NCBI GenBank assembly: GCA_943736015.1
Contig: OX031073.1
Coordinates: 23,215,210 to 23,279,209 of the forward strand
Length of the DNA stretch: 64,000 nt
Reading direction: 5' to 3'
Source: Tridacna crocea
Lineage: Eukaryota > Mollusca > Bivalvia > Cardiida > Cardiidae
Within the stretch, counting starts at the first letter, position 1. Each line of letters begins with the position of its first letter. A program made the position numbers and the translations under genes. This document shows positions 1 to 64,000 of this stretch, piece after piece. The notes under the pieces were generated by a model. It saw only the letters and a list, made by a program, of their open reading frames with translations, had not been told where the DNA came from and did not search any database.

Positions 1-29
1 GGCAGCATTCTAAAACTTTCTTTGCAAGA

Positions 30-166
30 GACAAAATACTGCAGGAAAAGGAGAAAATGCTTGTTACAGAAAAGAAGAAAATGCTGGTTACCAGCATTTA
101 ATCCTTTTCTAACAATGTTTTTGCGAAGCTTCTTCCTTGGGGTAGTGAAATCTTCGGGTTGTGTGG
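30..166 (-). mobile_element. Hp1 MITE, degenerate
   Basis: The left arm is missing. A duplicated stem piece (GGAGAAAATGC seen twice) precedes the centre CTGGTTACCAG. Arm A on the right is eroded to CTTCCTTGGGG...GGTTGTGTGG. Confidence 0.6.
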
Positions 167-463
167 AAAATGTTATTTTTTTTGTGAGATCTTTTGTATG
201 GATTAGCTTACTCTTTCATGTTTACATCATCTCTGTTTATTTCCTAGAACTGTTTATAGAGGGTTACAGGTGAAAAATAGTACAAACAATACCTTTTAGG
301 AAATAAATCATCTTGTAATTCAATTTGCATGTACCTTTCTGTCTTTGAGTTGGTGTAAAGTATTGTTGGAATAGAACTTTATTCTGGTAACCATCATTTT
401 CTTCTATTGGAACAATTTTTTCAAACCCCTCTCTGAAAGGATTCATCTAACTCTAAATGCTCA
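167..463. other. no recognised feature
   Basis: AT-rich sequence with no gene, tRNA-like promoter or inverted repeat that I can support. Short reading frames here carry no recognisable domain. Confidence 0.5.
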
Positions 464-689
464 GGTTACCAAATGACAAAATTTTGGACTGGTCCAAAAT
501 GAAAGCCTTTGCAGAGGACAAAAATGAATGTGAGTAAAAAAATTGGAATTTGTCTTTGGAAGGGATGAAAACATTGTGGGAAAAGGAGAAAATGCTGGTT
601 ACCAGCATTTTCTCCTTTTCCCGCAATGTTTTCAAGAGACTTCCTTCACAGGGGGTGTTAAAAGCCGGGATTGAAAGGTAATGGGTTAA
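464..689 (-). mobile_element. Hp1 MITE
   Basis: Arm B starts GTTACCAAATGACAAAATT, so the left TTAA is mutated. The stem is complete around CTGGTTACCAG, with one arm mismatch (CCCGCAATG). Arm A ends GGTAATGGGTTAA. Confidence 0.85.
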
Positions 690-824
690 ACTCTGTTACG
701 CAAAGAGTTAACTGTTTCATCACTGAATTATAAATAAACTGCATTTTCTCAAGGACTACAAAAACAGTTCCAATACAATATATACAGACAGTTCGATCAT
801 AATCTGGAATAAAGCTGGGAACAG

Positions 825-1025
825 CTTAGATCAGAGATCAGATTGCATGTTCTGTGCAGTCTGATCATAATCTACACTGTCCACTAAAGCTTCTGGTGTC
901 ATCTTTGATATGGAAAAAGTTAATGGGATAAATTAACTGTTGCTGCAAATCTTGCTTTGGATAGCTTTTGCCAGTGGAGTAGAGCAAGATCAGAGTGCAA
1001 TGTACAGTCTGATCTTAGATCCAAA
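825..1025. repeat. GATCAGACTGCA palindromic repeats, two copies
   Basis: Two short imperfect inverted repeats. The first (about 825-884) reads GATCAGAGATCAGATTGCAT, a few bases, then GCAGTCTGATCATAATCTAC. The second (about 985-1022) is more decayed. The same motif recurs near 2.9, 15.0, 18.5, 21.95, 32.6, 34.0, 39.2, 44.85 and 52.4 kb. Confidence 0.6.
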
Positions 1026-1123
1026 CTGTTAGGTACCAGATGCTAATATATATACTACTCAAACTTAGATAGGGATCACTTACATATTTCTGTATGGGTT
1101 TATAAGTTACAACAGTTTTGCAT

Positions 1124-1355
1124 AAACTCTTTATCATACTATAAAACTCTAGATTTGTCCAAGTTGAAAGCATTTGCTGACCAAAAACTATATGCAACGT
1201 GCACTATGCTGTCTGCATGTAACATGGTAGAAAACATTGTTGAAAAAGGAGAAAATGCTGGTATCTAGCATTTTCTCCTTTTCCAACAGTGTTTTCCAAA
1301 GGCTTAATTCTTTCTCAGTGTCTTTAACAGTCGGCATTGTGAGGTAAACGCTTAA
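1124..1355 (-). mobile_element. Hp1 MITE
   Basis: Arm B begins AAACTCTTTATCATAC. The stem is GAAAACATTGTTGAAAAAGG and its near-complement, with centre CTGGTATCTAG. It ends at a TTAA after GAGGTAAACGC. Confidence 0.75.
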
Positions 1356-1710
1356 AGATCCATTTCCACTGGTCATTTTATTGCTCAGTGTGGCAAAAAA
1401 CCATACATGATACATGCCACATATATATATTTAGAGTGAATCTTTTAGGCTGATCCCTAGCAAATTTTGAGTAGTATATATTTGACCAAAATCAGCTTCA
1501 GTTACAAATAAAACATTATACTTTCCGACTCTGACTAGGAGAAAAATGGAATCTACTCAGGTGGCAGCGAAAATGGTTAATGGACATCAAATTATCATGC
1601 ATACTTATGTATTATCTTTATTGTTCTTTATGGTTCATTTTGACCATTAAATCAACTGTCAATCAAAAATAGTATTATCAGCCCATGTATGCAGTAGATC
1701 AACCTTTACC
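1356..1710. other. no recognised feature
   Basis: AT-rich sequence without a recognised repeat or coding signal. Confidence 0.45.
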
Positions 1711-1897
1711 TTAATCTTATGCCAAACAATCCGAGTTATAACAACCCTGAAAAAGATGCCTTTTGAAAACATGGTGGGAAAAGTAGAAAATGCTGGTAAC
1801 CAGCATTTTCTACTTTTCCCACAATGTTTTTGGCACTGTCAAAGACACTGGAATCATTGTGTGAGCTACATTCAATGTGTCACTGTAAATGCATTTA

Positions 1898-2262
1898 ATT
1901 ATACCCCCGCCAAACAAATATTAATTAGGGCTATACTGGAATCAGCCTGTCTGTCTATGTGTCCATCCTAGTGTCTGTGAACAAAATCAAAGCACTGGCA
2001 GGGGTATTAACCCTTTACCACATAACAGAATTTTGGACTGAAAAAAACTGAAAGCATCTGAAATCAACAATTTAAATGTTGCCCAAATGGTAATTTATGT
2101 CTTTGATAGAGTTGAAAACATTGTGGGAAAAGGAGAAAATGCTGGTAACCACCAGCATTTTTCTGCTTTTCTCACATTGTTTTCAAAAGGATTCTTTCTC
2201 AGGGTCGTCAAAAGTAGGGATTGTGTGGTAATGGGTCAAGTCATATTCAGTGACAGCTCTTG
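1898..2262 (+). mobile_element. TATACCCCC-type element inside Hp1
   Basis: It opens TTATACCCCCGCCAAAC, continues with CTGGAATCAGCCTGTCTGTC, and ends TCATATTCAGTGACAGCTCT. It matches the uninterrupted copy at 46055-46212 on both sides of the Hp1 insertion at 2007-2239. The internal run of TCTG and TGTC is a short microsatellite. Confidence 0.75.
2007..2239 (-). mobile_element. Hp1 MITE nested in the TATACCCCC element
   Basis: Flanked by TTAA on the left and TCAA (one change) on the right. The related element near 46183 has a single TTAA at the equivalent point. The palindrome centre has an extra ACC (GGTAACCACCAG). Confidence 0.85.
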
Positions 2263-2356
2263 TTTTATTTGGTCCAAAATTTTGTTGTTTGGTAAGGAGT
2301 TAACACTTATCCTGCTAATTAAGTGAAATAAAACTTATAAGCAAATGGTAAAAACC

Positions 2357-2841
2357 CATCTTCTCGAGCCAAGGTTATGATCACTATGTGGATCTTACCT
2401 TGGTGGATCGAGCCCGATTTCGATATCCCGCAATACACCAGTATTGGATACTGGTTATTATCCCCCTTTACATCATATTTCTTATAGCCAATGGAATATC
2501 GTTTTACAAACTGCTTACAAAATTAATACAATAATTCAACATGAAGCGGTAACCACAAACATACTTAGACATTCCATGGTCATGTGCTGGGATATAGTCT
2601 AAAACCTCTGATAATTTATTGGTCACCCTGAAACTTTCAGTAAATATTGTTCCTCTAAGACTGAAAGGTCGCAACCTTGTTCTATTTTTATCAACGGTGA
2701 CATGATACGGGCAATTTGATACGGTGCAGTTAGAGCTAGCTGCAACCAATGAAAATGCGTATGGGGGAATGTCGAAATCAAGCTCGATCTGCCAAGGGTA
2801 GAGTGGCATAGTGGATCATCACCCTTGGCTTGCGAAGATGT
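2357..2841. mobile_element. hAT-like TIR element, copy 1
   Basis: Terminal inverted repeats of about 70 bp begin CATCTTCTCGAGCCAAGG on the left and, reading inward from the right, CATCTTCGCAAGCCAAGG. It is bounded by a perfect 8-bp direct repeat, TAAAAACC, at 2349-2356 and 2842-2849. An 8-bp duplication is characteristic of hAT elements (Merlin also makes 8-9 bp). The interior has no transposase frame; the frames seen are interrupted and lack motifs, so this is non-autonomous. Confidence 0.8.
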
Positions 2842-2884
2842 TAAAAACCAAAATGTTGCTACTTCAAAGGAATGACTGTTTATC

Positions 2885-2958
2885 AGATGTTGAAGATCCA
2901 GGATCAAACTGCATGTTTTCTGTGCAGTCAGATCTTGATCTACACTGTCTGCAAAAAG
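2885..2958. repeat. GATCAGACTGCA palindromic repeat
   Basis: GATCCAGGATCAAACTGCAT is followed by GTGCAGTCAGATCTTGATCT and ACACTGTC. This is an imperfect inverted repeat of the family first noted near 830. Confidence 0.6.
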
Positions 2959-3113
2959 GTCCTCTAGTTGCACTTAACAGTCTAAGGGTTAAAGTGGTAA
3001 CAAGCTTTTTCTTCTTTCCTCAGTAATTCCTACAACTGCAACAACAAACCCTGATCATGACTTCAAATGCTGCCAGCTTGGAAATGACTAATATTTGAAT
3101 GTGAGAGAATGGT

Positions 3114-3342
3114 TTAACCCATTGCCACACAATCCCTACTTATGACGCCCCTGAGAAAGAAGCCTTTTGAAAACACTGAGAGAAAAGGAGAAAATGCTGG
3201 TAACCAGCATTTTCTCCTTTTCTCTCAGTGTTTTCTACCCTTCCAAGAACCAATTTCTATTTTTCAGTCACCTTTATTTTGTCATCAGCAAATGCTTTCA
3301 ACTCGGACCAGTCTAAAATTTTCTGGTGTGGTAAAGAGTTAA
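3114..3342 (+). mobile_element. Hp1 MITE, perfect palindrome
   Basis: TTAA on both ends. The stem has the matched variant ACTGAGAGAAAAGG with CCTTTTCTCTCAGT on the other arm. The change from TGTGGG to TGAGAG therefore appears in both arms. Confidence 0.9.
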
Positions 3343-3567
3343 CGACTTTACCAAACAACAAAATTCTAGACCAGTCCAAATTGAACGCATTTTTAGACGC
3401 CAGTGTAAGTATGGCTCACAAATTGAAATTTGTCTCAGGAAAGGTAGAAAACTTGGTGGGAAAAGGAGAAAACCCTGGTTACCAGAATTTTCTCCTTTCC
3501 CACAATGTTTTCTAAAGGCTTCTACCTCAGGCTTGTCAAAAGTCGTCATTGTATGGTAAAGGGTTAA
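3339..3567 (-). mobile_element. Hp1 MITE sharing a TTAA with its neighbour
   Basis: Arm B starts at the same TTAA that ends the previous copy, in opposite orientation. The stem centre CCTGGTTACCAG has lost pairing at one position. It ends GGTAAAGGGTTAA. Confidence 0.85.
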
Positions 3568-3601
3568 TATGTGAGATTTGCCGTGATTTGACTAAAATGA
3601 A

Positions 3602-3870
3602 TTGTGGTGTCCCTGGATATGAGGTAGAGCGTCGGCCTCCTAGCCATAAGGTCCTGAGTTTGATACCTGGGAGTGGGTGTCAACTTTGAGACTTTTCATT
3701 GTCCCACACATTTCGTGTAAGTACTGGTGTAGCTCCCAGGAAGAGATTAGCTTAGGTTGTGAGAACTTGTTTGTCTGTCGATGTAAAATAGATATTTTCA
3801 AACCGACTAAATAGTGTTGAAAGTGGTGTTAAAATACCATACAATCAATTAATGATATTGATCAATAATT
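3602..3870 (+). mobile_element. tRNA-derived SINE
   Basis: A-box-like GAGGTAGAGCGTCGGCC is followed by B-box-like GAGTTTGATACCTGG, the internal RNA polymerase III promoter layout. The 3-prime end reads AGTGGTGTTAAAATACCATA then CAATCAATTAATG, the tail shared with other SINEs in the window. Confidence 0.75.
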
Positions 3871-3893
3871 TTCAGTCTTTTGTGTAGTTGTCT

Positions 3894-4124
3894 TTAACCC
3901 AATACCACACAATCAATACTTTTGATGACCCTGAGAAAAAGAGTCCTCTAGAAAACTTTGTGGGAAAAGGAGAAAATGCTGGTAAGCAGCATTTTCTCCT
4001 TTTCCCACAAGGTTTTCTAACCCTCCATAAAAAAAATTCAAATTTTCAGTCACTTTTATTTTGTCATCTGCAAATGCTTTCGATTTGGACAAACATAGAA
4101 TTTTGTTGTTTGGTAAAGAATTAT
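3894..4124 (+). mobile_element. Hp1 MITE
   Basis: Left TTAACCCAATACCACACAAT. The stem centre is GCTGGTAAGCAGC. The right end is TTGGTAAAGAATTA, so the final TTAA is altered. Confidence 0.85.
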
Positions 4125-4619
4125 TTAAAACAGTTTGAGTGATTTGAGATCAGCGGAATTGATTTATTGGTGAATGATGAATAATTAATGATTATCCACA
4201 ATGGGTAGTATAAATCTTGGACTTTTGTGATGGGTTAACCTTGTATCAAACAATTGTGTGTATTACTGACAGTGGAGATTGATTGATTACATGGTATTAA
4301 TTGAGTTCAGTTTTCAACAGCAGTTCAGTTATATCAGGGTGGCCTGAACTGAAGGATTGGGGTTTTATGATCCAAGGTTTTCTACCATTATAGGGAAATG
4401 TCTGAGATTTTAACCACAACCAGTTCATGAACTTTGATTCAGGAATGGTTCACTTACAGTTCAAGACATACCCCAATTCCACTAGGCCGCGATCCACGGC
4501 GCTCTGATGGAGTGCCGTAGATGGCCATGCAGAGTGCCAAAAACGCCAATCAGTATACTCCCTTGCACAAAGATCTGTGGCGCTCTGTTCAGAACGCCGT
4601 CACATCGCTACTCAATCGC

Positions 4620-4848
4620 TTAACCCTTTACCCCACAAGGCATTTCTATGGTATCTCTAATTGACCCTAAATAACACAAAGGATGAAGCTGTTTCTTATG
4701 TGCATATGACACCTTTTGATAGCATAGAAGACATTGTGACAAAAGGTGAAATTGCTCGTCACGAGCAATTTCACCTTTTGCCACAATGTTATCAAAAGGC
4801 ACCTACAAGCAATGCGTAGAAACAAGTATTTATGGAGTAAAGGGTTAA
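4620..4848 (-). mobile_element. Hp2 MITE
   Basis: TTAA at both ends. The long arm reads CCCTTTACCCCACAAGGCAT with TCTCTAATTGACCCTAAAT; the short arm ends GGAGTAAAGGGTTAA. The palindrome is ATTGTGACAAAAGGTGAAAT around CTCGTCACGAG. It is inserted in the interior of the 1.3-kb TIR element. Confidence 0.9.
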
Positions 4849-4997
4849 ATCGCTATCGAAACGCAACTTGAACGTAAACATCGTAAATGAAGCGCTATCG
4901 GATCACTCAAGAGCGCAAATGTTCCTCCAGTATGCCGGTCATTGCGCTCCTATGTGATCCGATAGCGACCATCAGAGATGCAGTAGTGCTCCGTTGC

Positions 4998-5124
4998 GAT
5001 CAAGTGGCGATATGATCGCGCTCCCATACAATCAAGTGGCGATATGATAGCGCTCTGTTAGGATCAAGTGGCGATAGGATAGCGCTCAATTATGATCAAG
5101 TGGCGACATGATGGCGCTCCGATT
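4998..5124 (+). repeat. 32-bp tandem repeat, four units
   Basis: ATCAAGTGGCGATATGATAG followed by CGCTC recurs four times at 32-bp spacing (starts near 4998, 5030, 5062 and 5094) within the TIR element. Confidence 0.8.
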
Positions 5125-5147
5125 GCACTTTTGGAGGACTACATAAC

Positions 5148-5450
5148 AGAGTGTCTGTCTCTCAGACCGGAAGTGCAGTGGTAAAACGCTGGACTTTCAA
5201 TCCTGAGGCCCGAAGTTCGATACCCGGCCCAACCAGGACCTTTCTGAGACACCTTGTGTTTCCCACGAGGTGGACTCGCGTGTATCGGTGCTTTACACAG
5301 GGCACGTCAAGGAACAAAGGAGGTATATTCGAAGAAGAGCTCGGGGCTTGTGCCCGGATTTCCTTGTATCTGATTCTTTTTCTCTAATGGTCTATGCCAT
5401 ATATGCCTCGAGCACAGAGGGACCTTAATCGTACAAAGTCATCATATCAT
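5148..5450 (+). mobile_element. tRNA-derived SINE
   Basis: The head has GTGCAGTGGTAAAACGCTGG as an A-box-like stretch and GAAGTTCGATACCCGG as a strong B box. The tail ends in a short CATCATATCATCAT repeat. The sequence outside the tRNA part does not match the other SINEs here. Confidence 0.7.
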
Positions 5451-5814
5451 CATTTCGCATTTGGAGACCACCTGGTGTAGGTACAATAAATTCTTCAGTC
5501 AACTACAGTATGCCACCCAGGAGGAGGAGCGAAAGGAGGGTCAGAGCCTCGGGTCGCTAATGGAGCGAAAACAGGTCGCATAAGGTCGCAACACCTAGCG
5601 AGGCTACGATAGTGACTATGTACTGTTCAATCACTATCAGATCTCAATGGTCATTACTTGATCGTCGTTGGAGCGTCATCTGGTTGTTATCTGAGTGGGA
5701 GTCTCCTCATAATCACCAATCCGGCAGCGATCTGAGGCGATCTACGGCACTCGATCTGTATGAGCGCACTGAGCGCCGTAGATCGCGGCCTAGTGGAATG
5801 GGGGTATTACTTCA

Positions 5815-5990
5815 TTGAATTGTTCATGGAACTGACTAAGAGCTGTTATTCCTAAACAGTTCATCAACTGTTCATGAACAGTTCATAGAACCAAAACAAA
5901 GATTCATGAACAAAAATGGTTCATGAACTGGCCATTTGCTGTTCATGTGATTGTTCATGAGCTGTAGTTCGGGAATTGTTCATGAATTCA
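5815..5990. repeat. cluster of GTTCATGAAC-like palindromes
   Basis: About nine occurrences of GTTCATGAAC or one-mismatch versions lie within 175 bp, just outside the TIR element. Similar words occur on its other side (AGTTCATGAACTTT near 4425), so the TIR element probably sits within one such cluster. Confidence 0.65.
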
Positions 5991-6002
5991 AGAATTACTT
6001 TT

Positions 6003-6110
6003 CGCAGGGGCAGTACATCTATCCATGCTTTCCTGGAGCTTCTTTCAACAGTACTGTGCAAAGCTTTATACCAGCTGAGTTTTAAGCTTGGCTGTTTAGG
6101 AAGAAATCAC
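6003..6110 (-). mobile_element. SINE-B tail fragment
   Basis: The reverse strand reads CTCCAGGAAAGCATGGATAG then ATGTACTGCCCC, matching the 3-prime body of the SINE-B copies near 19.7 and 29.7 kb. Confidence 0.6.
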
Positions 6111-6168
6111 TAATGTATTGGTGTAGCCCTGGGGTTATTTCCATAATGTCACCAGAAAACTTTGATGT

Positions 6169-6390
6169 TTAACTCTTTACTAATCAACAAAAATTAGACT
6201 GGTCCAAATTGAAAGGATTTGCAGACAACAAACTAAATGTAAATGAAATAATAATTTTTGTTCTGGGTGGGAAAGAAAACATTTTGGGAAAAGGAGAAAA
6301 TGCTGGTTACCAGCATTTTCTCCTTTTCCCATAATGTTTTCAATAGGGTTCTTATACATGGGTGTTAAAAGTAGTGATTGTGTGGTAAAC
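6169..6390 (-). mobile_element. Hp1 MITE
   Basis: Left TTAACTCTTTACTAATCAAC. The stem has TTTTGGGAAAAGG against CCTTTTCCCATAAT. The right end stops at TGTGTGGTAAAC with no TTAA. Confidence 0.8.
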
Positions 6391-6418
6391 TGTGTTGGTT
6401 GTAATTGCAGACATTTAT

Positions 6419-6705
6419 TTAACTCTTTGCCAAACGACAAAATGTTAGACTGGTCATAATTGAAAGCATTAAATTTTGCAGACAGCAAAATGAAAGTTAA
6501 TGAGAACTTAAAATATATATTGGAAAGAGTGGAAAAAATTGTGGGAAAAGGAGAAAATGCTGGATACCAGCATTTTCTCCTTTTCCCACAATGTTTTCTC
6601 CCTTTTCCATAGAAAATTTTAACTTTTCAGTTGTATTTATATTGTCGTCTGCAAATGCTTTCAATTTGGACCAGTCCAAAAATTTGTTGATTGGTAAAGA
6701 GTTAA
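6419..6705. mobile_element. Hp1 variant with two long arms (B/B)
   Basis: Both ends are arm B: TTAACTCTTTGCCAAACGAC on the left and, read inward from the right, TTAACTCTTTACCAATCAAC, each followed by the GGTC...AATTGAAAGCAT block and GCAGAC. The whole 287-bp element is therefore an inverted repeat, unlike the usual A/B copies. Confidence 0.85.
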
Positions 6706-7060
6706 ACTAGCCCACATGCATTTTCAAAACTTCCTGGCCAAAATGTTTGTTCGTTCATGATTCTGAAGCCTGTCCTTACTGACCAGGTTACTTCTGAACG
6801 TTTCTGAGTGAGATACTACGCTTTGCACCCACTTTGCACCCGATGTAAAAGACTGATGCCACTTGGGGATTAGCTAGATTTAGAAGTAGGGGGATTTAAG
6901 ATCAGGAGCAACAATGATTAATTATAATTATCTATATCCAAAGTTACCATGGCTACGATATCATTATAAAATGCTTCCATTGGAAGTCAACCATTAGACC
7001 ATTAACTTTTATGCTGTGCAACAGTTGTTTATTCATAAGAGCTGACCACTTGATTGTCTT
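6706..7060. other. no recognised feature
   Basis: Mixed sequence without coding signals. TGCACCCACTTTGCACCC is a small direct repeat near 6825. Confidence 0.4.
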
Positions 7061-7067
7061 GCGTCTT

Positions 7068-7275
7068 TATCCAATGAAAAAAATTAGGCTGGTCCACATT
7101 GAAAGCATTTTCAAACAACAGAATAAATGTGACTTAGATAACGGAATTGTTCAAGGAGTAGATTGCATTTACATTGCAGTTAATGGGAAAAATCCTGGTG
7201 TGCAGCATTTTCTCCTTTTACCACAATGTTTTCCAAAGTTTTATTCTGCAGGGTCCTAAAAACTTCGTATTGTGT
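7068..7275 (-). mobile_element. Hp1 MITE, degenerate
   Basis: Arm B retains AGGCTGGTCCACATTGAAAG. The stem is largely lost on the left (GGGAAAAATCCTGGTG). Arm A is reduced to GTCCTAAAAACTTCG. Confidence 0.6.
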
Positions 7276-7376
7276 GCATTTTTTCCCTTGCCCAGAATGA
7301 TTGCAAAAGTCTAATTCCCCAATGTTTTAAGAATCTATTTGAGTCAAGTATTTGGAAAAGAAATATAATGACCCGA

Positions 7377-7564
7377 AGCTCCAGATAAGAGGGAGTGAAT
7401 TGTTATTCTCTATTATTTCTCTCCCAAACCCTATGTTATGGGTACTCATTAGAATCGTCTCAATGAGACGATTCTAATGAGTACCCATAACATAGGGTTT
7501 ACAGGAGAAAAATTAATATTTTCGATTTTGAAATCAAAATCACTCCCTCTATAATGGAGCTCTG
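7377..7564. mobile_element. CAGAGCTCC palindromic MITE, copy 1
   Basis: TIRs read GAAGCTCCAGATAAGAGGGA and CAGAGCTCCATTATAGAGGG. The core is a near-perfect inverted repeat with arms of about 37 bp built from ACCCTATGTTATGGGTACTC and ATTAGAATCGTCTC. Flanks TAATGACC and TAATGATG look like a decayed 8-bp duplication. Copies 2 and 3 are at 27668 and 36196. Confidence 0.8.
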
Positions 7565-7618
7565 TAATGATGAGGAAAATGGCAAAATGAGGAAAATGGC
7601 AAAGTGGTTATGCAGTCA

Positions 7619-7842
7619 ACTCTTTACTAGACAACAAGACTTTTAAGGCTGGTCCAATTTGAAATTACTTACAGAAGACAAAAAATTAAGTTCTACATTA
7701 GGAAATTAGTCTTTGAAAGGATAGAAAATATTGTGAGAAAATGAGAATTGCTGGTTACCTGAGCCTTTCCTCCATTTCCCACAGTGTTTTTAATATTTTT
7801 TCCTGGGGCTAGTTAAAGTTGAGATAATGTATGGTCAAGATT
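7619..7842 (-). mobile_element. Hp1 MITE, degenerate
   Basis: CAACTCTTTACTAGACAACA, then AAGGCTGGTCCAATTTGAAA. The stem is decayed (GCTGGTTACCTGAGCC). The right end is GTATGGTCAAGATTTAA. Confidence 0.65.
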
Positions 7843-7987
7843 TAATGAATACCTTTTCGAACATTTTGCTTTGTCCTTTATAGCTTTTTGATACCCGTCT
7901 GGAAACTTGTCGACTTATTGGAAAAGGATTAAAGTGAATTGATTCTATTGAAATAGCTCGGTGTAAGTGACAAGAGGTCGGTGTAAT

Positions 7988-8248
7988 GACAGTCTATTGT
8001 ACAAGACTGGTCGTTTGATTCACACCTGTACGGGTTCATAATGATGTCCCCCACTTTATTTGGCTCCGATATCTGTAATTTAACTTTAAACTTGCAAAGT
8101 GAAACATTCTGAAACTGGTTTGAGGATGGTCTTTTTGGGTCCTGTGTAGTCCATTGTAAGAGACTGGTTGTTTCTTTCACACCTGTATCGGGTTGATATG
8201 ATGTCCTCCAGTTTGTTTGACTCTGGACTTGTATCTGTAATTCAACGT
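7988..8248 (+). repeat. diverged tandem repeat, two units of about 158 bp
   Basis: AGTCTATTGTACAAGACTGG ... TTCACACCTGTACGGGTT ... TCTGTAATTTAAC near 7990 recurs as AGTCCATTGTAAGAGACTGG ... TTCACACCTGTATCGGGTT ... TCTGTAATTCAAC near 8148. No open frame runs through both units. Confidence 0.75.
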
Positions 8249-8472
8249 TAATTCATTACCAAACGACAAAATTTTAGGCTTATCCAAATCCAAAGCATTT
8301 GCAGATGACAAAATGAAAGTGACTGAAAATTTGAAATTTTTTTTTGTGAAGGATAGAAAATATTGTGGGAAAAGGAGAAAATACTGGTTACCAGCATATT
8401 CTCCTTTTCCCACAATGTTTTCTAAAGGCTTCTTTCTCAGGGTAAGCAAAAGTAGGGATTGTGTGGTAACTT
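8248..8472 (-). mobile_element. Hp1 MITE
   Basis: Left TTAATTCATTACCAAACGAC. The stem carries a matched variant (AAAATACTGG and CCAGCATATT, partly paired). The right end is GTGTGGTAAC without TTAA. Confidence 0.85.
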
Positions 8473-8485
8473 GTACCAAAACATT

Positions 8486-8666
8486 TTCGAGTTTTGATTA
8501 CCCTTAGGAAGGTGGCTTTTGAAAACATTGTGGCAAAAGGAGAAAATGCTGGATACCAGCATTTTCTCCTTTTCACACTATTTTTTCAACCCTTCCCAGT
8601 GCAAATTTCTATCTTTCAGTTACATTTATTTCGTTATCTGCAAAGTGCTTTCAATTTGAAGCCAGA
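8486..8666 (+). mobile_element. Hp1 MITE, ends damaged
   Basis: The left arm is cut to ACCCTTAGGAAGGTGGC. The stem centre is CTGGATACCAG. The right arm is lost after TTTCAATTTGAAGCC. Confidence 0.7.
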
Positions 8667-8671
8667 GAAAA

Positions 8672-8815
8672 CATTTGTAAACATTGTAGGAAAGTAAGAA
8701 AATGTGGGTAACTAGCATTTTCTCCTGTTCCCATAATGTTTTCTACCTTTCCCAAAGCAAATTTCAATCTTTCAGTCACATTTACTGTGTTGTCTGCAGT
8801 AACAAGGACTAGTCT
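8672..8815 (+). mobile_element. Hp1 MITE, left-truncated
   Basis: It begins in the stem (AACATTGTAGGAAAGTAAGA). The right arm runs through CAGTCACATTTACTGTG and stops at TCTGCAG. Confidence 0.65.
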
Positions 8816-8933
8816 TAACTCTTTACCACACAATCCCAACTTTTAACGACCCTGAGAAAGAAAACCTTTGAAAACATTGTAAGAAAAGAAGAAGATGCTG
8901 GTAACCAGCTTTTATTATTTGGTAAAGGGTTAA
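8815..8933 (+). mobile_element. Hp1 MITE with internal deletion
   Basis: TTAA at both ends but only 119 bp. Arm A and the first stem arm are present, then CTGGTAACCAGC joins directly to TTTGGTAAAGGGTTAA, removing the second stem arm and most of arm B. Confidence 0.8.
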
Positions 8934-9202
8934 CTAGCCTAATATTTTGTTAGATGGCAAAGAGTAAAGCTTGCAAAGATCAACACAAGGTTGTAGGCTA
9001 GTGTGTGTAAATCAAAGATCAGGCTGATCTTGATCTATTGTAGCCTTAATTTTAGGCAACTATAGTGTTGAAAGGTGCAGCATAAGGGTTAGAGTATTAG
9101 TCTTCATCCCTGCAATGTGTGAGGCCTCATTATCAAAACTGTGTGGGTCTCGGCTTCAATAATTGAAGATTGCATGTTCATCATTTATACTGCTTTGATA
9201 GA

Positions 9203-9401
9203 GTGACGATAAAACGAGGCCTATAGAAAACATTGTGGGAAAAGGAGAAAATGCTGGTAACCAGGATTTTCTCCTTTTCCCACAATGTTTTCTGCCCTTT
9301 ACAAAACAAATTTCAAATTTTCAGTCACTTTTATTGTGGCGTCTGCAGATGCTTTGACAATTTGAATAAACCTAAAATATTGTCGTTTGGTAATGGGTTA
9401 A
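9203..9401 (+). mobile_element. Hp1 MITE, left end lost
   Basis: The stem is intact apart from one centre change (CCAGGATTTTC). Arm B ends TTTGGTAATGGGTTAA. Confidence 0.8.
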
Positions 9402-9535
9402 GGTAACAGTTCAATAATTTTGCTTTCCTTTTTGGAAAGTGTAGAAAACATCATGGGAAAAGGAGAAAATGCTGGTTACCAGAAGGCTTCTTTCTCAGGG
9501 TTGTGAAAACTTAGGATTGCTTTGTAAAGGTTTAA
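9402..9535 (-). mobile_element. Hp1 MITE with internal deletion
   Basis: One stem arm to CTGGTTACCAG, then a direct jump to AAGGCTTCTTTCTCAGGG. The second stem arm is missing. It ends at TTAA 9532-9535. Confidence 0.75.
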
Positions 9536-9616
9536 CCAATTGGCATAATTTTCAACAAATTGGTGGGATTTGCTTCAAAAAATGGAGAAAACATTCTAGG
9601 AAAACATGAAAATGCT

Positions 9617-9803
9617 GGAATTAATTTTTGTCCATTCCAAATTGAAAGCATTTGCAGATGAAAAAATAACTGTTCATAAAGAAAATAGATTTTGTATGTG
9701 AAGGCTGGAAACCTGATTGTGGGGAAGGAGAAAAAATGTTGGTCACCAGGATTTTATTCCTTTTCCCAGCAATGTATTCAAAAGCTATATTTCTCGGGGC
9801 TGG
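9617..9803 (-). mobile_element. Hp1 MITE, degenerate
   Basis: TCCATTCCAAATTGAAAGCA, then GCAGATGAAAAAATAAC. The stem is eroded around TTGGTCACCAGG. The right arm stops at TCTCGGGGCTGG. Confidence 0.65.
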
Positions 9804-9805
9804 AC

Positions 9806-9998
9806 TATTCACCAACCATTCTTGAGGATAATGTCTTCGTCTTATTCTCCAAAGTTTTCTAAATTTGTAAGTAACACAACTTCTGATTTGCTAAACTGAA
9901 TGATTTAGCCAATCAGAAGTTGTGTTACTTACAAATGTAGAAAATTCTGAAGAAAAAGACAAAGAATGTTCTTAAGAATGGTTAAGTGAATACAAATC
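9806..9998. mobile_element. palindromic MITE (ATTCACCAACCATTC), copy 1
   Basis: Left ATTCACCAACCATTCTTGAG mirrors right GAATGGTTAAGTGAAT. The inner arms TAAGTAACACAACTTCTGAT and AAGTTGTGTTACTTACAAAT pair almost completely over about 80 bp. A TA duplication is possible. A diverged copy is at 54886. Confidence 0.75.
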
Positions 9999-10067
9999 CT
10001 GGTGTATTACAAATTGTGATTGTGTGGTTTGAGGTAAAATTCTAATATTCAATAAAAAAAACAACCT

Positions 10068-10512
10068 GTGAACCCTTTACCACACAACAAAATTTTAGCC
10101 TTGTAAAAATTTAACCCCTTACTCCATGAGGCATTTCTATGGTATCTCTAATTGACCCTAAATAACAGCAAGGATGAAGCCGTTTGTTATGTGTATATGA
10201 CACCTTTTGATAGCATAGAAAACATTGTGACAAAAGGTGAAATTGCTCGTCACGAGCAATTTCACCTTTTGCCACAATGTTTTCAAAAGGATTCTACAAG
10301 CAATGTGTAGAAATGAGTATCTGTGGAGTAAAGGGTTAAAGCATTTGCAGACTAATATTTCAATGATGGTCAAATGGTGTAATCATTCTTTGATAAGATA
10401 GAAAACATTGTGGAAAAAGGAGAAAATGCTTTTCTCCTTTTCCCAAAAAGTTTTCAAAAGGCTTCTGATTCTCAGGGATGTTAAAACTCGTGATTGTGTG
10501 GTCAAGGGTTAA
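10068..10512 (-). mobile_element. Hp1 MITE interrupted by Hp2
   Basis: Arm B is split after AATTTTAGCCTTGTAAAAA by an Hp2 insertion and resumes AGCATTTGCAGAC. The palindrome has lost its centre (GAGAAAATGCTTTTCTCC). It ends GTCAAGGGTTAA. Confidence 0.85.
10111..10339 (-). mobile_element. Hp2 MITE nested in Hp1
   Basis: TTAA on both sides. Centre CTCGTCACGAG. The two stem arms are almost perfect (ATTGTGACAAAAGG against CCTTTTGCCACAAT). Confidence 0.9.
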
Positions 10513-10582
10513 TTATGCAAATCACAGTGTATCAGAAGGTTATCGGTACTTCCCGGTGTCCAAACAATTTTGGACACTTCAT

Positions 10583-10818
10583 TGCTCTATTCACACTTTA
10601 TCAAACATACTTTTAAAGATGTGACAAAAAAGACTAGAAAATATTGTGGGAAAAAGGACAAAATGCTGGTTACCAGCATTTCTCCTTTTCCCCACATTGT
10701 TTTCAACTCTAGCCTATGAATGATGAATTTCATCATTCGGGCAACATTTGATTTGTCATCTGCAAATTAATGCTTTCAATTTCAATGTGGCCAAAGTTTT
10801 GTTATTTAGCTAAGAGTC
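10583..10818 (+). mobile_element. Hp1 MITE, degenerate
   Basis: The stem with CTGGTTACCAG is recognisable. The arms are heavily mutated: ACTTTATCAAACATAC left, AAGTTTTGTTATTTAGC right. Confidence 0.55.
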
Positions 10819-11033
10819 AAAGCAATTTTTCAAGGTATTGGTTCTTTTATGAACAAATGCCTGTAAAATGATTGGAGGATAATTTGAAGCTGTCCCGAAG
10901 CCAGATGACGTTCAGTGATAGACAGGCGATAAGTGACAACTGTTTATTTTGTGTTCAAAGGAATGTGTTGAACAAAAAAAAGCTAGCGGGAATAAATTAA
11001 CTCCTGTCTGTTTGGAAGCTGTTATAGATGACT

Positions 11034-11265
11034 TTAACTCATTACTAAATGACACTATCTTAGGTTTGTCCAAATCGAAAGCATTTGCAGATGACAAAAT
11101 AAAAGTGACTGAAAATTTGAAATTTGTTTTGTGAAGAGTAGAAAACATTGTGGGAAAAGGAGAAAATGCTGGTTACCAGCATTTTCTTCTTTTCCCACAA
11201 TGTTTTCTAAAGGCTTCTTTCTGATCAGGGTCGTCAAATGTAGGGATTGTGTGGTAATGGGTTAA
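11034..11265 (-). mobile_element. Hp1 MITE
   Basis: TTAACTCATTACTAAATGAC to GTAATGGGTTAA. The stem is nearly perfect. Its right TTAA is also the left TTAA of the next copy. Confidence 0.9.
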
Positions 11266-11490
11266 CCCATTACCACACAATCCCTACTTTTGACGCCCTT
11301 AAGAAAGAAGCCTTTTGAAAACACTGTAGGAAAAGGAGAAAATGCTGGTAACCAGCATTTTCTCCTTTTCCAACAGTGTTTTCTACCCTTCCCAGAACAA
11401 TTTTCAATTTTTCAGTCACCTTTATTTTGCCGTCTGCAAATGCTTTCAATTTGAACCAGTCTAGAATTTTGTCGTGTGGTAAAGAGTTAA
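11262..11490 (+). mobile_element. Hp1 MITE sharing TTAA on both sides
   Basis: Complete copy with stem ACTGTAGGAAAAGG against CCTTTTCCAACAGT, a partly matched variant. The left TTAA is shared with the previous copy and the right TTAA with a different palindrome. Confidence 0.9.
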
Positions 11491-11597
11491 CTCATTATCA
11501 GGCAACAAAACTGTGGATGTGTCCATATTTGGAAGCAGAGTTACTCTGCATTCAATTATGGACACATCCACAGTTTTACTCATTAAAATCCTGATAA
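11487..11597. mobile_element. palindromic MITE (ACTGTGGATGTGTCCAT)
   Basis: ACTGTGGATGTGTCCATA and its complement TATGGACACATCCACAGT enclose a short loop with GCAGAGTTACTCTGC. The outer arms share TTATCAGG and CCTGATAA. Unrelated in sequence to Hp. Confidence 0.7.
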
Positions 11598-14503
11598 ATT
11601 CTCTGAAACCGCTGGTCAGATTTTGAAATAATTTCACAGAAATGTTCTTTGGATGACCCTTTTTAGCTCACCTGAGCACGAAGTGCTCATGGTGAGCTAT
11701 TGTGATCGTGCTGTGTCCGTCGTCCGTCGTCTGTCGTGCGTCGTGCGTCGTCAACTTTTTACCTTGTGTACGCTCTACAGGCCACAGTTTTGGTCGGATA
11801 CTCATGAAAGTTGGTCAGGATGTTTGTCTCGATAAAATCTCGGACGAGTTCGAAAATGGGTCATGTGGGGTCAAAAACTAGGTCACTAGGTCAAATCTTA
11901 GAAAAACCTTGTGTACGCTCTAGAGGCCGCATTTTGAGTCGGATACTCATGAAAGTTGGTCAGGATGTTTGTCTCGATGATATCTCGGACGAGTTCGAAA
12001 ATGGGTCATGTGGGGTCAAAAAGTAGGTCACTAGGTCAAATCTTAGAAAAACCTTGTGTACGCTCTAGAGGCCGCATTTTGAGTCCGATACTCATGAAAG
12101 TTGGTGAGGATGTTTGTCTCGATGATATCTCGGACGAGTTCGAAAGTGGGTCACGTGGGGTCAAAAACTAGGTCACCAGGTCAAATCTTAGAAAAACCTT
12201 GTGTACGCTCTAGAGGCCACATTTTCAGTCAGATACTCATGAAAGTTGGTGAGGATGTTTGTCTGGATGATATCTCGGACGAGTTCGAAAGTGGGTCACG
12301 TGGGGTCAAAAACTAGGTCACCAGGTCAAATCTTAGAAAAACCTTTTGTACGCTCTAGAGGCCACATTTTCAGTCGGATACTCATAAAACTTGGTCAGGA
12401 TGTTTGTCTGGATGATATCTCGGACGAGTTCGAAAGTGGGTCACGTGGGGTCAAAAACTAGGTCACCAGGTCAAATCTTAGAAAAACCTTTTGTACGCTC
12501 TAGAGGCCACATTTTCAGTCGGATACTCATGAAAAATGGTCAGGATGTTTGTCTGGATGATATCTCGGACGAGTTTGAAAGTGGGTCACGTGGGGTCAAA
12601 AACTAGGTCACCAGGTCAAATCTTAGAAAAACCTTTTGTACGCTCTAGAGGCCACATTTTCAGTCGGATACTCATGAAAGTTGGTCAGGATGTTTGTCTG
12701 GATGATATCTCGGACGAGTTCGAAAATGGGTCACGGGTCAAAAACTAGGTCACCAGGTCAAATCTTAGAAAAACCTTTTGTAGGCTCTAGAGGCCACATT
12801 TTTAGTTGGATACTCATGAAAGTTGGTCAGGATGTTTGTCTGGATAATATCTCGGACGAGTTTGAAAATGGGTCACGTGGGGTCAAAAACTAGGTCACTA
12901 GGTCAAATCTTAGAAAAACCTTTTGTACGCTCTAGAGGCCACATTTTCAGTCGGATACTCATGAAAGTTGGTCAGGATGTTTGTCTGGATGATATCTCGG
13001 ATGAGTTTGAAAATGGGTCACGTGGGGTCAAAAACTAGGTCACTAGGTCAAATCTTAGAAAAACCTTTTGTACGCTCTAGAGGCCACATTTTCAGTCGGA
13101 TACTCGTGAAAGTTGGTCAGGATGTTTGCCTGGATGATATCTCGGACAAGAACGAAAATGGGTCATGTGGGGTCAAAAACTAGGTCACTAGGTCAAATGT
13201 TAGAAAAACCTTTTGTAGGCTCTAGAGGCCACATTTTCAGTCCGAAACTCTTGTAAGTTGGTCAGAATGTTTGTCTTGATGATATCTCAGACAGGTTTGA
13301 AAATGGGTCATTGGGGGTTAAAAACTAGGTCACCAGGTCAAATCTTAGAAAAACCTTGTATATGCTCTGGATGCCACATTTTCAGTCCAACACTCTTGAA
13401 AATTAGTCAGAATGTTTGCCTTTATAATATCTTGGATGACTTTGAAAATGGGTCATGTTGGGTCAAAAACTGGGTCAATAGGTCAAATGTTATAAACACT
13501 TTTTGTATGCTCTGGAGGACACATTTTCAGTCTGATACTCCTAAAACTTGTTCATAATATTTGTCTTGGTGATACCTTGAATGAGTTTGAAAATGGGTCA
13601 TGTGGAGTCAAAAACTAGGTCAATGGGTCAAATATTAGAAAAACCTTGTGTACACTCCAGAGGCTACATTTTCTGCCTGATACTCTTCAGACTTGGTCAG
13701 AATGTTTGTTTTGGTGATGTCTCAAAAGAGTTTGATAATGGGTATTTGTCGGGTCCAAAACTAGGTCACTTGATGAAATCTTAGAAAAACCTTTTGTACA
13801 CTGTAGAGGCCACATTTTCAGTCCAATACTCATGAAACTTGGCCAGAATGTTTGTCTTATTGATATCTCAAAAGTGTTTGATGATGGGTAATGTCTGATA
13901 AAAAACTAGGTCACTGGGAAACTAGATGGTACATGTTTGGTCAATAAACTCAGGTGAGCGATTTCAGGGCCATCATGGCCCTCTTGTTAAAAATTGTTTG
14001 TGAAATTTTGCTCCATCAAGAAACATGGCTCTGGTGAATGGGGGCTTCTTCAGAAATATATGGCCATGAGGAAATTCTTTAAAATTTTTCTTTTCTGAAA
14101 CAGCTGATCAGATTTTGAAATGATCTCACAGGAATGTTTCTTTGGTAACCCTTTTCAAAAATTGTTTGCAAAATGCTGATTTGTCTAGAAACATGGCTCT
14201 GGTGAATGGGGGCTACTTGCACTATTTGGTCGTGAAGAAATTCTTTATCTCTGAAACGGCTGATCAGATTTTGAAATAATTCCACAGAAATGTTCCTTGG
14301 CTAACCCTTTTAAAAAATTGCTCAGAAATTTTGATCCATCCAGAAACATGGTTCTGATGGCTGTGGGCTATTTACACTATACAGACATAGAGAAATTCTT
14401 AAAAATTCTTCTTCTCTGAAATGGCTGATTACATTTTGAAAAAAAATGACTATGGTTCTCTCAGAAATTCAGGTGAGCGATCCAGGGCCATCTTGGCCCT
14501 CTA
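11598..14503 (+). mobile_element. Helentron-like element with about 165-bp units, interrupted
   Basis: The left piece starts mid-unit at CTCTGAAACCGCTGGTCAGA and breaks at GACCCTTTT; the unit resumes at 13989 with AAAAATTGTTTGTGAAATTT. The right end is CAGGTGAGCGATCCAGGG plus the hairpin GGGCCATCTTGGCCC and CTCT. The left terminus is missing. No Rep/helicase gene is present. The Helentron assignment is inference from the 3-prime hairpin, inverted terminal motifs and lack of a target duplication. Confidence 0.65.
11665..13988 (+). mobile_element. Helentron-like element with 145-bp tandem units
   Basis: It opens AGCTCACCTGAGCACGAAGT and has a GTCCGTCGTC microsatellite. About 15 units of 145 bp follow, starting near 11810 (one unit has a 3-bp deletion), each with GGATGTTTGTCT, ATATCTCGGACGAG and AAACTAGGTCAC. 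It closes CAGGTGAGCG, GGGCCATCATGGCCC and TCTTGTT. The unit is not a multiple of three, so the serial 71-residue frames are a by-product. The middle units are nearly identical and the outer ones diverge, as expected under unequal exchange. Confidence 0.75.
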
Positions 14504-14514
14504 ATGTTTCATAA

Positions 14515-14628
14515 TGTTTTTTTTTGTGTTCATATTAATGATAACTCTGATGTTTTAAGTCACACATTATTTTGTTGTCTGCAAAGCTTTCTGTTCAGAC
14601 AGGTCTAAAATTATATCATATGGTGAAG
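14515..14628 (+). mobile_element. Hp1 right-arm fragment
   Basis: Stem remnant CATAATGTTTT, then AGTCACACATTATTTTGTTG and GACAGGTCTAAAATTATATC. The left half is absent. Confidence 0.55.
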
Positions 14629-14691
14629 TGTCGAAGGTTTACAGAATTGAACGAGATGTTTGCTCTGTAAGAAGACAAAAAGAGATATCGG

Positions 14692-14920
14692 TTAACCCAT
14701 TACCACACAATCCCTACTTTTGACGACCCTGAAAAAGGACCTTTTAGAAAACATTGTGAGAAAAGGAGAAAATGCTGGTAACCAGCATTTTCTCCTTTCC
14801 CCACATTGTTTTCTGCCCTTCACAAAACAAATTTCATATTTTCAATCACTTTTATTTTGTCGTCTGCAAATGCTTTCAATTCGGACAAGCCTAAAATATT
14901 GTCTTCTGGTAATGAGTTAA
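14692..14920 (+). mobile_element. Hp1 MITE
   Basis: TTAA at both ends. The stem is near perfect (TGTGAGAAAAGG against CCTTTCCCCACA). It splits a repeat whose sister, near 15100, reads AGATATGGGGTAAGATA without any insertion. Confidence 0.9.
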
Positions 14921-14950
14921 GATAGTCATAGTGGAAACATTATTTTAAAA

Positions 14951-15018
14951 GTGGACAATGTAGATCAGAGATCAGACTGCATGTTCTGTGCAGTCTGATC
15001 TTGATTGACACTGTCCAC
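14951..15018. repeat. GATCAGACTGCA palindromic repeat
   Basis: Bounded by GTGGACA and TGTCCAC. Arms GATCAGACTGCATGTTCT and GTGCAGTCTGATC pair well. Confidence 0.7.
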
Positions 15019-15149
15019 AAAAGCTTTTTTGAATGGGTGATAAAAGGATAAAGGGTTTATTATAGTTCTGAATGAGATGTTTACTATGTAAGGAGACAAA
15101 ACGAGATATGGGGTAAGATATTCACAGTGGAAGCATTGGATGATATTAT

Positions 15150-15585
15150 AGGTGTTGGGAGGGAATTTTAAAGTTGGACCGATATTGTGTGGATTTATTG
15201 TGTTTTTAATCTACTTTAAACAAATTAATGTTTGAATATATCAGGATGCTTAAGTGTTAAAGTTTCATAAAAAAGGCATTGGTAGTGATTTGTTTTACAG
15301 AATTGACACTGTACAGTTTATGTGGAATGTAAGATCGTTGATCTAAGATTTTGTGAAATACTGGAAGTTTCATGATGGTGTTGGGAGTGAATTTGGAAGT
15401 ATGACCATTTAAGTTGAATTTACATGGGTTATAATCTACTTTACATGAATTAAAGTTTGGATTTATCGGAATGTATGGTTGATATAGATAGACATACAGA
15501 TGGTGATTTTTTTTCTAAGAATTAACATTGCACATTTTATTTAGAAGGAAAGATTATAGATCTAAGATTTTGTGTACTCTGATCT
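15150..15585 (+). repeat. diverged tandem duplication, period about 227 bp
   Basis: GGTGTTGGGAGGGAATTTTA ... AATCTACTTTAAACAAATTA ... GATCTAAGATTTTGTG near 15151 recurs from 15378 as GGTGTTGGGAGTGAATTTGG ... AATCTACTTTACATGAATTA ... GATCTAAGATTTTGTG. No coding potential. Confidence 0.7.
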
Positions 15586-15637
15586 TAATCCATGCTGTTG
15601 GAATAGGTAACTAAATCCTGGTTCAGCACTTCAAGGA

Positions 15638-15851
15638 TTGATTCTTTTCGAAACGACAAATTTTTTGACTACACCAAATTCATTAAGCATCTGCCGACAA
15701 CAAATTGAATCTTGTTAACATGATGATTTCTGACTTTCAGATAGGTTGAAAAATATTGTGGTTACCAGCATTGTCTCCTTTTCCAACAATACTTTCTGTA
15801 GGCTTCTTTGTCAGGTTCATTGAAAGTTGGGATTCTGTGGTAAACAGTTAA
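15638..15851 (-). mobile_element. Hp1 MITE, left stem arm deleted
   Basis: CGAAACGACAAATTTTTTGA, then AATATTGTGGTTACCAGC, so the left stem arm is missing. It ends at TTAA 15848-15851. Confidence 0.65.
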
Positions 15852-16071
15852 GTGAATCCAAAGAATACCAATCATCATAGACAGGCAGTGTATAGTAAGA
15901 TCAGACACAATATGTCAGAGTGCAATGTGATCATGGGGTTACACTGTTGGGTGTTTTGCAAAGAATTCATTATCGGAATGGCCTAGAAATCACAAAATCA
16001 TTCTGTTTTATTTTTGCTTTGTCCTTTAATGAATAGTTATATAGACCTGAAAGAAGTCAAAGAATCAGGCA

Positions 16072-16231
16072 ATTGAAAGCATTAGCGGGAAATTTGGAGA
16101 AAATGCTAGATGTACTCAGAAGCTTTTTATCTTTTTACCGCAATGTTTTTGTCCTTTCACGTGAAAAATTTTAGTTTTTGAGTCAAAATTTAGATCTTCT
16201 ATGAATAAGGTACTTTCAATATGAAAGTTAA
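16072..16231 (+). mobile_element. Hp1 MITE, degenerate
   Basis: Decayed stem (GGAGAAAATGCTAGATGTAC). The right arm (CGTGAAAAATTTTAG, GAGTCAAAATTTAGATC) is poorly preserved. It abuts the TTAA of the next copy. Confidence 0.45.
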
Positions 16232-16455
16232 CCCTTTCCCAAACAACAATATTTTAGACTGGTCAACATTTAAAGCATTTGCAGATGACAAAATGAAAGT
16301 GACTGAAAATTTGAAATTGGTTTTGTGAAGGTAAGAAAACATTGTGGGAAAAGGAGAAAATGCTGGTTACCAGCATATCCCCTTTTTCCCACAATGTTTT
16401 CTAAAGGCTTCTTTCTCAGGGCGTAAAAAGAAGGGATTGTGTGGTAATGGGTTCA
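16228..16455 (-). mobile_element. Hp1 MITE
   Basis: TTAACCCTTTCCCAAACAAC to GGTAATGGGTTCA. The stem is intact except for CAGCATATCCCC on the right arm. Confidence 0.85.
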
Positions 16456-16577
16456 ATGAGGCAAATAGGTCAATTATAGTCTTTCTGAGTCCTTTCACTA
16501 TTTGTCGCAATGTTTTCAAAGCTAGTCTAATCCTAGATGAAAGATAAGTAATATAATCAAAGGTATAATAATGCTTT

Positions 16578-16656
16578 GACCCTTTACAACAATGTTTTCC
16601 AAAGGCTCCTATACAAGCAATGTGTAGAAATGAGTATCTATGGAGTAAAGGGTTAA
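16578..16656 (-). mobile_element. Hp2 short-arm fragment
   Basis: ACAATGTTTTCCAAAGGCTC then AAGCAATGTGTAGAAATGAG and GGAGTAAAGGGTTAA. Only the right arm survives. Confidence 0.75.
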
Positions 16657-16895
16657 GTCTTAGAACATGAAAACAATATAGACTTGCTTCAGTTGAAAGC
16701 ATTTTCAAGGGGAAAGTTCTAAAATGGCTCCAATGATGGAATTTGTCTTTGATAGGATAGGATTAAAAAAATATGTGAAAAAAGGAGAAAATGCTGCTTA
16801 AAAGCATTTCCTCCTTTTTGCATACTTTTTTTCAAAAGGCTTCTACCTTACAATGGGTCATTGAAACTAAATGGGATTGTGTTGTAAAGGCTTAA
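16653..16895 (-). mobile_element. Hp1 MITE, diverged
   Basis: Starts at the TTAA ending the Hp2 fragment. The stem centre is remodelled to GCTGCTTAAAAGC. It ends TTGTAAAGGCTTAA. Confidence 0.65.
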
Positions 16896-17407
16896 AACAA
16901 TGTGGTATTTTCTGTACTGATTAGTTTTTATCCTTTTAGGTATTCTTTTGAATGTCAGACTGGGCTCTTCTCCATCAAAACCGTATTTCACCTAATTAAC
17001 ACTCCCTAATAGTAACGAGGGGTTATGGCCCTTTAAATCTTCTTGATCCAGTGACATGGTAGATGGTGGGGTGTATTATCAATATAGGAAAATTCTTGCC
17101 TCAAGTTCTATTACAGACTGTTTTAACAAGAGCACCACATGTGGATGCCAACTCGCAGCTGCAAGTGATAAACTTTAAGAGAAAATTTTGAGCCAGAAAG
17201 GGGCATAACTGTGTCAAATTACTTTGATGGTTGCCTACTCTTGTCTTATGGGTTCCTTTTTTTGATAGTGAATAACTTGTCCAAGTCTGGAGTAAAAATC
17301 TTCCGTAAAACAGATAGATATTACTAAATGTCACACTTTTTGAAAATATCAAAATTCTTGCACAACAATCGCAGCAGATGATGAGGTTGCCAATTCAAGG
17401 GTTATGA
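16896..17407. repeat. possible fragment of a GAGCACCACATG repeat
   Basis: AACAAGAGCACCACATGTGG near 17131 resembles the inverse of TACCAGCATGAGGTGCTCTT near 27230, suggesting ends of one repeat family. The rest holds nothing I recognise. Confidence 0.3.
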
Positions 17408-17637
17408 TAACCCTTTCCTAAACAACAAAAATTTAGCCTGGTCCAGATTGAAAGTACTTGCAGACGACAAAATAAGCGTAACTCAAAAATTGAAATTTGT
17501 TTCCAGCAGGGTAGAAAACATTGTGGGAAAAGGAGAAAATGCTGGTCACCAGCATTTTCTCCTCTTCCCACAATGTTTTCAAAAGGCTTCTATCTCAGTG
17601 TCATAAAAACCAGGGATTGTTTGGTTAAGGGATAATA
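17408..17637 (-). mobile_element. Hp1 MITE
   Basis: ATAACCCTTTCCTAAACAAC to TTTGGTTAAGGGATAA, so both TTAA ends have mutated. The palindrome centre is CTGGTCACCAG, otherwise nearly perfect. Confidence 0.85.
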
Positions 17638-17652
17638 AGTAATCATTTATTT

Positions 17653-17780
17653 TTAAGTTGCATGTTTGTCAAAACATTTGACTTTTAGTGATGAGCTCAA
17701 GGAGCTCAGGGTGAGTTGGGGGTTTCTATAGTGGGTTGAAGAATCATGCTAAAAAATTCATCAAAATCATATATTTTTAA
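17653..17780 (+). repeat. GAGCTCAAGGAGCTC repeat, copy 1
   Basis: GTTTGTCAAAACATTTGACT, GATGAGCTCAAGGAGCTC, then TATAGTGGGTTGAAGAATCA. A second copy is at 57305-57430. CTCAAGGAG sits within an imperfect palindrome. Confidence 0.65.
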
Positions 17781-17892
17781 AAACTCCAAGCTAAAAATGT
17801 CTTAGTAATCAACAATTGAAGAACTTTTTTATTTGTCCAATTTGGAGGCTAACAATAATGTATGTATACCATGTCCACAGATGTTCTGTAAA

Positions 17893-17958
17893 TAACTCAG
17901 CTGTGCCCCTTACAGAATAAATATAACTCAGCTGTGCCCCTTACAGAATAAATATAAA
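17893..17958 (+). repeat. 31-bp tandem duplication
   Basis: ACTCAGCTGTGCCCCTTACA then GAATAAATATA occurs twice head to tail with no mismatch, implying a recent event. Confidence 0.85.
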
Positions 17959-18017
17959 AGAACAGATGTATCATTCATAAATAATCTGGTCATAAAGAGC
18001 TACTTGTTATCTCTGTA

Positions 18018-18434
18018 CAACACCGTGAAATTTTAGAATAGTCCGAATTGAAAGCATTTGCAGAAGACATTTTTAAAGGTGGCTCCAGTGACAAAATTTG
18101 GTCTGCATAGGATAGAAAACATTGTGTGAAAAGAAGAAAATGCTGTTCACAAGCATTTTCTCCTTTTTACACAATGTTTTTTAAAAGCCATTACCGAACG
18201 ACAAAATTAGACTGGTCCAAACTGAAAGCACATGCAGATGACAAATTAAATGTAACTCAAAAATATAAATTTGTTTCCAGCAGGGTAAACAACATTGTGG
18301 GAAAAGGAGAAAATGCTGTTTAACCTGCATTTTCTCCTTTTCCTACAGTGTTTTCAAAAGGCTTCCTTCTCAGGGTCGTTTAAATTGGGATTGTGTGGTA
18401 AGAGTTAAAGTCAGGATTCTATGGTGAAGGGTTT
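18018..18434 (-). mobile_element. Hp1 MITE interrupted by Hp1
   Basis: Arm B and stem (TGTGTGAAAAGAAG against CTCCTTTTTACACA) are followed by an inserted copy at 18181-18408. Its own arm A remnant, GTCAGGATTCTATGGTGAAG, continues after the insertion. Confidence 0.75.
18181..18408 (-). mobile_element. Hp1 MITE nested in Hp1
   Basis: Between TTAA 18181-18184 and TTAA 18405-18408. Arm B CCATTACCGAACGACAAAAT. The stem centre is altered (GCTGTTTAACCTGC). Confidence 0.85.
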
Positions 18435-18482
18435 GAATCCTTAAAACCCTTTCATATTTTTCATGAGTTGAGTTTGCAACCA

Positions 18483-18541
18483 GTGTAGATCAAGATCAGA
18501 CTGCATAAAGAGGCAGTCAGATCAAGCTTGATCTACACTGT
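18483..18541. repeat. GATCAGACTGCA palindromic repeat
   Basis: GTAGATCAAGATCAGACTGC and GCAGTCAGATCAAGCTTGAT pair as an imperfect hairpin ending CTACACTGT. Confidence 0.7.
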
Positions 18542-18640
18542 TTGATTTGTTGGGACATTTTTCTGAACAACAACAAGTTTGAGATTAATTGGGCGTATGT
18601 TGTGTGCAGTTTCAGATCTTGATTTACTCTGACCATTTAT

Positions 18641-18994
18641 TATAACCCCCTCCCCCACAACATAGTAGAGGGGGGATACTGGAATTAATGGCTGTCTGTC
18701 CATCCATCTGTCCGTCTGTCTGTCTGTCTTTAGACACAAATTTGTCCAGAGCAATATTCCTACGGTTTTTAACATACTGAATTCAAATTTGCACACAGAG
18801 TTCCTGTAGACCTATATATGAAGTTTTGCATGTGCAATTTTCATGACCCTGCTGCGATTTGTTTAGGAATTATCTCCCCTTGAACTTTTTTCAACTCTTA
18901 CTTTTGTACTAAACCATACTGCATTATGTGATAAAGACCTGTTTTTGTGAGAAGGAGCCGGTGGGGGGTATAATCACATTTAGCGATAGCTCTA
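18641..18994 (+). mobile_element. TATACCCCC-type element
   Basis: The left end is degenerate (TTATAACCCCCTCCCCCACA, then GGGGGGATACTGGAATTAAT) and is followed by GTCTGTCC and GTCTGTCTGTC. The right end AAGGAGCCGGTGGGGGGTAT ... GATAGCTCTA matches the right end of the larger copy near 26960. Confidence 0.75.
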
Positions 18995-18996
18995 TT

Positions 18997-19228
18997 TCAC
19001 TCATTACCAAACGACAAAATTTTTGGCATGTCCAAATTGAAAGCATTTGCAGACGACAAAATAAAGGTGACTGAATATTTGAATTTTTTTGGGGGGGTGA
19101 AGGGTAGAAAATATTGTGGGAAAAGGAGAAAATACTGGTTACCAGCATTTGCTTCTTTTCCAACAATGTTTTCTAATGGCTTCCTTCTCAGGGTCATCAA
19201 AAGTAGGGATTGTGTGGTAATGGGTTAA
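18997..19228 (-). mobile_element. Hp1 MITE
   Basis: CACTCATTACCAAACGACAA to GTAATGGGTTAA. The left stem has AAAATACTGG and the right has CCAGCATTTGCTTC, so pairing is imperfect. A GGGGGGG run interrupts arm B. Confidence 0.85.
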
Positions 19229-19566
19229 CTATAGAAGTCGAAGGCACTTCAAGAGTTTAGCTGCATATGCAAAAGGAATATGAATTGAAGATTTGAACTG
19301 CAAATTTTTCAACTACTGAGCCGATGCAATTCGCTGTCTTATTTGCTGTGAAATTGCAAAAGAAAGAGGATTACTGTACGGCTTCTATTGACCGCAATTA
19401 CTTTGAAGGGTTGAAACTTATTGCTGGAAAATGGCTGAAAGATCAAATTAAATCCAACCATAATTATAGGTATAGAATGTTAGCTGGCTAGCTCAATCAT
19501 GTAGTTTGATTGGTCCCCGGTTAATGACTTCAAGTAACCAAATTATAGACTCTTCATTTATGGCGA
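19229..19566. other. no recognised feature
   Basis: No repeat or coding signal recognised before the SINE head. Confidence 0.4.
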
Positions 19567-20092
19567 AGGCCCGGTTATTCAGTTACTACAACACAGGGCT
19601 TCAGAAAAGAGGCTTGCCGCAAGTTCGATCCCTAGCTCTGCCAATTTCTTTGAGAGCATTGATGATAGTCATTGTTACAGGATTGTTCATTTCTCTCTCA
19701 TTGCTAACCATTGTTTAGAAGATTGTTATCTTGGAAAGAGCTGCCAAGAGTATTGTGCTGAATACTGGTGAAAGATACTCCAGGAAAGCATGGATAGGTG
19801 TACTTGCTGCCAAGATATAACTGACATAATGTTGAAAACAGCATTTAACCCTTTACCACATGCTGACGACTTTTAACCCCCCTGGAGGAAGAGGCCTTTT
19901 GAAAACATTGTGGGAAAAGGAGAAAATGCTGGTAACCAGCATTTTCTCCTTTTTCCACAAAGTTTTCAGCCCTATAAAAGCCAAATTACACCATTTGAGC
20001 CACTTTGAAATTGTCGTCTGCAAATGCTTTAAACTTGGGTAGGTCTAAAATTTCGCCAGGGGTAATGGCTTAACGCAATACAATTAGACTCT
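19567..20092 (+). mobile_element. SINE-B interrupted by Hp1
   Basis: B-box-like CAAGTTCGATCCCTAGCTCT. The body has CTCCAGGAAAGCATGGATAG and TGACATAATGTTGAAAACAG. At the tail TTAA (GGCGTTAAACAC in other copies) an Hp1 copy is inserted, and CGCAATACAATTAG follows as the rest of the tail. Confidence 0.75.
19845..20073 (+). mobile_element. Hp1 MITE in a SINE tail
   Basis: TTAA each side. Arm B is a variant: AAGCCAAATTACACCATTTG, AGCCACTTTGAAATTGTCGT and GCTTTAAACTTGGGTAGGTC. The same arm variant appears in the copy at 61695. Confidence 0.9.
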
Positions 20093-20114
20093 ATAACATT
20101 TGCCAGCCTCAAAT

Positions 20115-20340
20115 TTAAATGTGGCCAAATGACAATATTTTAGGCTTGTCCAAATCGAAAGCATTTGCAGGCGACAAAATAGAAGTGACTGAAAATTTAA
20201 AATTTGTTTAATGTTAAGAGTAGAAAGCATCGCCAGAACGGAGAAAATGCTGGTCATTACCATTTTTTCTTTTCGCATAATGTTTTCTAAAGGCTTCTTT
20301 CTCAAAAGTCAAAAGTAGGGATTGTGTGATAATGGGTTTA
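20115..20340 (-). mobile_element. Hp1 MITE
   Basis: TTAAATGTGGCCAAATGACA to GATAATGGGTTTA. The stem has decayed (CATCGCCAGAACGGAG; centre CTGGTCATTACC). Confidence 0.75.
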
Positions 20341-20565
20341 CTCATTACCAAACGACAAAATGTTGGACTGGTCCAAATTGAAAGCATTTGCAGATGACAA
20401 AATAAAAGTGAATGAAAATTTGAAATTTGTTTTGTCAAGGGTAGAAAACACTGTGGGAAAAGGAGAAAATGCTGGTTACCAGCATTTTCTCCTTTTCCCA
20501 CAGAGTTTTCTAAAGGCTTCTTTCTCAGGGTCGTCAAAAGTAGGGATTGTGTGGTAATGGGTTAA
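20337..20565 (-). mobile_element. Hp1 MITE, second in a chain
   Basis: TTTACTCATTACCAAACGAC to GTAATGGGTTAA. Stem ACTGTGGGAAAAGG against CCTTTTCCCACAGA. It shares end tetranucleotides with both neighbours. Confidence 0.9.
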
Positions 20566-20762
20566 CTCTTTACCAAACATCAACATTTAAGACAAGTTAA
20601 AATTGAAGCATTAAATGCAGATGACAAAAGGAATTTGAACAAACATTTTGGGAAAAGGAGAAAATGCTGGTTACCAGCGTTTTCTCCTTTTCCCACATTG
20701 TTTTCAAAAGTTTTCGTTTTAAGGATCATTAAAAGTCGGGATTATGTGTGGTAAAGAGTTAA
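20562..20762 (-). mobile_element. Hp1 MITE, third in a chain
   Basis: Complete ends but a shortened arm B (GACAAAAGGAATTTGAACAA). Centre CTGGTTACCAGC. Right end GTGGTAAAGAGTTAA. Confidence 0.85.
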
Positions 20763-21160
20763 ATGTGGCCAAATTGAGGTACAGCAATTTGTTTGAAGGA
20801 GAAGGAAATGTTATTTCGATGCTGACTAGCATCATTTTCTCCTTTTCCCATGATGTTTAAAAAGCCCAGCCAGATGGCTCAGTGGTGAGCGTGTCGGACT
20901 CATCACCTGGTGGTTGTGAGTTTGATACCCAGTTGAGGCAAACTTTCTTTCCAGCGTATTTTCGCCTGTCACCTCTGCTGAAGCATGTGAGAAAAGTAGG
21001 CACTGGCTTTGGAAAGGAAGTTGTGTTGGTACCTTTGTGAGAAAGCTAGGAAACACATCTGCATCACCGACCGCCATGATATGACCATAGCTGTTAAAGT
21101 GGCGTTAAACCCCAATACAACCAATACAACAACATGTTTAAAAAGGTTTTTACGTTACGA
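20759..21160 (-). mobile_element. Hp1 MITE, fourth in a chain, split by a SINE
   Basis: TTAAATGTGGCCAAATTGAG and a decayed stem (GATGCTGACTAGCATC) run to ATGTTTAAAAAG, where a SINE enters. GGTTTTTACGTTACGAG follows the SINE. Confidence 0.7.
20865..21133 (+). mobile_element. SINE-A with a perfect 12-bp target duplication
   Basis: ATGTTTAAAAAG flanks the element at 20853-20864 and 21134-21145. A box GATGGCTCAGTGGTGAGCG, B box GAGTTTGATACCCAG. The body has CTCACCTCTGCTGAAGCATG-like sequence and the tail GGCGTTAAACCCCAATACAA, ending in an AACC/ACAAC run. The duplication fits LINE-mediated retroposition. Confidence 0.92.
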
Positions 21161-21162
21161 GT

Positions 21163-21384
21163 CTCGAGAACTCATTACGGAACAACAAAATTTGAGATTT
21201 TTCCAAATTCACAGTCTGTCAAAACCATTTGCAGATAGCAAAAGAATGGGCATCTAACTTATTGAAATTTGTTTGTGAAATTTAGGCAGAAAAGATTATG
21301 GTTACCAGCATTTTCTCCTTTTTCCATGATGTTATCAAAAGTCTTCTGTAACGCTGTTAAAACTTGGAATTAGCAAAGAGTTAA
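21163..21384 (-). mobile_element. Hp1 MITE, left stem arm deleted
   Basis: AACTCATTACGGAACAACAA, then TTATGGTTACCAGC, so the left stem arm is gone. Right end GCAAAGAGTTAA. Confidence 0.7.
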
Positions 21385-21612
21385 TTAACCCATTACCATA
21401 CAATCCCTACTTTTGATGCCCCTGAGAAAGAAGCCTTTAGAAAAATTGTGAGAAAAGGAGAAAATGCTGGTAACCAGCATTTTCTCCTTTTCCCACAGTG
21501 TTTTCTACCCTTCACAAAACAAATTTCAAATTTTCAGTCACTTTTATTTTGTCATCTGCAAATGCTTTCAATTTGGACAAGACTAAAATATTGTTGTTTG
21601 GTAATTAGTTAA
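21385..21612 (+). mobile_element. Hp1 MITE
   Basis: Directly abuts the previous copy as TTAATTAA. Stem TTGTGAGAAAAGG against CCTTTTCCCACAG. Right end TTGGTAATTAGTTAA. Confidence 0.9.
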
Positions 21613-22379
21613 AACAAGACTTGTTGTAAAACATGAAAGTTTTCTGTTAGTCACAGATTTTTTTTTCTGCAGTATTGATATTTCTACAGTAATGAGTCTG
21701 TTAGACAAGTTAATTAGTACAGCATCAGACCTTGATTAATTGGATGTAGGTGATGTCATTATTCAGTGTATTAGATGTTTTTACTTGTTGCTCTTTTTCC
21801 CACAAATATTCAGAAGTAAACAGTATTTATTATATATTACGGATGGCTCTTCTTTTAGACAAGTGTACAGGAGTTTTCAAGTTCGTTTTAAAATTAACCC
21901 TTATGCATCTAGGACCAACTCAATGACCTTTTGCAGACAGTGTAGATTAAGATCAGACTGCACAAAACATGCAGAATTTGATCTTTGATCTACAGTGTAC
22001 TGATGGAGACATGATTCCCCCAAACATAACTTGTTTTTTTACGATCCTCTTGAAAACTTCATTTCAATTATTCTGCAGGATAAGGGTTGAGTGTTTCGTT
22101 TAACTCATTTTCTTGGACAATGCTTGGAGTATTCATCAGTGCTAGTTAATTTAACTAATTGGATGTACATGTTATGATTAATCATGTGTATTTGGTATGT
22201 TGTATGTATGGCTCTTTTTCCCGCAAATATCTTGGAGTTATAGGGCTCGTAGTGTAACATTGGGTTGGATTGATAACATGGGTTGCATGTTTTCGGTTTT
22301 CATTTATCCTATTTGTTAATCTTTTGGTTACGTTTTACTAAGGCAATTATGAACAAAATTTATGTGTGTTTTACCTAAC
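21613..22379. repeat. GATCAGACTGCA repeat in otherwise plain DNA
   Basis: The repeat occupies about 21941-21998 (GTAGATTAAGATCAGACTGC and GATCTTTGATCTACAGTGT). TTTTTCCCACAAATATTCAG near 21800 and TTTTTCCCGCAAATATCTTG near 22210 suggest a second diverged duplication. No gene is seen. Confidence 0.5.
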
Positions 22380-22571
22380 TATAGTATAGTCAGGCATTAA
22401 TCTCCATGAGATACCCGATAACTGTCATGAATATTTTAGAAAACTTTTGTGATAAATCAAAGTTTCCTGGAAATTTTATCTCAAAAACATGAAATTTCCA
22501 GGAAATGTTGATTTATCGTATCATGAAAAGTTATCTCATATCTTGTCGCAGATTAATGCCACTATACTATT
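22380..22571. mobile_element. palindromic MITE (ATAGTATAGT)
   Basis: TIRs ATAGTATAGTCAGGCATTAA and, inward from the right, ATAGTATAGTGGCATTAATC. Inner arms AAATCAAAGTTTCCTGGAAA and TTTCCAGGAAATGTTGATTT also pair, so the element is a long imperfect foldback. Confidence 0.8.
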
Positions 22572-22613
22572 AAGTTCTGTAGAAGTTACACAAATTTTGT
22601 TTGTAATTACCTT

Positions 22614-22842
22614 TTAACTCTTTACCAAACAACAATATTTTAGACTGGTCCAAATTGAAAGCACTTGCAGACGACAAAATAAATGTAACTCAAAAATTGA
22701 AATTTGTTTCTAGCAAGGTAGAAAACATTTTGGGAAAAGGAGAAAATGCTGCTTGCCAGCATTTTCTCCTTTTCCCACAATGTTTTCAGAGGGCTTCCCT
22801 CTAAGGGTCGTTAAAAGTCGGGATTATGTGGTAAAGGGTGAA
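22614..22842 (-). mobile_element. Hp1 MITE
   Basis: TTAACTCTTTACCAAACAAC to GTAAAGGGTGAA. Stem intact except for the centre GCTGCTTGCCAGC. Confidence 0.87.
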
Positions 22843-22970
22843 AGTGGGACCTTGTCATTTGATTATCAAAGAAGTGAAAGGTCTGGAAAGCAGATTAATT
22901 GAGTAGCATGAAGGCGTAGTTTGTTGTATCTAAAAAACACAAATTGTATGCAACATGTACAAATAATCAT

Positions 22971-23187
22971 TTAACCCATTACTACACAATCCCTACTTTT
23001 GAAGACCCTGAGAAAGAAGCCTTTGGAAAACATTGCGGGAAAAGAAGAAAATGCTGGTAACCAGCATTTTCTCCTTTTCCCACAATGTTTTCTACCCTTC
23101 ACAAAACAAAATTCAAATTTCAGTCACTTTTATTTTGTCTTCTGCAAATGCTTTCGATTTGGACAAACCTAAAATTTTGTTGCTTAA
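22971..23187 (+). mobile_element. Hp1 MITE, first of a tandem pair
   Basis: TTAACCCATTACTACACAAT. Stem with unmatched variants (GCGGGAAAAGAAG against CTCCTTTTCCCAC). It is cut at TTTTGTTGC directly into the next copy, losing TTTGGTAATGAG. Confidence 0.85.
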
Positions 23188-23410
23188 CCCATTACCACAC
23201 AATCCCTACTTTTGAAGACCCTGAGAAAAAAGCCTTTGGAAAACATTGCGGGAAAAGAAGAAAATGCTGGTAACCAGCATTTTCTACTTTTCCCAAAATG
23301 TTTTCTACCCTTCACAAAACAAAATTCAAATTTCAGTCACTTTTATTATGTCCTCTGCAAATGCTTTCGAATTGGACAAACCTAAAATTTTGTTGTTTAG
23401 TAATGAGTAA
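23184..23410 (+). mobile_element. Hp1 MITE, second of a tandem pair
   Basis: Shares the rare variants of the previous copy (TGCGGGAAAAGAAG, CAAAACAAAATTCAAATTTC), so the pair arose by local duplication, not two insertions. Right end TTTAGTAATGAGTAA. Confidence 0.88.
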
Positions 23411-23418
23411 ATGGTCAC

Positions 23419-23613
23419 ACATCTTTGCAAGCCAAGACTGATGATTCACTACCGTTACTCTACTCTTGGCAGATCGAGCTTGATTTTTACATTCACCCGA
23501 TATGCTTTTTCATTGGATGCAGCCAGTTCTAACTGCAACGAATGAAATCGATGGTAGCATTTCATCTTTGATAAAAATCCACGTAGTGATCGTAACCTTG
23601 GCTCGCGAAGATG
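23419..23613. mobile_element. hAT-like TIR element, copy 2
   Basis: The left end ACATCTTTGCAAGCCAAG mirrors the right end CTTGGCTCGCGAAGATG. The perfect 8-bp duplication ATGGTCAC is at 23411-23418 and 23614-23621. A shorter relative of 2357-2841. Confidence 0.85.
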
Positions 23614-23852
23614 ATGGTCACAGCAATCACAGTGGGTAGATATGCTCTACAAATCCAGTTAAAAAGTTACATGTACAAAGATTGAAAAAATGATGGTTGT
23701 ATTACAGAGAGATCTGACCATTTTAATTCTACTCGCAGATTGTGCTGTAGGGCACTTAATAGCAATTCAAAGTGCATTGATAGTGCATCTAACAGTTCAC
23801 AGTAGTAATTTATGACTTGCTGTCATTCATCATGGGCTAGTTAGGTTTCAAT

Positions 23853-24065
23853 TAAACCTTTACCTAAAAGTCCTGTGGTTTAAATGACCATAAGGAAAAA
23901 AGGCATATGAAAACATTGTTGGTAAAGTAGAAAAATTAATGCTTGTAATCAGCATTTTATCTTTTTCCTACAATGTTTACCCTTGTAAGGAAAACTCTCA
24001 TGAGTTTAAATACTATATATTAAAATTTGTTTTCTGTAAATGCTTTTGACATTTTCGAAGCAAGT
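23853..24065 (+). mobile_element. Hp1 MITE, degenerate
   Basis: TTAAACCTTTACCTAAAAGT. Stem with an insertion (AAAAATTAATGCTTGTAATC). The right arm stops at TTCGAAGCAAG. Confidence 0.6.
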
Positions 24066-24236
24066 CCAAAATAAACATGACTCAAAAATTGAAACTTAAA
24101 TATGGAAGAGTAGTAAACGTTGTTGGAAAAAAAAGAAAATGCTGGTTACCAGCATTTTCTTTTTTTTCCCACAATGTTTTCAGACGGCTTCTTCCTCAGG
24201 GTCATAAAAACCAGGGATTGTTTGGTAAAGGATTAA
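24066..24236 (-). mobile_element. Hp1 MITE, left-truncated
   Basis: Starts within arm B (TCCAAAATAAACATGACTC). Matched variant: GGAAAAAAAAGAAAATGC against GCATTTTCTTTTTTTTCC. Right end AAAGGATTAA. Confidence 0.8.
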
Positions 24237-24251
24237 TTGGTAATTAATTGA

Positions 24252-24480
24252 TTAACCCATTACCACACAATTCCTACTTTTGACGACCCTGAGAAAGAAG
24301 CCTTTAAAAAACATTGTGGGAAATGGAGAAAATGCTGGTAACCAGCATTTTCTCCTTTTCCCACAGTGTTTTTTTACCCTTCATAAAAAAAAATCAAATT
24401 TTCAGTCACTTTTATTTTGTCGCCTGCAAAAACTTTCAATTCAGACCAGTTTATGATTTTGTCATTAGGTAAAGAGTTAA
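24252..24480 (+). mobile_element. Hp1 MITE
   Basis: TTAACCCATTACCACACAAT to GGTAAAGAGTTAA. Stem near perfect. Confidence 0.9.
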
Positions 24481-25050
24481 TTAATTTTAATATTAATTGT
24501 TCAGATGGAAAGCAGTAAGGATAGAAAAGAGCAATTGATTTAAGGAAGCACATGCTCCTTTTACCTTAATGTTTCCAATTGAGGTAGGTATGAGACAACT
24601 AAATAGCCAACTGTATATTCGAATAAATTGTGTTCAAATTCAAATTGAACTGAAAGAATAAAAAAAACATGAAAGTTAAAATAGCAAATGAAGAAATAAG
24701 GAGAAAATTTTGAAATCACCATCTTCCACCTTGATTTTATGTGCAGTCTAGTGACAGATAATTTTAGCCTGTTGTACATGAGGGAAAAAGGAAAAGGGTC
24801 AGTTTAAACATGGGGGTCAGTTGGTCAGTGCAATTGTTGAATGGATCGTTAGTGTACAACCAATTCATGGTCACTGTCATCTGTCAGTCGATGATCTTTG
24901 TTTACATTTGAAAACAAGTGTTTGCACTGGATTTGTGACTCCAGGAACATTTTAGTGATATGATACCCTTGTTGGACTAGGATCTGTGACTCTTGGAGCA
25001 TTAAATTGATGATGTGATACCTTTGTTCTTAATCACAGTACATGATCTTG
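24481..25050. repeat. plain AT-rich DNA with a short tandem duplication
   Basis: GGATTTGTGACTCCAGGAAC ... GATATGATACCCTTGTT (24929-24975) recurs as GGATCTGTGACTCTTGGAGC ... GATGTGATACCTTTGTT. No gene or mobile element otherwise recognised. Confidence 0.5.
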
Positions 25051-25051
25051 A

Positions 25052-25265
25052 TAGGATTACAACAAAATTTTAGATTTGTTCGAATTGAAACCATTTGCAG
25101 ATGAAATTTTGGAAAGAATTAAATTTTACTTATAATCTTTGAAAGTGTAGAAAACATTGTGAATAAAGTAGAGAATTTTAGTAACCAGCATCTTCTCCTT
25201 TCTCCACTATGTTTTCAAAATCTCTCTTTGTCAGAAAAAAGATGGGATTGTTTTTTAAAAGGTTC
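25052..25265 (-). mobile_element. Hp1 MITE, degenerate
   Basis: AAATTTTAGATTTGTTCGAA ... GCAGATGAAATTTT. Stem eroded (TTGTGAATAAAGTAGAG; AGTAACCAGC). Right end lost. Confidence 0.6.
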
Positions 25266-25558
25266 TTGGTCCTAATTTTGAGCTTGGCTATTTTTGAAGA
25301 AAGCAACAAGTTAATGTCGTTGTCCCATCATCATCTTTGTTGCCATAAGTGTTTAAAAGACTCTGATATTAATTTTTGTAATATCTCTGTTATAAGGTAG
25401 GATATCTAACCCTTTACCACACAATACAGAGTTTTAACTCCCCAGGGAAATATCTAGACTTACAGAAAAAATTGTGGGAATAAGAGAAAATGCTGGTAAC
25501 CAGAATTTTCTACTTTTCCCACAATGTTTTCTACCCTTCCAACAACAAATTTCATTTT

Positions 25559-27007
25559 TATACCCCCCCCCCAAAACTCTGTTTGGGGGTATATAGGAGT
25601 CAGCTTGTCGGTCCGTCGGCCCGTCCGTCCATCCATCGGTCGGTCGGTCTGTAGCTTTTTGTCCGCTCTATTTCTCATAAACTACTGGACGAATTTTATT
25701 CAAACTTCACAGGTAAACTCAGTATCAAACAGAGATGTGCGTATGAAATCTTGGTTATGGTTCATTGATTTTTCACTGAGTTATGGCCCTTTCATGAAAT
25801 TTCTTGTCCGCTCTTTTTCTCATCAACTATTGGACAGATTTGGTTCAAACTACACAAATAGACTCAGTATAAAGCAGAGATGTGCATATCCTATTTTGGT
25901 TATGGTATATTAAGGTTTAATGGAGTTATGGCCCTTTGATGATTCCGGACAAATTTCTTTTTCATACTTGAATTTTGACCGGAGCATATCTCCAAAACTA
26001 TACTAGCTAGGGTTATGAAATTTCATGGGTGGATAGATCTCATCAAGGGGGAGTGCAGTGCACAGGAATCATAACTCTTGCTAGTTTAATTTTTGAGTTA
26101 TTACCCTTTGTTGTTTTTTTTATACTTGAATTTTGTCCGGAGCGTATCTCCAAAAGTATACTAGGTAGGGTTATGAAATTTCGTGGTTGGATAGATCTCA
26201 CCAAGGGGGAGTGCAGTGCACAGGAATTATAACTCTTGCTTGCTTAACTTTTATACGCCCGTCGAAGAAGGGACGTATTATGGGATCACCCGTGGCGTGC
26301 GGGCGGGCGTCCAGGCGGGGGGCAGGCGGGCGTCCAGGCGGGGGGCGGGCGGGCGGGCGGGCGGTGTCCAGTTCTTTGTCCAAAACTATACTAGCTAGGG
26401 TTATGAAATTTCATGGGTGGATAGATCTCATCAAGGGGGAGTGCAGTGCGCAGGAATCATAACTCTTGCTTGCTTAATTTTTGAATTATTGCCCTTTGTT
26501 GTTTTTCATACTTGAATTTTGTCCGGAGCATATCTCCAAAACTATACTACCCAGAGTTATGAAATTTCATGGGTCGATAGATCTCATTGAGGGGGATTAC
26601 AGTGCGCAGGAATCATAACTCTTGCTCGCTTAATTTTTGAGTTATTGCCCTTTGTTGTTTTTCATATTTGAATTTTGTCCGGAGCGTATCTCCAAAACTA
26701 AAGTAGCTAGGGTTATGAAATTTCATGGATGGATAGATCTCATCAAGGGGGAGTGCAGTGCACAGTAATCATAACTCTTGCTCGCTTAATTTTTGAGTTA
26801 TTGCCCTTTGTCATTTTTCATACTTGAATTTGGTCTGGTGTATGCCCCAGCTTAACAACTTGGGTTAAGACGGGCGTATCTTGCGACAATTTGCCTCTCA
26901 TGTTCAACTCTTACTTTCGTACTCAACCATTCTGCATTCTGTGACAAAGACTTGTTTTGTGGCAAGGAGCTGGTGGGGGGTATGATCACGTTGAGTGATA
27001 GCTCTAG
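25559..27007 (+). mobile_element. TATACCCCC element with internal tandem units
   Basis: Opens TATACCCCCCCCCAAAACTC / GTTTGGGGGTATA, an inverted pair, then a GTCGGTCCGTCGG run. Next come two 145-bp-spaced units (GTCCGCTCTATTTCTCATAA) and several 156-158-bp units (TCCGGAGCGTATCTCCAAAA). Right end GGTGGGGGGTATGATCACGT then GATAGCTCTAG. No replication gene. Similar in plan to Helentron-derived elements, but that is inference. Confidence 0.7.
26252..26880 (+). mobile_element. ATACGCCCGTC element nested inside
   Basis: The left end ATACGCCCGTCGAAGAAGGG and right end AAGACGGGCGTAT are inverted. A GGCGGGCGTCCAGGCGGGGG block makes it the most GC-rich patch in the window. Its body repeats the same 156-158-bp units, so its exact limits inside the host are uncertain. 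Confidence 0.6.
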
Positions 27008-27094
27008 TTTCAACCACTTTTATTTTGTCATCTGCAAACGCTTTCAATTTGGACCGGTCTAAAATTTTGTCATCAGGTAAATTGTTAATACAAA

Positions 27095-27246
27095 GTTTGA
27101 CAAGTGGTCCCTATCAAAAGGGATGCTTGTAAGACAAGGTAGTATAACTATCAAAATATTTTGGAAACAGTTATGCCCCTTTTTTCTGACTGAAAATCAA
27201 GCACTCAATGCAGTCCAGCGTTGGTACCAGCATGAGGTGCTCTTCT
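27095..27246. repeat. repeat end GAGGTGCTCTT
   Basis: TAACTATCAAAATATTTTGG then CAGCATGAGGTGCTCTT, resembling the inverse of the sequence at 17131. Only a fragment. Confidence 0.3.
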
Positions 27247-27331
27247 ACTTATATTCTGTCAGTGTTCTTTTATAACTACATTTTTTTTGGGGGGACATGC
27301 ATGGAGATGTCAATTGGTGGAAAAAAGTGAT

Positions 27332-27559
27332 TTAACCCTTTCCCAAACGGTAAATTTTGGACTCTTCCAAACTGAAAGAGGTTGCAGACGACAATTTTAG
27401 ACTTTGAGAAAATGGCAGAAAGTTCTCAAAAAAGGTAGAAAACACTGTGGGAAAAGGAGAAATTGCTCGTTACGAGCGATTTCTCCTTTTCCCACAGTGT
27501 TTTCAAAAGACTTTTACTGCAGACATGTAGAAACCAGGGCTTGTTTCGGAAAGGGTTAA
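27332..27559 (-). mobile_element. Hp3 MITE
   Basis: TTAACCCTTTCCCAAACGGT to CGGAAAGGGTTAA. Stem ACTGTGGGAAAAGGAGAAAT around GCTCGTTACGAGC with one mismatch (GCGATTTC). Confidence 0.9.
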
Positions 27560-27667
27560 GGGAGACTGAACATAAGATATCACATCATTTCTATAAAAAA
27601 TGCTTGGACCTATATATTCACATTACCTCCCATGCATATTTTGTGTCATGGTTCAATATAGTCTTAA

Positions 27668-27859
27668 CAGAGCTCCAGATAGAGGGAGTGATTTTGATTT
27701 CAAAATTGAAAATATTTATTTTTCTCCACTAAACCCTATGTTGTGGGTACTCATTAGAATCGTCTCATCGAGACGATTCTAATGAGTACCCACAACATAG
27801 GGTTTCAATGTGAAGTAATGGATTTAGAATACCATCACTCCCTGTTATCTGAAGCTCTG
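27668..27859. mobile_element. CAGAGCTCC palindromic MITE, copy 2
   Basis: CAGAGCTCCAGATAGAGGGA and, inward from the right, CAGAGCTTCAGATAACAGGG. The central inverted repeat around TCTCATCGAGA is perfect for about 37 bp each side. Target duplication not clear. Confidence 0.85.
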
Positions 27860-27860
27860 A

Positions 27861-28117
27861 CAGAGTTGTAGTATGTCAAAAAATAATTCATTAGCAAATT
27901 TGCTAATACAAGATGGCTAATTTGCTAATACAAGATGGCTAATGAAACTGGGTCATGTAAGAAAAGAATTAAATTTCTCACAAGAAGGTATCATATTTGT
28001 CAATATTAGAAAATTTACAAATTGATTCATGACAATTTGAAACTGAAATGTCACGAAAATTAATCTTCCTAGGTATCACTTTTAGAAGATAAAAATTCAG
28101 ACAGATTTCTGAAACAT
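27861..28117. other. short direct repeat in plain DNA
   Basis: GCTAATTTGCTAATACAAGATG-like sequence occurs twice near 27895-27940 at about 21-bp spacing. Nothing else recognised. Confidence 0.5.
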
Positions 28118-28253
28118 TTAACCAGCATTTTCTCCTTTTCTCACAATGTTTTCTACCCTTCACAATACAAATTTCAAATTTTCAGTCACTTTTATTTTGC
28201 CTTCTGCAAAATGCTTTTGATTTGGACAATTTTGCTGTTTGGTAAAGAATTAA
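28118..28253 (+). mobile_element. Hp1 right half
   Basis: Starts at the palindrome centre (AACCAGCATTTTCTCC) and runs through arm B to TTTGGTAAAGAATTAA. The left half is absent. Confidence 0.8.
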
Positions 28254-28274
28254 ATGTCACTCAGATTCTGGCTG

Positions 28275-28370
28275 TGGTTGCCAGCATTTTCTCCTTTTCC
28301 CACAATGTTTTCAAAGGACTTCTTTTCCAGGGTTGTTAAAAGTTAGGATTGCATGGTAAAGGTTGTAAAG
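28275..28370 (-). mobile_element. Hp1 right half, opposite orientation
   Basis: GGTTGCCAGCATTTTCTCCT, stem arm, then arm A (GTTAAAAGTTAGGATTGCAT). Again broken at the palindrome centre. Confidence 0.75.
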
Positions 28371-28581
28371 GCAAGGATTGGTTATAAAATGTCTCTGTTT
28401 GCTTTCCCAATTTGTCAGATGGTGTGGTCAGTTGAGTATATTGAATTCCTAGACAATGGGCACTAAATAGACTGGGAATATTAAATTGATTAGAAGAGGA
28501 ATTATTGATAAAGTCACTGTTTATATTGACCTAGTGGACTTTAAGATTGCTAGATGATGGTAATACCTTGGTATGTCATCT

Positions 28582-28810
28582 TAACCCATTACCACACAAT
28601 CCCTACTTTTGACGCCCCTGAGAAAGAAGCCTTTAGAAAAACATTGTGGGAAAAGGAGAAATGCTGGTAACCAGCATTTTCTCCTTTTCCCACAATGTTT
28701 TCTACCCTTCACTAAATAAATTTCAAATTTTCAGTCACTTTTATTTTGTCGTCTGCATAATGCTTTCAATTTGGACCAGTCTAAAATATTGTCATTTGGT
28801 AAAGAGTTAA
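28582..28810 (+). mobile_element. Hp1 MITE
   Basis: Both TTAA present. The left stem is one A short (GGAGAAATGC). Right end TTTGGTAAAGAGTTAA. Confidence 0.92.
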
Positions 28811-28867
28811 GGGGAGCTAATCAGATTTTAATAAGCACACTAGTCTTGGAAAAAAAGGTTCTTTTGA

Positions 28868-29094
28868 AATTATTTACCTCAAAATCCCTGGTTTTTACAA
28901 CCCAGAGGAAGAAGCCTTCTGAAAATGTTGCAGGAAAAAGAGAAAATGATGGTAACCAGCATTTTCTCCTTTTTCCACAACTTTTTCTACTCTTCTAAAT
29001 TCAAGTTTCAGTGTTTTATTAACATGTATTTTGTTATCTGCTAATAATTTCAATTTGGACAAGTCTAAAATTTTGGTATTTGGTAAAAAGTTAA
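28868..29094 (+). mobile_element. Hp1 MITE, diverged
   Basis: TATTTACCTCAAAATCCCTG. Stem GTTGCAGGAAAAAGAG with ATGATGGTAACCAGC. Right end TTTGGTAAAAAGTTAA. Confidence 0.8.
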
Positions 29095-29123
29095 CTTTAT
29101 ATTATGTGCACACAGATTTTAGA

Positions 29124-29325
29124 ATGTGTCTGCCTGGCTGTGTACCTCAGTTGTTGGGCTATCTGACTTAAGACCAAGTGGTTGGAAGTTTAATACCTGG
29201 TTGAGGCATTTTAACTCTCATTCTGGTGATTTTTTACCTCTCACCTCTGATAAATGTGAGAAAAGTGGAGGCGACGAGTCAAAAAATAACATCGCCTTTG
29301 GGGACAGTTATCTGTATTAAGTTGG
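29124..29325 (+). mobile_element. SINE-A, diverged
   Basis: TGTGTACCTCAGTTGTTGGGC (A-box position), GAAGTTTAATACCTGGTTGA (B-box position), CTCACCTCTGATAAATGTGA in the body. Matches the layout of the copy at 20865. Confidence 0.7.
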
Positions 29326-29332
29326 AGGTGTG

Positions 29333-29725
29333 CTGAGCCCCAGTTGCACAGTTGGCAGCATACAGGACTTTAGAACATAGGGTTGCTGGTTTGAGTCCTC
29401 AGTTCAGCTGATTTCCTTCTGAGGATTGACAATAGTAATTGTAGCATTATTCATTCCTAGGACTTGAGAACAGGGGGTTGTGAGTTTGATCCCAGGCTCA
29501 GCCAATTTATTTCTGAGGATTGATGATAAGTCATTATGACAGGATTCATTCCTCTCTCACTGCTGATCGTTGTTTCGACGATGGTTATTTGAGAAAGCAG
29601 CCAGTGGCTTGGAAAGAATGTTGTAGAGAGTACTGGTAACAAAAACTCCAGAAAAGCACGGATAGGTGCACTGGCCACTGGGAAGTAACTGAAATAATGT
29701 TGAAAATGGCGTTAAACACTATACA
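29333..29725 (+). mobile_element. SINE-B copies, first truncated then nearly full
   Basis: A head fragment (CATAGGGTTGCTGGTTTGAG) stops near 29452. A second head with B box GTGAGTTTGATCCCAGGCTC and a full body to GGCGTTAAACACTATACAGT follows. Confidence 0.75.
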
Positions 29726-29734
29726 GTCAAATAA

Positions 29735-30310
29735 TCTATTATTCATTCTTCTGTCACCAATGTAGTTGTTTTGACGATGGTTATGTGGGAAAGCAGCCAG
29801 TAGCTTGGAAAGAATATTGTACTGAGTACTGGTAACAGAGACTCCAGGAAAGCATGGATAGGTGCACTGGCCGCCGATATAATTGAAATGATGTTGAAAA
29901 GGGTGTTAAACACCATACCATCAAACAATCAATTATTCATTCCTCTTTCACCACTGATGTTTTTTAAAAAAATTGTTAATTAAAAGAGCAGCTAGTAGTA
30001 CTGCAGCTAGTGCCTGTCAAAGAATACTGTGTGAAGTACTGGTAGAAGAATTTTCTTAACATATTACCAAACGACAAAATTTTGGGTTTGACCAAATCGA
30101 AAGCATTTGCAGACGACAAAAGAAAAATGACTTAGAATTTGAAATCTTTTTTGTGAAGGGTAGAAAATATTATGGGAAAAGGAGAAAATGCTGGTTACCA
30201 GCATTTTCTCCTTTTCCCATAATGTTTTCAGAATTCTTCTTTCTCAGGGTCGTCAAAAGTAGGGATTGTGTGGTAATGGGTTAAAAGCACGGATGGCCAC
30301 AGTGATATAT
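29735..30310 (+). repeat. tandem SINE-B tails, one interrupted by Hp1
   Basis: Two further SINE-B bodies without tRNA heads begin at ATTCATTCTTCTGTCACC and ATTCATTCCTCTTTCACC, about 195 bp apart. The last is split by the Hp1 copy at 30056 and resumes AAGCACGGATGGCCACAG. Confidence 0.75.
30056..30284 (-). mobile_element. Hp1 MITE in a SINE tail array
   Basis: TTAA each side. Matched variant in the palindrome: ATTATGGG on one arm and CCCATAAT on the other, otherwise perfect. Confidence 0.92.
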
Positions 30311-30511
30311 CAGCAGGTCCAAATTGAAAGCACTAGCAGACGACAAAATAAATTTAACTTGGCAATTGAAATTTGTTTCCAGCAAGGTAGAAAACATTGT
30401 GGGAAAACGAGAAAATGCTAGTAACCAGCATTTTCTTCTTTTCCCATGATGCTTTCAAAAGGCTTCTATATCAGGCTTGTAAAAATCAGGGGTTGTTTGC
30501 TAACGGGTTAA
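30311..30511 (-). mobile_element. Hp1 MITE, left-truncated
   Basis: Begins at GCAGGTCCAAATTGAAAGCA. Stem GAAAACGAG, centre CTAGTAACCAG. Right end GCTAACGGGTTAA. Confidence 0.8.
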
Positions 30512-30607
30512 AAGTGGATAGATAAAAAGTACTTCAAGCATTACCCTCTTGAAACTTAACTATAGAAAAGGTTAATTTGTGTTATACAACAGTGAAAAAT
30601 ATTTATC

Positions 30608-30836
30608 TTAACCCATTACCACACAATCCCTACTTTTGACGCCCCTGAGAAAGAAACCTTCTGAAAACATTGTGGGAAAAGGAGAAAATGCTGGTAACCA
30701 GCATTTCCTCCTTTTCCCACAATGTTTTCTACCCTTCACAAAACAAATTTCAAATTTTCAGTCACTTTTATTTTGTCATCTGCAAATGCTTTCGATTTGG
30801 ACAAGCCTAAAATATTGTCGTTTGGTAAAGACTTAA
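30608..30836 (+). mobile_element. Hp1 MITE
   Basis: Full copy, one stem mismatch (AGCATTTCCTCC). Right end TTTGGTAAAGACTTAA. Confidence 0.92.
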
Positions 30837-30865
30837 TTTTTTAGCCTGTAAAAAAACCATTATGT

Positions 30866-31078
30866 GCACTTCTTTACCAGTTGGCAAAATTCTAGACCTG
30901 TTGAGATCAAAGCATTTGCAACAAATTGGCTGTCTCAATTAGGATTTATCTGTAAAAAAGTGGAAAACGGTGTGGAAAGAGAAGAAAATGATGGGAATAA
31001 GCGTTTTCTCCATTTTCCGAAATGTTATCAGAATTCTTCTATCCCCAGGTTGCTAGAACTTGGGACTGCATGGTAGAA
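30866..31078 (-). mobile_element. Hp1 MITE, degenerate
   Basis: TTCTTTACCAGTTGGCAAAA. Stem GTGTGGAAAGAGAAG, ATGATGGGAATAAGC. Right end GACTGCATGGTAG. Confidence 0.6.
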
Positions 31079-31099
31079 GAGCAGAGAGTAAAGAAGGTA

Positions 31100-31450
31100 T
31101 TTAAAAGCATTGTGACACAAGGAGAAAACTACTGTGTCTTAACCCATTCTATTCAATGTTTTTCTACCCTGTAGAAGATAAATTTGTTTCAGCTACGTTT
31201 CATCATTAAGTTTTCTGCAAGTGCTTTGCAACAGAATCCCGAGTTTTAACAACCCAGAGGAAGAGGCCTTCTGAAAACACTTTGGGAAAAGGAGAAAATG
31301 CTGGTAACCAGCATTTTCTCCTTTTCCCACAATGTTTTCAACTCTTCCAAAGTCTAGTTTCAGTTATATAGACAAGATTATTTTGTAGTCTGCATAATTA
31401 TGCTTTCAATTTGGACAAGTCTAAAATTTTGTCATTTGGTAAAGAGTTAA
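31100..31450 (+). mobile_element. two Hp1 copies, first a remnant
   Basis: 31100-31225 keeps only AAAAGCATTGTGACACAAGG and a decayed right arm to TCTGCAAGTGCTTTG. 31228-31450 is a good copy: AACAGAATCCCGAGTTTTAA, stem ACTTTGGGAAAAGG against CCTTTTCCCACAAT, right end TTTGGTAAAGAGTTAA. Confidence 0.75.
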
Positions 31451-31452
31451 GT

Positions 31453-31725
31453 AGATAAGCCCCTGGTAGCGCACTCGGGGTTGCTGTTTCCATCCCCGGC
31501 TCTTCCATTGTCTTTCCGAGGATAATGATATTAGTCATTCGACACAATCAATTCATCTCTCACAGCTGATCGTTGTTTCTACAATTGTTTAGAAGGAAAG
31601 CAGCAAGTGGCTTGGAAAGAATATAAAGTGCAGAGAGGTAATAAAGGAACTCCAGGAAACCATGGATAAGTGCACTGACAGCCTCGAAATAACTGAAATA
31701 ATGTTGAAATGGTGTTGAATACCAA
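31453..31725 (+). mobile_element. SINE-B ending in a microsatellite
   Basis: Head GGTAGCGCACTCGGGGTTGC with B-box region GTTTCCATCCCCGGCTC. Body CTCCAGGAAACCATGGATAA, then TGTTGAAATGGTGTTGAATA. The tail runs straight into CCAT repeats. Confidence 0.75.
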
Positions 31726-32427
31726 TCCATCCATCCGTCCCAATCCATCCATCCATCCATCCATCCATCCCAATCCATCCATCCCAGTCCGTCCATCCCA
31801 GTCCATACATCCAACCATCCATCCATCCATCCCAATCCATCCATCCATCCATCCCAATCCATCCACCCATCCATCCCAATCCATCCCAATCTATCTACCC
31901 ATCCATCCCAATCCATCCCAGTCCATCCATCCATCCTAGTCCATCCATCCATCCATCCCAGTCCATCCATCCATCCATTCCAATCCATCCCAATCCATCC
32001 ATCCTAATCCATCCATCCATCCATCCCAATCCATCCATCCAAGTCCAACCATCCCAATCCATCCCACTCCATCCATCCATCCATCCATCCATCCATCCCA
32101 ATCCATCAATCCAAGTCCATCCATCCCAATCCATCCCACTCCATCCATCCATCCATCCATCCCAATCCATCCATCCATCCATCCATCCATCCATCCCAAT
32201 CCATCCATTCATCCCAATCCATCCATCCCAATCCATCCATCCTAATCCATCCATCCATCCATTCATCCCAGTCCATCCATCCATCCCAATCCATCCATCC
32301 ATCCATCCCAATCCATCCCAGTCCATCCATCCATCCATCCTTCCATCCATCCATTCATCCCAATCCATCAGAATCCATCCATCCATCCTTCCATCCATCC
32401 ATCCATCCATCCATTCATCCATCCAGT
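31725..32427 (+). repeat. CCAT/CCCAAT microsatellite
   Basis: About 700 bp of CATC units with periodic CCCAAT and CCCAGT interruptions (CCAATCCATCCATCCATCC). All six frames stay partly open, giving artefact frames of W, M, D, G or H, P, S, I. Not coding. Confidence 0.97.
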
Positions 32428-32457
32428 AAATGAGTAAATTTGTTTATCTCGTAAAGT

Positions 32458-32570
32458 GTAAGCCCTTTACCAATCAACAAAATTTTACACAAGTCAAAAT
32501 TGAAAGCATTTGCAGACAAAATTTCTATGAGTATAAATGGATTGTGTGGTAAAGAGTTGACTCTTCAAGT
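32458..32570 (-). mobile_element. Hp1 MITE lacking the whole palindrome
   Basis: Arm B (CCCTTTACCAATCAACAAAA ... GCATTTGCAGAC) is joined to arm A (ATGGATTGTGTGGTAAAGAG). The hairpin and adjoining sequence have been deleted. Confidence 0.75.
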
Positions 32571-32609
32571 ACTTTTCACAAGAATACTTCTCATGTTGCA
32601 GCTAGTACA

Positions 32610-32665
32610 GATCAAGAACAGACTGTAAAAAATGTGCAGCCCTATCTTTGACCTACACTATTTGC
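32610..32665. repeat. GATCAGACTGCA palindromic repeat
   Basis: CAGATCAAGAACAGACTGTA ... GTGCAGCCCTATCTTTGACC, diverged. Confidence 0.5.
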
Positions 32666-32702
32666 TTTATTGAGACGTTCTGGGCAGACCTAGAATTGAT
32701 GA

Positions 32703-32933
32703 TTAACTCATTGCCACACAATCCCTACTTTTGACGACCCTGAGAAACAAGCCTTTTGAAAACATTGTGGGAAAAAGGAGAAAATGCTGGTAACCAGCAT
32801 TTTCTCCTTTTCCCACAATACTTTATCTCTTCTTTGATACAAATTTCAAATTTTTAGTCACTTTTATTTTGACACCTGTAAATGCTTTCAATTTGGGACA
32901 AGTCTAAAATTTTGTCGTTTGGTAAAGAGGTAA
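32703..32933 (+). mobile_element. Hp1 MITE
   Basis: TTAACTCATTGCCACACAAT. The stem has an extra A on the left arm and CACAATACTTT on the right. Right end GGTAAAGAGGTAA. Confidence 0.9.
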
Positions 32934-33149
32934 TGTATATAAGTCAAATTTCTAGACTGACGATGTCTGTAGTGTTTATTTGGCGGTATAAGTTTTTAAC
33001 TTTGGTCAGTAAAACAAGTGTACATATTTTATAAAAGGACATTAATTTGGCTGTATTTGATGGGACATTATTTCAGTGTTTGCATTTGGAATGGTATTGA
33101 CATAGCACTTGTGGAAAAATTGATCCTTATCCTGGTGAATGAGTGAAAT

Positions 33150-33503
33150 GGTATTTTATCACATAACCCCCCTTGTTTTCAGTGTCATATACCCATTACA
33201 AATTTTCATATCTTATACACGTTTGACATCACATTTGTGTGACGTCATTTTGTACGCATTTCAAACCAGTAAATGGGTCTAATGGAAAATACTGCGGATG
33301 TACTTATGAATTTTTTTGCATCATTTGATCTATATTTTGTGAAATATCGTTATGTGATAAAAATAATCTGACATGAGTGGGCTTTTGAGATAAATTTTAT
33401 TAAACTTGTCAAGGAAAATCTTATTTAGCTTGTCAAAGGCTTGCATTTCCCCGACTCGTTTTATAAAATCTTATCTCAAAAGCCCAGTCATGTCAGATTC
33501 TTT
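33150..33503. repeat. two adjoining inverted repeats
   Basis: ATTTTATCACATAAC near 33152 pairs with GTTATGTGATAAAA near 33350. Next to it, ATCTGACATGAGTGGGCTTT (33366) pairs with AAAGCCCAGTCATGTCAGAT (33479-33499) around AGATAAA...TTATCT. Probably one or two palindromic MITEs. Confidence 0.65.
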
Positions 33504-33897
33504 ATATCTCCCGCTAGATGGCACTCTATAGATATACTCATCTATCTAATTTGGGCATCCTGGGTACAGAGCCGAACCACTTTCCTTAGTATGCAACAAC
33601 AGTTACTTTGAATTTGAAAGTAAAATAAACGTCTACTTAAAAAAAAAACTGCAACCTCATGCTATTTACACCACTGTGATCAGCAGTTTGAAGAAATCTG
33701 GAGCTACAGCAGGTCTCATTTCTTCTCAAATGTATTGATAAAAGCTATTTTCTACATTGCTACTTTATAGAGCATAATATTACAGTTAGCCCGCTTTCAG
33801 GGTTAGTGATGCGTCATGTAAGACAGGTCAAATCTTTGAAGAATATGACATGCGCAGACAACGAGTGAAATGGAACTTGTGCCAAATTTTGCTATTT
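33504..33897. other. plain DNA with a CTCF-like word and an A-tract
   Basis: CTCCCGCTAGATGGCA at 33508-33523 resembles the CTCF core and recurs exactly at 53128-53143. AAAATAAACGTCTAC followed by ten A residues near 33630 looks like a polyadenylation signal plus poly(A), so a retroposed 3-prime end is possible. Confidence 0.35.
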
Positions 33898-34049
33898 TAA
33901 CCTATTAGCACATGGCAAAATTTTAGACCTATTGGGATTGAGAATATTTGCCATCTTTACCATGACTAGCAGCTAGGAGCTTTTGTGGACAGTGCAGATC
34001 CAAGATCAGACTTCACAGAGGTGTAGTCTGATCTTAATCTACACTGCTT
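33898..34049. repeat. Hp1 arm fragment and GATCAGACTGCA repeat
   Basis: TTAACCTATTAGCACATGGC begins an arm-B fragment that stops at ATTTGCC. At 33991-34049 GATCCAAGATCAGACTTCAC and GTGTAGTCTGATCTTAATCT form the palindromic repeat. Confidence 0.6.
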
Positions 34050-34143
34050 TACTCTAGATTATGACTGTCTTGATCAGTGCACCCAAACTGTATTTAAAGT
34101 CCTTGAGAAAATGCAATTTATATATTGAGTAATGAGAGAGATA

Positions 34144-34449
34144 AGCCATTACCACACAATCCCTACTTTTGATGACTCTGAGAAAGAAGCCTGTAGAAAA
34201 CATTGTGGTAAAAGGAGAAAATGCTGGTAACCAGTTTCTACTTTTAACGACTCTGAGAAAGAAGCCTGTAGAAAATGTTGTGGTAAAAGGAGAAAATGTT
34301 GGTAACCAACATTTTCTCCTTTTTCCCACAATGATTTCCACCCTTCACAAAACAAAATTAATTTCAGATGTTCAGTCACTTATATTTTGTCGTCTGCAAA
34401 TGCTTACAATTTGGACAACCTAAAATATTGTTGTTTGGTAAAGAGTTAA
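34144..34449 (+). mobile_element. Hp1 MITE with partial left-arm duplication
   Basis: Arm A and one stem arm occur twice (TTTTGATGACTCTGAGAAAG, then TTTTAACGACTCTGAGAAAG). The second palindrome has the matched variant GTTGGTAACCAAC. Right end TTTGGTAAAGAGTTAA. Confidence 0.88.
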
Positions 34450-34916
34450 AGGTTGTAGTAAGAGAAGGGTTGTTATTGTAGTGGTAGATAATATTTGTCG
34501 CTGCTGAATTTAAGTATTTTCATTGATCTGTTGCAATGTTTCTGAGCCATTTGGATTTGAAATGGGGAATTTGCAAGCTGCTATAAAAGTTTCAGCTTAA
34601 AGTTAAAATTTAGATTTTTTTTTTAACAAAATGACATAATATTGTTAAAAACCCGGAATGGTCTGTGTGGTGCAAAAACTTACACTTTACAATATCTTTG
34701 TTATTAGTGAAATCTCTGTTATTATCCAAGATAGTTATTTCAAACTTAGACATATCTTGAACTGTCATAAGGGGAACCTATACAACAAGGGCTGATAATC
34801 AAAGCATTTTCAGTGCATTAATGCCCCTTTTTGGATGTAAGGTATTTATTGAAACTCAGCTGAGCGTCAGCACGTACATGAGGTATTTGTGTTTTTTTTT
34901 CCAAACATTTCATGCT
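34450..34916. other. no recognised feature
   Basis: AT-rich sequence without supported genes or repeats. Confidence 0.4.
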
Positions 34917-34920
34917 TTAT

Positions 34921-35290
34921 GGTAGTGGACCCTTAATAAAAAAAAGCTATTTCCATTATAATAATTATTATCTCACAAAATTTGCTATGATTAAAAATGA
35001 GTATTATTGTACTACTGTAATGAGCCACTTTTTTGTTGTAATCCTTCTTAGAACTATCGTTTACAAATCTAAAACCACTGCACCATCATGTAACAAAGGG
35101 AGATAATAATTACCTCCCTCTTCTGGAAACTAACAAAAGTATCAGCAGATAATTTCAAGATAGCCATCAAATGAATTTCAGGTCGGTTAAAATGTGCAAA
35201 AGTATTATAAATATGTGTATAAATATGTATTTATCAATAATAAAGAAATTTTATTCCATGTTGCACTAGCAGTTTTAGGGGTCTACTACC
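34921..35290 (+). mobile_element. GTAGTGGACCC TTAA-family element, copy 1
   Basis: TIRs GGTAGTGGACCCTTAATA and, inward from the right, GGTAGTAGACCCCTAAAA. Body landmarks AAATTTGCTATGATTAAAAA, TATTGTACTACTGTAATGAG, TTACCTCCCTCTTCTGGAAA match copy 2 at 59733. The right TTAA is shared with an Hp2 copy. No open reading frame. Confidence 0.8.
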
Positions 35291-35521
35291 TTAACCCATT
35301 ACTCCATAGATACTCATTTCTACACATTGCTTGTAGGAGCCTTTGGAAAACATTGTGGCAAAAGGTGAAATTGCTCGTCACGAGCAATTTCACCTTTTGC
35401 CACAATGTTTTCTATGCTATCAAAAGGTGTCATATACACAGAAGAAACAGATTCATCCTTCCAGTGTTATTAAGGGTCAATTAGAGATACCATAGAAATG
35501 CCTTATGGGGTAAAGGGTTAA
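35291..35521 (+). mobile_element. Hp2 MITE, perfect palindrome
   Basis: TTAACCCATTACTCCATAGA to GGGGTAAAGGGTTAA. The 67-bp palindrome at 35346-35412 has no mismatch: arms begin AACATTGTGGCAAAAGGTGA, centre CTCGTCACGAG. Confidence 0.95.
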
Positions 35522-35787
35522 AATGTAAAGTATTCACATAAGATTTGAAACAGAAAGCCCTGTCAAATAATAATGAAGAATAGGGGACATTTACTGTAGG
35601 TAAATATTGTGATTGACTGACAAAATTATGACTGAAATTAATTGTGGGAAAAAAATAGTTTTGTACATCTTATACTGTCTAATGTGGACAAATTCATGTG
35701 TTGAAAAAATTTCAATTGACCAATTATGCACACTTGGTGTTTGAAAATGGTTACGAAGTTAAGATTCTCGTTGTTTGTTTGTATGTA
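35522..35787. other. no recognised feature
   Basis: Nothing supported. Confidence 0.4.
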
Positions 35788-35908
35788 TACTGGTGGCCTC
35801 TGAGTAAGACAGCCTTTGGATAACATTATAGGAAAGGAGAAAATTCGTCTTGCAGGTGCTTTCAATTTGGACAAGTCTAAAATTTTGTCATTTGGCAAAG
35901 AGTTATCC
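35788..35908 (+). mobile_element. Hp1 MITE with internal deletion
   Basis: GTGGCCTCTGAGTAAGACAG, one stem arm (ATTATAGGAAAGGAGAAAAT), then a jump to GCAGGTGCTTTCAATTTGGA. Ends GGCAAAGAGTTA. Confidence 0.75.
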
Positions 35909-36129
35909 ACGTACCACATATTCCAGAGTTTTAATGACCCTTCTGAAATTGTCTGTTGAAAACATTGTGGATAAAGGATAAAAACGAGCATTTTTTTTTT
36001 CTCATTTTACCACAAAGTTTTCTACCCTTTGAAAGGAAAATTGCATTATTTGAGGCAAAGTCAGTATGTTGACTGCAAATGCTTGTAATTTGGACTGGTC
36101 TAAATTTTTGTTGTGGGGTAAGGAGATCA
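35903..36129 (+). mobile_element. Hp1 MITE, diverged
   Basis: TTATCCACGTACCACATATT. Stem TTGTGGATAAAGGATAAAAA with a poor centre and a T run. Right end TTGTGGGGTAAGGAG. Confidence 0.7.
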
Positions 36130-36195
36130 AGCCCTTCTCAATTACATTAATGCCTTTCAAATTTACAGATGCTTACCATTTAGAATTGTCCAAAT

Positions 36196-36386
36196 CAGAG
36201 CTCCAGAAAGAGGGAGTGATTTCGATTTTAAAATTGAAAAAATTAACAATTCTGCACTAAACCCTATGTTGTGGGTACTCATTAGAATCGTCTCATCGAG
36301 ACGATTCTGATGAGTACCCACAACATGGGGTTTTGATGAGGGGGATGGATTTAGAATACCATCACTCCCTCTTATCTGGAGCTCTG
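36196..36386. mobile_element. CAGAGCTCC palindromic MITE with perfect 8-bp TSD, copy 3
   Basis: GTCCAAAT duplicates at 36188-36195 and 36387-36394. TIRs CAGAGCTCCAGAAAGAGGGA and CAGAGCTCCAGATAAGAGGG. The central foldback around TCTCATCGAGA has about 37-bp arms. An 8-bp duplication and CAG start fit a hAT-mobilised MITE. Confidence 0.92.
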
Positions 36387-36426
36387 GTCCAAATTCTATT
36401 GTTTGTGAAAGTTATGAGATGAAACT

Positions 36427-36656
36427 TTAACTCTTTACCATACAATCCCAACTTTTAACGACCCCGAGAAAGAAAGCCTTTGAAAACATTGTGGGAAAAG
36501 GAAAAAATGCAGGTAACTAGCATTTTTTTCCTTTTCCCACAATGTTTTCTTCCCTTTATAAAACAAATTTCAAATTTTCAGTCACTTTTATTTTGTCGTT
36601 TGCAAATGCTTTCGATTTGGATAGGGCTAAAATTTTGTCATTTGGTAATGAGTTAA
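36427..36656 (+). mobile_element. Hp1 MITE
   Basis: TTAACTCTTTACCATACAAT. Partly matched variants GGAAAAAATGC and GCATTTTTTTCC, centre CAGGTAACTAG. Right end TTTGGTAATGAGTTAA. Confidence 0.9.
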
Positions 36657-38150
36657 CTTTGACTTGTCATTTGAAGGATCCAACTGTTGGTGCAATAAAC
36701 TTGCTGTGAGGGATTTTTATAGAATTGCCTAGAGATGTGATTTGCCAAACCAAACAATCAAAATGAAATTTGAATGGAAAAATTTGAGTGGGTAGATCTA
36801 ATGCTGGACAGTGTGCTATGTGAGTTATTATAAAACAAAAGGACATGCAATTGACATATCAAGTGATGGAGTGTTACCATAAATAGAATATTGGATTTTC
36901 CAGCCTCATCAACAACTTGTAAGTGATTGGGGAAAACAGCTGTTGAACTATGAATCAAGCTTTTGGGGAAACGGGCTAAATAGTTTTTCATGAACTGGGA
37001 CATTTGAAGAAAACTTTACTTGTGACAAACTTGTGACTATTTTTCCCAAGAGAAAATAATCATCGCACTTAACTCTCTGTCGGTATAGTACAGACAGCCC
37101 AAAGAAAGACTGATATTTGAACGTTTTCAGAAACTTTGAGATGTAAAGTTGTAAAAGATTGTGAGAAACACAAAGTTACATGTTACTACCTGCACCGAGT
37201 ATACTATTATACTAATTGGTTTCTAATTAGTTTAATGAGTTCTGACTGAAATACCATCACTTGCTCAGCTCGGTAGCCAAGTAAGATTAGCACAAAGAAC
37301 AATAAGTAAGAAAATACATCTAAATACAAAATATACTTACACAGGCAGGCTGAAAGCTAACATTTCCAACATTTTTTCGATGAAATTTTGAGGCACATCT
37401 ATTAATTTCGAAATAGATGGTTGTTCTCTTTTCATTTCTTTTCGATTGTGGATGTTAGATTTTGTAAACTCTGCCTGATACTGTTTCTCCCTGATTAACC
37501 ACTATAACTGTTGAATTGTAATCAAATTGAGGACGGAATTTTAATAGATCTGGAATTACACAATTTCTAAATGCTCAGTTTGACCTTAGAGATACGAATC
37601 CAGTAAAAAAGCAATTATGTGACATGATTGAAATCGGAAACTGATACATTTGTGCATGGTATCACTGAACGCATACTTTTTTGTAGCCGTGTGAAAAAGG
37701 GATTTAGAAAATTGAGAAGTCTCAAAAACGAAAATTGGCATCTTATGTCTCGGATTTCTTACAGTTTTATCCTTAATTGGACCCCTGAAAAGTTAAAGAA
37801 TGTGAAAAATTCTTGTGGATCGAAATTGGATTTAGATCACCGGAATGTAGCAGGAAATCGTCTAATGGCTGTTTTTTATTGATGGATAAAATAGCATCTA
37901 ATGGTGATGTGCTATTGATTATAGACAGGTTTGAAATTTCTGCGAGGAATTGTTACGTGTTGTCATCAAAATATGGAATTATTCTTTCACCTTGCCTGCC
38001 CTTTGTGCAAATGGAAAATAGGTTGATTGATTTATTGTTGCAGAAAACAGTGTTTTAATAGTTTTTTTTATTATACAAGTAAATTTTACCCCTGTTTTTG
38101 AAATGAAAGTTACTCTTTGCTATAGTTGGAGATATTTATGGTTGAATGTG
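36657..38150. other. longest repeat-poor stretch; possible gene-upstream region
   Basis: No Hp copy, SINE or palindrome recognised over about 1.5 kb, unlike the rest of the window. Two reading frames of 80-odd residues (about 37628-38058) show no domain and their codons look ordinary for noncoding AT-rich DNA. The region lies directly upstream of the candidate first exon. Confidence 0.45.
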
Positions 38151-38151
38151 A

Positions 38152-38158
38152 TATAAAT
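38152..38158 (+). promoter_or_regulatory. possible TATA box
   Basis: TATAAAT lies about 65 bp before the candidate start codon at 38221. TATA-like words are frequent in this AT-rich DNA, so support is weak and comes only from position. Confidence 0.2.
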
Positions 38159-38220
38159 TGATCTTTGAGAAATTTGTGAGCAGGAGTGATTGTTCTTCAA
38201 TGTTTCTTGGATTTATTAAA

Positions 38221-38289
38221 ATGAAACCTCCGAAAAAGCGGCGGAGGTTAAGTTTGAAACGTTCATTGAGCTGTCTGTCTGATAAAGAG
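38221..38289 (+). CDS. candidate first coding exon, unknown protein
   Basis: ATG in a fair context (A at -3) opens 23 codons ending exactly at GAG, followed by GTAAGTTT, a consensus 5-prime splice donor in phase 0. The peptide starts MKPPKKRRRLSLKRSL and ends LSDKE. The basic PPKKRRR cluster would suit a nuclear localisation signal. An in-frame ATG at 38200 could add seven residues; an in-frame stop lies near 38150. No second exon is recognised, so it would be followed by a long Hp-filled intron. I do not recognise the gene. It could also be a chance ORF next to a chance donor. Confidence 0.4.
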
Positions 38290-38349
38290 GTAAGTTTACT
38301 TTCAGAACTTATTCATTTCTAAATCTCTTTATGATACAATCATAAGTTT

Positions 38350-38560
38350 TCATGACCTTATCTTTTGAAACATTGTTTTAATGACCTTATCTTTTGAAAC
38401 ATTGTTGGGAAAAGGAGAAAGTGTTGCTAAGCAGCATTTTCTCCTTTTCCCACAATGGTTTTCTAACCTTTTTGAGAAAAATTCCATCAATTGCAGCACT
38501 TTAAATTTGTCGTCTACAAATGCCTTAAATTTCAAAGAATTCTACTGGGAAAGATTTGAC
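38350..38560 (+). mobile_element. Hp1 MITE, degenerate
   Basis: A 29-bp piece (ATGACCTTATCTTTTGAAAC) is duplicated at the start. Stem TTGTTGGGAAAAGG, centre TTGCTAAGCAGC. Right arm eroded. Confidence 0.6.
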
Positions 38561-38562
38561 TC

Positions 38563-38758
38563 TATACTTAGCAATAAAATTTGGACTGAACCAAATAATC
38601 AAAGAATTTGCAGACATATTAAATGTAGCCCCAAGAATGGTTTCTGTCTTTGATATGATAGAAAACATGGAAAACAGAGAAAATAGTTTCTTCTTTTTTC
38701 ACAATGTTTTCAAAAAACATTTCTTTTAGGTCAATAAGATACGGTATTAAAGACTTAA
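38563..38758 (-). mobile_element. Hp1 MITE, degenerate
   Basis: AGCAATAAAATTTGGACTGA ... GAATTTGCAGAC. Palindrome reduced to GAAAATAGTTTCTTC. Right end GGTATTAAAGACTTAA. Confidence 0.6.
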
Positions 38759-38952
38759 TTCTTTACTTCATAAGTCTTGTCCAAATTGAAATTTCAAAGC
38801 GTCCTAACAGATGACTACTTAAATTTAGGATAGAAAACATTGTGGGAAAAGGAGAAAATGCTGGTCACCAGCATTTTCTCCTTTTCTCATAATGTTTTCA
38901 AAAGCATTCTTCCCCATGGTCATTAATAGTCAGGATTGTGTGGTGAAGGGTT
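38755..38952 (-). mobile_element. Hp1 MITE
   Basis: TTAATTCTTTACTTCATAAG. Stem near perfect, centre CTGGTCACCAG. Right end GGTGAAGGGTTTA. Confidence 0.8.
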
Positions 38953-39180
38953 TATTTACTCTTTACTGTTTGAAGTTGAGTAAATTTTAGACTTGGAGCA
39001 ATCATTGACAGCAAATTGAACAAAGCTTAAATGTTTGGATTTGTATTTTGTTGAGAAGGAAACATCGTGGGAAAAGGAAATATAATGCTTGTTACCAGCA
39101 TTTCCTACTTTCCCAAGCCTTTCAAAAGCAGTTTCTTTTCCTCAGTCATTCATTCTCAGGATTGTTTAGGATAAGATTAA
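38953..39180 (-). mobile_element. Hp1 MITE, degenerate
   Basis: TTTACTCTTTACTGTTTGAA. Stem ATCGTGGGAAAAGGAAATAT, centre TTGTTACCAGC. Right end AGGATAAGATTAA. Confidence 0.65.
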
Positions 39181-39197
39181 TATCATTATAGTGCTGT

Positions 39198-39255
39198 TCA
39201 AGATCAGACTGCACAAACTGTGATCTAAATTGTCCAGTCTTATCTTTGATATGTT
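39198..39255. repeat. GATCAGACTGCA palindromic repeat
   Basis: TTCAAGATCAGACTGCACAA ... CCAGTCTTATCTTTGAT, diverged. Confidence 0.5.
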
Positions 39256-39279
39256 TCACTTAGAAGTTTGGTTGAGATT

Positions 39280-40047
39280 TTAAAGGTGGCCCTTCAGATT
39301 TTGGGACGAAAATTTTACAAAAGTGCAAAAATCATCCTTATACTCCCAAAGCCTTTTAACCCTTTCCCAAACAAGCCCTGGTTTTTACGTGTCTGCAGTA
39401 AAAGACTTTTGAAAACACTGTAGGAAAAGGAGAAATTGCTCGTAACGAGCAATTTCTCCTTTTCCCACAGTGTTTTATACCCTTTTTAAGAACTTTCTGC
39501 AATTTTCTCCAGATCTAAATTTGTCGTCTGCAAACTCTTTCAGTTTGGAAGGGTCCAAAATTTATCGTTTGGGAAAGGGTTAATTTTCATTCATAAAAAC
39601 CCAGTAATTGAAAACCGTCTGACAACATGAGAAATTAGAGATTTACTACGACCCAGGTTGACACCAACGGGAGACACATTCTATTTTTAGATGATCAATT
39701 CGCTCATTTACTCACAGGAATACATAGAAGAAGCTTCAAACATAGCGTCCGAAGAAGACATTATGGAAAATAATTATTACATGTTTGTTATGATAGGGAA
39801 TTCAAGCGTTATGAGTCACGTGCCAGTCCCTTGACATTCCCACAATGCTTTATTGATATTTGGCACGAAATCTAAAAATAGCTTAAGAGGCTATGTAGCC
39901 TTTTCGGGGAATACCATAAAAAAAAATTTTTTTTGTAATTGTATGGATCTTAATTATTGATGATTTGTATTATTTTTTCATATGAATTTCAGTGATATAT
40001 ATTTTTCAATTTGGTGAGATGTAAAAAGTCTAAATACCCACCTTTAA
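39280..40047 (+). mobile_element. AAAGGTGG TTAA-bounded repeat, copy 1, interrupted by Hp3
   Basis: TTAAAGGTGGCCCTTCAGAT at the left and ATACCCACCTTTAA at the right are inverted ends at TTAA. Body landmarks TTTGGGACGAAAATTTTAC, GAAATTAGAGATTTACTA, TTGGTGAGATGTAAAAAG. Other copies are at 46985-47444 (minus) and 54349-54876 (plus). No coding frame. Confidence 0.75.
39356..39583 (+). mobile_element. Hp3 MITE with empty sites known
   Basis: AGCCTTTTAA and TTAATTTTCATTC flank it. The two other copies of the host repeat read AGCCTTTTAACTTTCATTC (54421) and, on the minus strand, AGCCTTTTAATTTGCGTTC (47360 region), with one TTAA only. Palindrome near perfect. Confidence 0.96.
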
Positions 40048-40247
40048 TGAGCCGTAAATCACCGATCTAGTTCTAATGTTGTGCTTGGAAACTGAAAAGA
40101 AATTTGACATTACAAAACATTATTGAACATTTGATACTATAAAAAATTCATTAAAATGGGATCAAATTCTTTGTTAAATTGTTATACAACCCTTACTGTT
40201 GTAATGCGAGAAATGGAAAAATGTAATTGTTACATTTACAAATTGAT

Positions 40248-40553
40248 TTATTCTCATGATCCTGAGTTTTAACCCTTTACTCCATAGATACTCATTTGTA
40301 GAAGCCTTTGGAAAACATTGTGGCAAAAGGTGAAATTGCTCGTCACGAGCAATTTCACCTTTTGTCACAATGTTTTCTCTGCTATCAAAAGGTGTCATAA
40401 TTTATAATACACATAAGAAACGGCTTCATCCTTGGTGTTATTTAGGATTAATTAGAGATATAGAAATGCCTTATGGGGTAAAGGGTTAAAGACCCTGAAG
40501 AAGAAGAAGCCTGATTTGGTCAATCTAAAGTTATGTCTTGTGGTAAGGGTTAA
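40248..40553 (+). mobile_element. Hp1 MITE interrupted by Hp2
   Basis: GATCCTGAGTTTTAA, then the Hp2 insertion, then TTAAAGACCCTGAAGAAGAA. This is the GAGTTTTAACGACCCTGAG stretch of arm A. The hairpin is deleted; the right end GTGGTAAGGGTTAA remains. Confidence 0.75.
40269..40489 (+). mobile_element. Hp2 MITE
   Basis: TTAACCCTTTACTCCATAGA to GGGGTAAAGGGTTAA. Palindrome TTGTGGCAAAAGGTGAAATT with one mismatch (TTTTGTCACAAT). Confidence 0.93.
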
Positions 40554-40732
40554 AGGTCAAACAGGATTGTTGAACTAATGGACTTCCCTGTGGTAGGTTT
40601 AATTAAAGACTAAATTGACCAAAAACATGCCACTATTACCTAAATCAGAATTATCTCAAGAACAATTCCAGCGCTCTGCAAACTTCAGAAGGAACCATCA
40701 GCATTATAAAACCTTTGAGAACTTTGCACTGC

Positions 40733-41177
40733 TTAATCCTTCACTATAGGACCATTTTAGACTGGTCCAAATTGAAAGCACTTGCAGATGACAGAATAAA
40801 CGTTAACGCAGGCTGATCCGAGACGACACTTTTACGCAAATATCCAATGCCCCTATTCGTGTGTTGCAAGCCATATAATTGATTAGAAAAACCCATTTTG
40901 TCTTACAAGTAAGTGAATCTTGAGGTAGACTGGTCATTGAATATGCACAGAATTGACCAATAGGACAGAGTTTTTCCTCAGGTCAGCCTGCGCATACTCG
41001 CTGCACAGGCTCATCTTGTTTGACACTTTTTGTAGATAAAATTTTCTTCCTAGATTATGGAAAACTTATTGGGAAAAGGAGAAAATGCTTGTTACAGGCA
41101 TTTTATCCATTTCCCATGTTTTCAAATCCCATTTTGTCAGGGTCATTAAAACTTGGGATGTTGTTTTTAAGGGTTAA
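40733..41177 (-). mobile_element. Hp1 MITE interrupted by another repeat
   Basis: TTAATCCTTCACTATAGGAC ... GCAGATGACAGAATAAACG, then about 235 bp of other sequence, then TAGATTATGGAAAACTTATT, a decayed stem and arm A to AAGGGTTAA. Confidence 0.7.
40806..41040. mobile_element. repeat flanked by similar direct ends
   Basis: GCAGGCTGATCCGAGACGAC and ACTTTTACGC near the start resemble CACAGGCTCATCTTGTTTGA and CACTTTTTG near the end. CAGAGTTTTTCCTCAGGTCA sits inside. I have a memory of this being a common bivalve repeat, unverified. Confidence 0.5.
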
Positions 41178-42062
41178 AAAGTTGTTTGCATAAATATAGT
41201 TGCCTTAGCGGAACTTGTACATGTACATTACGATAAGTCTGCACAAAAAATTTGGGTCATATGTCTAAATTAAAAAAATACCTGTCCAATGTTTATTATG
41301 CATTCTAAGGGTTAACAAACTATCTCAGATTTCAACAAACCTAAAAAAGACCTCATTAAGGGAAAGGAGCAATTTCTCTGTTTCCCCCTAGTCTTTTCTA
41401 CCTATCAGAGAGAAATTCTATTGGGGTCCATTGACTCATTGTTTCAGGGACCCCTAAATTGTTGACTGATTACACTTCCAATATGGATGTTTCAGACTTT
41501 GTTGTCCATTCAAGGGTAAAACAGAAACTAACTGCTAATTAAGGGTATCTAGATTATACCGTGACAGATGCTAAAATGCTATGAATATCTGTACAAAGTG
41601 TTATTATTTTTTCATGATGATGGATTGAAAATGGCCACAAAAAAACATGGTGCACTGTAATTAATGTCCAAACTGTCATGAGCGATTTACTCAAATCTGT
41701 CTAATTACTGGCCATTTTTTTTGGTCATTCACTATTGACCAATGGCTGGCCACTTCAAGGCATGTTTTGCCTTAACTCTTTAACCTCGCCATAATTATCT
41801 AGTTCGCTCTGTGGTAACCCTTGTACCAAAAAGTACCATTTGTAAACGGCCCGTAACAAAAATTGGTTCGGAAATAGTGTTACTCACTTCCTTCTTCTGC
41901 CATTTCCACATTCTATAACATTCTCTCTAGATTAACAATAGAATGGCATAACCTTGGCAAAATTTTTGATTGTCAAAAATTCCATCATGAACCCTGCAAT
42001 CATCCTAATGGTTCCAAAATCCGTCAAGATCAACACAATTTGATTTCGTGATGCCACTTCTC
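41178..42062. other. no recognised feature
   Basis: A possible very old Hp copy lies near 41325-41525 (AGGGAAAGGAGCAATTTCTC), too decayed to call. Otherwise nothing supported. Confidence 0.35.
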
Positions 42063-42290
42063 TTAACTCTTTACCAAAGGACATTTTAGAAAGGTCCATA
42101 TACTGAAAGCACTGGTAGACAACAAAATAAACATTACTGAAACATTAAAATTTATTTCTAGCAGGGTTGAAAACATGGTGGGAAAAGGAGAAAATGCTGG
42201 TTACCAGCATTTTCTCCTTTTCCCACAATGTTTTCAAAAGGCTTCTATCTCTGGGTTGTAAAAACCCGGGATTGTTTGGTAAAGGGTTAA
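42063..42290 (-). mobile_element. Hp1 MITE
   Basis: TTAACTCTTTACCAAAGGAC to GGTAAAGGGTTAA. Stem perfect except ACATGGTGGG on the left. Confidence 0.92.
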
Positions 42291-42326
42291 CTCATGGGCA
42301 TAGTGGCTCATTTATATACATCATAA

Positions 42327-42414
42327 CTGATTTTCTTTTCCCTCCATGTTTTCAAAATCTGGGTTTTTTTCAGCTTCATTTAAACAAGGAATTGTGTGGT
42401 AATAGGCTCTTAAT
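42327..42414 (-). mobile_element. Hp1 right half
   Basis: GATTTTCTTTTCCCTCCATG ... GAATTGTGTGGTAATAGG. The left half is absent. Confidence 0.6.
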
Positions 42415-42618
42415 TTTCGGAAAAAAGGGGCGGAATTTATGGTGAAAAGATCGTAATTGTTACTTTTAGTATGTTGGGTTTCATTTCTAACACATAAAGG
42501 TGTAATAAGTGACAGTTATTGACTGGTTCTATTGGATTTTTGATCGTAAAAAAGTGGTTTAGAGAAGAATTCTAAACCATTCAATGCTATTGACCATGTC
42601 AATAATGCTTGGATGTAA

Positions 42619-42846
42619 TTAATTCTTTACCAAACGACAATATTTTAGACTGATCCAAATTGAAAGCATTTGCAGACGACAAAATAAAAGTGACTGAAAA
42701 TTTGAAATTTGTTTTGTGAAGAGTAGAAAACATTGTGGGAAGTGAGAAAATGCTGGTTACCAGCATTTTCTCCTTTTCCCACGATGTTTTCTAAAGGCTT
42801 CTTTCTAAGGGGCGTCAAAAGTAGGGATTGTGTGGTAATGGATTAA
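42619..42846 (-). mobile_element. Hp1 MITE
   Basis: TTAATTCTTTACCAAACGAC to GTAATGGATTAA. The left stem lost four bases (GGGAAGTGAG). Confidence 0.9.
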
Positions 42847-43042
42847 CCCTTAGTCAAACAGTTCCAAGTTTTAACGGCCCTGCCTGGAAAAAGCCTTTTG
42901 AAAACATTGTCGGAAATGGAGAAAATGGTTGTAACCAGCATTTTCTCCTTTTTCCACAATTTTTTATACCCTTTCACAGATGATTCAATGCCATTAATTT
43001 CAGCCATATCAAATTTTGAATTGTTGTTTGTAAATGCTCTTA
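42843..43042 (+). mobile_element. Hp1 MITE sharing TTAA
   Basis: TTAACCCTTAGTCAAACAGT. Stem GTCGGAAATGGAG, centre TTGTAACCAGC. Right arm ends at GTAAATGCTC, where the next copy begins. Confidence 0.8.
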
Positions 43043-43270
43043 GATTCTTTACCAAACAACAAAATTATGGACTGATCCAAATTGAAAACATTTGCAGACG
43101 TCAAAATAATAGTGACCCAAATTTTGAGATTTGTATCTAAGACGAAAGAAAACATTGTGAGAAAAGGAGAAAATGCTGGTTACCATTATTTTCCCCTTTT
43201 TCCACAATGTATTTTAAAGGCTTCTTTCTTTGGGTTGTCTAAAGTTGGCATTGTGTGCTAAAGGATTAAG
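43041..43270 (-). mobile_element. Hp1 MITE
   Basis: GATTCTTTACCAAACAACAA to GCTAAAGGATTAA. Centre CTGGTTACCATT, partly unpaired. Confidence 0.82.
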
Positions 43271-43382
43271 GCCTTTACCTAACAATCCTTTGTTTAACGC
43301 CCATGTGAAAAAGGGCTTTTTGAAAACATTGTAGGAAAAGGAAAAAATTGCTGATAACCAATATTCCTCCTGTAACCACAAT
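43267..43382 (+). mobile_element. Hp1 left half
   Basis: TTAAGGCCTTTACCTAACAA. Palindrome decayed (GCTGATAACCAATATTCC). Cut where the next copy starts. Confidence 0.65.
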
Positions 43383-43584
43383 TAACCGTTTACCACACAA
43401 TCCCAACTTTTAAAGACACTAAGAAAGAAGCATTATGAAAATATTGTGGTAACCAGCGTTTTCTCCTTTGCCCACAATGTTTTCTTCCCTTCCCAAAACA
43501 GATTTCAAATTTTGAGTTGCATTAATTTTGCAAATGCTTTCAATTTGGACAAACCTAAAATTTTGTCATTTGGTAATGAGCTAA
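43383..43584 (+). mobile_element. Hp1 MITE lacking one stem arm
   Basis: TTAACCGTTTACCACACAAT, AATATTGTGGTAACCAGC joins arm A directly to the centre, then the right arm to TTTGGTAATGAGCTAA. Confidence 0.78.
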
Positions 43585-43882
43585 AGACAATTGCATCGTT
43601 GTCTGCAAAATGCTTTCACACTGGACCATTCCAGAGAGTTTTGACCTTTGGTATAGGATCAATAAAAATGTTGATTTGTTTTAAATGGTGTATTATTGTT
43701 AATGTGAATTAGATCCCTTGTGACAAAAAACACCTTAAATTTTGTGAAAACAAGTTAATTGGTTTTTGACTCGTTTTACATTCTCAAATGATGCAACTTT
43801 AGTCAAATTACAGAGAAAGGTGGGGCTGCAAAAATGAGTTTGTTCACTACCTTTTGGAGCATTTAATTTGCTGCAAACAACC
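43585..43882. other. no recognised feature
   Basis: A small Hp arm scrap (TTGTCTGCAAAATGCTTTCA) near 43600, otherwise nothing. Confidence 0.4.
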
Positions 43883-44210
43883 TTAACCTTTTATCACATA
43901 ATCCTGAGTTTTAATGACCCTGAGAAAGAAGTCATTTAGAAACTTTGTGGGAAAAGGAGAAACAAACATTTTCTCCTTTTAATTCTCAGGTGGTATTTTG
44001 TTACGGCCTCGGTTGTCTGTCCGGCTACCTGTCTATGTGTTAGCAATTTCTTGTTCACACAACTCCTGTATCCAGTATTTTCTCCATTTCCCACAATGTT
44101 TTCTACCCTTCCCAAGATAAATTTTAATTTTTGAGCCACATTTATTTTGTCGTCTGCAAGTGCTTTCAATTTGGACAAGTCTAAATTTTTGTTGTTTGGT
44201 AATGAGTTAA
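43883..44210 (+). mobile_element. Hp1 MITE with foreign insert at the palindrome
   Basis: TTAACCTTTTATCACATAAT. After GGAGAAACAAACATTTTCTC about 90 bp of unrelated sequence (GGTGGTATTTTGTTACGGCC) interrupts. It resumes at CCAGTATTTTCTCC and ends GGTAATGAGTTAA. Confidence 0.8.
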
Positions 44211-44660
44211 CTCATTACCAAACAACAATATTTTAGGCTTGTCCAAATCGAAAGCATTTGCAGATGACAAAATAAAATTGACTGAAAATTTGAAATTTAT
44301 TTCATGAAGGGTAGAAAACATTGAGGGAAAAGGAGAAAATGCTGGTTACCAGCATTTTCTCCTTTTCCCACAATGTTTTCTAAAGGCTTCTTTCTCAGGG
44401 TCCTTAACCCATTACCACACAATCCCTACTTTTGATGCCCCTGAGAAAAAAGCCTTTAGAAAACATTGTGGGAAAAGGAGAAAATGCTGGTAACCAGCAT
44501 TTTCTCCTTTTCCCACAATGTTTTCTACCTTTCACAAAACAAATTTCCAATTTACAGTCACTTTTATTTTGTCGTCTGCAAATGCTTTCAATTTGGACCA
44601 GTCTAAAATATTGTCGTTTGGTAATGGGTTAAAAGTAGGGATTGTGTAGTAATGGGTTAA
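44207..44660 (-). mobile_element. Hp1 MITE interrupted by Hp1 at its internal TTAA
   Basis: TTAACTCATTACCAAACAAC, good stem, arm A to CTCAGGGTCC. A second copy enters at TTAA. AAGTAGGGATTGTGTAGTAA with TGGGTTAA completes the outer copy. Confidence 0.93.
44404..44632 (+). mobile_element. Hp1 MITE, perfect palindrome, nested
   Basis: TTAA 44404-44407 and 44629-44632. The 67-bp palindrome at 44459-44525 has no mismatch, with a single central A. A good reference copy. Confidence 0.97.
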
Positions 44661-44828
44661 GGCATTGTGTTGGAAAATATATCAGTATTTATTATAATGT
44701 CATATGGTTAAGGAGTCTCTCACTATTCTCAAAAGACAAAAGTCATGTTTTTTGATCTGTTATTGAACCTAAACCCTTATACCAACCTTACACAACTTTA
44801 CTTGCCTTTTGTTGCCAGTGACCAAGAT

Positions 44829-44882
44829 GGGGCAGCACAGAATGTGCGGTCTGATCCTTAATCTACACAATCCGCTATGCTA
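44829..44882. repeat. GATCAGACTGCA palindromic repeat, diverged
   Basis: GACCAAGATGGGGCAGCACA ... GTGCGGTCTGATCCTTAATC. The surrounding 44661-45159 holds nothing else recognised. Confidence 0.5.
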
Positions 44883-45159
44883 AGACATTTTGGACTAATT
44901 GGCAGCCTTTGAACAATAATTTGGGTGTTTTCTACTTACTGAAAGATTTTGATCCTGGATTTTTAGTTCTCAAGGGTTAATACTGATGCTTAATTACTTG
45001 TCGCTTGCAACAGGCACATCTGTTTGGAAAGCTGTTTTGTCAGGCACACAGCACGAAAAAGCGGGATTTTCTGGTCAATATGGTGTTAATGAACTGCATG
45101 TAGCTTTAACCTATTGTTTTACAGATGACTTCTGACTTTCCTGCACATAGTTTTCTTGG

Positions 45160-45394
45160 TTAACTCTTTATCAAACGACATAATTTTAGACTTGTCCAAA
45201 TTGGAAGCATTTGCAGATGACAAAAATAATATGACTCATAAGTTGAAATTTGCTCTGGGAAGGGAGGGATATTTAAACATTGTGGGAAAAGGAGAAAATG
45301 CTGGTTACCAGCATTTTCTCCTTTAACCACAATGTTTTCAAAAAGCTTCAATCTCAGGTTCGTAAAAACCTGGGATTGTTTGAGAAAGGGTTAA
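45160..45394 (-). mobile_element. Hp1 MITE
   Basis: TTAACTCTTTATCAAACGAC to GAGAAAGGGTTAA. Right stem arm has CTCCTTTAACCACAAT. Confidence 0.9.
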
Positions 45395-45403
45395 GTGATC
45401 ATC

Positions 45404-45631
45404 TTAACCCTTTCCCAAACAAGCCCTTGTTTTTACGTGCCTGCAGTACAAGTCTTTTGAAAACACTGTGGGAAAAGGAGAAATTGCTCGTAACGAGCAA
45501 TTTCTCCTTTTCCCACAGTGTTTTCTACCCATTTGGGAAACTTTCTGCCATTTTTATCGAATCTGAAATTGTCGTCTGCAAACTCTTTGAGTTTGGAAGA
45601 GTCCAAAATTTGTTGTTTGGGAAAGGGTTAA
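45404..45631 (+). mobile_element. Hp3 MITE, perfect palindrome
   Basis: TTAACCCTTTCCCAAACAAG to TTTGGGAAAGGGTTAA. Palindrome 45459-45525 perfect, centre GCTCGTAACGAGC. Confidence 0.95.
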
Positions 45632-45699
45632 CCGTAATTCATAAAAAGTTATTTTTATTATCATGTAACCTTTCTTCTTCCCAAGCCAAGGTTAACATT

Positions 45700-45860
45700 A
45701 AGTTCCACGTATTAACAACCCTGAGAAAGAAACCTTTTGAAAACATTGTGGGAAAAGGAGAAAATGCTGGTAACCAGCATTTTCTCCTTTTCCCACAATG
45801 TTTTCTGTCCTTTTAACATTATGATTTTCAGTGTAGTCACTTCTATTTTGTCATCCACAA
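45700..45860 (+). mobile_element. Hp1 MITE, both ends lost
   Basis: GTATTAACAACCCTGAGAAA, perfect stem, right arm fades after TTCTATTTTGTCATCCAC. Confidence 0.8.
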
Positions 45861-46054
45861 TAAGTGATCATGAAAATTAAGAATGTTGTATTCTGCAAGG
45901 CAGTGAACTCAAATTGTTGTTGAGATATTTCATTTGTTTATTCTTTTACGGACAGTCTAGATTAAGATTAGACTGTCTGACTATTTCAGGTGAAAAGAAA
46001 TTTGAAAATCACAACATTTGGCTTCTATACTATTAGCAAAATATTCCCATGTAA

Positions 46055-46212
46055 TTATACCCCCGCAAAGCGAATATTTTTGGGGGTGTACTGGAATCAG
46101 CCTGTCTGTCTGTCTGTCTGTCTGTGTGTCCATCTGTGTGTCCATATGTGTACAAAAAACTGTACAAGCGCTTGCAGAGGTATTAAGTCACATTCAGTGA
46201 CAATTCTAATTT
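46055..46212 (+). mobile_element. TATACCCCC-type element, uninterrupted
   Basis: TTATACCCCCGCAAAGCGAA / TTTTTGGGGGTGTACTGGAA, a TCTG run, then GGTATTAAGTCACATTCAGT. The single TTAA at 46183-46186 is the empty counterpart of the insertion at 2007. Confidence 0.8.
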
Positions 46213-46215
46213 ATT

Positions 46216-46650
46216 TTATTCAAGGGGTTTTGTGTTAATGAATGTTCCTGCAATAATTGTCTATAAGTCTGGAAAAGGTTTGAAAATGCAATATTATGAC
46301 TGTAATAGTTACTATCAATGGTTGCATAGAATCTAATTAAAACAAACAATACAATATGTCTGTGGACAACACCTAGTGTTTGCCTAAAACATTGAAAAAT
46401 CTCTATAAAACATGTCTGCAGGCACAGCCTGTTGCAGTAAAACTTGTTTTATTGTATTTTCCTTCAATATCTCAGAGATAGCATCTTTTTCATTTAGATA
46501 CACATCTCGTAACAATATGTGATGTCTATTTTCACAAGTGATAGCACTTCGTATTGGTCGGTATTTTTACAACTGATAAATATCTTACCTAAATCTGATA
46601 TAATATACTAGTGCTTAATGGTTTAGTTTAATCAGTCCTAACAGAAATAA
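46216..46650. other. no recognised feature
   Basis: AT-rich. CCTGTTGCAGTAAAACTTG and similar words look ordinary. An arm-B scrap, TTAACCCTTGACCAATAAAC, starts at about 46655. Confidence 0.4.
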
Positions 46651-46696
46651 AATTGTTAACCCTTGACCAATAAACAAAGTTTGGGACTGAACTATT

Positions 46697-46934
46697 AATT
46701 TATCCCTTTACCACACAATTAAAACTTTTATTAACCCTGAAAAAGAAGCCTTTTTGAAAACATTGTGGGAAAGGGAGAAAATGTTGGTAAAAAGCTTTTT
46801 CTCTTTTTTCATCATGTTTTTCTACCTTTCCCCAAAACACCTTTGAAATTTGAGAAATGTTTATTATTTTGTCTGCAAATGCTTTCATTATTTGGACTAG
46901 TCTTTTAAATTTTGCAGTTTGGTAATTCAGTTAA
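46697..46934 (+). mobile_element. Hp1 MITE
   Basis: ATCCCTTTACCACACAATTA. Stem TGTGGGAAAGGGAG, centre TTGGTAAAAAGC. Right end GGTAATTCAGTTAA. Confidence 0.78.
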
Positions 46935-46984
46935 AGAGGCCATAATACTCATTTTAAGCCAGTTTTAACTCATTTTGTTTTTAT

Positions 46985-47444
46985 TTTATCAAAATATAGT
47001 CATTCTTATATATCTATGCCAAATATTGCGCGTGACAGTTGCATGGTTGCTTCATAGCCTCTTAAGCTATTTTTAGATTTCGTGCCTAAAATCAAAATCG
47101 CATTGTGGGAAGGTCAAGTGACTGGCACGTGACTAATAACACTTAAATTCCATTATAAAACAAACATGTAATAATTATTTTCCACAATGTCTTCTTCAGA
47201 CCCTATGTTTAAACTTTGTCTGTGTATTCCTGTATGTAAATGAGAGGATTGATCATCTAAAAATAGAATGTGTCTCCCGTTGGTGTCAGTCTGGGCTGTA
47301 GTAAATCTCTAATTTCTCGTGTTGTCGGATGGTTTTGGAATACTGGGGTTTCATGAACGCAAATTAAAAGGCTTTGGGAGTATAAGGATGACTTTTTTGC
47401 ATTTTGTAAAATTTTCGTCCCAAAATCTGAAGGGCCACCTTTAA
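46985..47444 (-). mobile_element. AAAGGTGG TTAA-bounded repeat, copy 2
   Basis: Reverse strand begins TTAAAGGTGGCCCTTCAGAT and TTTGGGACGAAAATTTTAC, then CCAAAGCCTTTTAATTTGCG with no Hp insertion. Includes GACACATTCTATTTTTAGAT and ends near CTAAAAATAGCTTAAGAGG. Confidence 0.75.
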
Positions 47445-47469
47445 CTCAAAACATAAAAATTACTAGAGT

Positions 47470-47545
47470 AGAGACATTGTTGGAAAAGGAGAAAGATGCT
47501 GGTTTCTCCTTTACCAACAGTGTTTTTAAAAATGCATTTGGAGAT
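47470..47545 (-). mobile_element. Hp1 hairpin remnant
   Basis: ACATTGTTGGAAAAGGAGAA then GATGCTGG and TTTCTCCTTTACCAACAGTG. Palindrome core only, with the matched variant TTGG and CCAA. Confidence 0.6.
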
Positions 47546-47620
47546 GTATTAAGCCCCTTTTCCCAGTGTATTGCTCTTTCATAAGAATACCAGTCTGTCA
47601 ATTAAAGTTCAGATATTTTT

Positions 47621-49252
47621 AGCTCACCTGAGCACAACGTGCTCAAGGGGAGCTTTTAGGATCACCCGGTGTCCGTCGTCCGTCGTCCGTCGTGCGTCGT
47701 GCGTCGTGCGTCGTCCGTCGTCCGTCGTGCGTCGTCAACAATTCTTTAAACATCAACTCCTCCTAAACCGCTGGGCGGATTTGGACCAAACTTGGCAGGA
47801 ATGTTCCTTGGGAGGTCCTCTTTAAAAATTGTTCACAGAATTTGATTCCATCAAAAACTCTGGTTGCCATGGCAACCAAATGGAATTTTTTAGCAAATTC
47901 TTTCAAAATCTTCTCCTCTGAAACCGCTGGTTGGATTTTAAAATAATTTCACAGATATGTTCCTTGGGTGACCCTTTTAAAAAATTGTTCGTGAAATTTT
48001 GATTCGTCAAAAAATGTGGCTCTGGTAAATGGGGGCTTCTTGCACTATACAGAAATGAAGGAATTCTTTAAAAATCTTCTTCTCTGAAACCGCTGGTCGG
48101 ATTTTGAAATAATTTCACAGATATGTTCCTTGGGTGACCCTTTCAAAAATTGTTCGTGAAATTTTGATTGGTCAAAAAATGTGGCTCTGGTGAATGGGGG
48201 CTTCTTGCACTCTACAGCAATGAAGGAATTCTTAAAAAATCTTCTTCTCTGAAACCGCTGGTCAGATTTTGAAATAATTTCACAGAGATGTTCATTGGGT
48301 GACCCTTTTCAAAAATTGTTCGCGAAATTTTGATTGGTCGAGAAACATGGCTCTGGTGAATGGGGGCTACTTGCACTATACAGAAATGAAGAAATTCTTA
48401 AAAATTCTTCTTCTCTGAAACCGCTGGCCAGATTTTAAAATAATTTCACACACATGTTCCTTGGGTGACCCTTTTCAAAAATTGTTCGCGAAATTTTGAT
48501 CCGTCAAGAAACATGGCTCTGGTGAATGGGGGCTTCTTGCACTATACAGAAATGAAGAAATTCTCAAAAATTCTTCTTCTCTGAAACTGCTGGCCAGATT
48601 TTGAAATAATTTCACAGAGATATTCCTTGGGTGACCCTTTTCTAAATTTGTTCGCGAAATTTTGATTGGCCAAGAAACATGGCTCTAGTGAATGGGGGCT
48701 ACTTGCACTAGATGGAAATGAAGAAATTCTTGAAAATTCTTCTTCTCTGAAACCCGTGGTCAGATTTTAAAATAATCTGACAGAGATGTTCCTTGGGTGA
48801 CCCTTTCCAAAAGCTGTACATATAATTTTGATCCGTCAAGAAACATGGCTCTTGTGAATGGGGGCTACTTGCACTATACAGACATGATGAAATTCTTTAA
48901 AATTCTCTTTCTCTGAAACCCCTGGTCAGATTTTGAAATAATTTCAGAGAGATGTTCCTTGGGTGACCCTTTTCAAAACTTGTTCGTAAATTTTGATCCA
49001 TCAAGAAACATGGCTCTCGTGGATGGGGGTTACTTGCTCTTATACAGAAATGAAGAATTCTTAAAAATTCTTCTTTTTGAAACTGATGGTCAGATTTCGA
49101 AATGACTTTTACAGGTTACCTTTTGAAAATTGCTTGGCAAAATTATAAATTTGGTTCCAATGTTTCAACGCTAAAAAAGAAAAAAAAAAAATAGACTATG
49201 GTCATCTCAAAAATTCAGGTGAGCGATCCAGGGCCATCTTGGCCCTCTTGTT
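47621..49252 (+). mobile_element. Helentron-like element with 165-bp units
   Basis: AGCTCACCTGAGCACAACGT, a CGTCGTCCGTCGTGCGTCGT microsatellite, about nine units (AAACCGCTGG starts at 47765, 47921, 48087, 48252, 48418, 48584, 48750, 48916, 49079), then CAGGTGAGCGATCCAGGG, GGGCCATCTTGGCCC, TCTTG. No replication gene. Flanked by T-rich sequence with no target duplication. Confidence 0.75.
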
Positions 49253-49358
49253 TTCAAGTTTGACAATACAATGTACTTAGGAGTCTAATTACAAACCTAT
49301 GTTTGATGTCTGAAGAATTTGGATGTTATCTCTGAACTGGAGATTTGAACCCTTCACC

Positions 49359-49582
49359 TTAACTCTATATCACACAATCTCAGGGTTTTAATGATCCTGA
49401 ACTAAAAGGCTTTTGAAAACATTGTGGGAAAAGAAGAAAATGCTGGTAACCAGCATTTTCTTCTTTTCCCACAATGTTTTCTATTCTACCATCGACAAAA
49501 ATCAGCTGTATTTAATTTGTTGTCTACAAATGATTTAAATTTGGTCAAGTTCAAAATTTCATAGTTTTTTGTAAAGGGTTAC
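49359..49582 (+). mobile_element. Hp1 MITE
   Basis: TTAACTCTATATCACACAAT. Matched variant AAAAGAAGAAAATG and CATTTTCTTCTTTT, palindrome otherwise perfect. Right end GTAAAGGGTTAC. Confidence 0.9.
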
Positions 49583-49646
49583 ATGTTTGATTCCTAACCC
49601 TGTGAGTCTGATGGGACTGCTTGGTCAGTGAAACAGTATATTTAAG

Positions 49647-49815
49647 AAATAATCTTCTTTCTATCGTGGTATATAGTTCAATAAACCACAGTTGTGAGTT
49701 ATGAGGCATAATAAATAATCCACAAGGGCGAAAGCACGAGTGGATTATTCATTGTGCCTCATAACTCACAACGTGGTTTATTGAAAGATAAACCACGATT
49801 GAAAGAAAATTATTT
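49647..49815. mobile_element. palindromic MITE (CGTGGTTTAT), copy 1
   Basis: AAATAATCTTCTTTCTATCG at the left mirrors the right end CGATTGAAAGAAAATTATTT. Inner arms TTGTGAGTTATGAGGCA and TGCCTCATAACTCACAA pair perfectly. Nearly the whole element folds back. Confidence 0.85.
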
Positions 49816-49910
49816 CGATTCTAACATGGCCAATTCTCAGTGACAGGAAGACAAGTTCAAACTTAGAGTAAAAACGCGGATGAAGATAATGTTCCATTGA
49901 ATCACCCAAT

Positions 49911-50133
49911 CATTGAATGACATCACTCCACTCGATATAGGATGACGTCACTCTTACATGGATTGTCGCAGATTTTACCACGTTTTCCTTGCACTGTGTT
50001 TATAGAGCCAAAGTCGCATGTCATGTAAGAGTACTAATTCTTACATGACCTATGAATTTGGCTCAACAAAACACAGTGCAACAAAAGTGTATTGAAATCT
50101 ATGTCATTCTATCTAGAGTGAGGTCATTCTGTA
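49911..50133. mobile_element. palindromic TIR element (GAATGACATCACTC)
   Basis: GAATGACATCACTCC mirrors GAGTGAGGTCATTC. Inner CCTTGCACTGTGTTT and AACACAGTGCAACA, then TCATGTAAGA and TCTTACATGA, continue the foldback. Contains TGACGTCA, a CRE-like palindrome, at about 49943. Confidence 0.7.
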
Positions 50134-50155
50134 ATAGATTGACACCATTCTTTAT

Positions 50156-50387
50156 TTAAGTCATTACCAAACAACAAAATCTTGGGTTTGTCCAAATTGA
50201 AAGCATTTGCAGATGACAAAATGAAAGTGACTGAAAATTTGAAATTTATTTTGTGAAGGGCAGAAATCATTGTGGGAAAATGAGAAAATGCTGGTTACCA
50301 GCATTTTCTCATTTTAAAACAATGTTTTCTAAAGGCTTAATTCTTTCTCAGGATCTCAAAAGTAGGGATTGTGTGGTAATGGGTTAA
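50156..50387 (-). mobile_element. Hp1 MITE
   Basis: TTAAGTCATTACCAAACAAC to GTAATGGGTTAA. Matched variant AATGAGAAAATG and CATTTTCTCATT. Confidence 0.9.
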
Positions 50388-50462
50388 AGTAAGTATGTAT
50401 GCCATTCAACAGAACATTTGCATCTGCATTTTTACTCCAAATATGAACTTGTTTTCCTTTAA

Positions 50463-50691
50463 TTAACTCTTTACCACACAAGAAAATTTTAGACTGGTCC
50501 AAATTGAAAGCATTTGCAGACGACAAAATAAAGGTGACTAAAAAATAGAAAGTTGTTCTGGGAAGGGTAGAAAACACTGTGGAAAAAGGAGAAAATGCTG
50601 GTTACCAGCATTTTCTCCTTTTCCCACAGTGTTTTCAAGAGGCTTCTTTCTCAGGGGACTCAAAAGTAGGGATTGTGTGGTAATGGGTTAA
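50463..50691 (-). mobile_element. Hp1 MITE
   Basis: TTAACTCTTTACCACACAAG to GTAATGGGTTAA. Matched ACTGTGG and CCACAGT. Right TTAA shared with Hp2. Confidence 0.93.
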
Positions 50692-50906
50692 CCCTTTACC
50701 CCATAAGGCATTTCTATGGTATTTCTAATTGACCCTAAATAACAGCAAGGATAGAGCCATTTCTTATGTGTATGTGACACCTTTTGATAGTGTAGAAAAC
50801 ATTGTGGCAAAAGGTGAAATTGCTCGTCACGAGCAATTTCACCTTTTGCCGCAATGTTTTCCAAAGGCTCCTACAAGCAATGCGTATCTGTGGAGTAAGG
50901 GGTTAA
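50688..50906 (-). mobile_element. Hp2 MITE sharing TTAA
   Basis: TTAACCCTTTACCCCATAAG to GGAGTAAGGGGTTAA. Palindrome with one mismatch (TTTTGCCGCAAT). The short arm lacks about 13 bases after AAGCAATGCG. Confidence 0.93.
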
Positions 50907-50927
50907 GAGTTGGTCATGTTAGAATGG

Positions 50928-51075
50928 AAATAATCTTTTTTTTTTGCTGTGGTTTATCGTTCAATAAACCACATAGTTATGAGGTGCAGTGAATGAACCA
51001 TTCATGCCATAGCACTCATAACTCACAAGTGTGGTTTATAGAACAATAAACCACAATAGAAAGACAGCTATTTTT
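50928..51075. mobile_element. palindromic MITE (CGTGGTTTAT), copy 2
   Basis: GTGGTTTATCGTTCAATAAA and TTTATAGAACAATAAACCAC mirror each other. Core ATAGTTATGAGGTGCAGTGA and CATAGCACTCATAACTCAC. Confidence 0.8.
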
Positions 51076-51087
51076 TGTGGGGTCCTA

Positions 51088-51258
51088 CATGGCTCAGTGG
51101 TTGAGTGTGGTACTTGCAGCCTGGACGCCCATTATTATAGCCTTGCTGGGAGCAAGGTTTTTCTTGGCAGTGTCCTTTGGCAAGACAGTTCAGAACCCCA
51201 GCCTTGCACTTGTGAAACCCAGGACAAATATAAATGGTTATATCAGCTGTCACCATAA
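51088..51258 (+). mobile_element. possible diverged SINE
   Basis: ACATGGCTCAGTGGTTGAGT resembles an A box. No clear B box follows. CACTTGTGAAACCCAGG may be a relic. Weak. Confidence 0.3.
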
Positions 51259-51274
51259 TATGGCTAAAAAGTAT

Positions 51275-51501
51275 TTAATTCTTTACCAAACAAAAAAATT
51301 TTAGGTTTGTCCAAATAGAAAACATTTCCAGACAGCAAAATAAAAGAGACTGAAAATTTGAAATTTGTTTTATGAATGCCAAAAAACCGTGGAAAAAGGA
51401 GAAAATGCTGATTACCAGCATTTTCTTCTTTTCCTACAATATTTTCAAATGGCTTCTGTGTCGGGGTCGTTAAAAATCAGGACTGTGTGGTAAAGAGTTA
51501 A
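51275..51501 (-). mobile_element. Hp1 MITE
   Basis: TTAATTCTTTACCAAACAAA to GGTAAAGAGTTAA. Stem shortened on the left (AAACCGTGGAAAAAGG), centre CTGATTACCAG. Confidence 0.88.
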
Positions 51502-51665
51502 AGGGGCATAAATCACAATCAAGTTTATTCCAGTCCCACTTATTTATATGATTCTTAATTTGTTTATTAGTTGTAGGCTGGGAGTATGCTGGGCTTTATC
51601 AGAGGACATTCTTATGAGAATCAATGTCCTTTAAGAAATGATGTTCTTCTATAGATATTCTTCTC

Positions 51666-51980
51666 ATAGAGATGCTATGAAATTTGGAAATTAAAGTGTA
51701 TATTAGAGAGGCTATGAAATAGGCTTAACTAGACTGTGTTGGAGAGACTGTGAAATGTGGTAATCAAACTGTATTGTAGGGAGGCTGTGAAATGATATGG
51801 CAATCACAAAGTATTTAAGAGAGGTATGAAATATTGTAGTCTCACAGTATTTAAGAGAGGCCACAAAATATGCGAATCACTGTAATTTAGAGGGGCTATG
51901 AAACAAGGTAATCACACAGTATTTTGGTAAGGCTATGAAATTCGGCAATCGCACTGTATCTTAGAGAAGCTATGAAGTTT
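51666..51980 (+). repeat. about 42-bp minisatellite, seven or eight units
   Basis: Unit like GAGAGGCTATGAAAT then GGCAATCACACTGTATTTTA, with GCTATGAAAT or GCTGTGAAAT recurring. Units differ at several positions. No frame is kept open. Confidence 0.75.
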
Positions 51981-52386
51981 GGTTGAAGGGAGGTTGAATG
52001 GACAAAATTATGTGAGAACCGAGAAGGGATTTCGTTATCACCAAGGCCATCAAAGGACCCAAAAAAAGACTCATTCTTAAACTTTACCAATTGAGGAGTG
52101 TTTCAACTTTGTTATCTGATCAAACTTTAACAATACAAGGTGATACCTGTCTGCTGTAGCATAAAAATGGTTTGCATGATGGTCTTTGTGAGTCCCAGCA
52201 ATGCAAACTGTCAATTATCTCCCATAATGAAAGGAGACTTTTGTGGGTGAGAAAAATAGTGTGAAGATTTATGGGCGCAGCCCCTTGTTGCCTCATTACA
52301 GAGCCCCGAATGTCAATTTGGGCAGGTATACTTGTACACCCATCAACCCACTGGCTGCTTTATGCTAGTCAAGGATCTTTTGTAAA
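51981..52386. other. no recognised feature
   Basis: Nothing supported. Confidence 0.4.
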
Positions 52387-52447
52387 CATTGCAGATTAAA
52401 ATCAGACTGCATATAACATGCAGTCTGATATTAGGTCTACACTGTCC
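52387..52447. repeat. GATCAGACTGCA palindromic repeat
   Basis: GCAGATTAAAATCAGACTGC and CATGCAGTCTGATATTAGGT, then CTACACTGTCC. Confidence 0.7.
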
Positions 52448-52563
52448 AATTAGGGGAATTTTTCTCCAGAAAAAAAATGATCTAGCAATAAATAAGTTTT
52501 AACTAACTGTTGAACTTAAATTTAACCTATTGATTTTAGCAGCTTCAGGGTTAACTCATTACT

Positions 52564-52789
52564 TAACCCTTTACCAAACGACAAAATTTTAGACTAGTCC
52601 AAATTGAGAGCATTTGCAGACGACAAAATAAATGTGACTGAAAATCTGAAACTGTTTTAGAAAGGGAAGAAAACATTGTGGGAAAAGGAGAAAATGCTGG
52701 TTACCAGCATTTTCTCCTTTTCCCACAATGTTTTCAGAAGCTTTTTTAACAGAGTCATTTAAAGTTGTGATTGTGTGGTAAAGGGTTAA
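52564..52789 (-). mobile_element. Hp1 MITE
   Basis: TTAACCCTTTACCAAACGAC to GGTAAAGGGTTAA. Palindrome perfect apart from the outermost bases. Confidence 0.94.
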
Positions 52790-52836
52790 CAAAGTAATTT
52801 TCTGTTGGTTCATTTTGTAAAAGATTTCAAGACTGC

Positions 52837-54140
52837 AGCAGTGTTCCCGATCACGCAAAATCGTGCGTGAAACACGTATAAATGAATTAAAACACGTACA
52901 AAATTACAAACCTGTACGTGAAATCACGCACAAAAAATACAGAAGAAGATCGAACATAAAAATGAAAAAAAGAAAGTGTTTGCATAGAACGGCTCACGTA
53001 AAAGCGATTTTCTGACAAAGTAAATCTAACATCAGAAAAATTTTGGATTTCCAGCTTTCTATTTTTAGAACATTTACATGGTCGGCGTACTCGGTCTTTA
53101 TCATCGCGACCTATAATATGCCATTATCTCCCGCTAGATGGCATTCTTTTTGCAGACTGGGACTCGTTTGTTTCCAGAAAGAATCCTTAATTCAGCTCTC
53201 CTTTGTTTGACGCAGTCTATGAAAGAGCGTTTTGTTGACGTCAACGTCTTTCGTCTGTGAACCTACATTGGGATTAGCTCAGAAATGTACTTTCGGGTTT
53301 CGGAATTCAGGTTCCGTAAGCAAGCAAGTCACACGAGTTGTAGAAATATTCATCATAGAGAAAACAGAATTCATATCAGTGTTCAAACTCACGCAAATTA
53401 TTGTGTCAATCACTGTACAGAATTGAAATTCACATAACAAAGTTTGGTTACACGCGAGACCTCACGGCAAAATGTAACCAAAAACAAAAGCCATTATCCG
53501 CTGATCTTGTGCAAAATGACAGGTTTTGAAGTGACTTGCTATCCTTATTATCAACCATAAGCCAGATCATGCAGAAACACCTATCCATAACTAAATGGAC
53601 ATGAAAAATAAATCGGTCAAAAAAACGCAGAAACCCATGACACAACAAAATGCTCCTGTTTAATTGTCTGATCAGAGTCACTTCATACCTTCTTTTCAGC
53701 TTGTAATGGATTTAAGTTACAAATTTCCACAAATATCTTGATGTAACATACTTTTTGTTTTTGCTGCAAATCATCAATATGGATTACTTTACCTTCAGTT
53801 GAGAACCATGATTATTGTCATACCTTCAAATATGAAATCTAAACTGAAATAAAAAAGGCTAACGGGATGTGAAAATATGAGCATAAAGACCACTACAGTC
53901 TAGTTAAAACTTTGCAATTCTTTAACTTTCAGTTATGCATACATTTCAAATTGTACATAGACAGAGTAGATCTGTAATATGATTGTTCTGCATCTGAACA
54001 AGAATGAGGCAGTAAGTATCTAGAGTTGTGGGCATACAAGTTTTTTCTGAATTTGTACCCCCATTTTTTTTCTTATACCCCCATTTTTCAGTTGTAGGGG
54101 GTACAAAACCCCCAAATAAAATTTCCAGTGGGAACACTGA
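52837..54140. mobile_element. possible hAT relic with CAGTGTTCCC ends
   Basis: CAGTGTTCCC at 52837 and GGGAACACTG near 54131-54140 are a perfect 10-bp inverted pair of the kind seen in hAT elements. The left subterminal part has ATCACGCAAAATCGTGCGTG; the right has GGGGGTACAAAACCCCC. I see no clear 8-bp duplication. Frames inside (for example 77 codons on the minus strand at 53448-53681) match no transposase I recognise. Confidence 0.45.
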
Positions 54141-54348
54141 GCAGATTTTGTTGTCTTTGAAAGGGTCAAAGACATCATGAGAAAAGGAGACATTGCTTGT
54201 TACTACAATAATTTCATTCATCCTCTTATATGGGTTGTAAAAAATCATAAATAATGTTAATTACAATGTTAATTAACCCTTTTAGCACCTTCCTTTTCCA
54301 CTAATGGGAAGTAAATGTTCTGTGCAGTCTCATATTCACCAACAATTT

Positions 54349-54876
54349 TTAAAGCTGACATTTCAGATTTTGGGACGAAAATTTTACAAAACTGAATAAA
54401 AGTCATCATTTTACTCCCAAAGCCTTTTAACTTTCATTCATAAAACCCCAGTGGTTGAAAATCATGGGACAACAAGAGAAATTAGAGATTTACTATATCC
54501 CACAGGTCTACACAAACAGGAAACATGGTGTATTTTTACATGAGCAACTCGCTCATTTACATACCGGAAATAAACAGACGAAGCCTCAAACGTAGCGTCC
54601 AAAGGAGTTATTATGGAAAATAATTGCATGTTTGTTAAGTTATGGTTTTTAAGCGTCAATAGTCTTGTGCCAGCCACAAGTCATTCCCACAATGCTTTTT
54701 TGATTTTTGGTGCGAAATCTAAAAAATACCTTATGAGGGTACAAAGCCTTTTAGGGGAACACAGTCAAATTTTTTTTTGTTTGTAATTTTTTTTTTTCAC
54801 ATAAATTTCAGTGATATATATATGTATATATTTTTTAAATTGGTGAGATGTGAACAATCTAAATACCCACCTTTAA
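54349..54876 (+). mobile_element. AAAGGTGG TTAA-bounded repeat, copy 3
   Basis: TTAAAGCTGACATTTCAGAT to ATACCCACCTTTAA. Uninterrupted at AGCCTTTTAACTTTCATTC. A T-rich run and TATATATATGTATATATTTT near 54815 are additions. Confidence 0.78.
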
Positions 54877-54885
54877 AAATGTTCT

Positions 54886-55020
54886 TAGCCTAAATTTCTC
54901 AAGAATTTCCTAAATTTGAAAGTAACACAACTTGTGATTAGCTAAACCATTTGGTTTGGGCAATCAGAGAAAATTTTGGGAAATAAGACATACAGTGTTC
55001 TTAATAATAGAAAATGAATA
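54886..55020. mobile_element. palindromic MITE (ATTCACCAACCATTC), copy 2
   Basis: AATTTCTCAAGAATTTCCTA, AAAGTAACACAACTTGTGAT and TGGGCAATCAGAGAAAATTT follow the order of copy 1 at 9806. The right arm is partly deleted. Confidence 0.6.
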
Positions 55021-55252
55021 TGGAGCCCAATGATTGACTTGATCTATACAGGCTTCCATTGTCACCAAAGGTAGTTTGGTGACCTCGACTGTGTTTGATC
55101 AGTAAATTACAGGGATGATACATTGATCTGTGAAAGATGAATAAAGAAGTATTGAAGTAAGCTGTAGTTTGACCTTGTAACTTGTTCATTCCACTTGAAA
55201 GCTGTGGGAGAAACTATTTCATTATGTGTGCTTGATTGGCATTTACAATGCC

Positions 55253-55485
55253 TTAACTCATTACCAAAAGACAAAATTTTAGACTGGTTCGAATTGAAAG
55301 CATTTGCAGACGACAAAGTAAAGGTGACTGAAACATTGAAATTTGTTCTAGGAAGGGTAGAAAACACTGTCGGAAAAGGAGAAAATGCTGGTTACCAGCA
55401 TTTTCTCCTTTTCCTACAGTGTTTTCAAAAGGCTTCTTTCTCTGAGGGGCGTCAAAAGTAGGGATTGTGTGGTAATGGGTTTTAA
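55253..55485 (-). mobile_element. Hp1 MITE
   Basis: TTAACTCATTACCAAAAGAC to GTAATGGGTTTTAA. Partly matched ACTGTCGG and CCTACAGT. Confidence 0.92.
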
Positions 55486-55612
55486 ACAGTAAGTTAAATC
55501 TTCACCACACTGCTTTCAGTTGTAACAACCATGACATTAGGAGACTTTTGAAAGCATTGTTGGAAAAGGAGAAAATGAAGGTAACCAGCATTTTTTCCTA
55601 TTTCTGTAAATA
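55486..55612 (+). mobile_element. Hp1 left half, degenerate
   Basis: AAATCTTCACCACACTGCTT. Stem TTGTTGGAAAAGGAG, ATGAAGGTAACCAGC. Right arm absent. Confidence 0.65.
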
Positions 55613-55627
55613 GTTGTTCTAGCCTAG

Positions 55628-55956
55628 CCCCTGTAGCATGAAGTCAGTAGCGTGAAGGACTTGAGAACACGGGGTCTGGGGTTCGATCCTAGGATCAGCT
55701 AATTTCTTTCCCAGGATTGATGATATTCATTGTAATAGAATTAATTTCTCTCCGATTGCTGGCCATTGCTTCGACAATGGTTATGTTGGAGTGTTACCAG
55801 TGGCTTGAAAAAGAAAATTTTGTGGAATACTCAGGTAAAAGAATTCAGGAAAGCATGGATAGTTACATTGCTAGGGCAATACAAATGAAATTTGGTTGAA
55901 AATGGCAATAAACACCTTACAATCAATCAATTAATCAATCAATCAATCAATCAATC
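55628..55956 (+). mobile_element. SINE-B with AATC tail
   Basis: B box GGGGTTCGATCCTAGGATC. Body TCAGGAAAGCATGGATAGTT. Tail GGCAATAAACACCTTACAAT then about nine AATC units. Confidence 0.85.
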
Positions 55957-56240
55957 TGCCCGCCCCGGTGACTCAGTGGTGAGCGTATTAGACTCATGAC
56001 CTGGTGGTTGTGAGTTCGATACCCGGTTGAGGCAAACTTTCTTTCCGGCGTTTTTTTGCCTCTCACCTCTGCTGAAGCATGTGGGAAAAGTAGTCAGTGG
56101 CTTTGGAAATAAAGTTGTTTTAGTACTGGTGTTAGAAAGCCAGGAAACACACATGCGACCGCAATGATATGACCTTAGCTATTAAAGTGGTGTTAAACCT
56201 CAGTACAACCAACCAACCAACCAATCAACCAATCAATCAT
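55957..56240 (+). mobile_element. SINE-A, well preserved
   Basis: GGTGACTCAGTGGTGAGCG and GTGAGTTCGATACCCGG form the A and B boxes. Body CTCACCTCTGCTGAAGCATG. Tail GGTGTTAAACCTCAGTACAA then AACC and AATC units. It starts directly after the AATC tail of the previous SINE. Confidence 0.9.
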
Positions 56241-56357
56241 GTTACATGTTGTACCCTTTCATAACCCTCTAGCTCAGAGTTCTTTATAGAAGATTTTGTT
56301 GGGTAAAGGGGTTGGTATATCTATCCATCTATTTTGTTGTTTCTTAACACTAAAAGC

Positions 56358-56552
56358 CAAGGCTTGCTTCTCGGTCTTATACAGAACTTCAGACCAGGGG
56401 TTTGTTGGTTTGAATCCTGAGTTTGGCAGTTTTTTTCTGATGATTCATACTAATCATTCCTCTCTTATCAACTGATCATTATTTCAAAGATAACTGTACA
56501 GGAAAGCAGCCAGTGGCCTTGGAAGATTATTTTGCAAATCATTTGTTAACCT
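56358..56552 (+). mobile_element. SINE-B, 3-prime truncated
   Basis: GTTGGTTTGAATCCTGAGTT (B box), CAACTGATCATTATTTCAAA, AGCAGCCAGTGGCCTTGGAA, then lost. Confidence 0.7.
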
Positions 56553-56561
56553 ATTAATATT

Positions 56562-56790
56562 GTCGTTTACCACACAATACTGCCTTTTAACGACTCTGCC
56601 AGAAAGAAGGCTTTTGAAAACATTGTGGGAAAAGGAGAAAATGCTGGTAACTAGCATTTTCTCCTTTTCCCACAATGTTGTCTACCTTTCACAAAACAAA
56701 TTTCAAATTTTCATTCACTTTTATTTTGTCATCTGCAAATGCTTCTGATTTAAACAAGCATAAGATATTATTGTTTAGTAATGTCAGCTA
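56562..56790 (+). mobile_element. Hp1 MITE
   Basis: TCGTTTACCACACAATACTG. Near-perfect stem, centre CTGGTAACTAG. Right end TTTAGTAATGTCAGCTAA. Confidence 0.85.
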
Positions 56791-57159
56791 AAGAAACTGT
56801 GGAAAAGCATGGGTCTCCCGATCAACGTACATTAACTAATCTTAAAATTATTTTCATTCTCTTGTACCACGATGATATTCATGTATTTAAAATAATGTTG
56901 AGCATAATTATATGAACATTCATTCTTGACATAAAATTCTTTAAGCATTCCATGCCCACTTTCTTGCACAAAAAAGAGTAAATTAAAAATAAAAGGTTAA
57001 TGCCTTGTTTATGTCTGGTATTGTATACCCTGGTTCCAATAGAAATTAAATAAATAGGTAACATTGCAATATGCTGGGATTAAGTTGTACAAATATTATA
57101 TAAAGGATGACAATGGAATAAGTGGGGATTTAAGCATTAAGCTTCCATTTTTGATCATC
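56791..57159. other. no recognised feature
   Basis: AT-rich sequence, nothing supported. Confidence 0.4.
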
Positions 57160-57305
57160 TTAACCCTTTACTCCACAGATACTCATTTCTACGCATTGCT
57201 TTTAGGAGCCTTTGGAAAACATTGTGGCAAAAGGTGAAATTGCTCGTAATGAGCAATTTTTACCTTTTGTCACAATGTTTTCTATGCTATCAAAAAGTGT
57301 TATTA
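57160..57305 (+). mobile_element. Hp2 MITE, right-truncated
   Basis: TTAACCCTTTACTCCACAGA. Matched centre change CTCGTAATGAG. The long arm stops after CTATCAAAAAGTGTTAT. Confidence 0.9.
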
Positions 57306-57430
57306 AGTCGCACGTTTGTCAAAACGTTCGACTTTTTGCGATGAGCTCGAGGAGCTCAGGGTGGGTTGGGGGGGTGTCTATAGTGGGTTGAAGAATCATG
57401 AAAAAAATTGGATCAAAAACGTCGTATATA
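57305..57430 (+). repeat. GAGCTCAAGGAGCTC repeat, copy 2
   Basis: GTTTGTCAAAACGTTCGACT, GATGAGCTCGAGGAGCTC, TATAGTGGGTTGAAGAATCA. Its junction with the truncated Hp2 suggests it inserted there. Confidence 0.65.
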
Positions 57431-58386
57431 CTTCATAAACGAGGTGCAGTTACTCTGCTTTAAACCCAATCGCTGTAGAACTACTTTTTCTTTGGTATGT
57501 CTGGAATTTGTTCTTTATGATGGGACTGGACCCGGTAACTCATATAACTCATATACCTACGCTAGAAAAAGGAGAACGTGACTCAAATTTTAAATTAAAA
57601 AAAAAATGCGGTTATTTTGTATATCATGTGAAAATTTAACATCTATCTTTGTTTAGATGGGTAAAGAAAACACAATTCAGCTTAGATATCCCCATCAGTG
57701 CTTAATGTGAGTTTAAAAGGGATCGCGGATTAATATGGCTTATCGAGAGCACTTTACTGTAAATATTCATGTATTATCGAGACCGGTAGAGCTTCGCTTA
57801 TAAAGGTGGAATTTCGGACTCGAGTGATGTCATTTGAAATCAACTCTTTTAAACCATGCAAACCATGAATTCAGGGTTAAATATCGTAAAACTCGCTCTA
57901 AATTTGAAAATTTGTTTCGTTCCGCAGCTTTGACCTAGTTTGTAACGTACGTCTCGGATGAAACACCCCAAACCACTCGAATACCCCAAAACACCCAAAA
58001 ACTATTCCATTACACATCAAAAAACTTCTGTAACATATAAAACTGCATGCGAAACGCTTACATACACGATTTTATGGAAATCAGACGTGAACTTTTGCTA
58101 TCAATTCTAGTATTTTAGGTCTTTGATCAGCTTAAGTTTGAAGTACAAAATTGTACTTTGATTAAGAAAATGCAAATGGCGGACGGGATAGAAAACAAAC
58201 GCATGTAACGATTAACACCAGTAAAGTTAAAATGTTGATTACTGCATTTGTTCGGACCCCAAAAGAGTGGCGACAAGGATATTGCATCCCCTCCGTATAC
58301 AGTAAATATAACATGAAATATGGAACGCAAGGTAAAATACAGCAATTACGACCGTACATTGACAGTTGCACTGTTGAGGGGTTTAC
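57431..58386. other. relatively unique stretch
   Basis: No Hp copy or SINE recognised. CAAATGGCGGACGGG at 58173-58187 resembles a YY1-type initiator word and opens a frame of only ten codons (58176-58208). A 97-codon frame at 58232-58522 shows no recognised domain and runs into a minisatellite. Confidence 0.4.
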
Positions 58387-58515
58387 AGTCAAAACGTACT
58401 CAAACCAAAACGTACCCAAGTCAAAACGTACCCGAATGGAGTCAAAACTTAACCAAATGAAGTCTAAACCTACCCAAGTGGAGTCAAAACGTACCCAATG
58501 TGTAGTCAAAATGAA
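58387..58515 (+). repeat. about 20-bp minisatellite (GTCAAAACGTACCCAA)
   Basis: Six or so units such as GTCAAAACGTACCCGAATGG and GTCAAAACGTACCCAATG with variable spacing. Decayed units read GTCAAAACTTAACC and GTCTAAACCTACCC. Confidence 0.8.
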
Positions 58516-58875
58516 CACATGATTTTTACAGTATTTCTAACTTCAATTTGTGTAAAAATTAATAGAAATTAAGTATTGGTCATCATGACAATTTATATAA
58601 CTCTTGCTTTATTTTGAATTTGCCTTACATGATTAAAACCAATGATGAAACTTATTTAACAATAAACATAGCGAAGTCAATCAAATGCTTAGTGATAAAA
58701 TCACTTTTTTCTTTCTATTTTTTTTTTAAGGAAGATAAAGTTACTATTAATGAAAAAAAAAAAAGCATATTGAATACTTCAAAAATATTTATCCATCATT
58801 ATAAAAATATGTTTTATATATGAAAAAAAAAACATAAGCATCAGCACATTTAAAGAAATGATATAACAGAAAAAT
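58516..58875. other. AT-rich, no feature
   Basis: Several A runs. Nothing supported. Confidence 0.4.
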
Positions 58876-59135
58876 GTGATACATTAATTACATTGTTTGG
58901 AAAGCAAAGATACAATTTCAACACTCAAAAAGAGTGTAACAAATTTAATGTGGTGATTAACCCATTACCACACAATCCCTAGTTTCGACTACCCTGAGAA
59001 AGAATTTGATACAATAATTACATTGTTTGGATAGCAAAGATACAATTTCAAAACTCAAAAAGAGTGTAACAAATTTAATGTGGTGATTAACCCATTACCA
59101 CACAATCCCTAGTTTCGACTACCCTGAGAAAGAAG
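58876..59135 (+). repeat. 130-bp tandem duplication including Hp1 arm A
   Basis: GTTTGGAAAGCAAAGATACA ... TAACCCATTACCACACAATC ... CCTGAGAAAGAA recurs 130 bp later with few changes. The duplication spans the left flank and start of an Hp1 copy. Confidence 0.9.
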
Positions 59136-59306
59136 CCTTTAGAACACATTGTGGGAAAGGGAAAAAAATGCATTTTCTCCTTTTCCCACAATTTTTTCTA
59201 ACCTTCACAAAACAAATTTCAAATTTTCTGTCACTTTTATTTTGTCGTCTGCAAATGCTTTCAATTTGGACAAGCCTAAAATTGGGCTGGTCTGGTAATG
59301 AGTTAA
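59087..59306 (+). mobile_element. Hp1 MITE lacking the palindrome centre
   Basis: TTAACCCATTACCACACAAT. GGGAAAAAAATGCATTTTCT replaces the centre, so about 20 bp around CTGGTAACCAG are gone. Right end TCTGGTAATGAGTTAA. Confidence 0.88.
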
Positions 59307-59429
59307 ACTAATATTCACAATGGTCTTTAACCTGTTGTAGATTGCATAGTTATTAATTACTTTGCAAATATTTTTTTATAATTTGAGAGTCAGTTTGGTT
59401 GAGATGAAAAACCTTCGGACTGTTTTTTC

Positions 59430-60779
59430 AGCTAACCTGAGCACAACATGCTCAAGGGAAGCTTTTAGGATCACCTGGTGTCTGTCATCCGTCATGCGTC
59501 ATCAACAATTCTTTAAACATCAACTCCTCCAAAACCGCTGGGCCAATATGGACCAAACTTGGCTGGAATGTTCCTTGGGAGGTCCTCTTTGAAAATTGTT
59601 CACAGAATTTGATTACGTCAAAAGTTTTGGTTGCCATGGCAACCAAACAGTTTTCTAAGAAATTCTTTAAAAATCTTCTTCTCTGAAACAGCTGGCCAGA
59701 TTTTAAGATAATTTCACAGAGATGTTCCTTAACGTAGTGGACCCGTAATAGAAAACAGCTATTTCCACTATAATATTACCCTAGAAAATTTGCTAAGATT
59801 AAAAATGAGCACTATTGTACTACTTTCACCGAGCCACTTTTTCTTTTTTGTCCTTCCTAGAATTATCATTTATAAATCTATAACTACTATAATTTCATTA
59901 CAAATGGATATGATAATTACCTCCCTTTTCTGGAAACTAACAAAATTATCAACAAATAATTTCAAGACGGACCCCGAAGGAATTTCTGTTCGGTCAAAAA
60001 TGTGCAATAGTATCATATCTGTACAAAATATGTCTTATCAACTGTCCAGAAATTTTATGCCATGCTGCACTATGCTTATTACGGGTCCACTACCTTAAGT
60101 GACCCTTTCAAAAACTTTTTCGTGAAATTTTGATCAGTCAAGAAACATGACTCTGGTGAATGGGGGCTATTTGCACTATACAGGAATGAAGAAATTCTAA
60201 AAAATTCTTCTTCTCAGAAACCACTGGTCATATTTTGAAATAATTTCTCAGGGATGTTCTATGGGTGACCCTTTTCAAAAATTGTTTGTGAAATTTCAAT
60301 CCGTCAAGAAACATGGCTCTGGTGAATGGGGGCTACTTGTACTTATATGGACATGCAGAAATTCTTGAAAATTCTTACTTCTCTGAAACGGCTGATCAGA
60401 TATTGAAAAAAGTTCACAGAGATGTTCCTTGGGTGACCCTTTTAAAAACTTGTTTGCGAAATTTTGATTTGCCAAGAAACATGGCTCAGGTGAATTGGGG
60501 CTACTATATGGAAATGAAGAATTTCTTGAAAATTCACCTTCTCTGAAACCCATGATCAGATTTTAAAATAATTTCAAAGCAATCTTCCTTGGGTGACCAT
60601 TTTCAAAAATGTTTTCGAAATTCTGATCCATCAAGAAACATGGCTCTGGTAAGTGGGGTCCACTTGCACTATTCGGACATGAAGAAATTCTTGAAAATTC
60701 TTCTTCACTGAAATGGTTGGTCAGATTTTGAAATGATTTCACAGAGATGTCCCTTATGTGTCCCTTTTCAAAAATTGTC
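59430..60779 (+). mobile_element. Helentron-like element with 165-bp units, broken
   Basis: AGCTAACCTGAGCACAACAT, AACTCCTCCAAAACCGCTGG, then repeated AACATGGCTCTGGTGAATGG units. The 3-prime hairpin end is missing. A TTAA element sits inside at 59733-60094. Confidence 0.72.
59733..60094 (+). mobile_element. GTAGTGGACCC TTAA-family element, copy 2
   Basis: TTAA at 59729-59732 and 60095-60098. TIRs GTAGTGGACCCGTAATA on both ends in inverted orientation. It interrupts a 165-bp unit between GATGTTCC and GTGACCC, so the target is certain. Confidence 0.92.
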
Positions 60780-61220
60780 AAGTGCTAGCATCGGTATGCA
60801 GTGGCACTGTTTCAGTAAGTTCCAAGTAATAGAGGTGACCAATGACATACATTTAATATTGTTTTGGGTATATTATGTCAGGCTATATGCCAACATTGAT
60901 ATATTAAAGAAAAAGAAAAATGAAAAGATCTAACTTGGTGGGAAGCTGCCTATTACAAGTAACTGCATTTGCTCAAGTAAATTGCAGACTAGTCAAAATC
61001 GAAGAATTGCTGAAAACTAATCAAATTTGACTACACCATTAAATTTGAGTCTAATTGGAAGAAAACCTTGAGTAAAAAAAAATGAGTTTTTCTTTCTTTC
61101 AGCTCTGTTTTCCAAAGCTGTTTGAATTACGTAAAAGCAAGATTGTCCTGTAAAAGGGTGATGACCATCTATCAGTCCCAAAATATCAAGGTTTCACCAT
61201 TAGTGCGACTTTCAGGACCT
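60780..61220. other. no recognised feature
   Basis: AT-rich. A decayed Hp-like scrap (GTAAAAGCAAGATTGTCCTG) near 61130. Confidence 0.35.
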
Positions 61221-61224
61221 TCAG

Positions 61225-61319
61225 TCCTTTGATATATACATAAGAAATTGCTTCATCCATGCTGTTATTTAGGGTCAATTAGAGATATCATAGAAATGCC
61301 TTATGGGGTAAAAAGTTAA
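61225..61319 (+). mobile_element. Hp2 long-arm fragment
   Basis: ATATATACATAAGAAATTGC, GGTCAATTAGAGATATCATA, GGGGTAAAAAGTTAA. Hairpin and short arm absent. Confidence 0.8.
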
Positions 61320-61554
61320 CTCTTTCACAAACAGTCCCTGATTTTCATGACTCTGGAAAAGAAGCCTTTCAAACAACAAAATGTTGGACCAGTCCAAATT
61401 GAATGCAGTTGCAGATGACAAAATAAATGTGAATCAGAAATGGAATTTTGATTTGGAAAGGGTAGAAAACATTATTGGAAAAGGAGAAAATGTTTTCTAA
61501 AGGCTTCTTTCTCAGGGTTGTCAAAAGTAGGGATTGACTGTAATAGTGGGTTAA
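61316..61554 (-). mobile_element. chimaeric Hp1 copy, hairpin collapsed
   Basis: Arm A (TTAACTCTTTCACAAACAGT) is joined after GAAGCCTTTC to an arm B in the other sense (AAACAACAAAATGTTGGACC). The palindrome is reduced to AGGAGAAAATGTTTTC. It ends at TTAA 61551-61554. Confidence 0.7.
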
Positions 61555-61559
61555 AGGTA

Positions 61560-61690
61560 AAGAGACAACTTTGTGGGAAAAGGGAAAAAAATCTGTTTAC
61601 CAGCATTTACTACTTTTCTCGCAATGTTTTAAAAAGCTTTCCTTCTGAAAGACATTATAGGTTGTGATTGAGTTGTTGACGATCAAAAGG
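61560..61690 (-). mobile_element. Hp1 MITE, degenerate
   Basis: TTTGTGGGAAAAGGGAAAAA, centre TGTTTACCAGC, arm A GGTTGTGATTGAGTTG. Confidence 0.6.
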
Positions 61691-61849
61691 CTTCCAACCT
61701 TTTACCACACAATGATGACTTTTAACGACCCTTAGGACAGGAGCCTTTTGAAAACATTGTGGGAAATGGAGAAATTAATGCTGGTAACCAGCATTTTCTC
61801 CTTTTCCCACAAAGTTTTCTTCTCCATCAAAGCAAAATTGCACCAATGA

Positions 61850-62076
61850 ACTCTTTATCACACCATACGACTTTTAACCACCTTGAGAAAGATGCCTTTT
61901 GAAAACACTGTGGGAAAAGGAGAAAATGCTGGTAACCAGCATTTTCTCCTTTTCCTACAATGTTTTCTACCTTTCCCAAAACAAATTTTTGTTTTTGAGT
62001 TATGTTCAATTTGTCTTCTGCAATTACTTTTTATTTGATCAAGCCTAAAATGTTGTCGTTTGGTAATGAGTCCAGC
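61850..62076 (+). mobile_element. Hp1 MITE, first nested insertion
   Basis: TGAACTCTTTATCACACCAT to TTTGGTAATGAGTCCA, ends mutated. Stem partly matched ACTGTGGG and CCTACAAT. Confidence 0.82.
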
Positions 62077-62104
62077 CACTTTGAAATTGTCATCTGCTAA
62101 TGCT

Positions 62105-62333
62105 TTAACTCTTTACCTCACAATTCCAACTTTAACGACCCTGAGAAAGAAAGCTTTTGAAAACATTGTTGGAAAAGAAGAAAATGCTGGTAACCAGCAT
62201 TTTCTTCTTTTCCCACAATGTTTTTTATTCCTTCTGAAAAAAAGCTTCAATTTTCAAGTCTGGTTTATTTTGTTGTCTGCAAATGCTTTCAATTTGGACT
62301 TGTCTAAAATTTTGTTGTTTGGTAAAGAGTTAA
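62105..62333 (+). mobile_element. Hp1 MITE, second nested insertion
   Basis: TTAA each side within GCTTTAAATTTGG of the outer arm. Matched variant GAAAAGAAGAAAATG and CATTTTCTTCTTTTC. Confidence 0.93.
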
Positions 62334-62499
62334 ATTTGGATAGGTCTAAAATTTTGCTGTCTGGTAATGGGTTGAAAACTGTCTGGGAAAATGCTGGTTA
62401 TCAGTTCCATAATATTTTTTGTCCTTTTAATTGGACAATTCCAATAGGTTGATCTACTTACAAGTTTGTTGTACAGGATGACAAGTTGAAGACTAAAAA

Positions 62500-62634
62500 T
62501 GTTGAAAATTGCTTGAAGACCACAAGTAAGGTGTGGCTGAAATGAGTTGGTTTGTCTTCGACTGTGTAGAGAGAAACTTGGAGGGAAAAGGAGAAAATGT
62601 TTCTTGTTAAAATTTTGTCCTTTTCCCACAGTGT
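62500..62634 (-). mobile_element. Hp1 MITE, degenerate, right end replaced
   Basis: GACTGTGTAGAGAGAAACTT, GGAGAAAATGTTTCTTGTTA, TTTTCCCACAGTGTT, then cut by the next copy. Confidence 0.6.
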
Positions 62635-62863
62635 TTAACTCTTTACCACACAATCCCGACTTTTAACGACCCTGAGAAAGAAGGCTTTTGAAAACATTGT
62701 GGGAAAAGGAGAAAATGCTGGTAACCAGCATTTTCTCCTTTTCCCACAATGTTTTCTACTCTTCTAACGTCAAGCTTCAATTTTCGAGTCACATTTATTT
62801 TGTTTTCTGCAAATGCTTTCAACTTGGACAAGTCTTAAATTTTGCTGTTTGGTAAAGAGTTAA
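62635..62863 (+). mobile_element. Hp1 MITE
   Basis: TTAACTCTTTACCACACAAT to TTTGGTAAAGAGTTAA. Palindrome perfect. Confidence 0.95.
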
Positions 62864-63084
62864 ATGAAAAGCTTGACCTATTTGGGTTTGTTTAGATACT
62901 GGATTGTTCAGTTAAGGGATAAGTTGGGTGAGATTTTGGGTCTATTGTTATATTAGGAGCTTGTAGAGTTAAGTACTAAATAATGTTTGAATAAGGATAA
63001 GATATGCTGTGCCTTCAGAGTTTAGGAGTTGCTGCTTTGATGGTAATGTTTTTTTTTATTCAGTAACACCTCTAATTTTTCACT

Positions 63085-63394
63085 TTAACCCATTACCACA
63101 CAATCCCTACTAAATTTTGACGACCCTGAGAAAGAGGCCTATAGAAAACATTGTGGGGAAAGGAGAAAATGTGATCCACACAATCCCTCCTTTTGATGAC
63201 CCTGAGAAAGAAAGCTTTAGAAAACATCGTGGGAAAAGGAGAAAATGCTGGTAACCAGCATTTTCTCCTTTTCCCACAATGTTTTCTACCCTTCACAAAA
63301 GAAATTTCAAATTTTCAGTTACTTTTATTTTGTTTTCTGCAAATGCTTCGGATTTGGACAAACCTAAAATTTTGTGGTTTTGATAATGAGTTAG
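63085..63394 (+). mobile_element. Hp1 MITE with partial left-arm duplication
   Basis: TTAACCCATTACCACACAAT ... GGGGAAAGGAGAAAATG, then the arm restarts at ATCCACACAATCCCTCCTTT. The second palindrome is near perfect. Right end GATAATGAGTTA. Confidence 0.9.
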
Positions 63395-64000
63395 AAACAC
63401 ATGTGTCACACACAGATGAGACAAGAGGCGCTGTGTCAAAATTAATACAGTTCCTGATATGGTATGGTGACGCAACTACTGTGCTGGATTATGTACATTA
63501 TGACTTGCGATTTGGCTGGTCAAATTTAAATGTTATGCTATAATTTTCATCTGCTATGTATGAATACAAAAAGCAAATATTGATGAGTAACATCAATTGT
63601 GCCACTAATCAGTCGTTTCTAAAATAAGGCACATTACAGCATTTCAAATAGACCAAAGTAAATTTATGTAGAACTCGTTGAGAAAAGAACTAAGAAGTCC
63701 CAGACAATCTGTAGAATGCATCTTAAAACTTAAGAAAGAAAAAACCAATATGAATTGAGCCACAGTCATAGCCGTTCTTCGGTGAAATTTAACATAGCTT
63801 CATTTGGAGCTGTGTGCAAAAGTAGTTGTGGAGCTATGTTCAAAATCAGTAGTCATTCGGCAACCAACACAAGAATATAGTATTATAACTAGTTTCTAAA
63901 TTACCGATTTGATATTAAAAACTGTATAAAATTATCAAAGTGGATATGAAATTACAAAATTTAGTATAAAATGACCAAAATAAAAAGTAAAAGTAGGTAC
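63395..64000. other. no recognised feature
   Basis: Leaves the Hp copy with a frame open to 63543 (GAVSKLIQFLIWYGDATTVL) that I do not recognise. The rest is AT-rich without repeats I can name. Confidence 0.4.

Follow-up and report, generated by a model that had tools for sequence, protein, structure and literature searches.

Do the two arms of a palindrome carried by a dispersed repeat change together more often than chance allows, and if so, is one arm copied from the other? The question is raised by a MITE copy in the window (the whole 64,000-nt stretch of Tridacna crocea DNA analysed here, C18:23215210-23279209 of a 1.05-Gb genome in 31 contigs), where three changes in one arm of the palindrome face matching changes in the other:

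3114..3342, forward strand: MITE copy holding the finding, from TTAA to TTAA (sequence, profile alignment)
3169..3235, forward strand: 67-nt palindrome, perfect except for its unpaired centre base (sequence, hairpin fold)

The changes at 3176, 3179, and 3181 are mirrored at 3228, 3225, and 3223, respectively; T10A and G12A, each with a matching change in the opposite arm, stand on the background T7C/A59G, and this background pair (3176/3228) is a subfamily pair. Folded as single-stranded DNA, the 3169-3235 palindrome reaches -36.7 kcal/mol. The original prediction named eight such pairs as private to their copies, and all eight exist, as read in the sequence or in the alignment. Besides the copy above, they lie in the following features:

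1765..1831, forward strand: palindrome with a pair at arm position 19 (G>T / C>A)
30163..30229, reverse strand: palindrome with a pair at arm position 9 (G>A / C>T)
34140..34452, forward strand: apparent tandem pair of copies, the first truncated
49415..49481, forward strand: palindrome with a pair at arm position 19 (G>A / C>T) and arms that match elsewhere
50263..50329, reverse strand: palindrome with a pair at arm position 18 (G>T / C>A)
50570..50636, reverse strand: palindrome with the T7C/A59G pair, that is, subfamily A7
62159..62225, forward strand: palindrome with the position-19 pair (G>A / C>T), as at 49415

The position-19 pair at 62159..62225 is found in none of the eight nearest flank relatives of that copy. 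In the apparent tandem pair, C28T/G38A (GTTGG/CCAAC) occurs in the second copy only (palindrome 34271-34338); the truncated copy reads GCTGG..CCAG where the next one reads GTTGG..CCAAC, with a few other differences between them. The example at 50573 turned out not to be private, since T7C/A59G is a subfamily marker present in 33 of 335 copies.

The consensus of the family comprises 229 columns from TTAA to TTAA in the profile alignment, with a central palindrome of 67 nt (33 + 1 + 33). TTAA was read at 223 of 245 aligned 5' ends and at 117 of 117 aligned 3' ends, counts that local alignment biases toward TTAA. The ends, CCCTTTACC, resemble those of piggyBac-like elements, and judged by this likeness and by the TTAA flanks the element is a piggyBac-like MITE. 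Checked for a terminal CC[C/T]T, the left end is CCCT and the right consensus CTCT, where that base is T in 126 and C in 66 of 195 cases. Coral CMITEs, also piggyBac-like, likewise have TTAA flanks and CCCTTT-type ends (family I), are non-coding, and include tandem copies (PMC2872659); they are about 100 bp long with a 75-base internal region, whereas the element described here has 229 bp and a 67-base palindrome. In the main text on CMITEs (PMC2872659), the terms "palindrom" and "hairpin" are absent.

Matches to the MITE make up 35.2% of the window (128 matches). In 19 10-kb samples taken from the genome without selection, the share is 17.5% (204 matches over 190 kb, of which 90 reach 200 bp or more); the density is about one match per kb, and extrapolation suggests roughly a million fragments genome-wide. 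One 10-kb sample without a MITE match (L013) has several long open frames (716, 666, and 318 aa, stop to stop). Three copies at about 9.76-9.78 Mb of C10 (L064-L066), alike over the aligned stretch and spaced by 11,103 bp, probably represent a triplicated segment. Within the window, head-to-head matches at 6419-6705 form a larger palindrome of element halves, and a related MITE with other flanks and a similar palindrome (AAATTGCTCG/CGAGCAATTT) lies at 4620-4855, 10070, 35291, 40270, and 50782; across 20 copies, its centre is occupied by G (12), C (six), or A (two). The window also contains a tandem array of a 145-bp unit (11616-13918, about 15 copies, identity falling toward the edges) and a low-complexity repeat (31560-32443) read as HPSIPIHPS, with a second 10-letter reading, in long open frames on both strands, with nothing to indicate a gene. 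Scanned against Rfam (gathering threshold) and for tRNAs, the window returned no entries.

Much of the raw agreement between arms reflects subfamily differences. In 335 copies covering the core, we counted 219 same-base mirror matches and 93 mirror sites with different bases, in addition to 752 left-only and 698 right-only changes; most arm changes in the sampled copies are single-arm. Five sites (7C, 13C, 20T, 25T, 30C) contribute 140 of the 219 raw pairs and define subfamilies, which differ by fixed paired changes; subfamily C is a related element with other flanks. The suggestion that most paired variants come from arm-to-arm correction is therefore not borne out. An extra paired change is present in 35 of 181 gap-free A/A7 copies, and only four of these 35 have otherwise matching arms. 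Paired private substitutions had been described as frequent; they do exceed chance in less-changed copies (see below), but "often" overstates a share of 35 in 181.

The unpaired differences also bear on transposition through a hairpin copied from one strand, another mechanism put forward at the outset. Such transposition would be expected to leave matching arms at each insertion, which is contradicted by at least one unpaired arm difference in 161 of the 181 gap-free copies; moreover, the apparent local duplicates at 34140-34452 differ by a mirrored pair. Nothing beyond the pairs themselves favours this route, and we consider it extremely improbable.

Inheritance alone deserves more weight. 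Here, paired variants would descend from a limited number of source copies, and the palindrome would be kept by selection for amplification. The five subfamily sites agree with this explanation, as does the conservation of the palindrome: non-consensus letters amount to 10% in its arms, 22-24% in the inner flanks, 13-16% in the terminal 18 bases, and 23% at the centre base, and its pairwise divergence is 0.36-0.67 times that of the left flank at every flank distance. The internal region of coral CMITEs is likewise more conserved than their ends, according to PMC2872659.

What remains after the subfamily states are set aside was assessed in A/A7 copies, with subfamily-fixed sites and duplicates excluded. 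Removal of duplicates reduced 392 palindromes to 384. A filter that required at least 50 consensus letters out of 67 and allowed at most six gaps retained 327 of these and discarded 57; among those retained, 295 belong to A or A7. Expected counts come from shuffles in which right-arm changes, with inferred directions of change in both arms, were swapped among copies; per-copy and per-variant totals were kept and kinship was ignored.

The 213 copies with at most eight arm changes contain 35 same-base mirror pairs vs 12.7 expected (0/1000 shuffles) and 28 other-base mirror changes vs 14.6 expected (1/1000). With at most four arm changes (n = 147), the counts are 16 vs 3.34 and 12 vs 3.27, respectively (0/1000 for both), and without positions 7, 11, and 12 they are 13 vs 2.6 and 9 vs 2.1. 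There is no excess in copies with at least nine arm changes (n = 82; same-base, 41 vs 37.3 ± 5.4; other-base, 55 vs 51.1 ± 6.3). More than 20 distinct position/base pairs are involved. A second pair-counting method, applied to 120 (118 distinct) of 121 listed gap-free A copies with one to eight arm changes, gives 25 both-side changes vs 8.5 ± 2.9 expected (0/500); its slid controls yield 16-33 both-side cells, which are counted neither way, their partners being non-complementary by design. In the class with at most four changes, before duplicates and other subfamilies were removed, the exact mirror position is changed for 16.7% of left-arm changes, compared with 3.6-4.6% at neighbouring offsets and 0.5-3.7% at offsets 2-4. 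Thus, the expectation that paired changes exceed what single-arm rates would give across sampled copies is confirmed for less-changed copies, where same-base mirror changes are about three to five times as numerous as chance predicts.

The coupling is found in the close-set arms, and neither just outside them nor in 14 mirror pairs of the terminal repeats, two covarying pairs excluded. In three age classes, these 14 pairs, whose members lie about 200 bp apart, give 1 vs 1.9, 12 vs 12.6, and 25 vs 19.3 expected, and 28 core pairs in the same classes give 16 vs 4.0, 33 vs 17.4, and 86 vs 61.6; this control was run before duplicate removal, with the five subfamily sites left out of the core and sites 7 and 10 out of the terminal repeats. 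Terminal-repeat sites 7 and 10 (consensus numbering) covary, unlike most of the terminal repeat: both members are changed in 40 and 14 copies vs 15.5 and 4.2 expected, with 33 and 13 same-base pairs, respectively, and the control with these sites kept in would not be flat. They look like subfamily pairs, so distant ends can share paired subfamily states, which is a point for inheritance alone. At 12 pseudo-mirror positions just outside the arms, identity is near the expected value at each (338 copies).

Comparison with flank relatives weighs against inheritance as the whole explanation. A/A7 copies with at most six arm changes contain 27 same-base pairs, 25 of them with usable flank relatives, and for 24 of these 25 the both-arm form occurs in none of the eight nearest sampled relatives, the sample being some 300 of very many copies; nearly all the pairs are thus private among sampled relatives. 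For 11 of the 25, some relative has the variant in one arm only. Since 83 of 487 single-arm variants (17%) are common to a relative, about 31% would be expected for two arms, and 11 of 25 is a slight enrichment.

Sister copies show the same tendency. In 25 independent close sister pairs (flank distance below 0.12; no consensus used), eight of 45 left-arm differences are mirrored, compared with 2-10% at other offsets; seven of the eight are pair-to-pair, and of these seven, subfamily site 7 accounts for three and the 3164 copy for two. For all 52 independent sister pairs, 23 of 118 left-arm differences are mirrored vs 3-13% at other offsets (12 pair-to-pair, six pair/mismatch, five mismatch/mismatch). 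An origin of the paired variants in a few master copies alone, raised as the finding that would undo the case, accordingly accounts for the 140 subfamily-fixed pairs and not for the remainder, in which 24 of 25 pairs are not shared by the nearest sampled relatives. Together with the diversity of position/base pairs and the mirrored difference between the apparent tandem duplicates, this makes inheritance alone rather unlikely.

The three-base haplotype of the 3164 copy raises the possibility of exchange between copies. Its left-arm triple (7C, 10A, 12A) has 26 exact matches genome-wide and its right-arm triple 13, and the 3164 copy is the sole one in both lists. Relatives carry the left triple with the right arm unchanged or with one or two matching right changes; right-only forms occur in other backgrounds. 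We rejected the arrangement of these forms as a stepwise series (left only, partial right, both) with the 3164 copy as its endpoint: because left-only and right-only forms turn up on many backgrounds, the changes may have arisen repeatedly and independently, and their succession is unproven. Ectopic conversion, with the left arm of one copy pairing in inverted register with the right arm of another, would fit a haplotype that occupies the left arm in some copies, the right arm in others, and both in one, on varied flank backgrounds, and a density of about one match per kb. Against it, a family of this size could produce the left-only and right-only forms by repeated independent changes, and the matching of arms does not extend into the flanks; we regard such conversion as quite improbable.

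Several observations do not fit simple correction of one arm by the other. Apart from deletions spanning the centre, there are no mirrored indels with the same sequence at exact mirror sites, and two copies have insertions of different letters at mirror sites. If template switching were the only process, mirror changes in excess would be complementary, and this prediction fails, with 28 non-pairing mirror changes vs 14.6 expected. Individual cases come from a tandem pair of copies and from another palindrome family:

22966..23413, forward strand: tandem pair of copies, left-arm 10C and 19A common to both
27731..27805, forward strand: second, unrelated palindrome family (75 nt)
7411-7515 and 36259-36333: other copies of the 75-nt family, the former with one same-base mirror pair; further copies in samples L027 and L029

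In the second tandem copy (23182-23413), R47 C>A lies exactly opposite position 19 and does not pair with it, and R57 C>A adjoins the mirror of position 10 without restoring pairing. Among five well-aligned copies of the 75-nt family, one has a non-pairing and one a pairing mirror pair. The excess of non-pairing changes may mean either that finer subfamily history inflates this class or that mismatches in the palindrome attract mutation.

According to the latter possibility, a hairpin mismatch would raise the mutation of the opposite base, with the outcome only partly templated. The non-pairing excess in the sampled copies, the tandem copy, and the single non-pairing pair in the 75-nt family all point in this direction. 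However, where a left-arm variant is also found single-arm in a relative, non-pairing changes are near chance, as opposed to same-base ones: with at most eight arm changes, the mirror has the same base in 11 vs 3.2 (0/1000) and another base in 4 vs 2.4 (214/1000), and with at most four, in 6 vs 1.1 (0/1000) and 3 vs 0.83 (43/1000), respectively. Similarly, just one of the eight mirrored differences between close sisters is non-pairing, and in at least three cases a left-only change is common to relatives, so that the non-pairing class may be enlarged by finer subfamily history. We therefore consider mirror hypermutation unlikely as the main source of the pairs. The broader proposal that a mismatch in a near-perfect palindrome makes the opposite base several-fold hypermutable, with restoring as well as non-restoring outcomes, so that hairpin processing would be mutagenic and not simply corrective, can be put forward only tentatively.

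The centre base provides one more prediction, as a hairpin copied across its tip should flip it. In subfamily A, the centre is T in 36 of 268 copies (G in 13, C in five), and in A7 it is T in none of 27. Restricted to the 184 subfamily-A matches of at least 200 bp, the centre has 19 T, eight G, and two C, compared with 150 T, 171 G, and 57 C at 7325 other A/T core sites of those copies. In a comparison with young-copy sites made before duplicate removal, the excess of T has a Fisher p of 1.3e-7. Copies with T at the centre lean weakly toward an arm swap (mean LLR -0.43 ± 0.21) and are not richer in pairs, with 10 same-base pairs and 234 single changes in 36 copies vs 56 and 1119 in 214 copies. 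The excess of A>T fits the hairpin inversion prediction and is suggestive only, because the centre is a general mutation hotspot too, with G also raised.

Taking all this into account, the best reading is that, in addition to the inheritance of subfamily states, one arm now and then serves as the template for the other (quasipalindrome correction or template switching), and we hold this reading to be somewhat more probable than its alternatives taken together. The limitation of coupling to close-set arms, the privacy of nearly all the pairs, and the centre-inversion signature make some arm-to-arm copying likely; to this extent the original prediction of correction between arms is upheld, whereas a purely corrective process does not predict the non-pairing excess. 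Under arm-to-arm templating, an inserted copy would acquire a point change in one arm, the palindrome would fold into a hairpin during replication or repair, and a polymerase would now and then copy one arm from the other, thereby either erasing the change, which would be invisible, or carrying it to the other arm; copying may sometimes flip the centre base, and amplifying copies would convert paired changes into subfamily markers.

Comparable processes are known. According to Monttinen and Loytynoja (2022; PMC8794818), no evidence for template switching could be stronger than a compensatory change combined with loop inversion, and the mutations described there in DNA hairpins are likewise complementary double changes in stem arms that turn mismatches into pairs; that system consists of RNA genes under selection for pairing, whereas here numerous dispersed non-coding MITE copies are concerned and non-pairing changes are also raised. 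Homogenisation of short inverted repeats in yeast genes similarly uses one arm as the template for the other and makes imperfect repeats perfect (Abraham and Hazkani-Covo, 2021; PMC8604942), the events reported being multi-base and between strains, while ours are mostly single-base pairs across dispersed copies of one genome. In quasipalindrome-associated mutation in Escherichia coli and yeast, imperfect inverted repeats are likewise hotspots, and in yeast such mutation extends the identity between arms (PMC7202029, PMC3820800); that work concerns laboratory strains, in contrast to the natural repeat family considered here. Among titles and abstract openings, with partial coverage of the literature, we found no report of arm coupling in MITE palindromes.

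As described in these sources, hairpin-templated correction has so far been studied in laboratory strains, yeast genes, and RNA genes, and in the last of these its reading is confounded because pairing itself is selected for. Here, a single eukaryotic genome offers about one non-coding palindrome fragment per kb; the non-palindromic flanks can serve as a clock, and the terminal repeats supply a control within the element itself. MITE palindromes would thus make the rate, tract length, and direction of arm copying measurable from a finished assembly, as well as the existence of mirror hypermutation, so that this very abundant palindrome would allow a known type of mutation to be studied in a natural setting.
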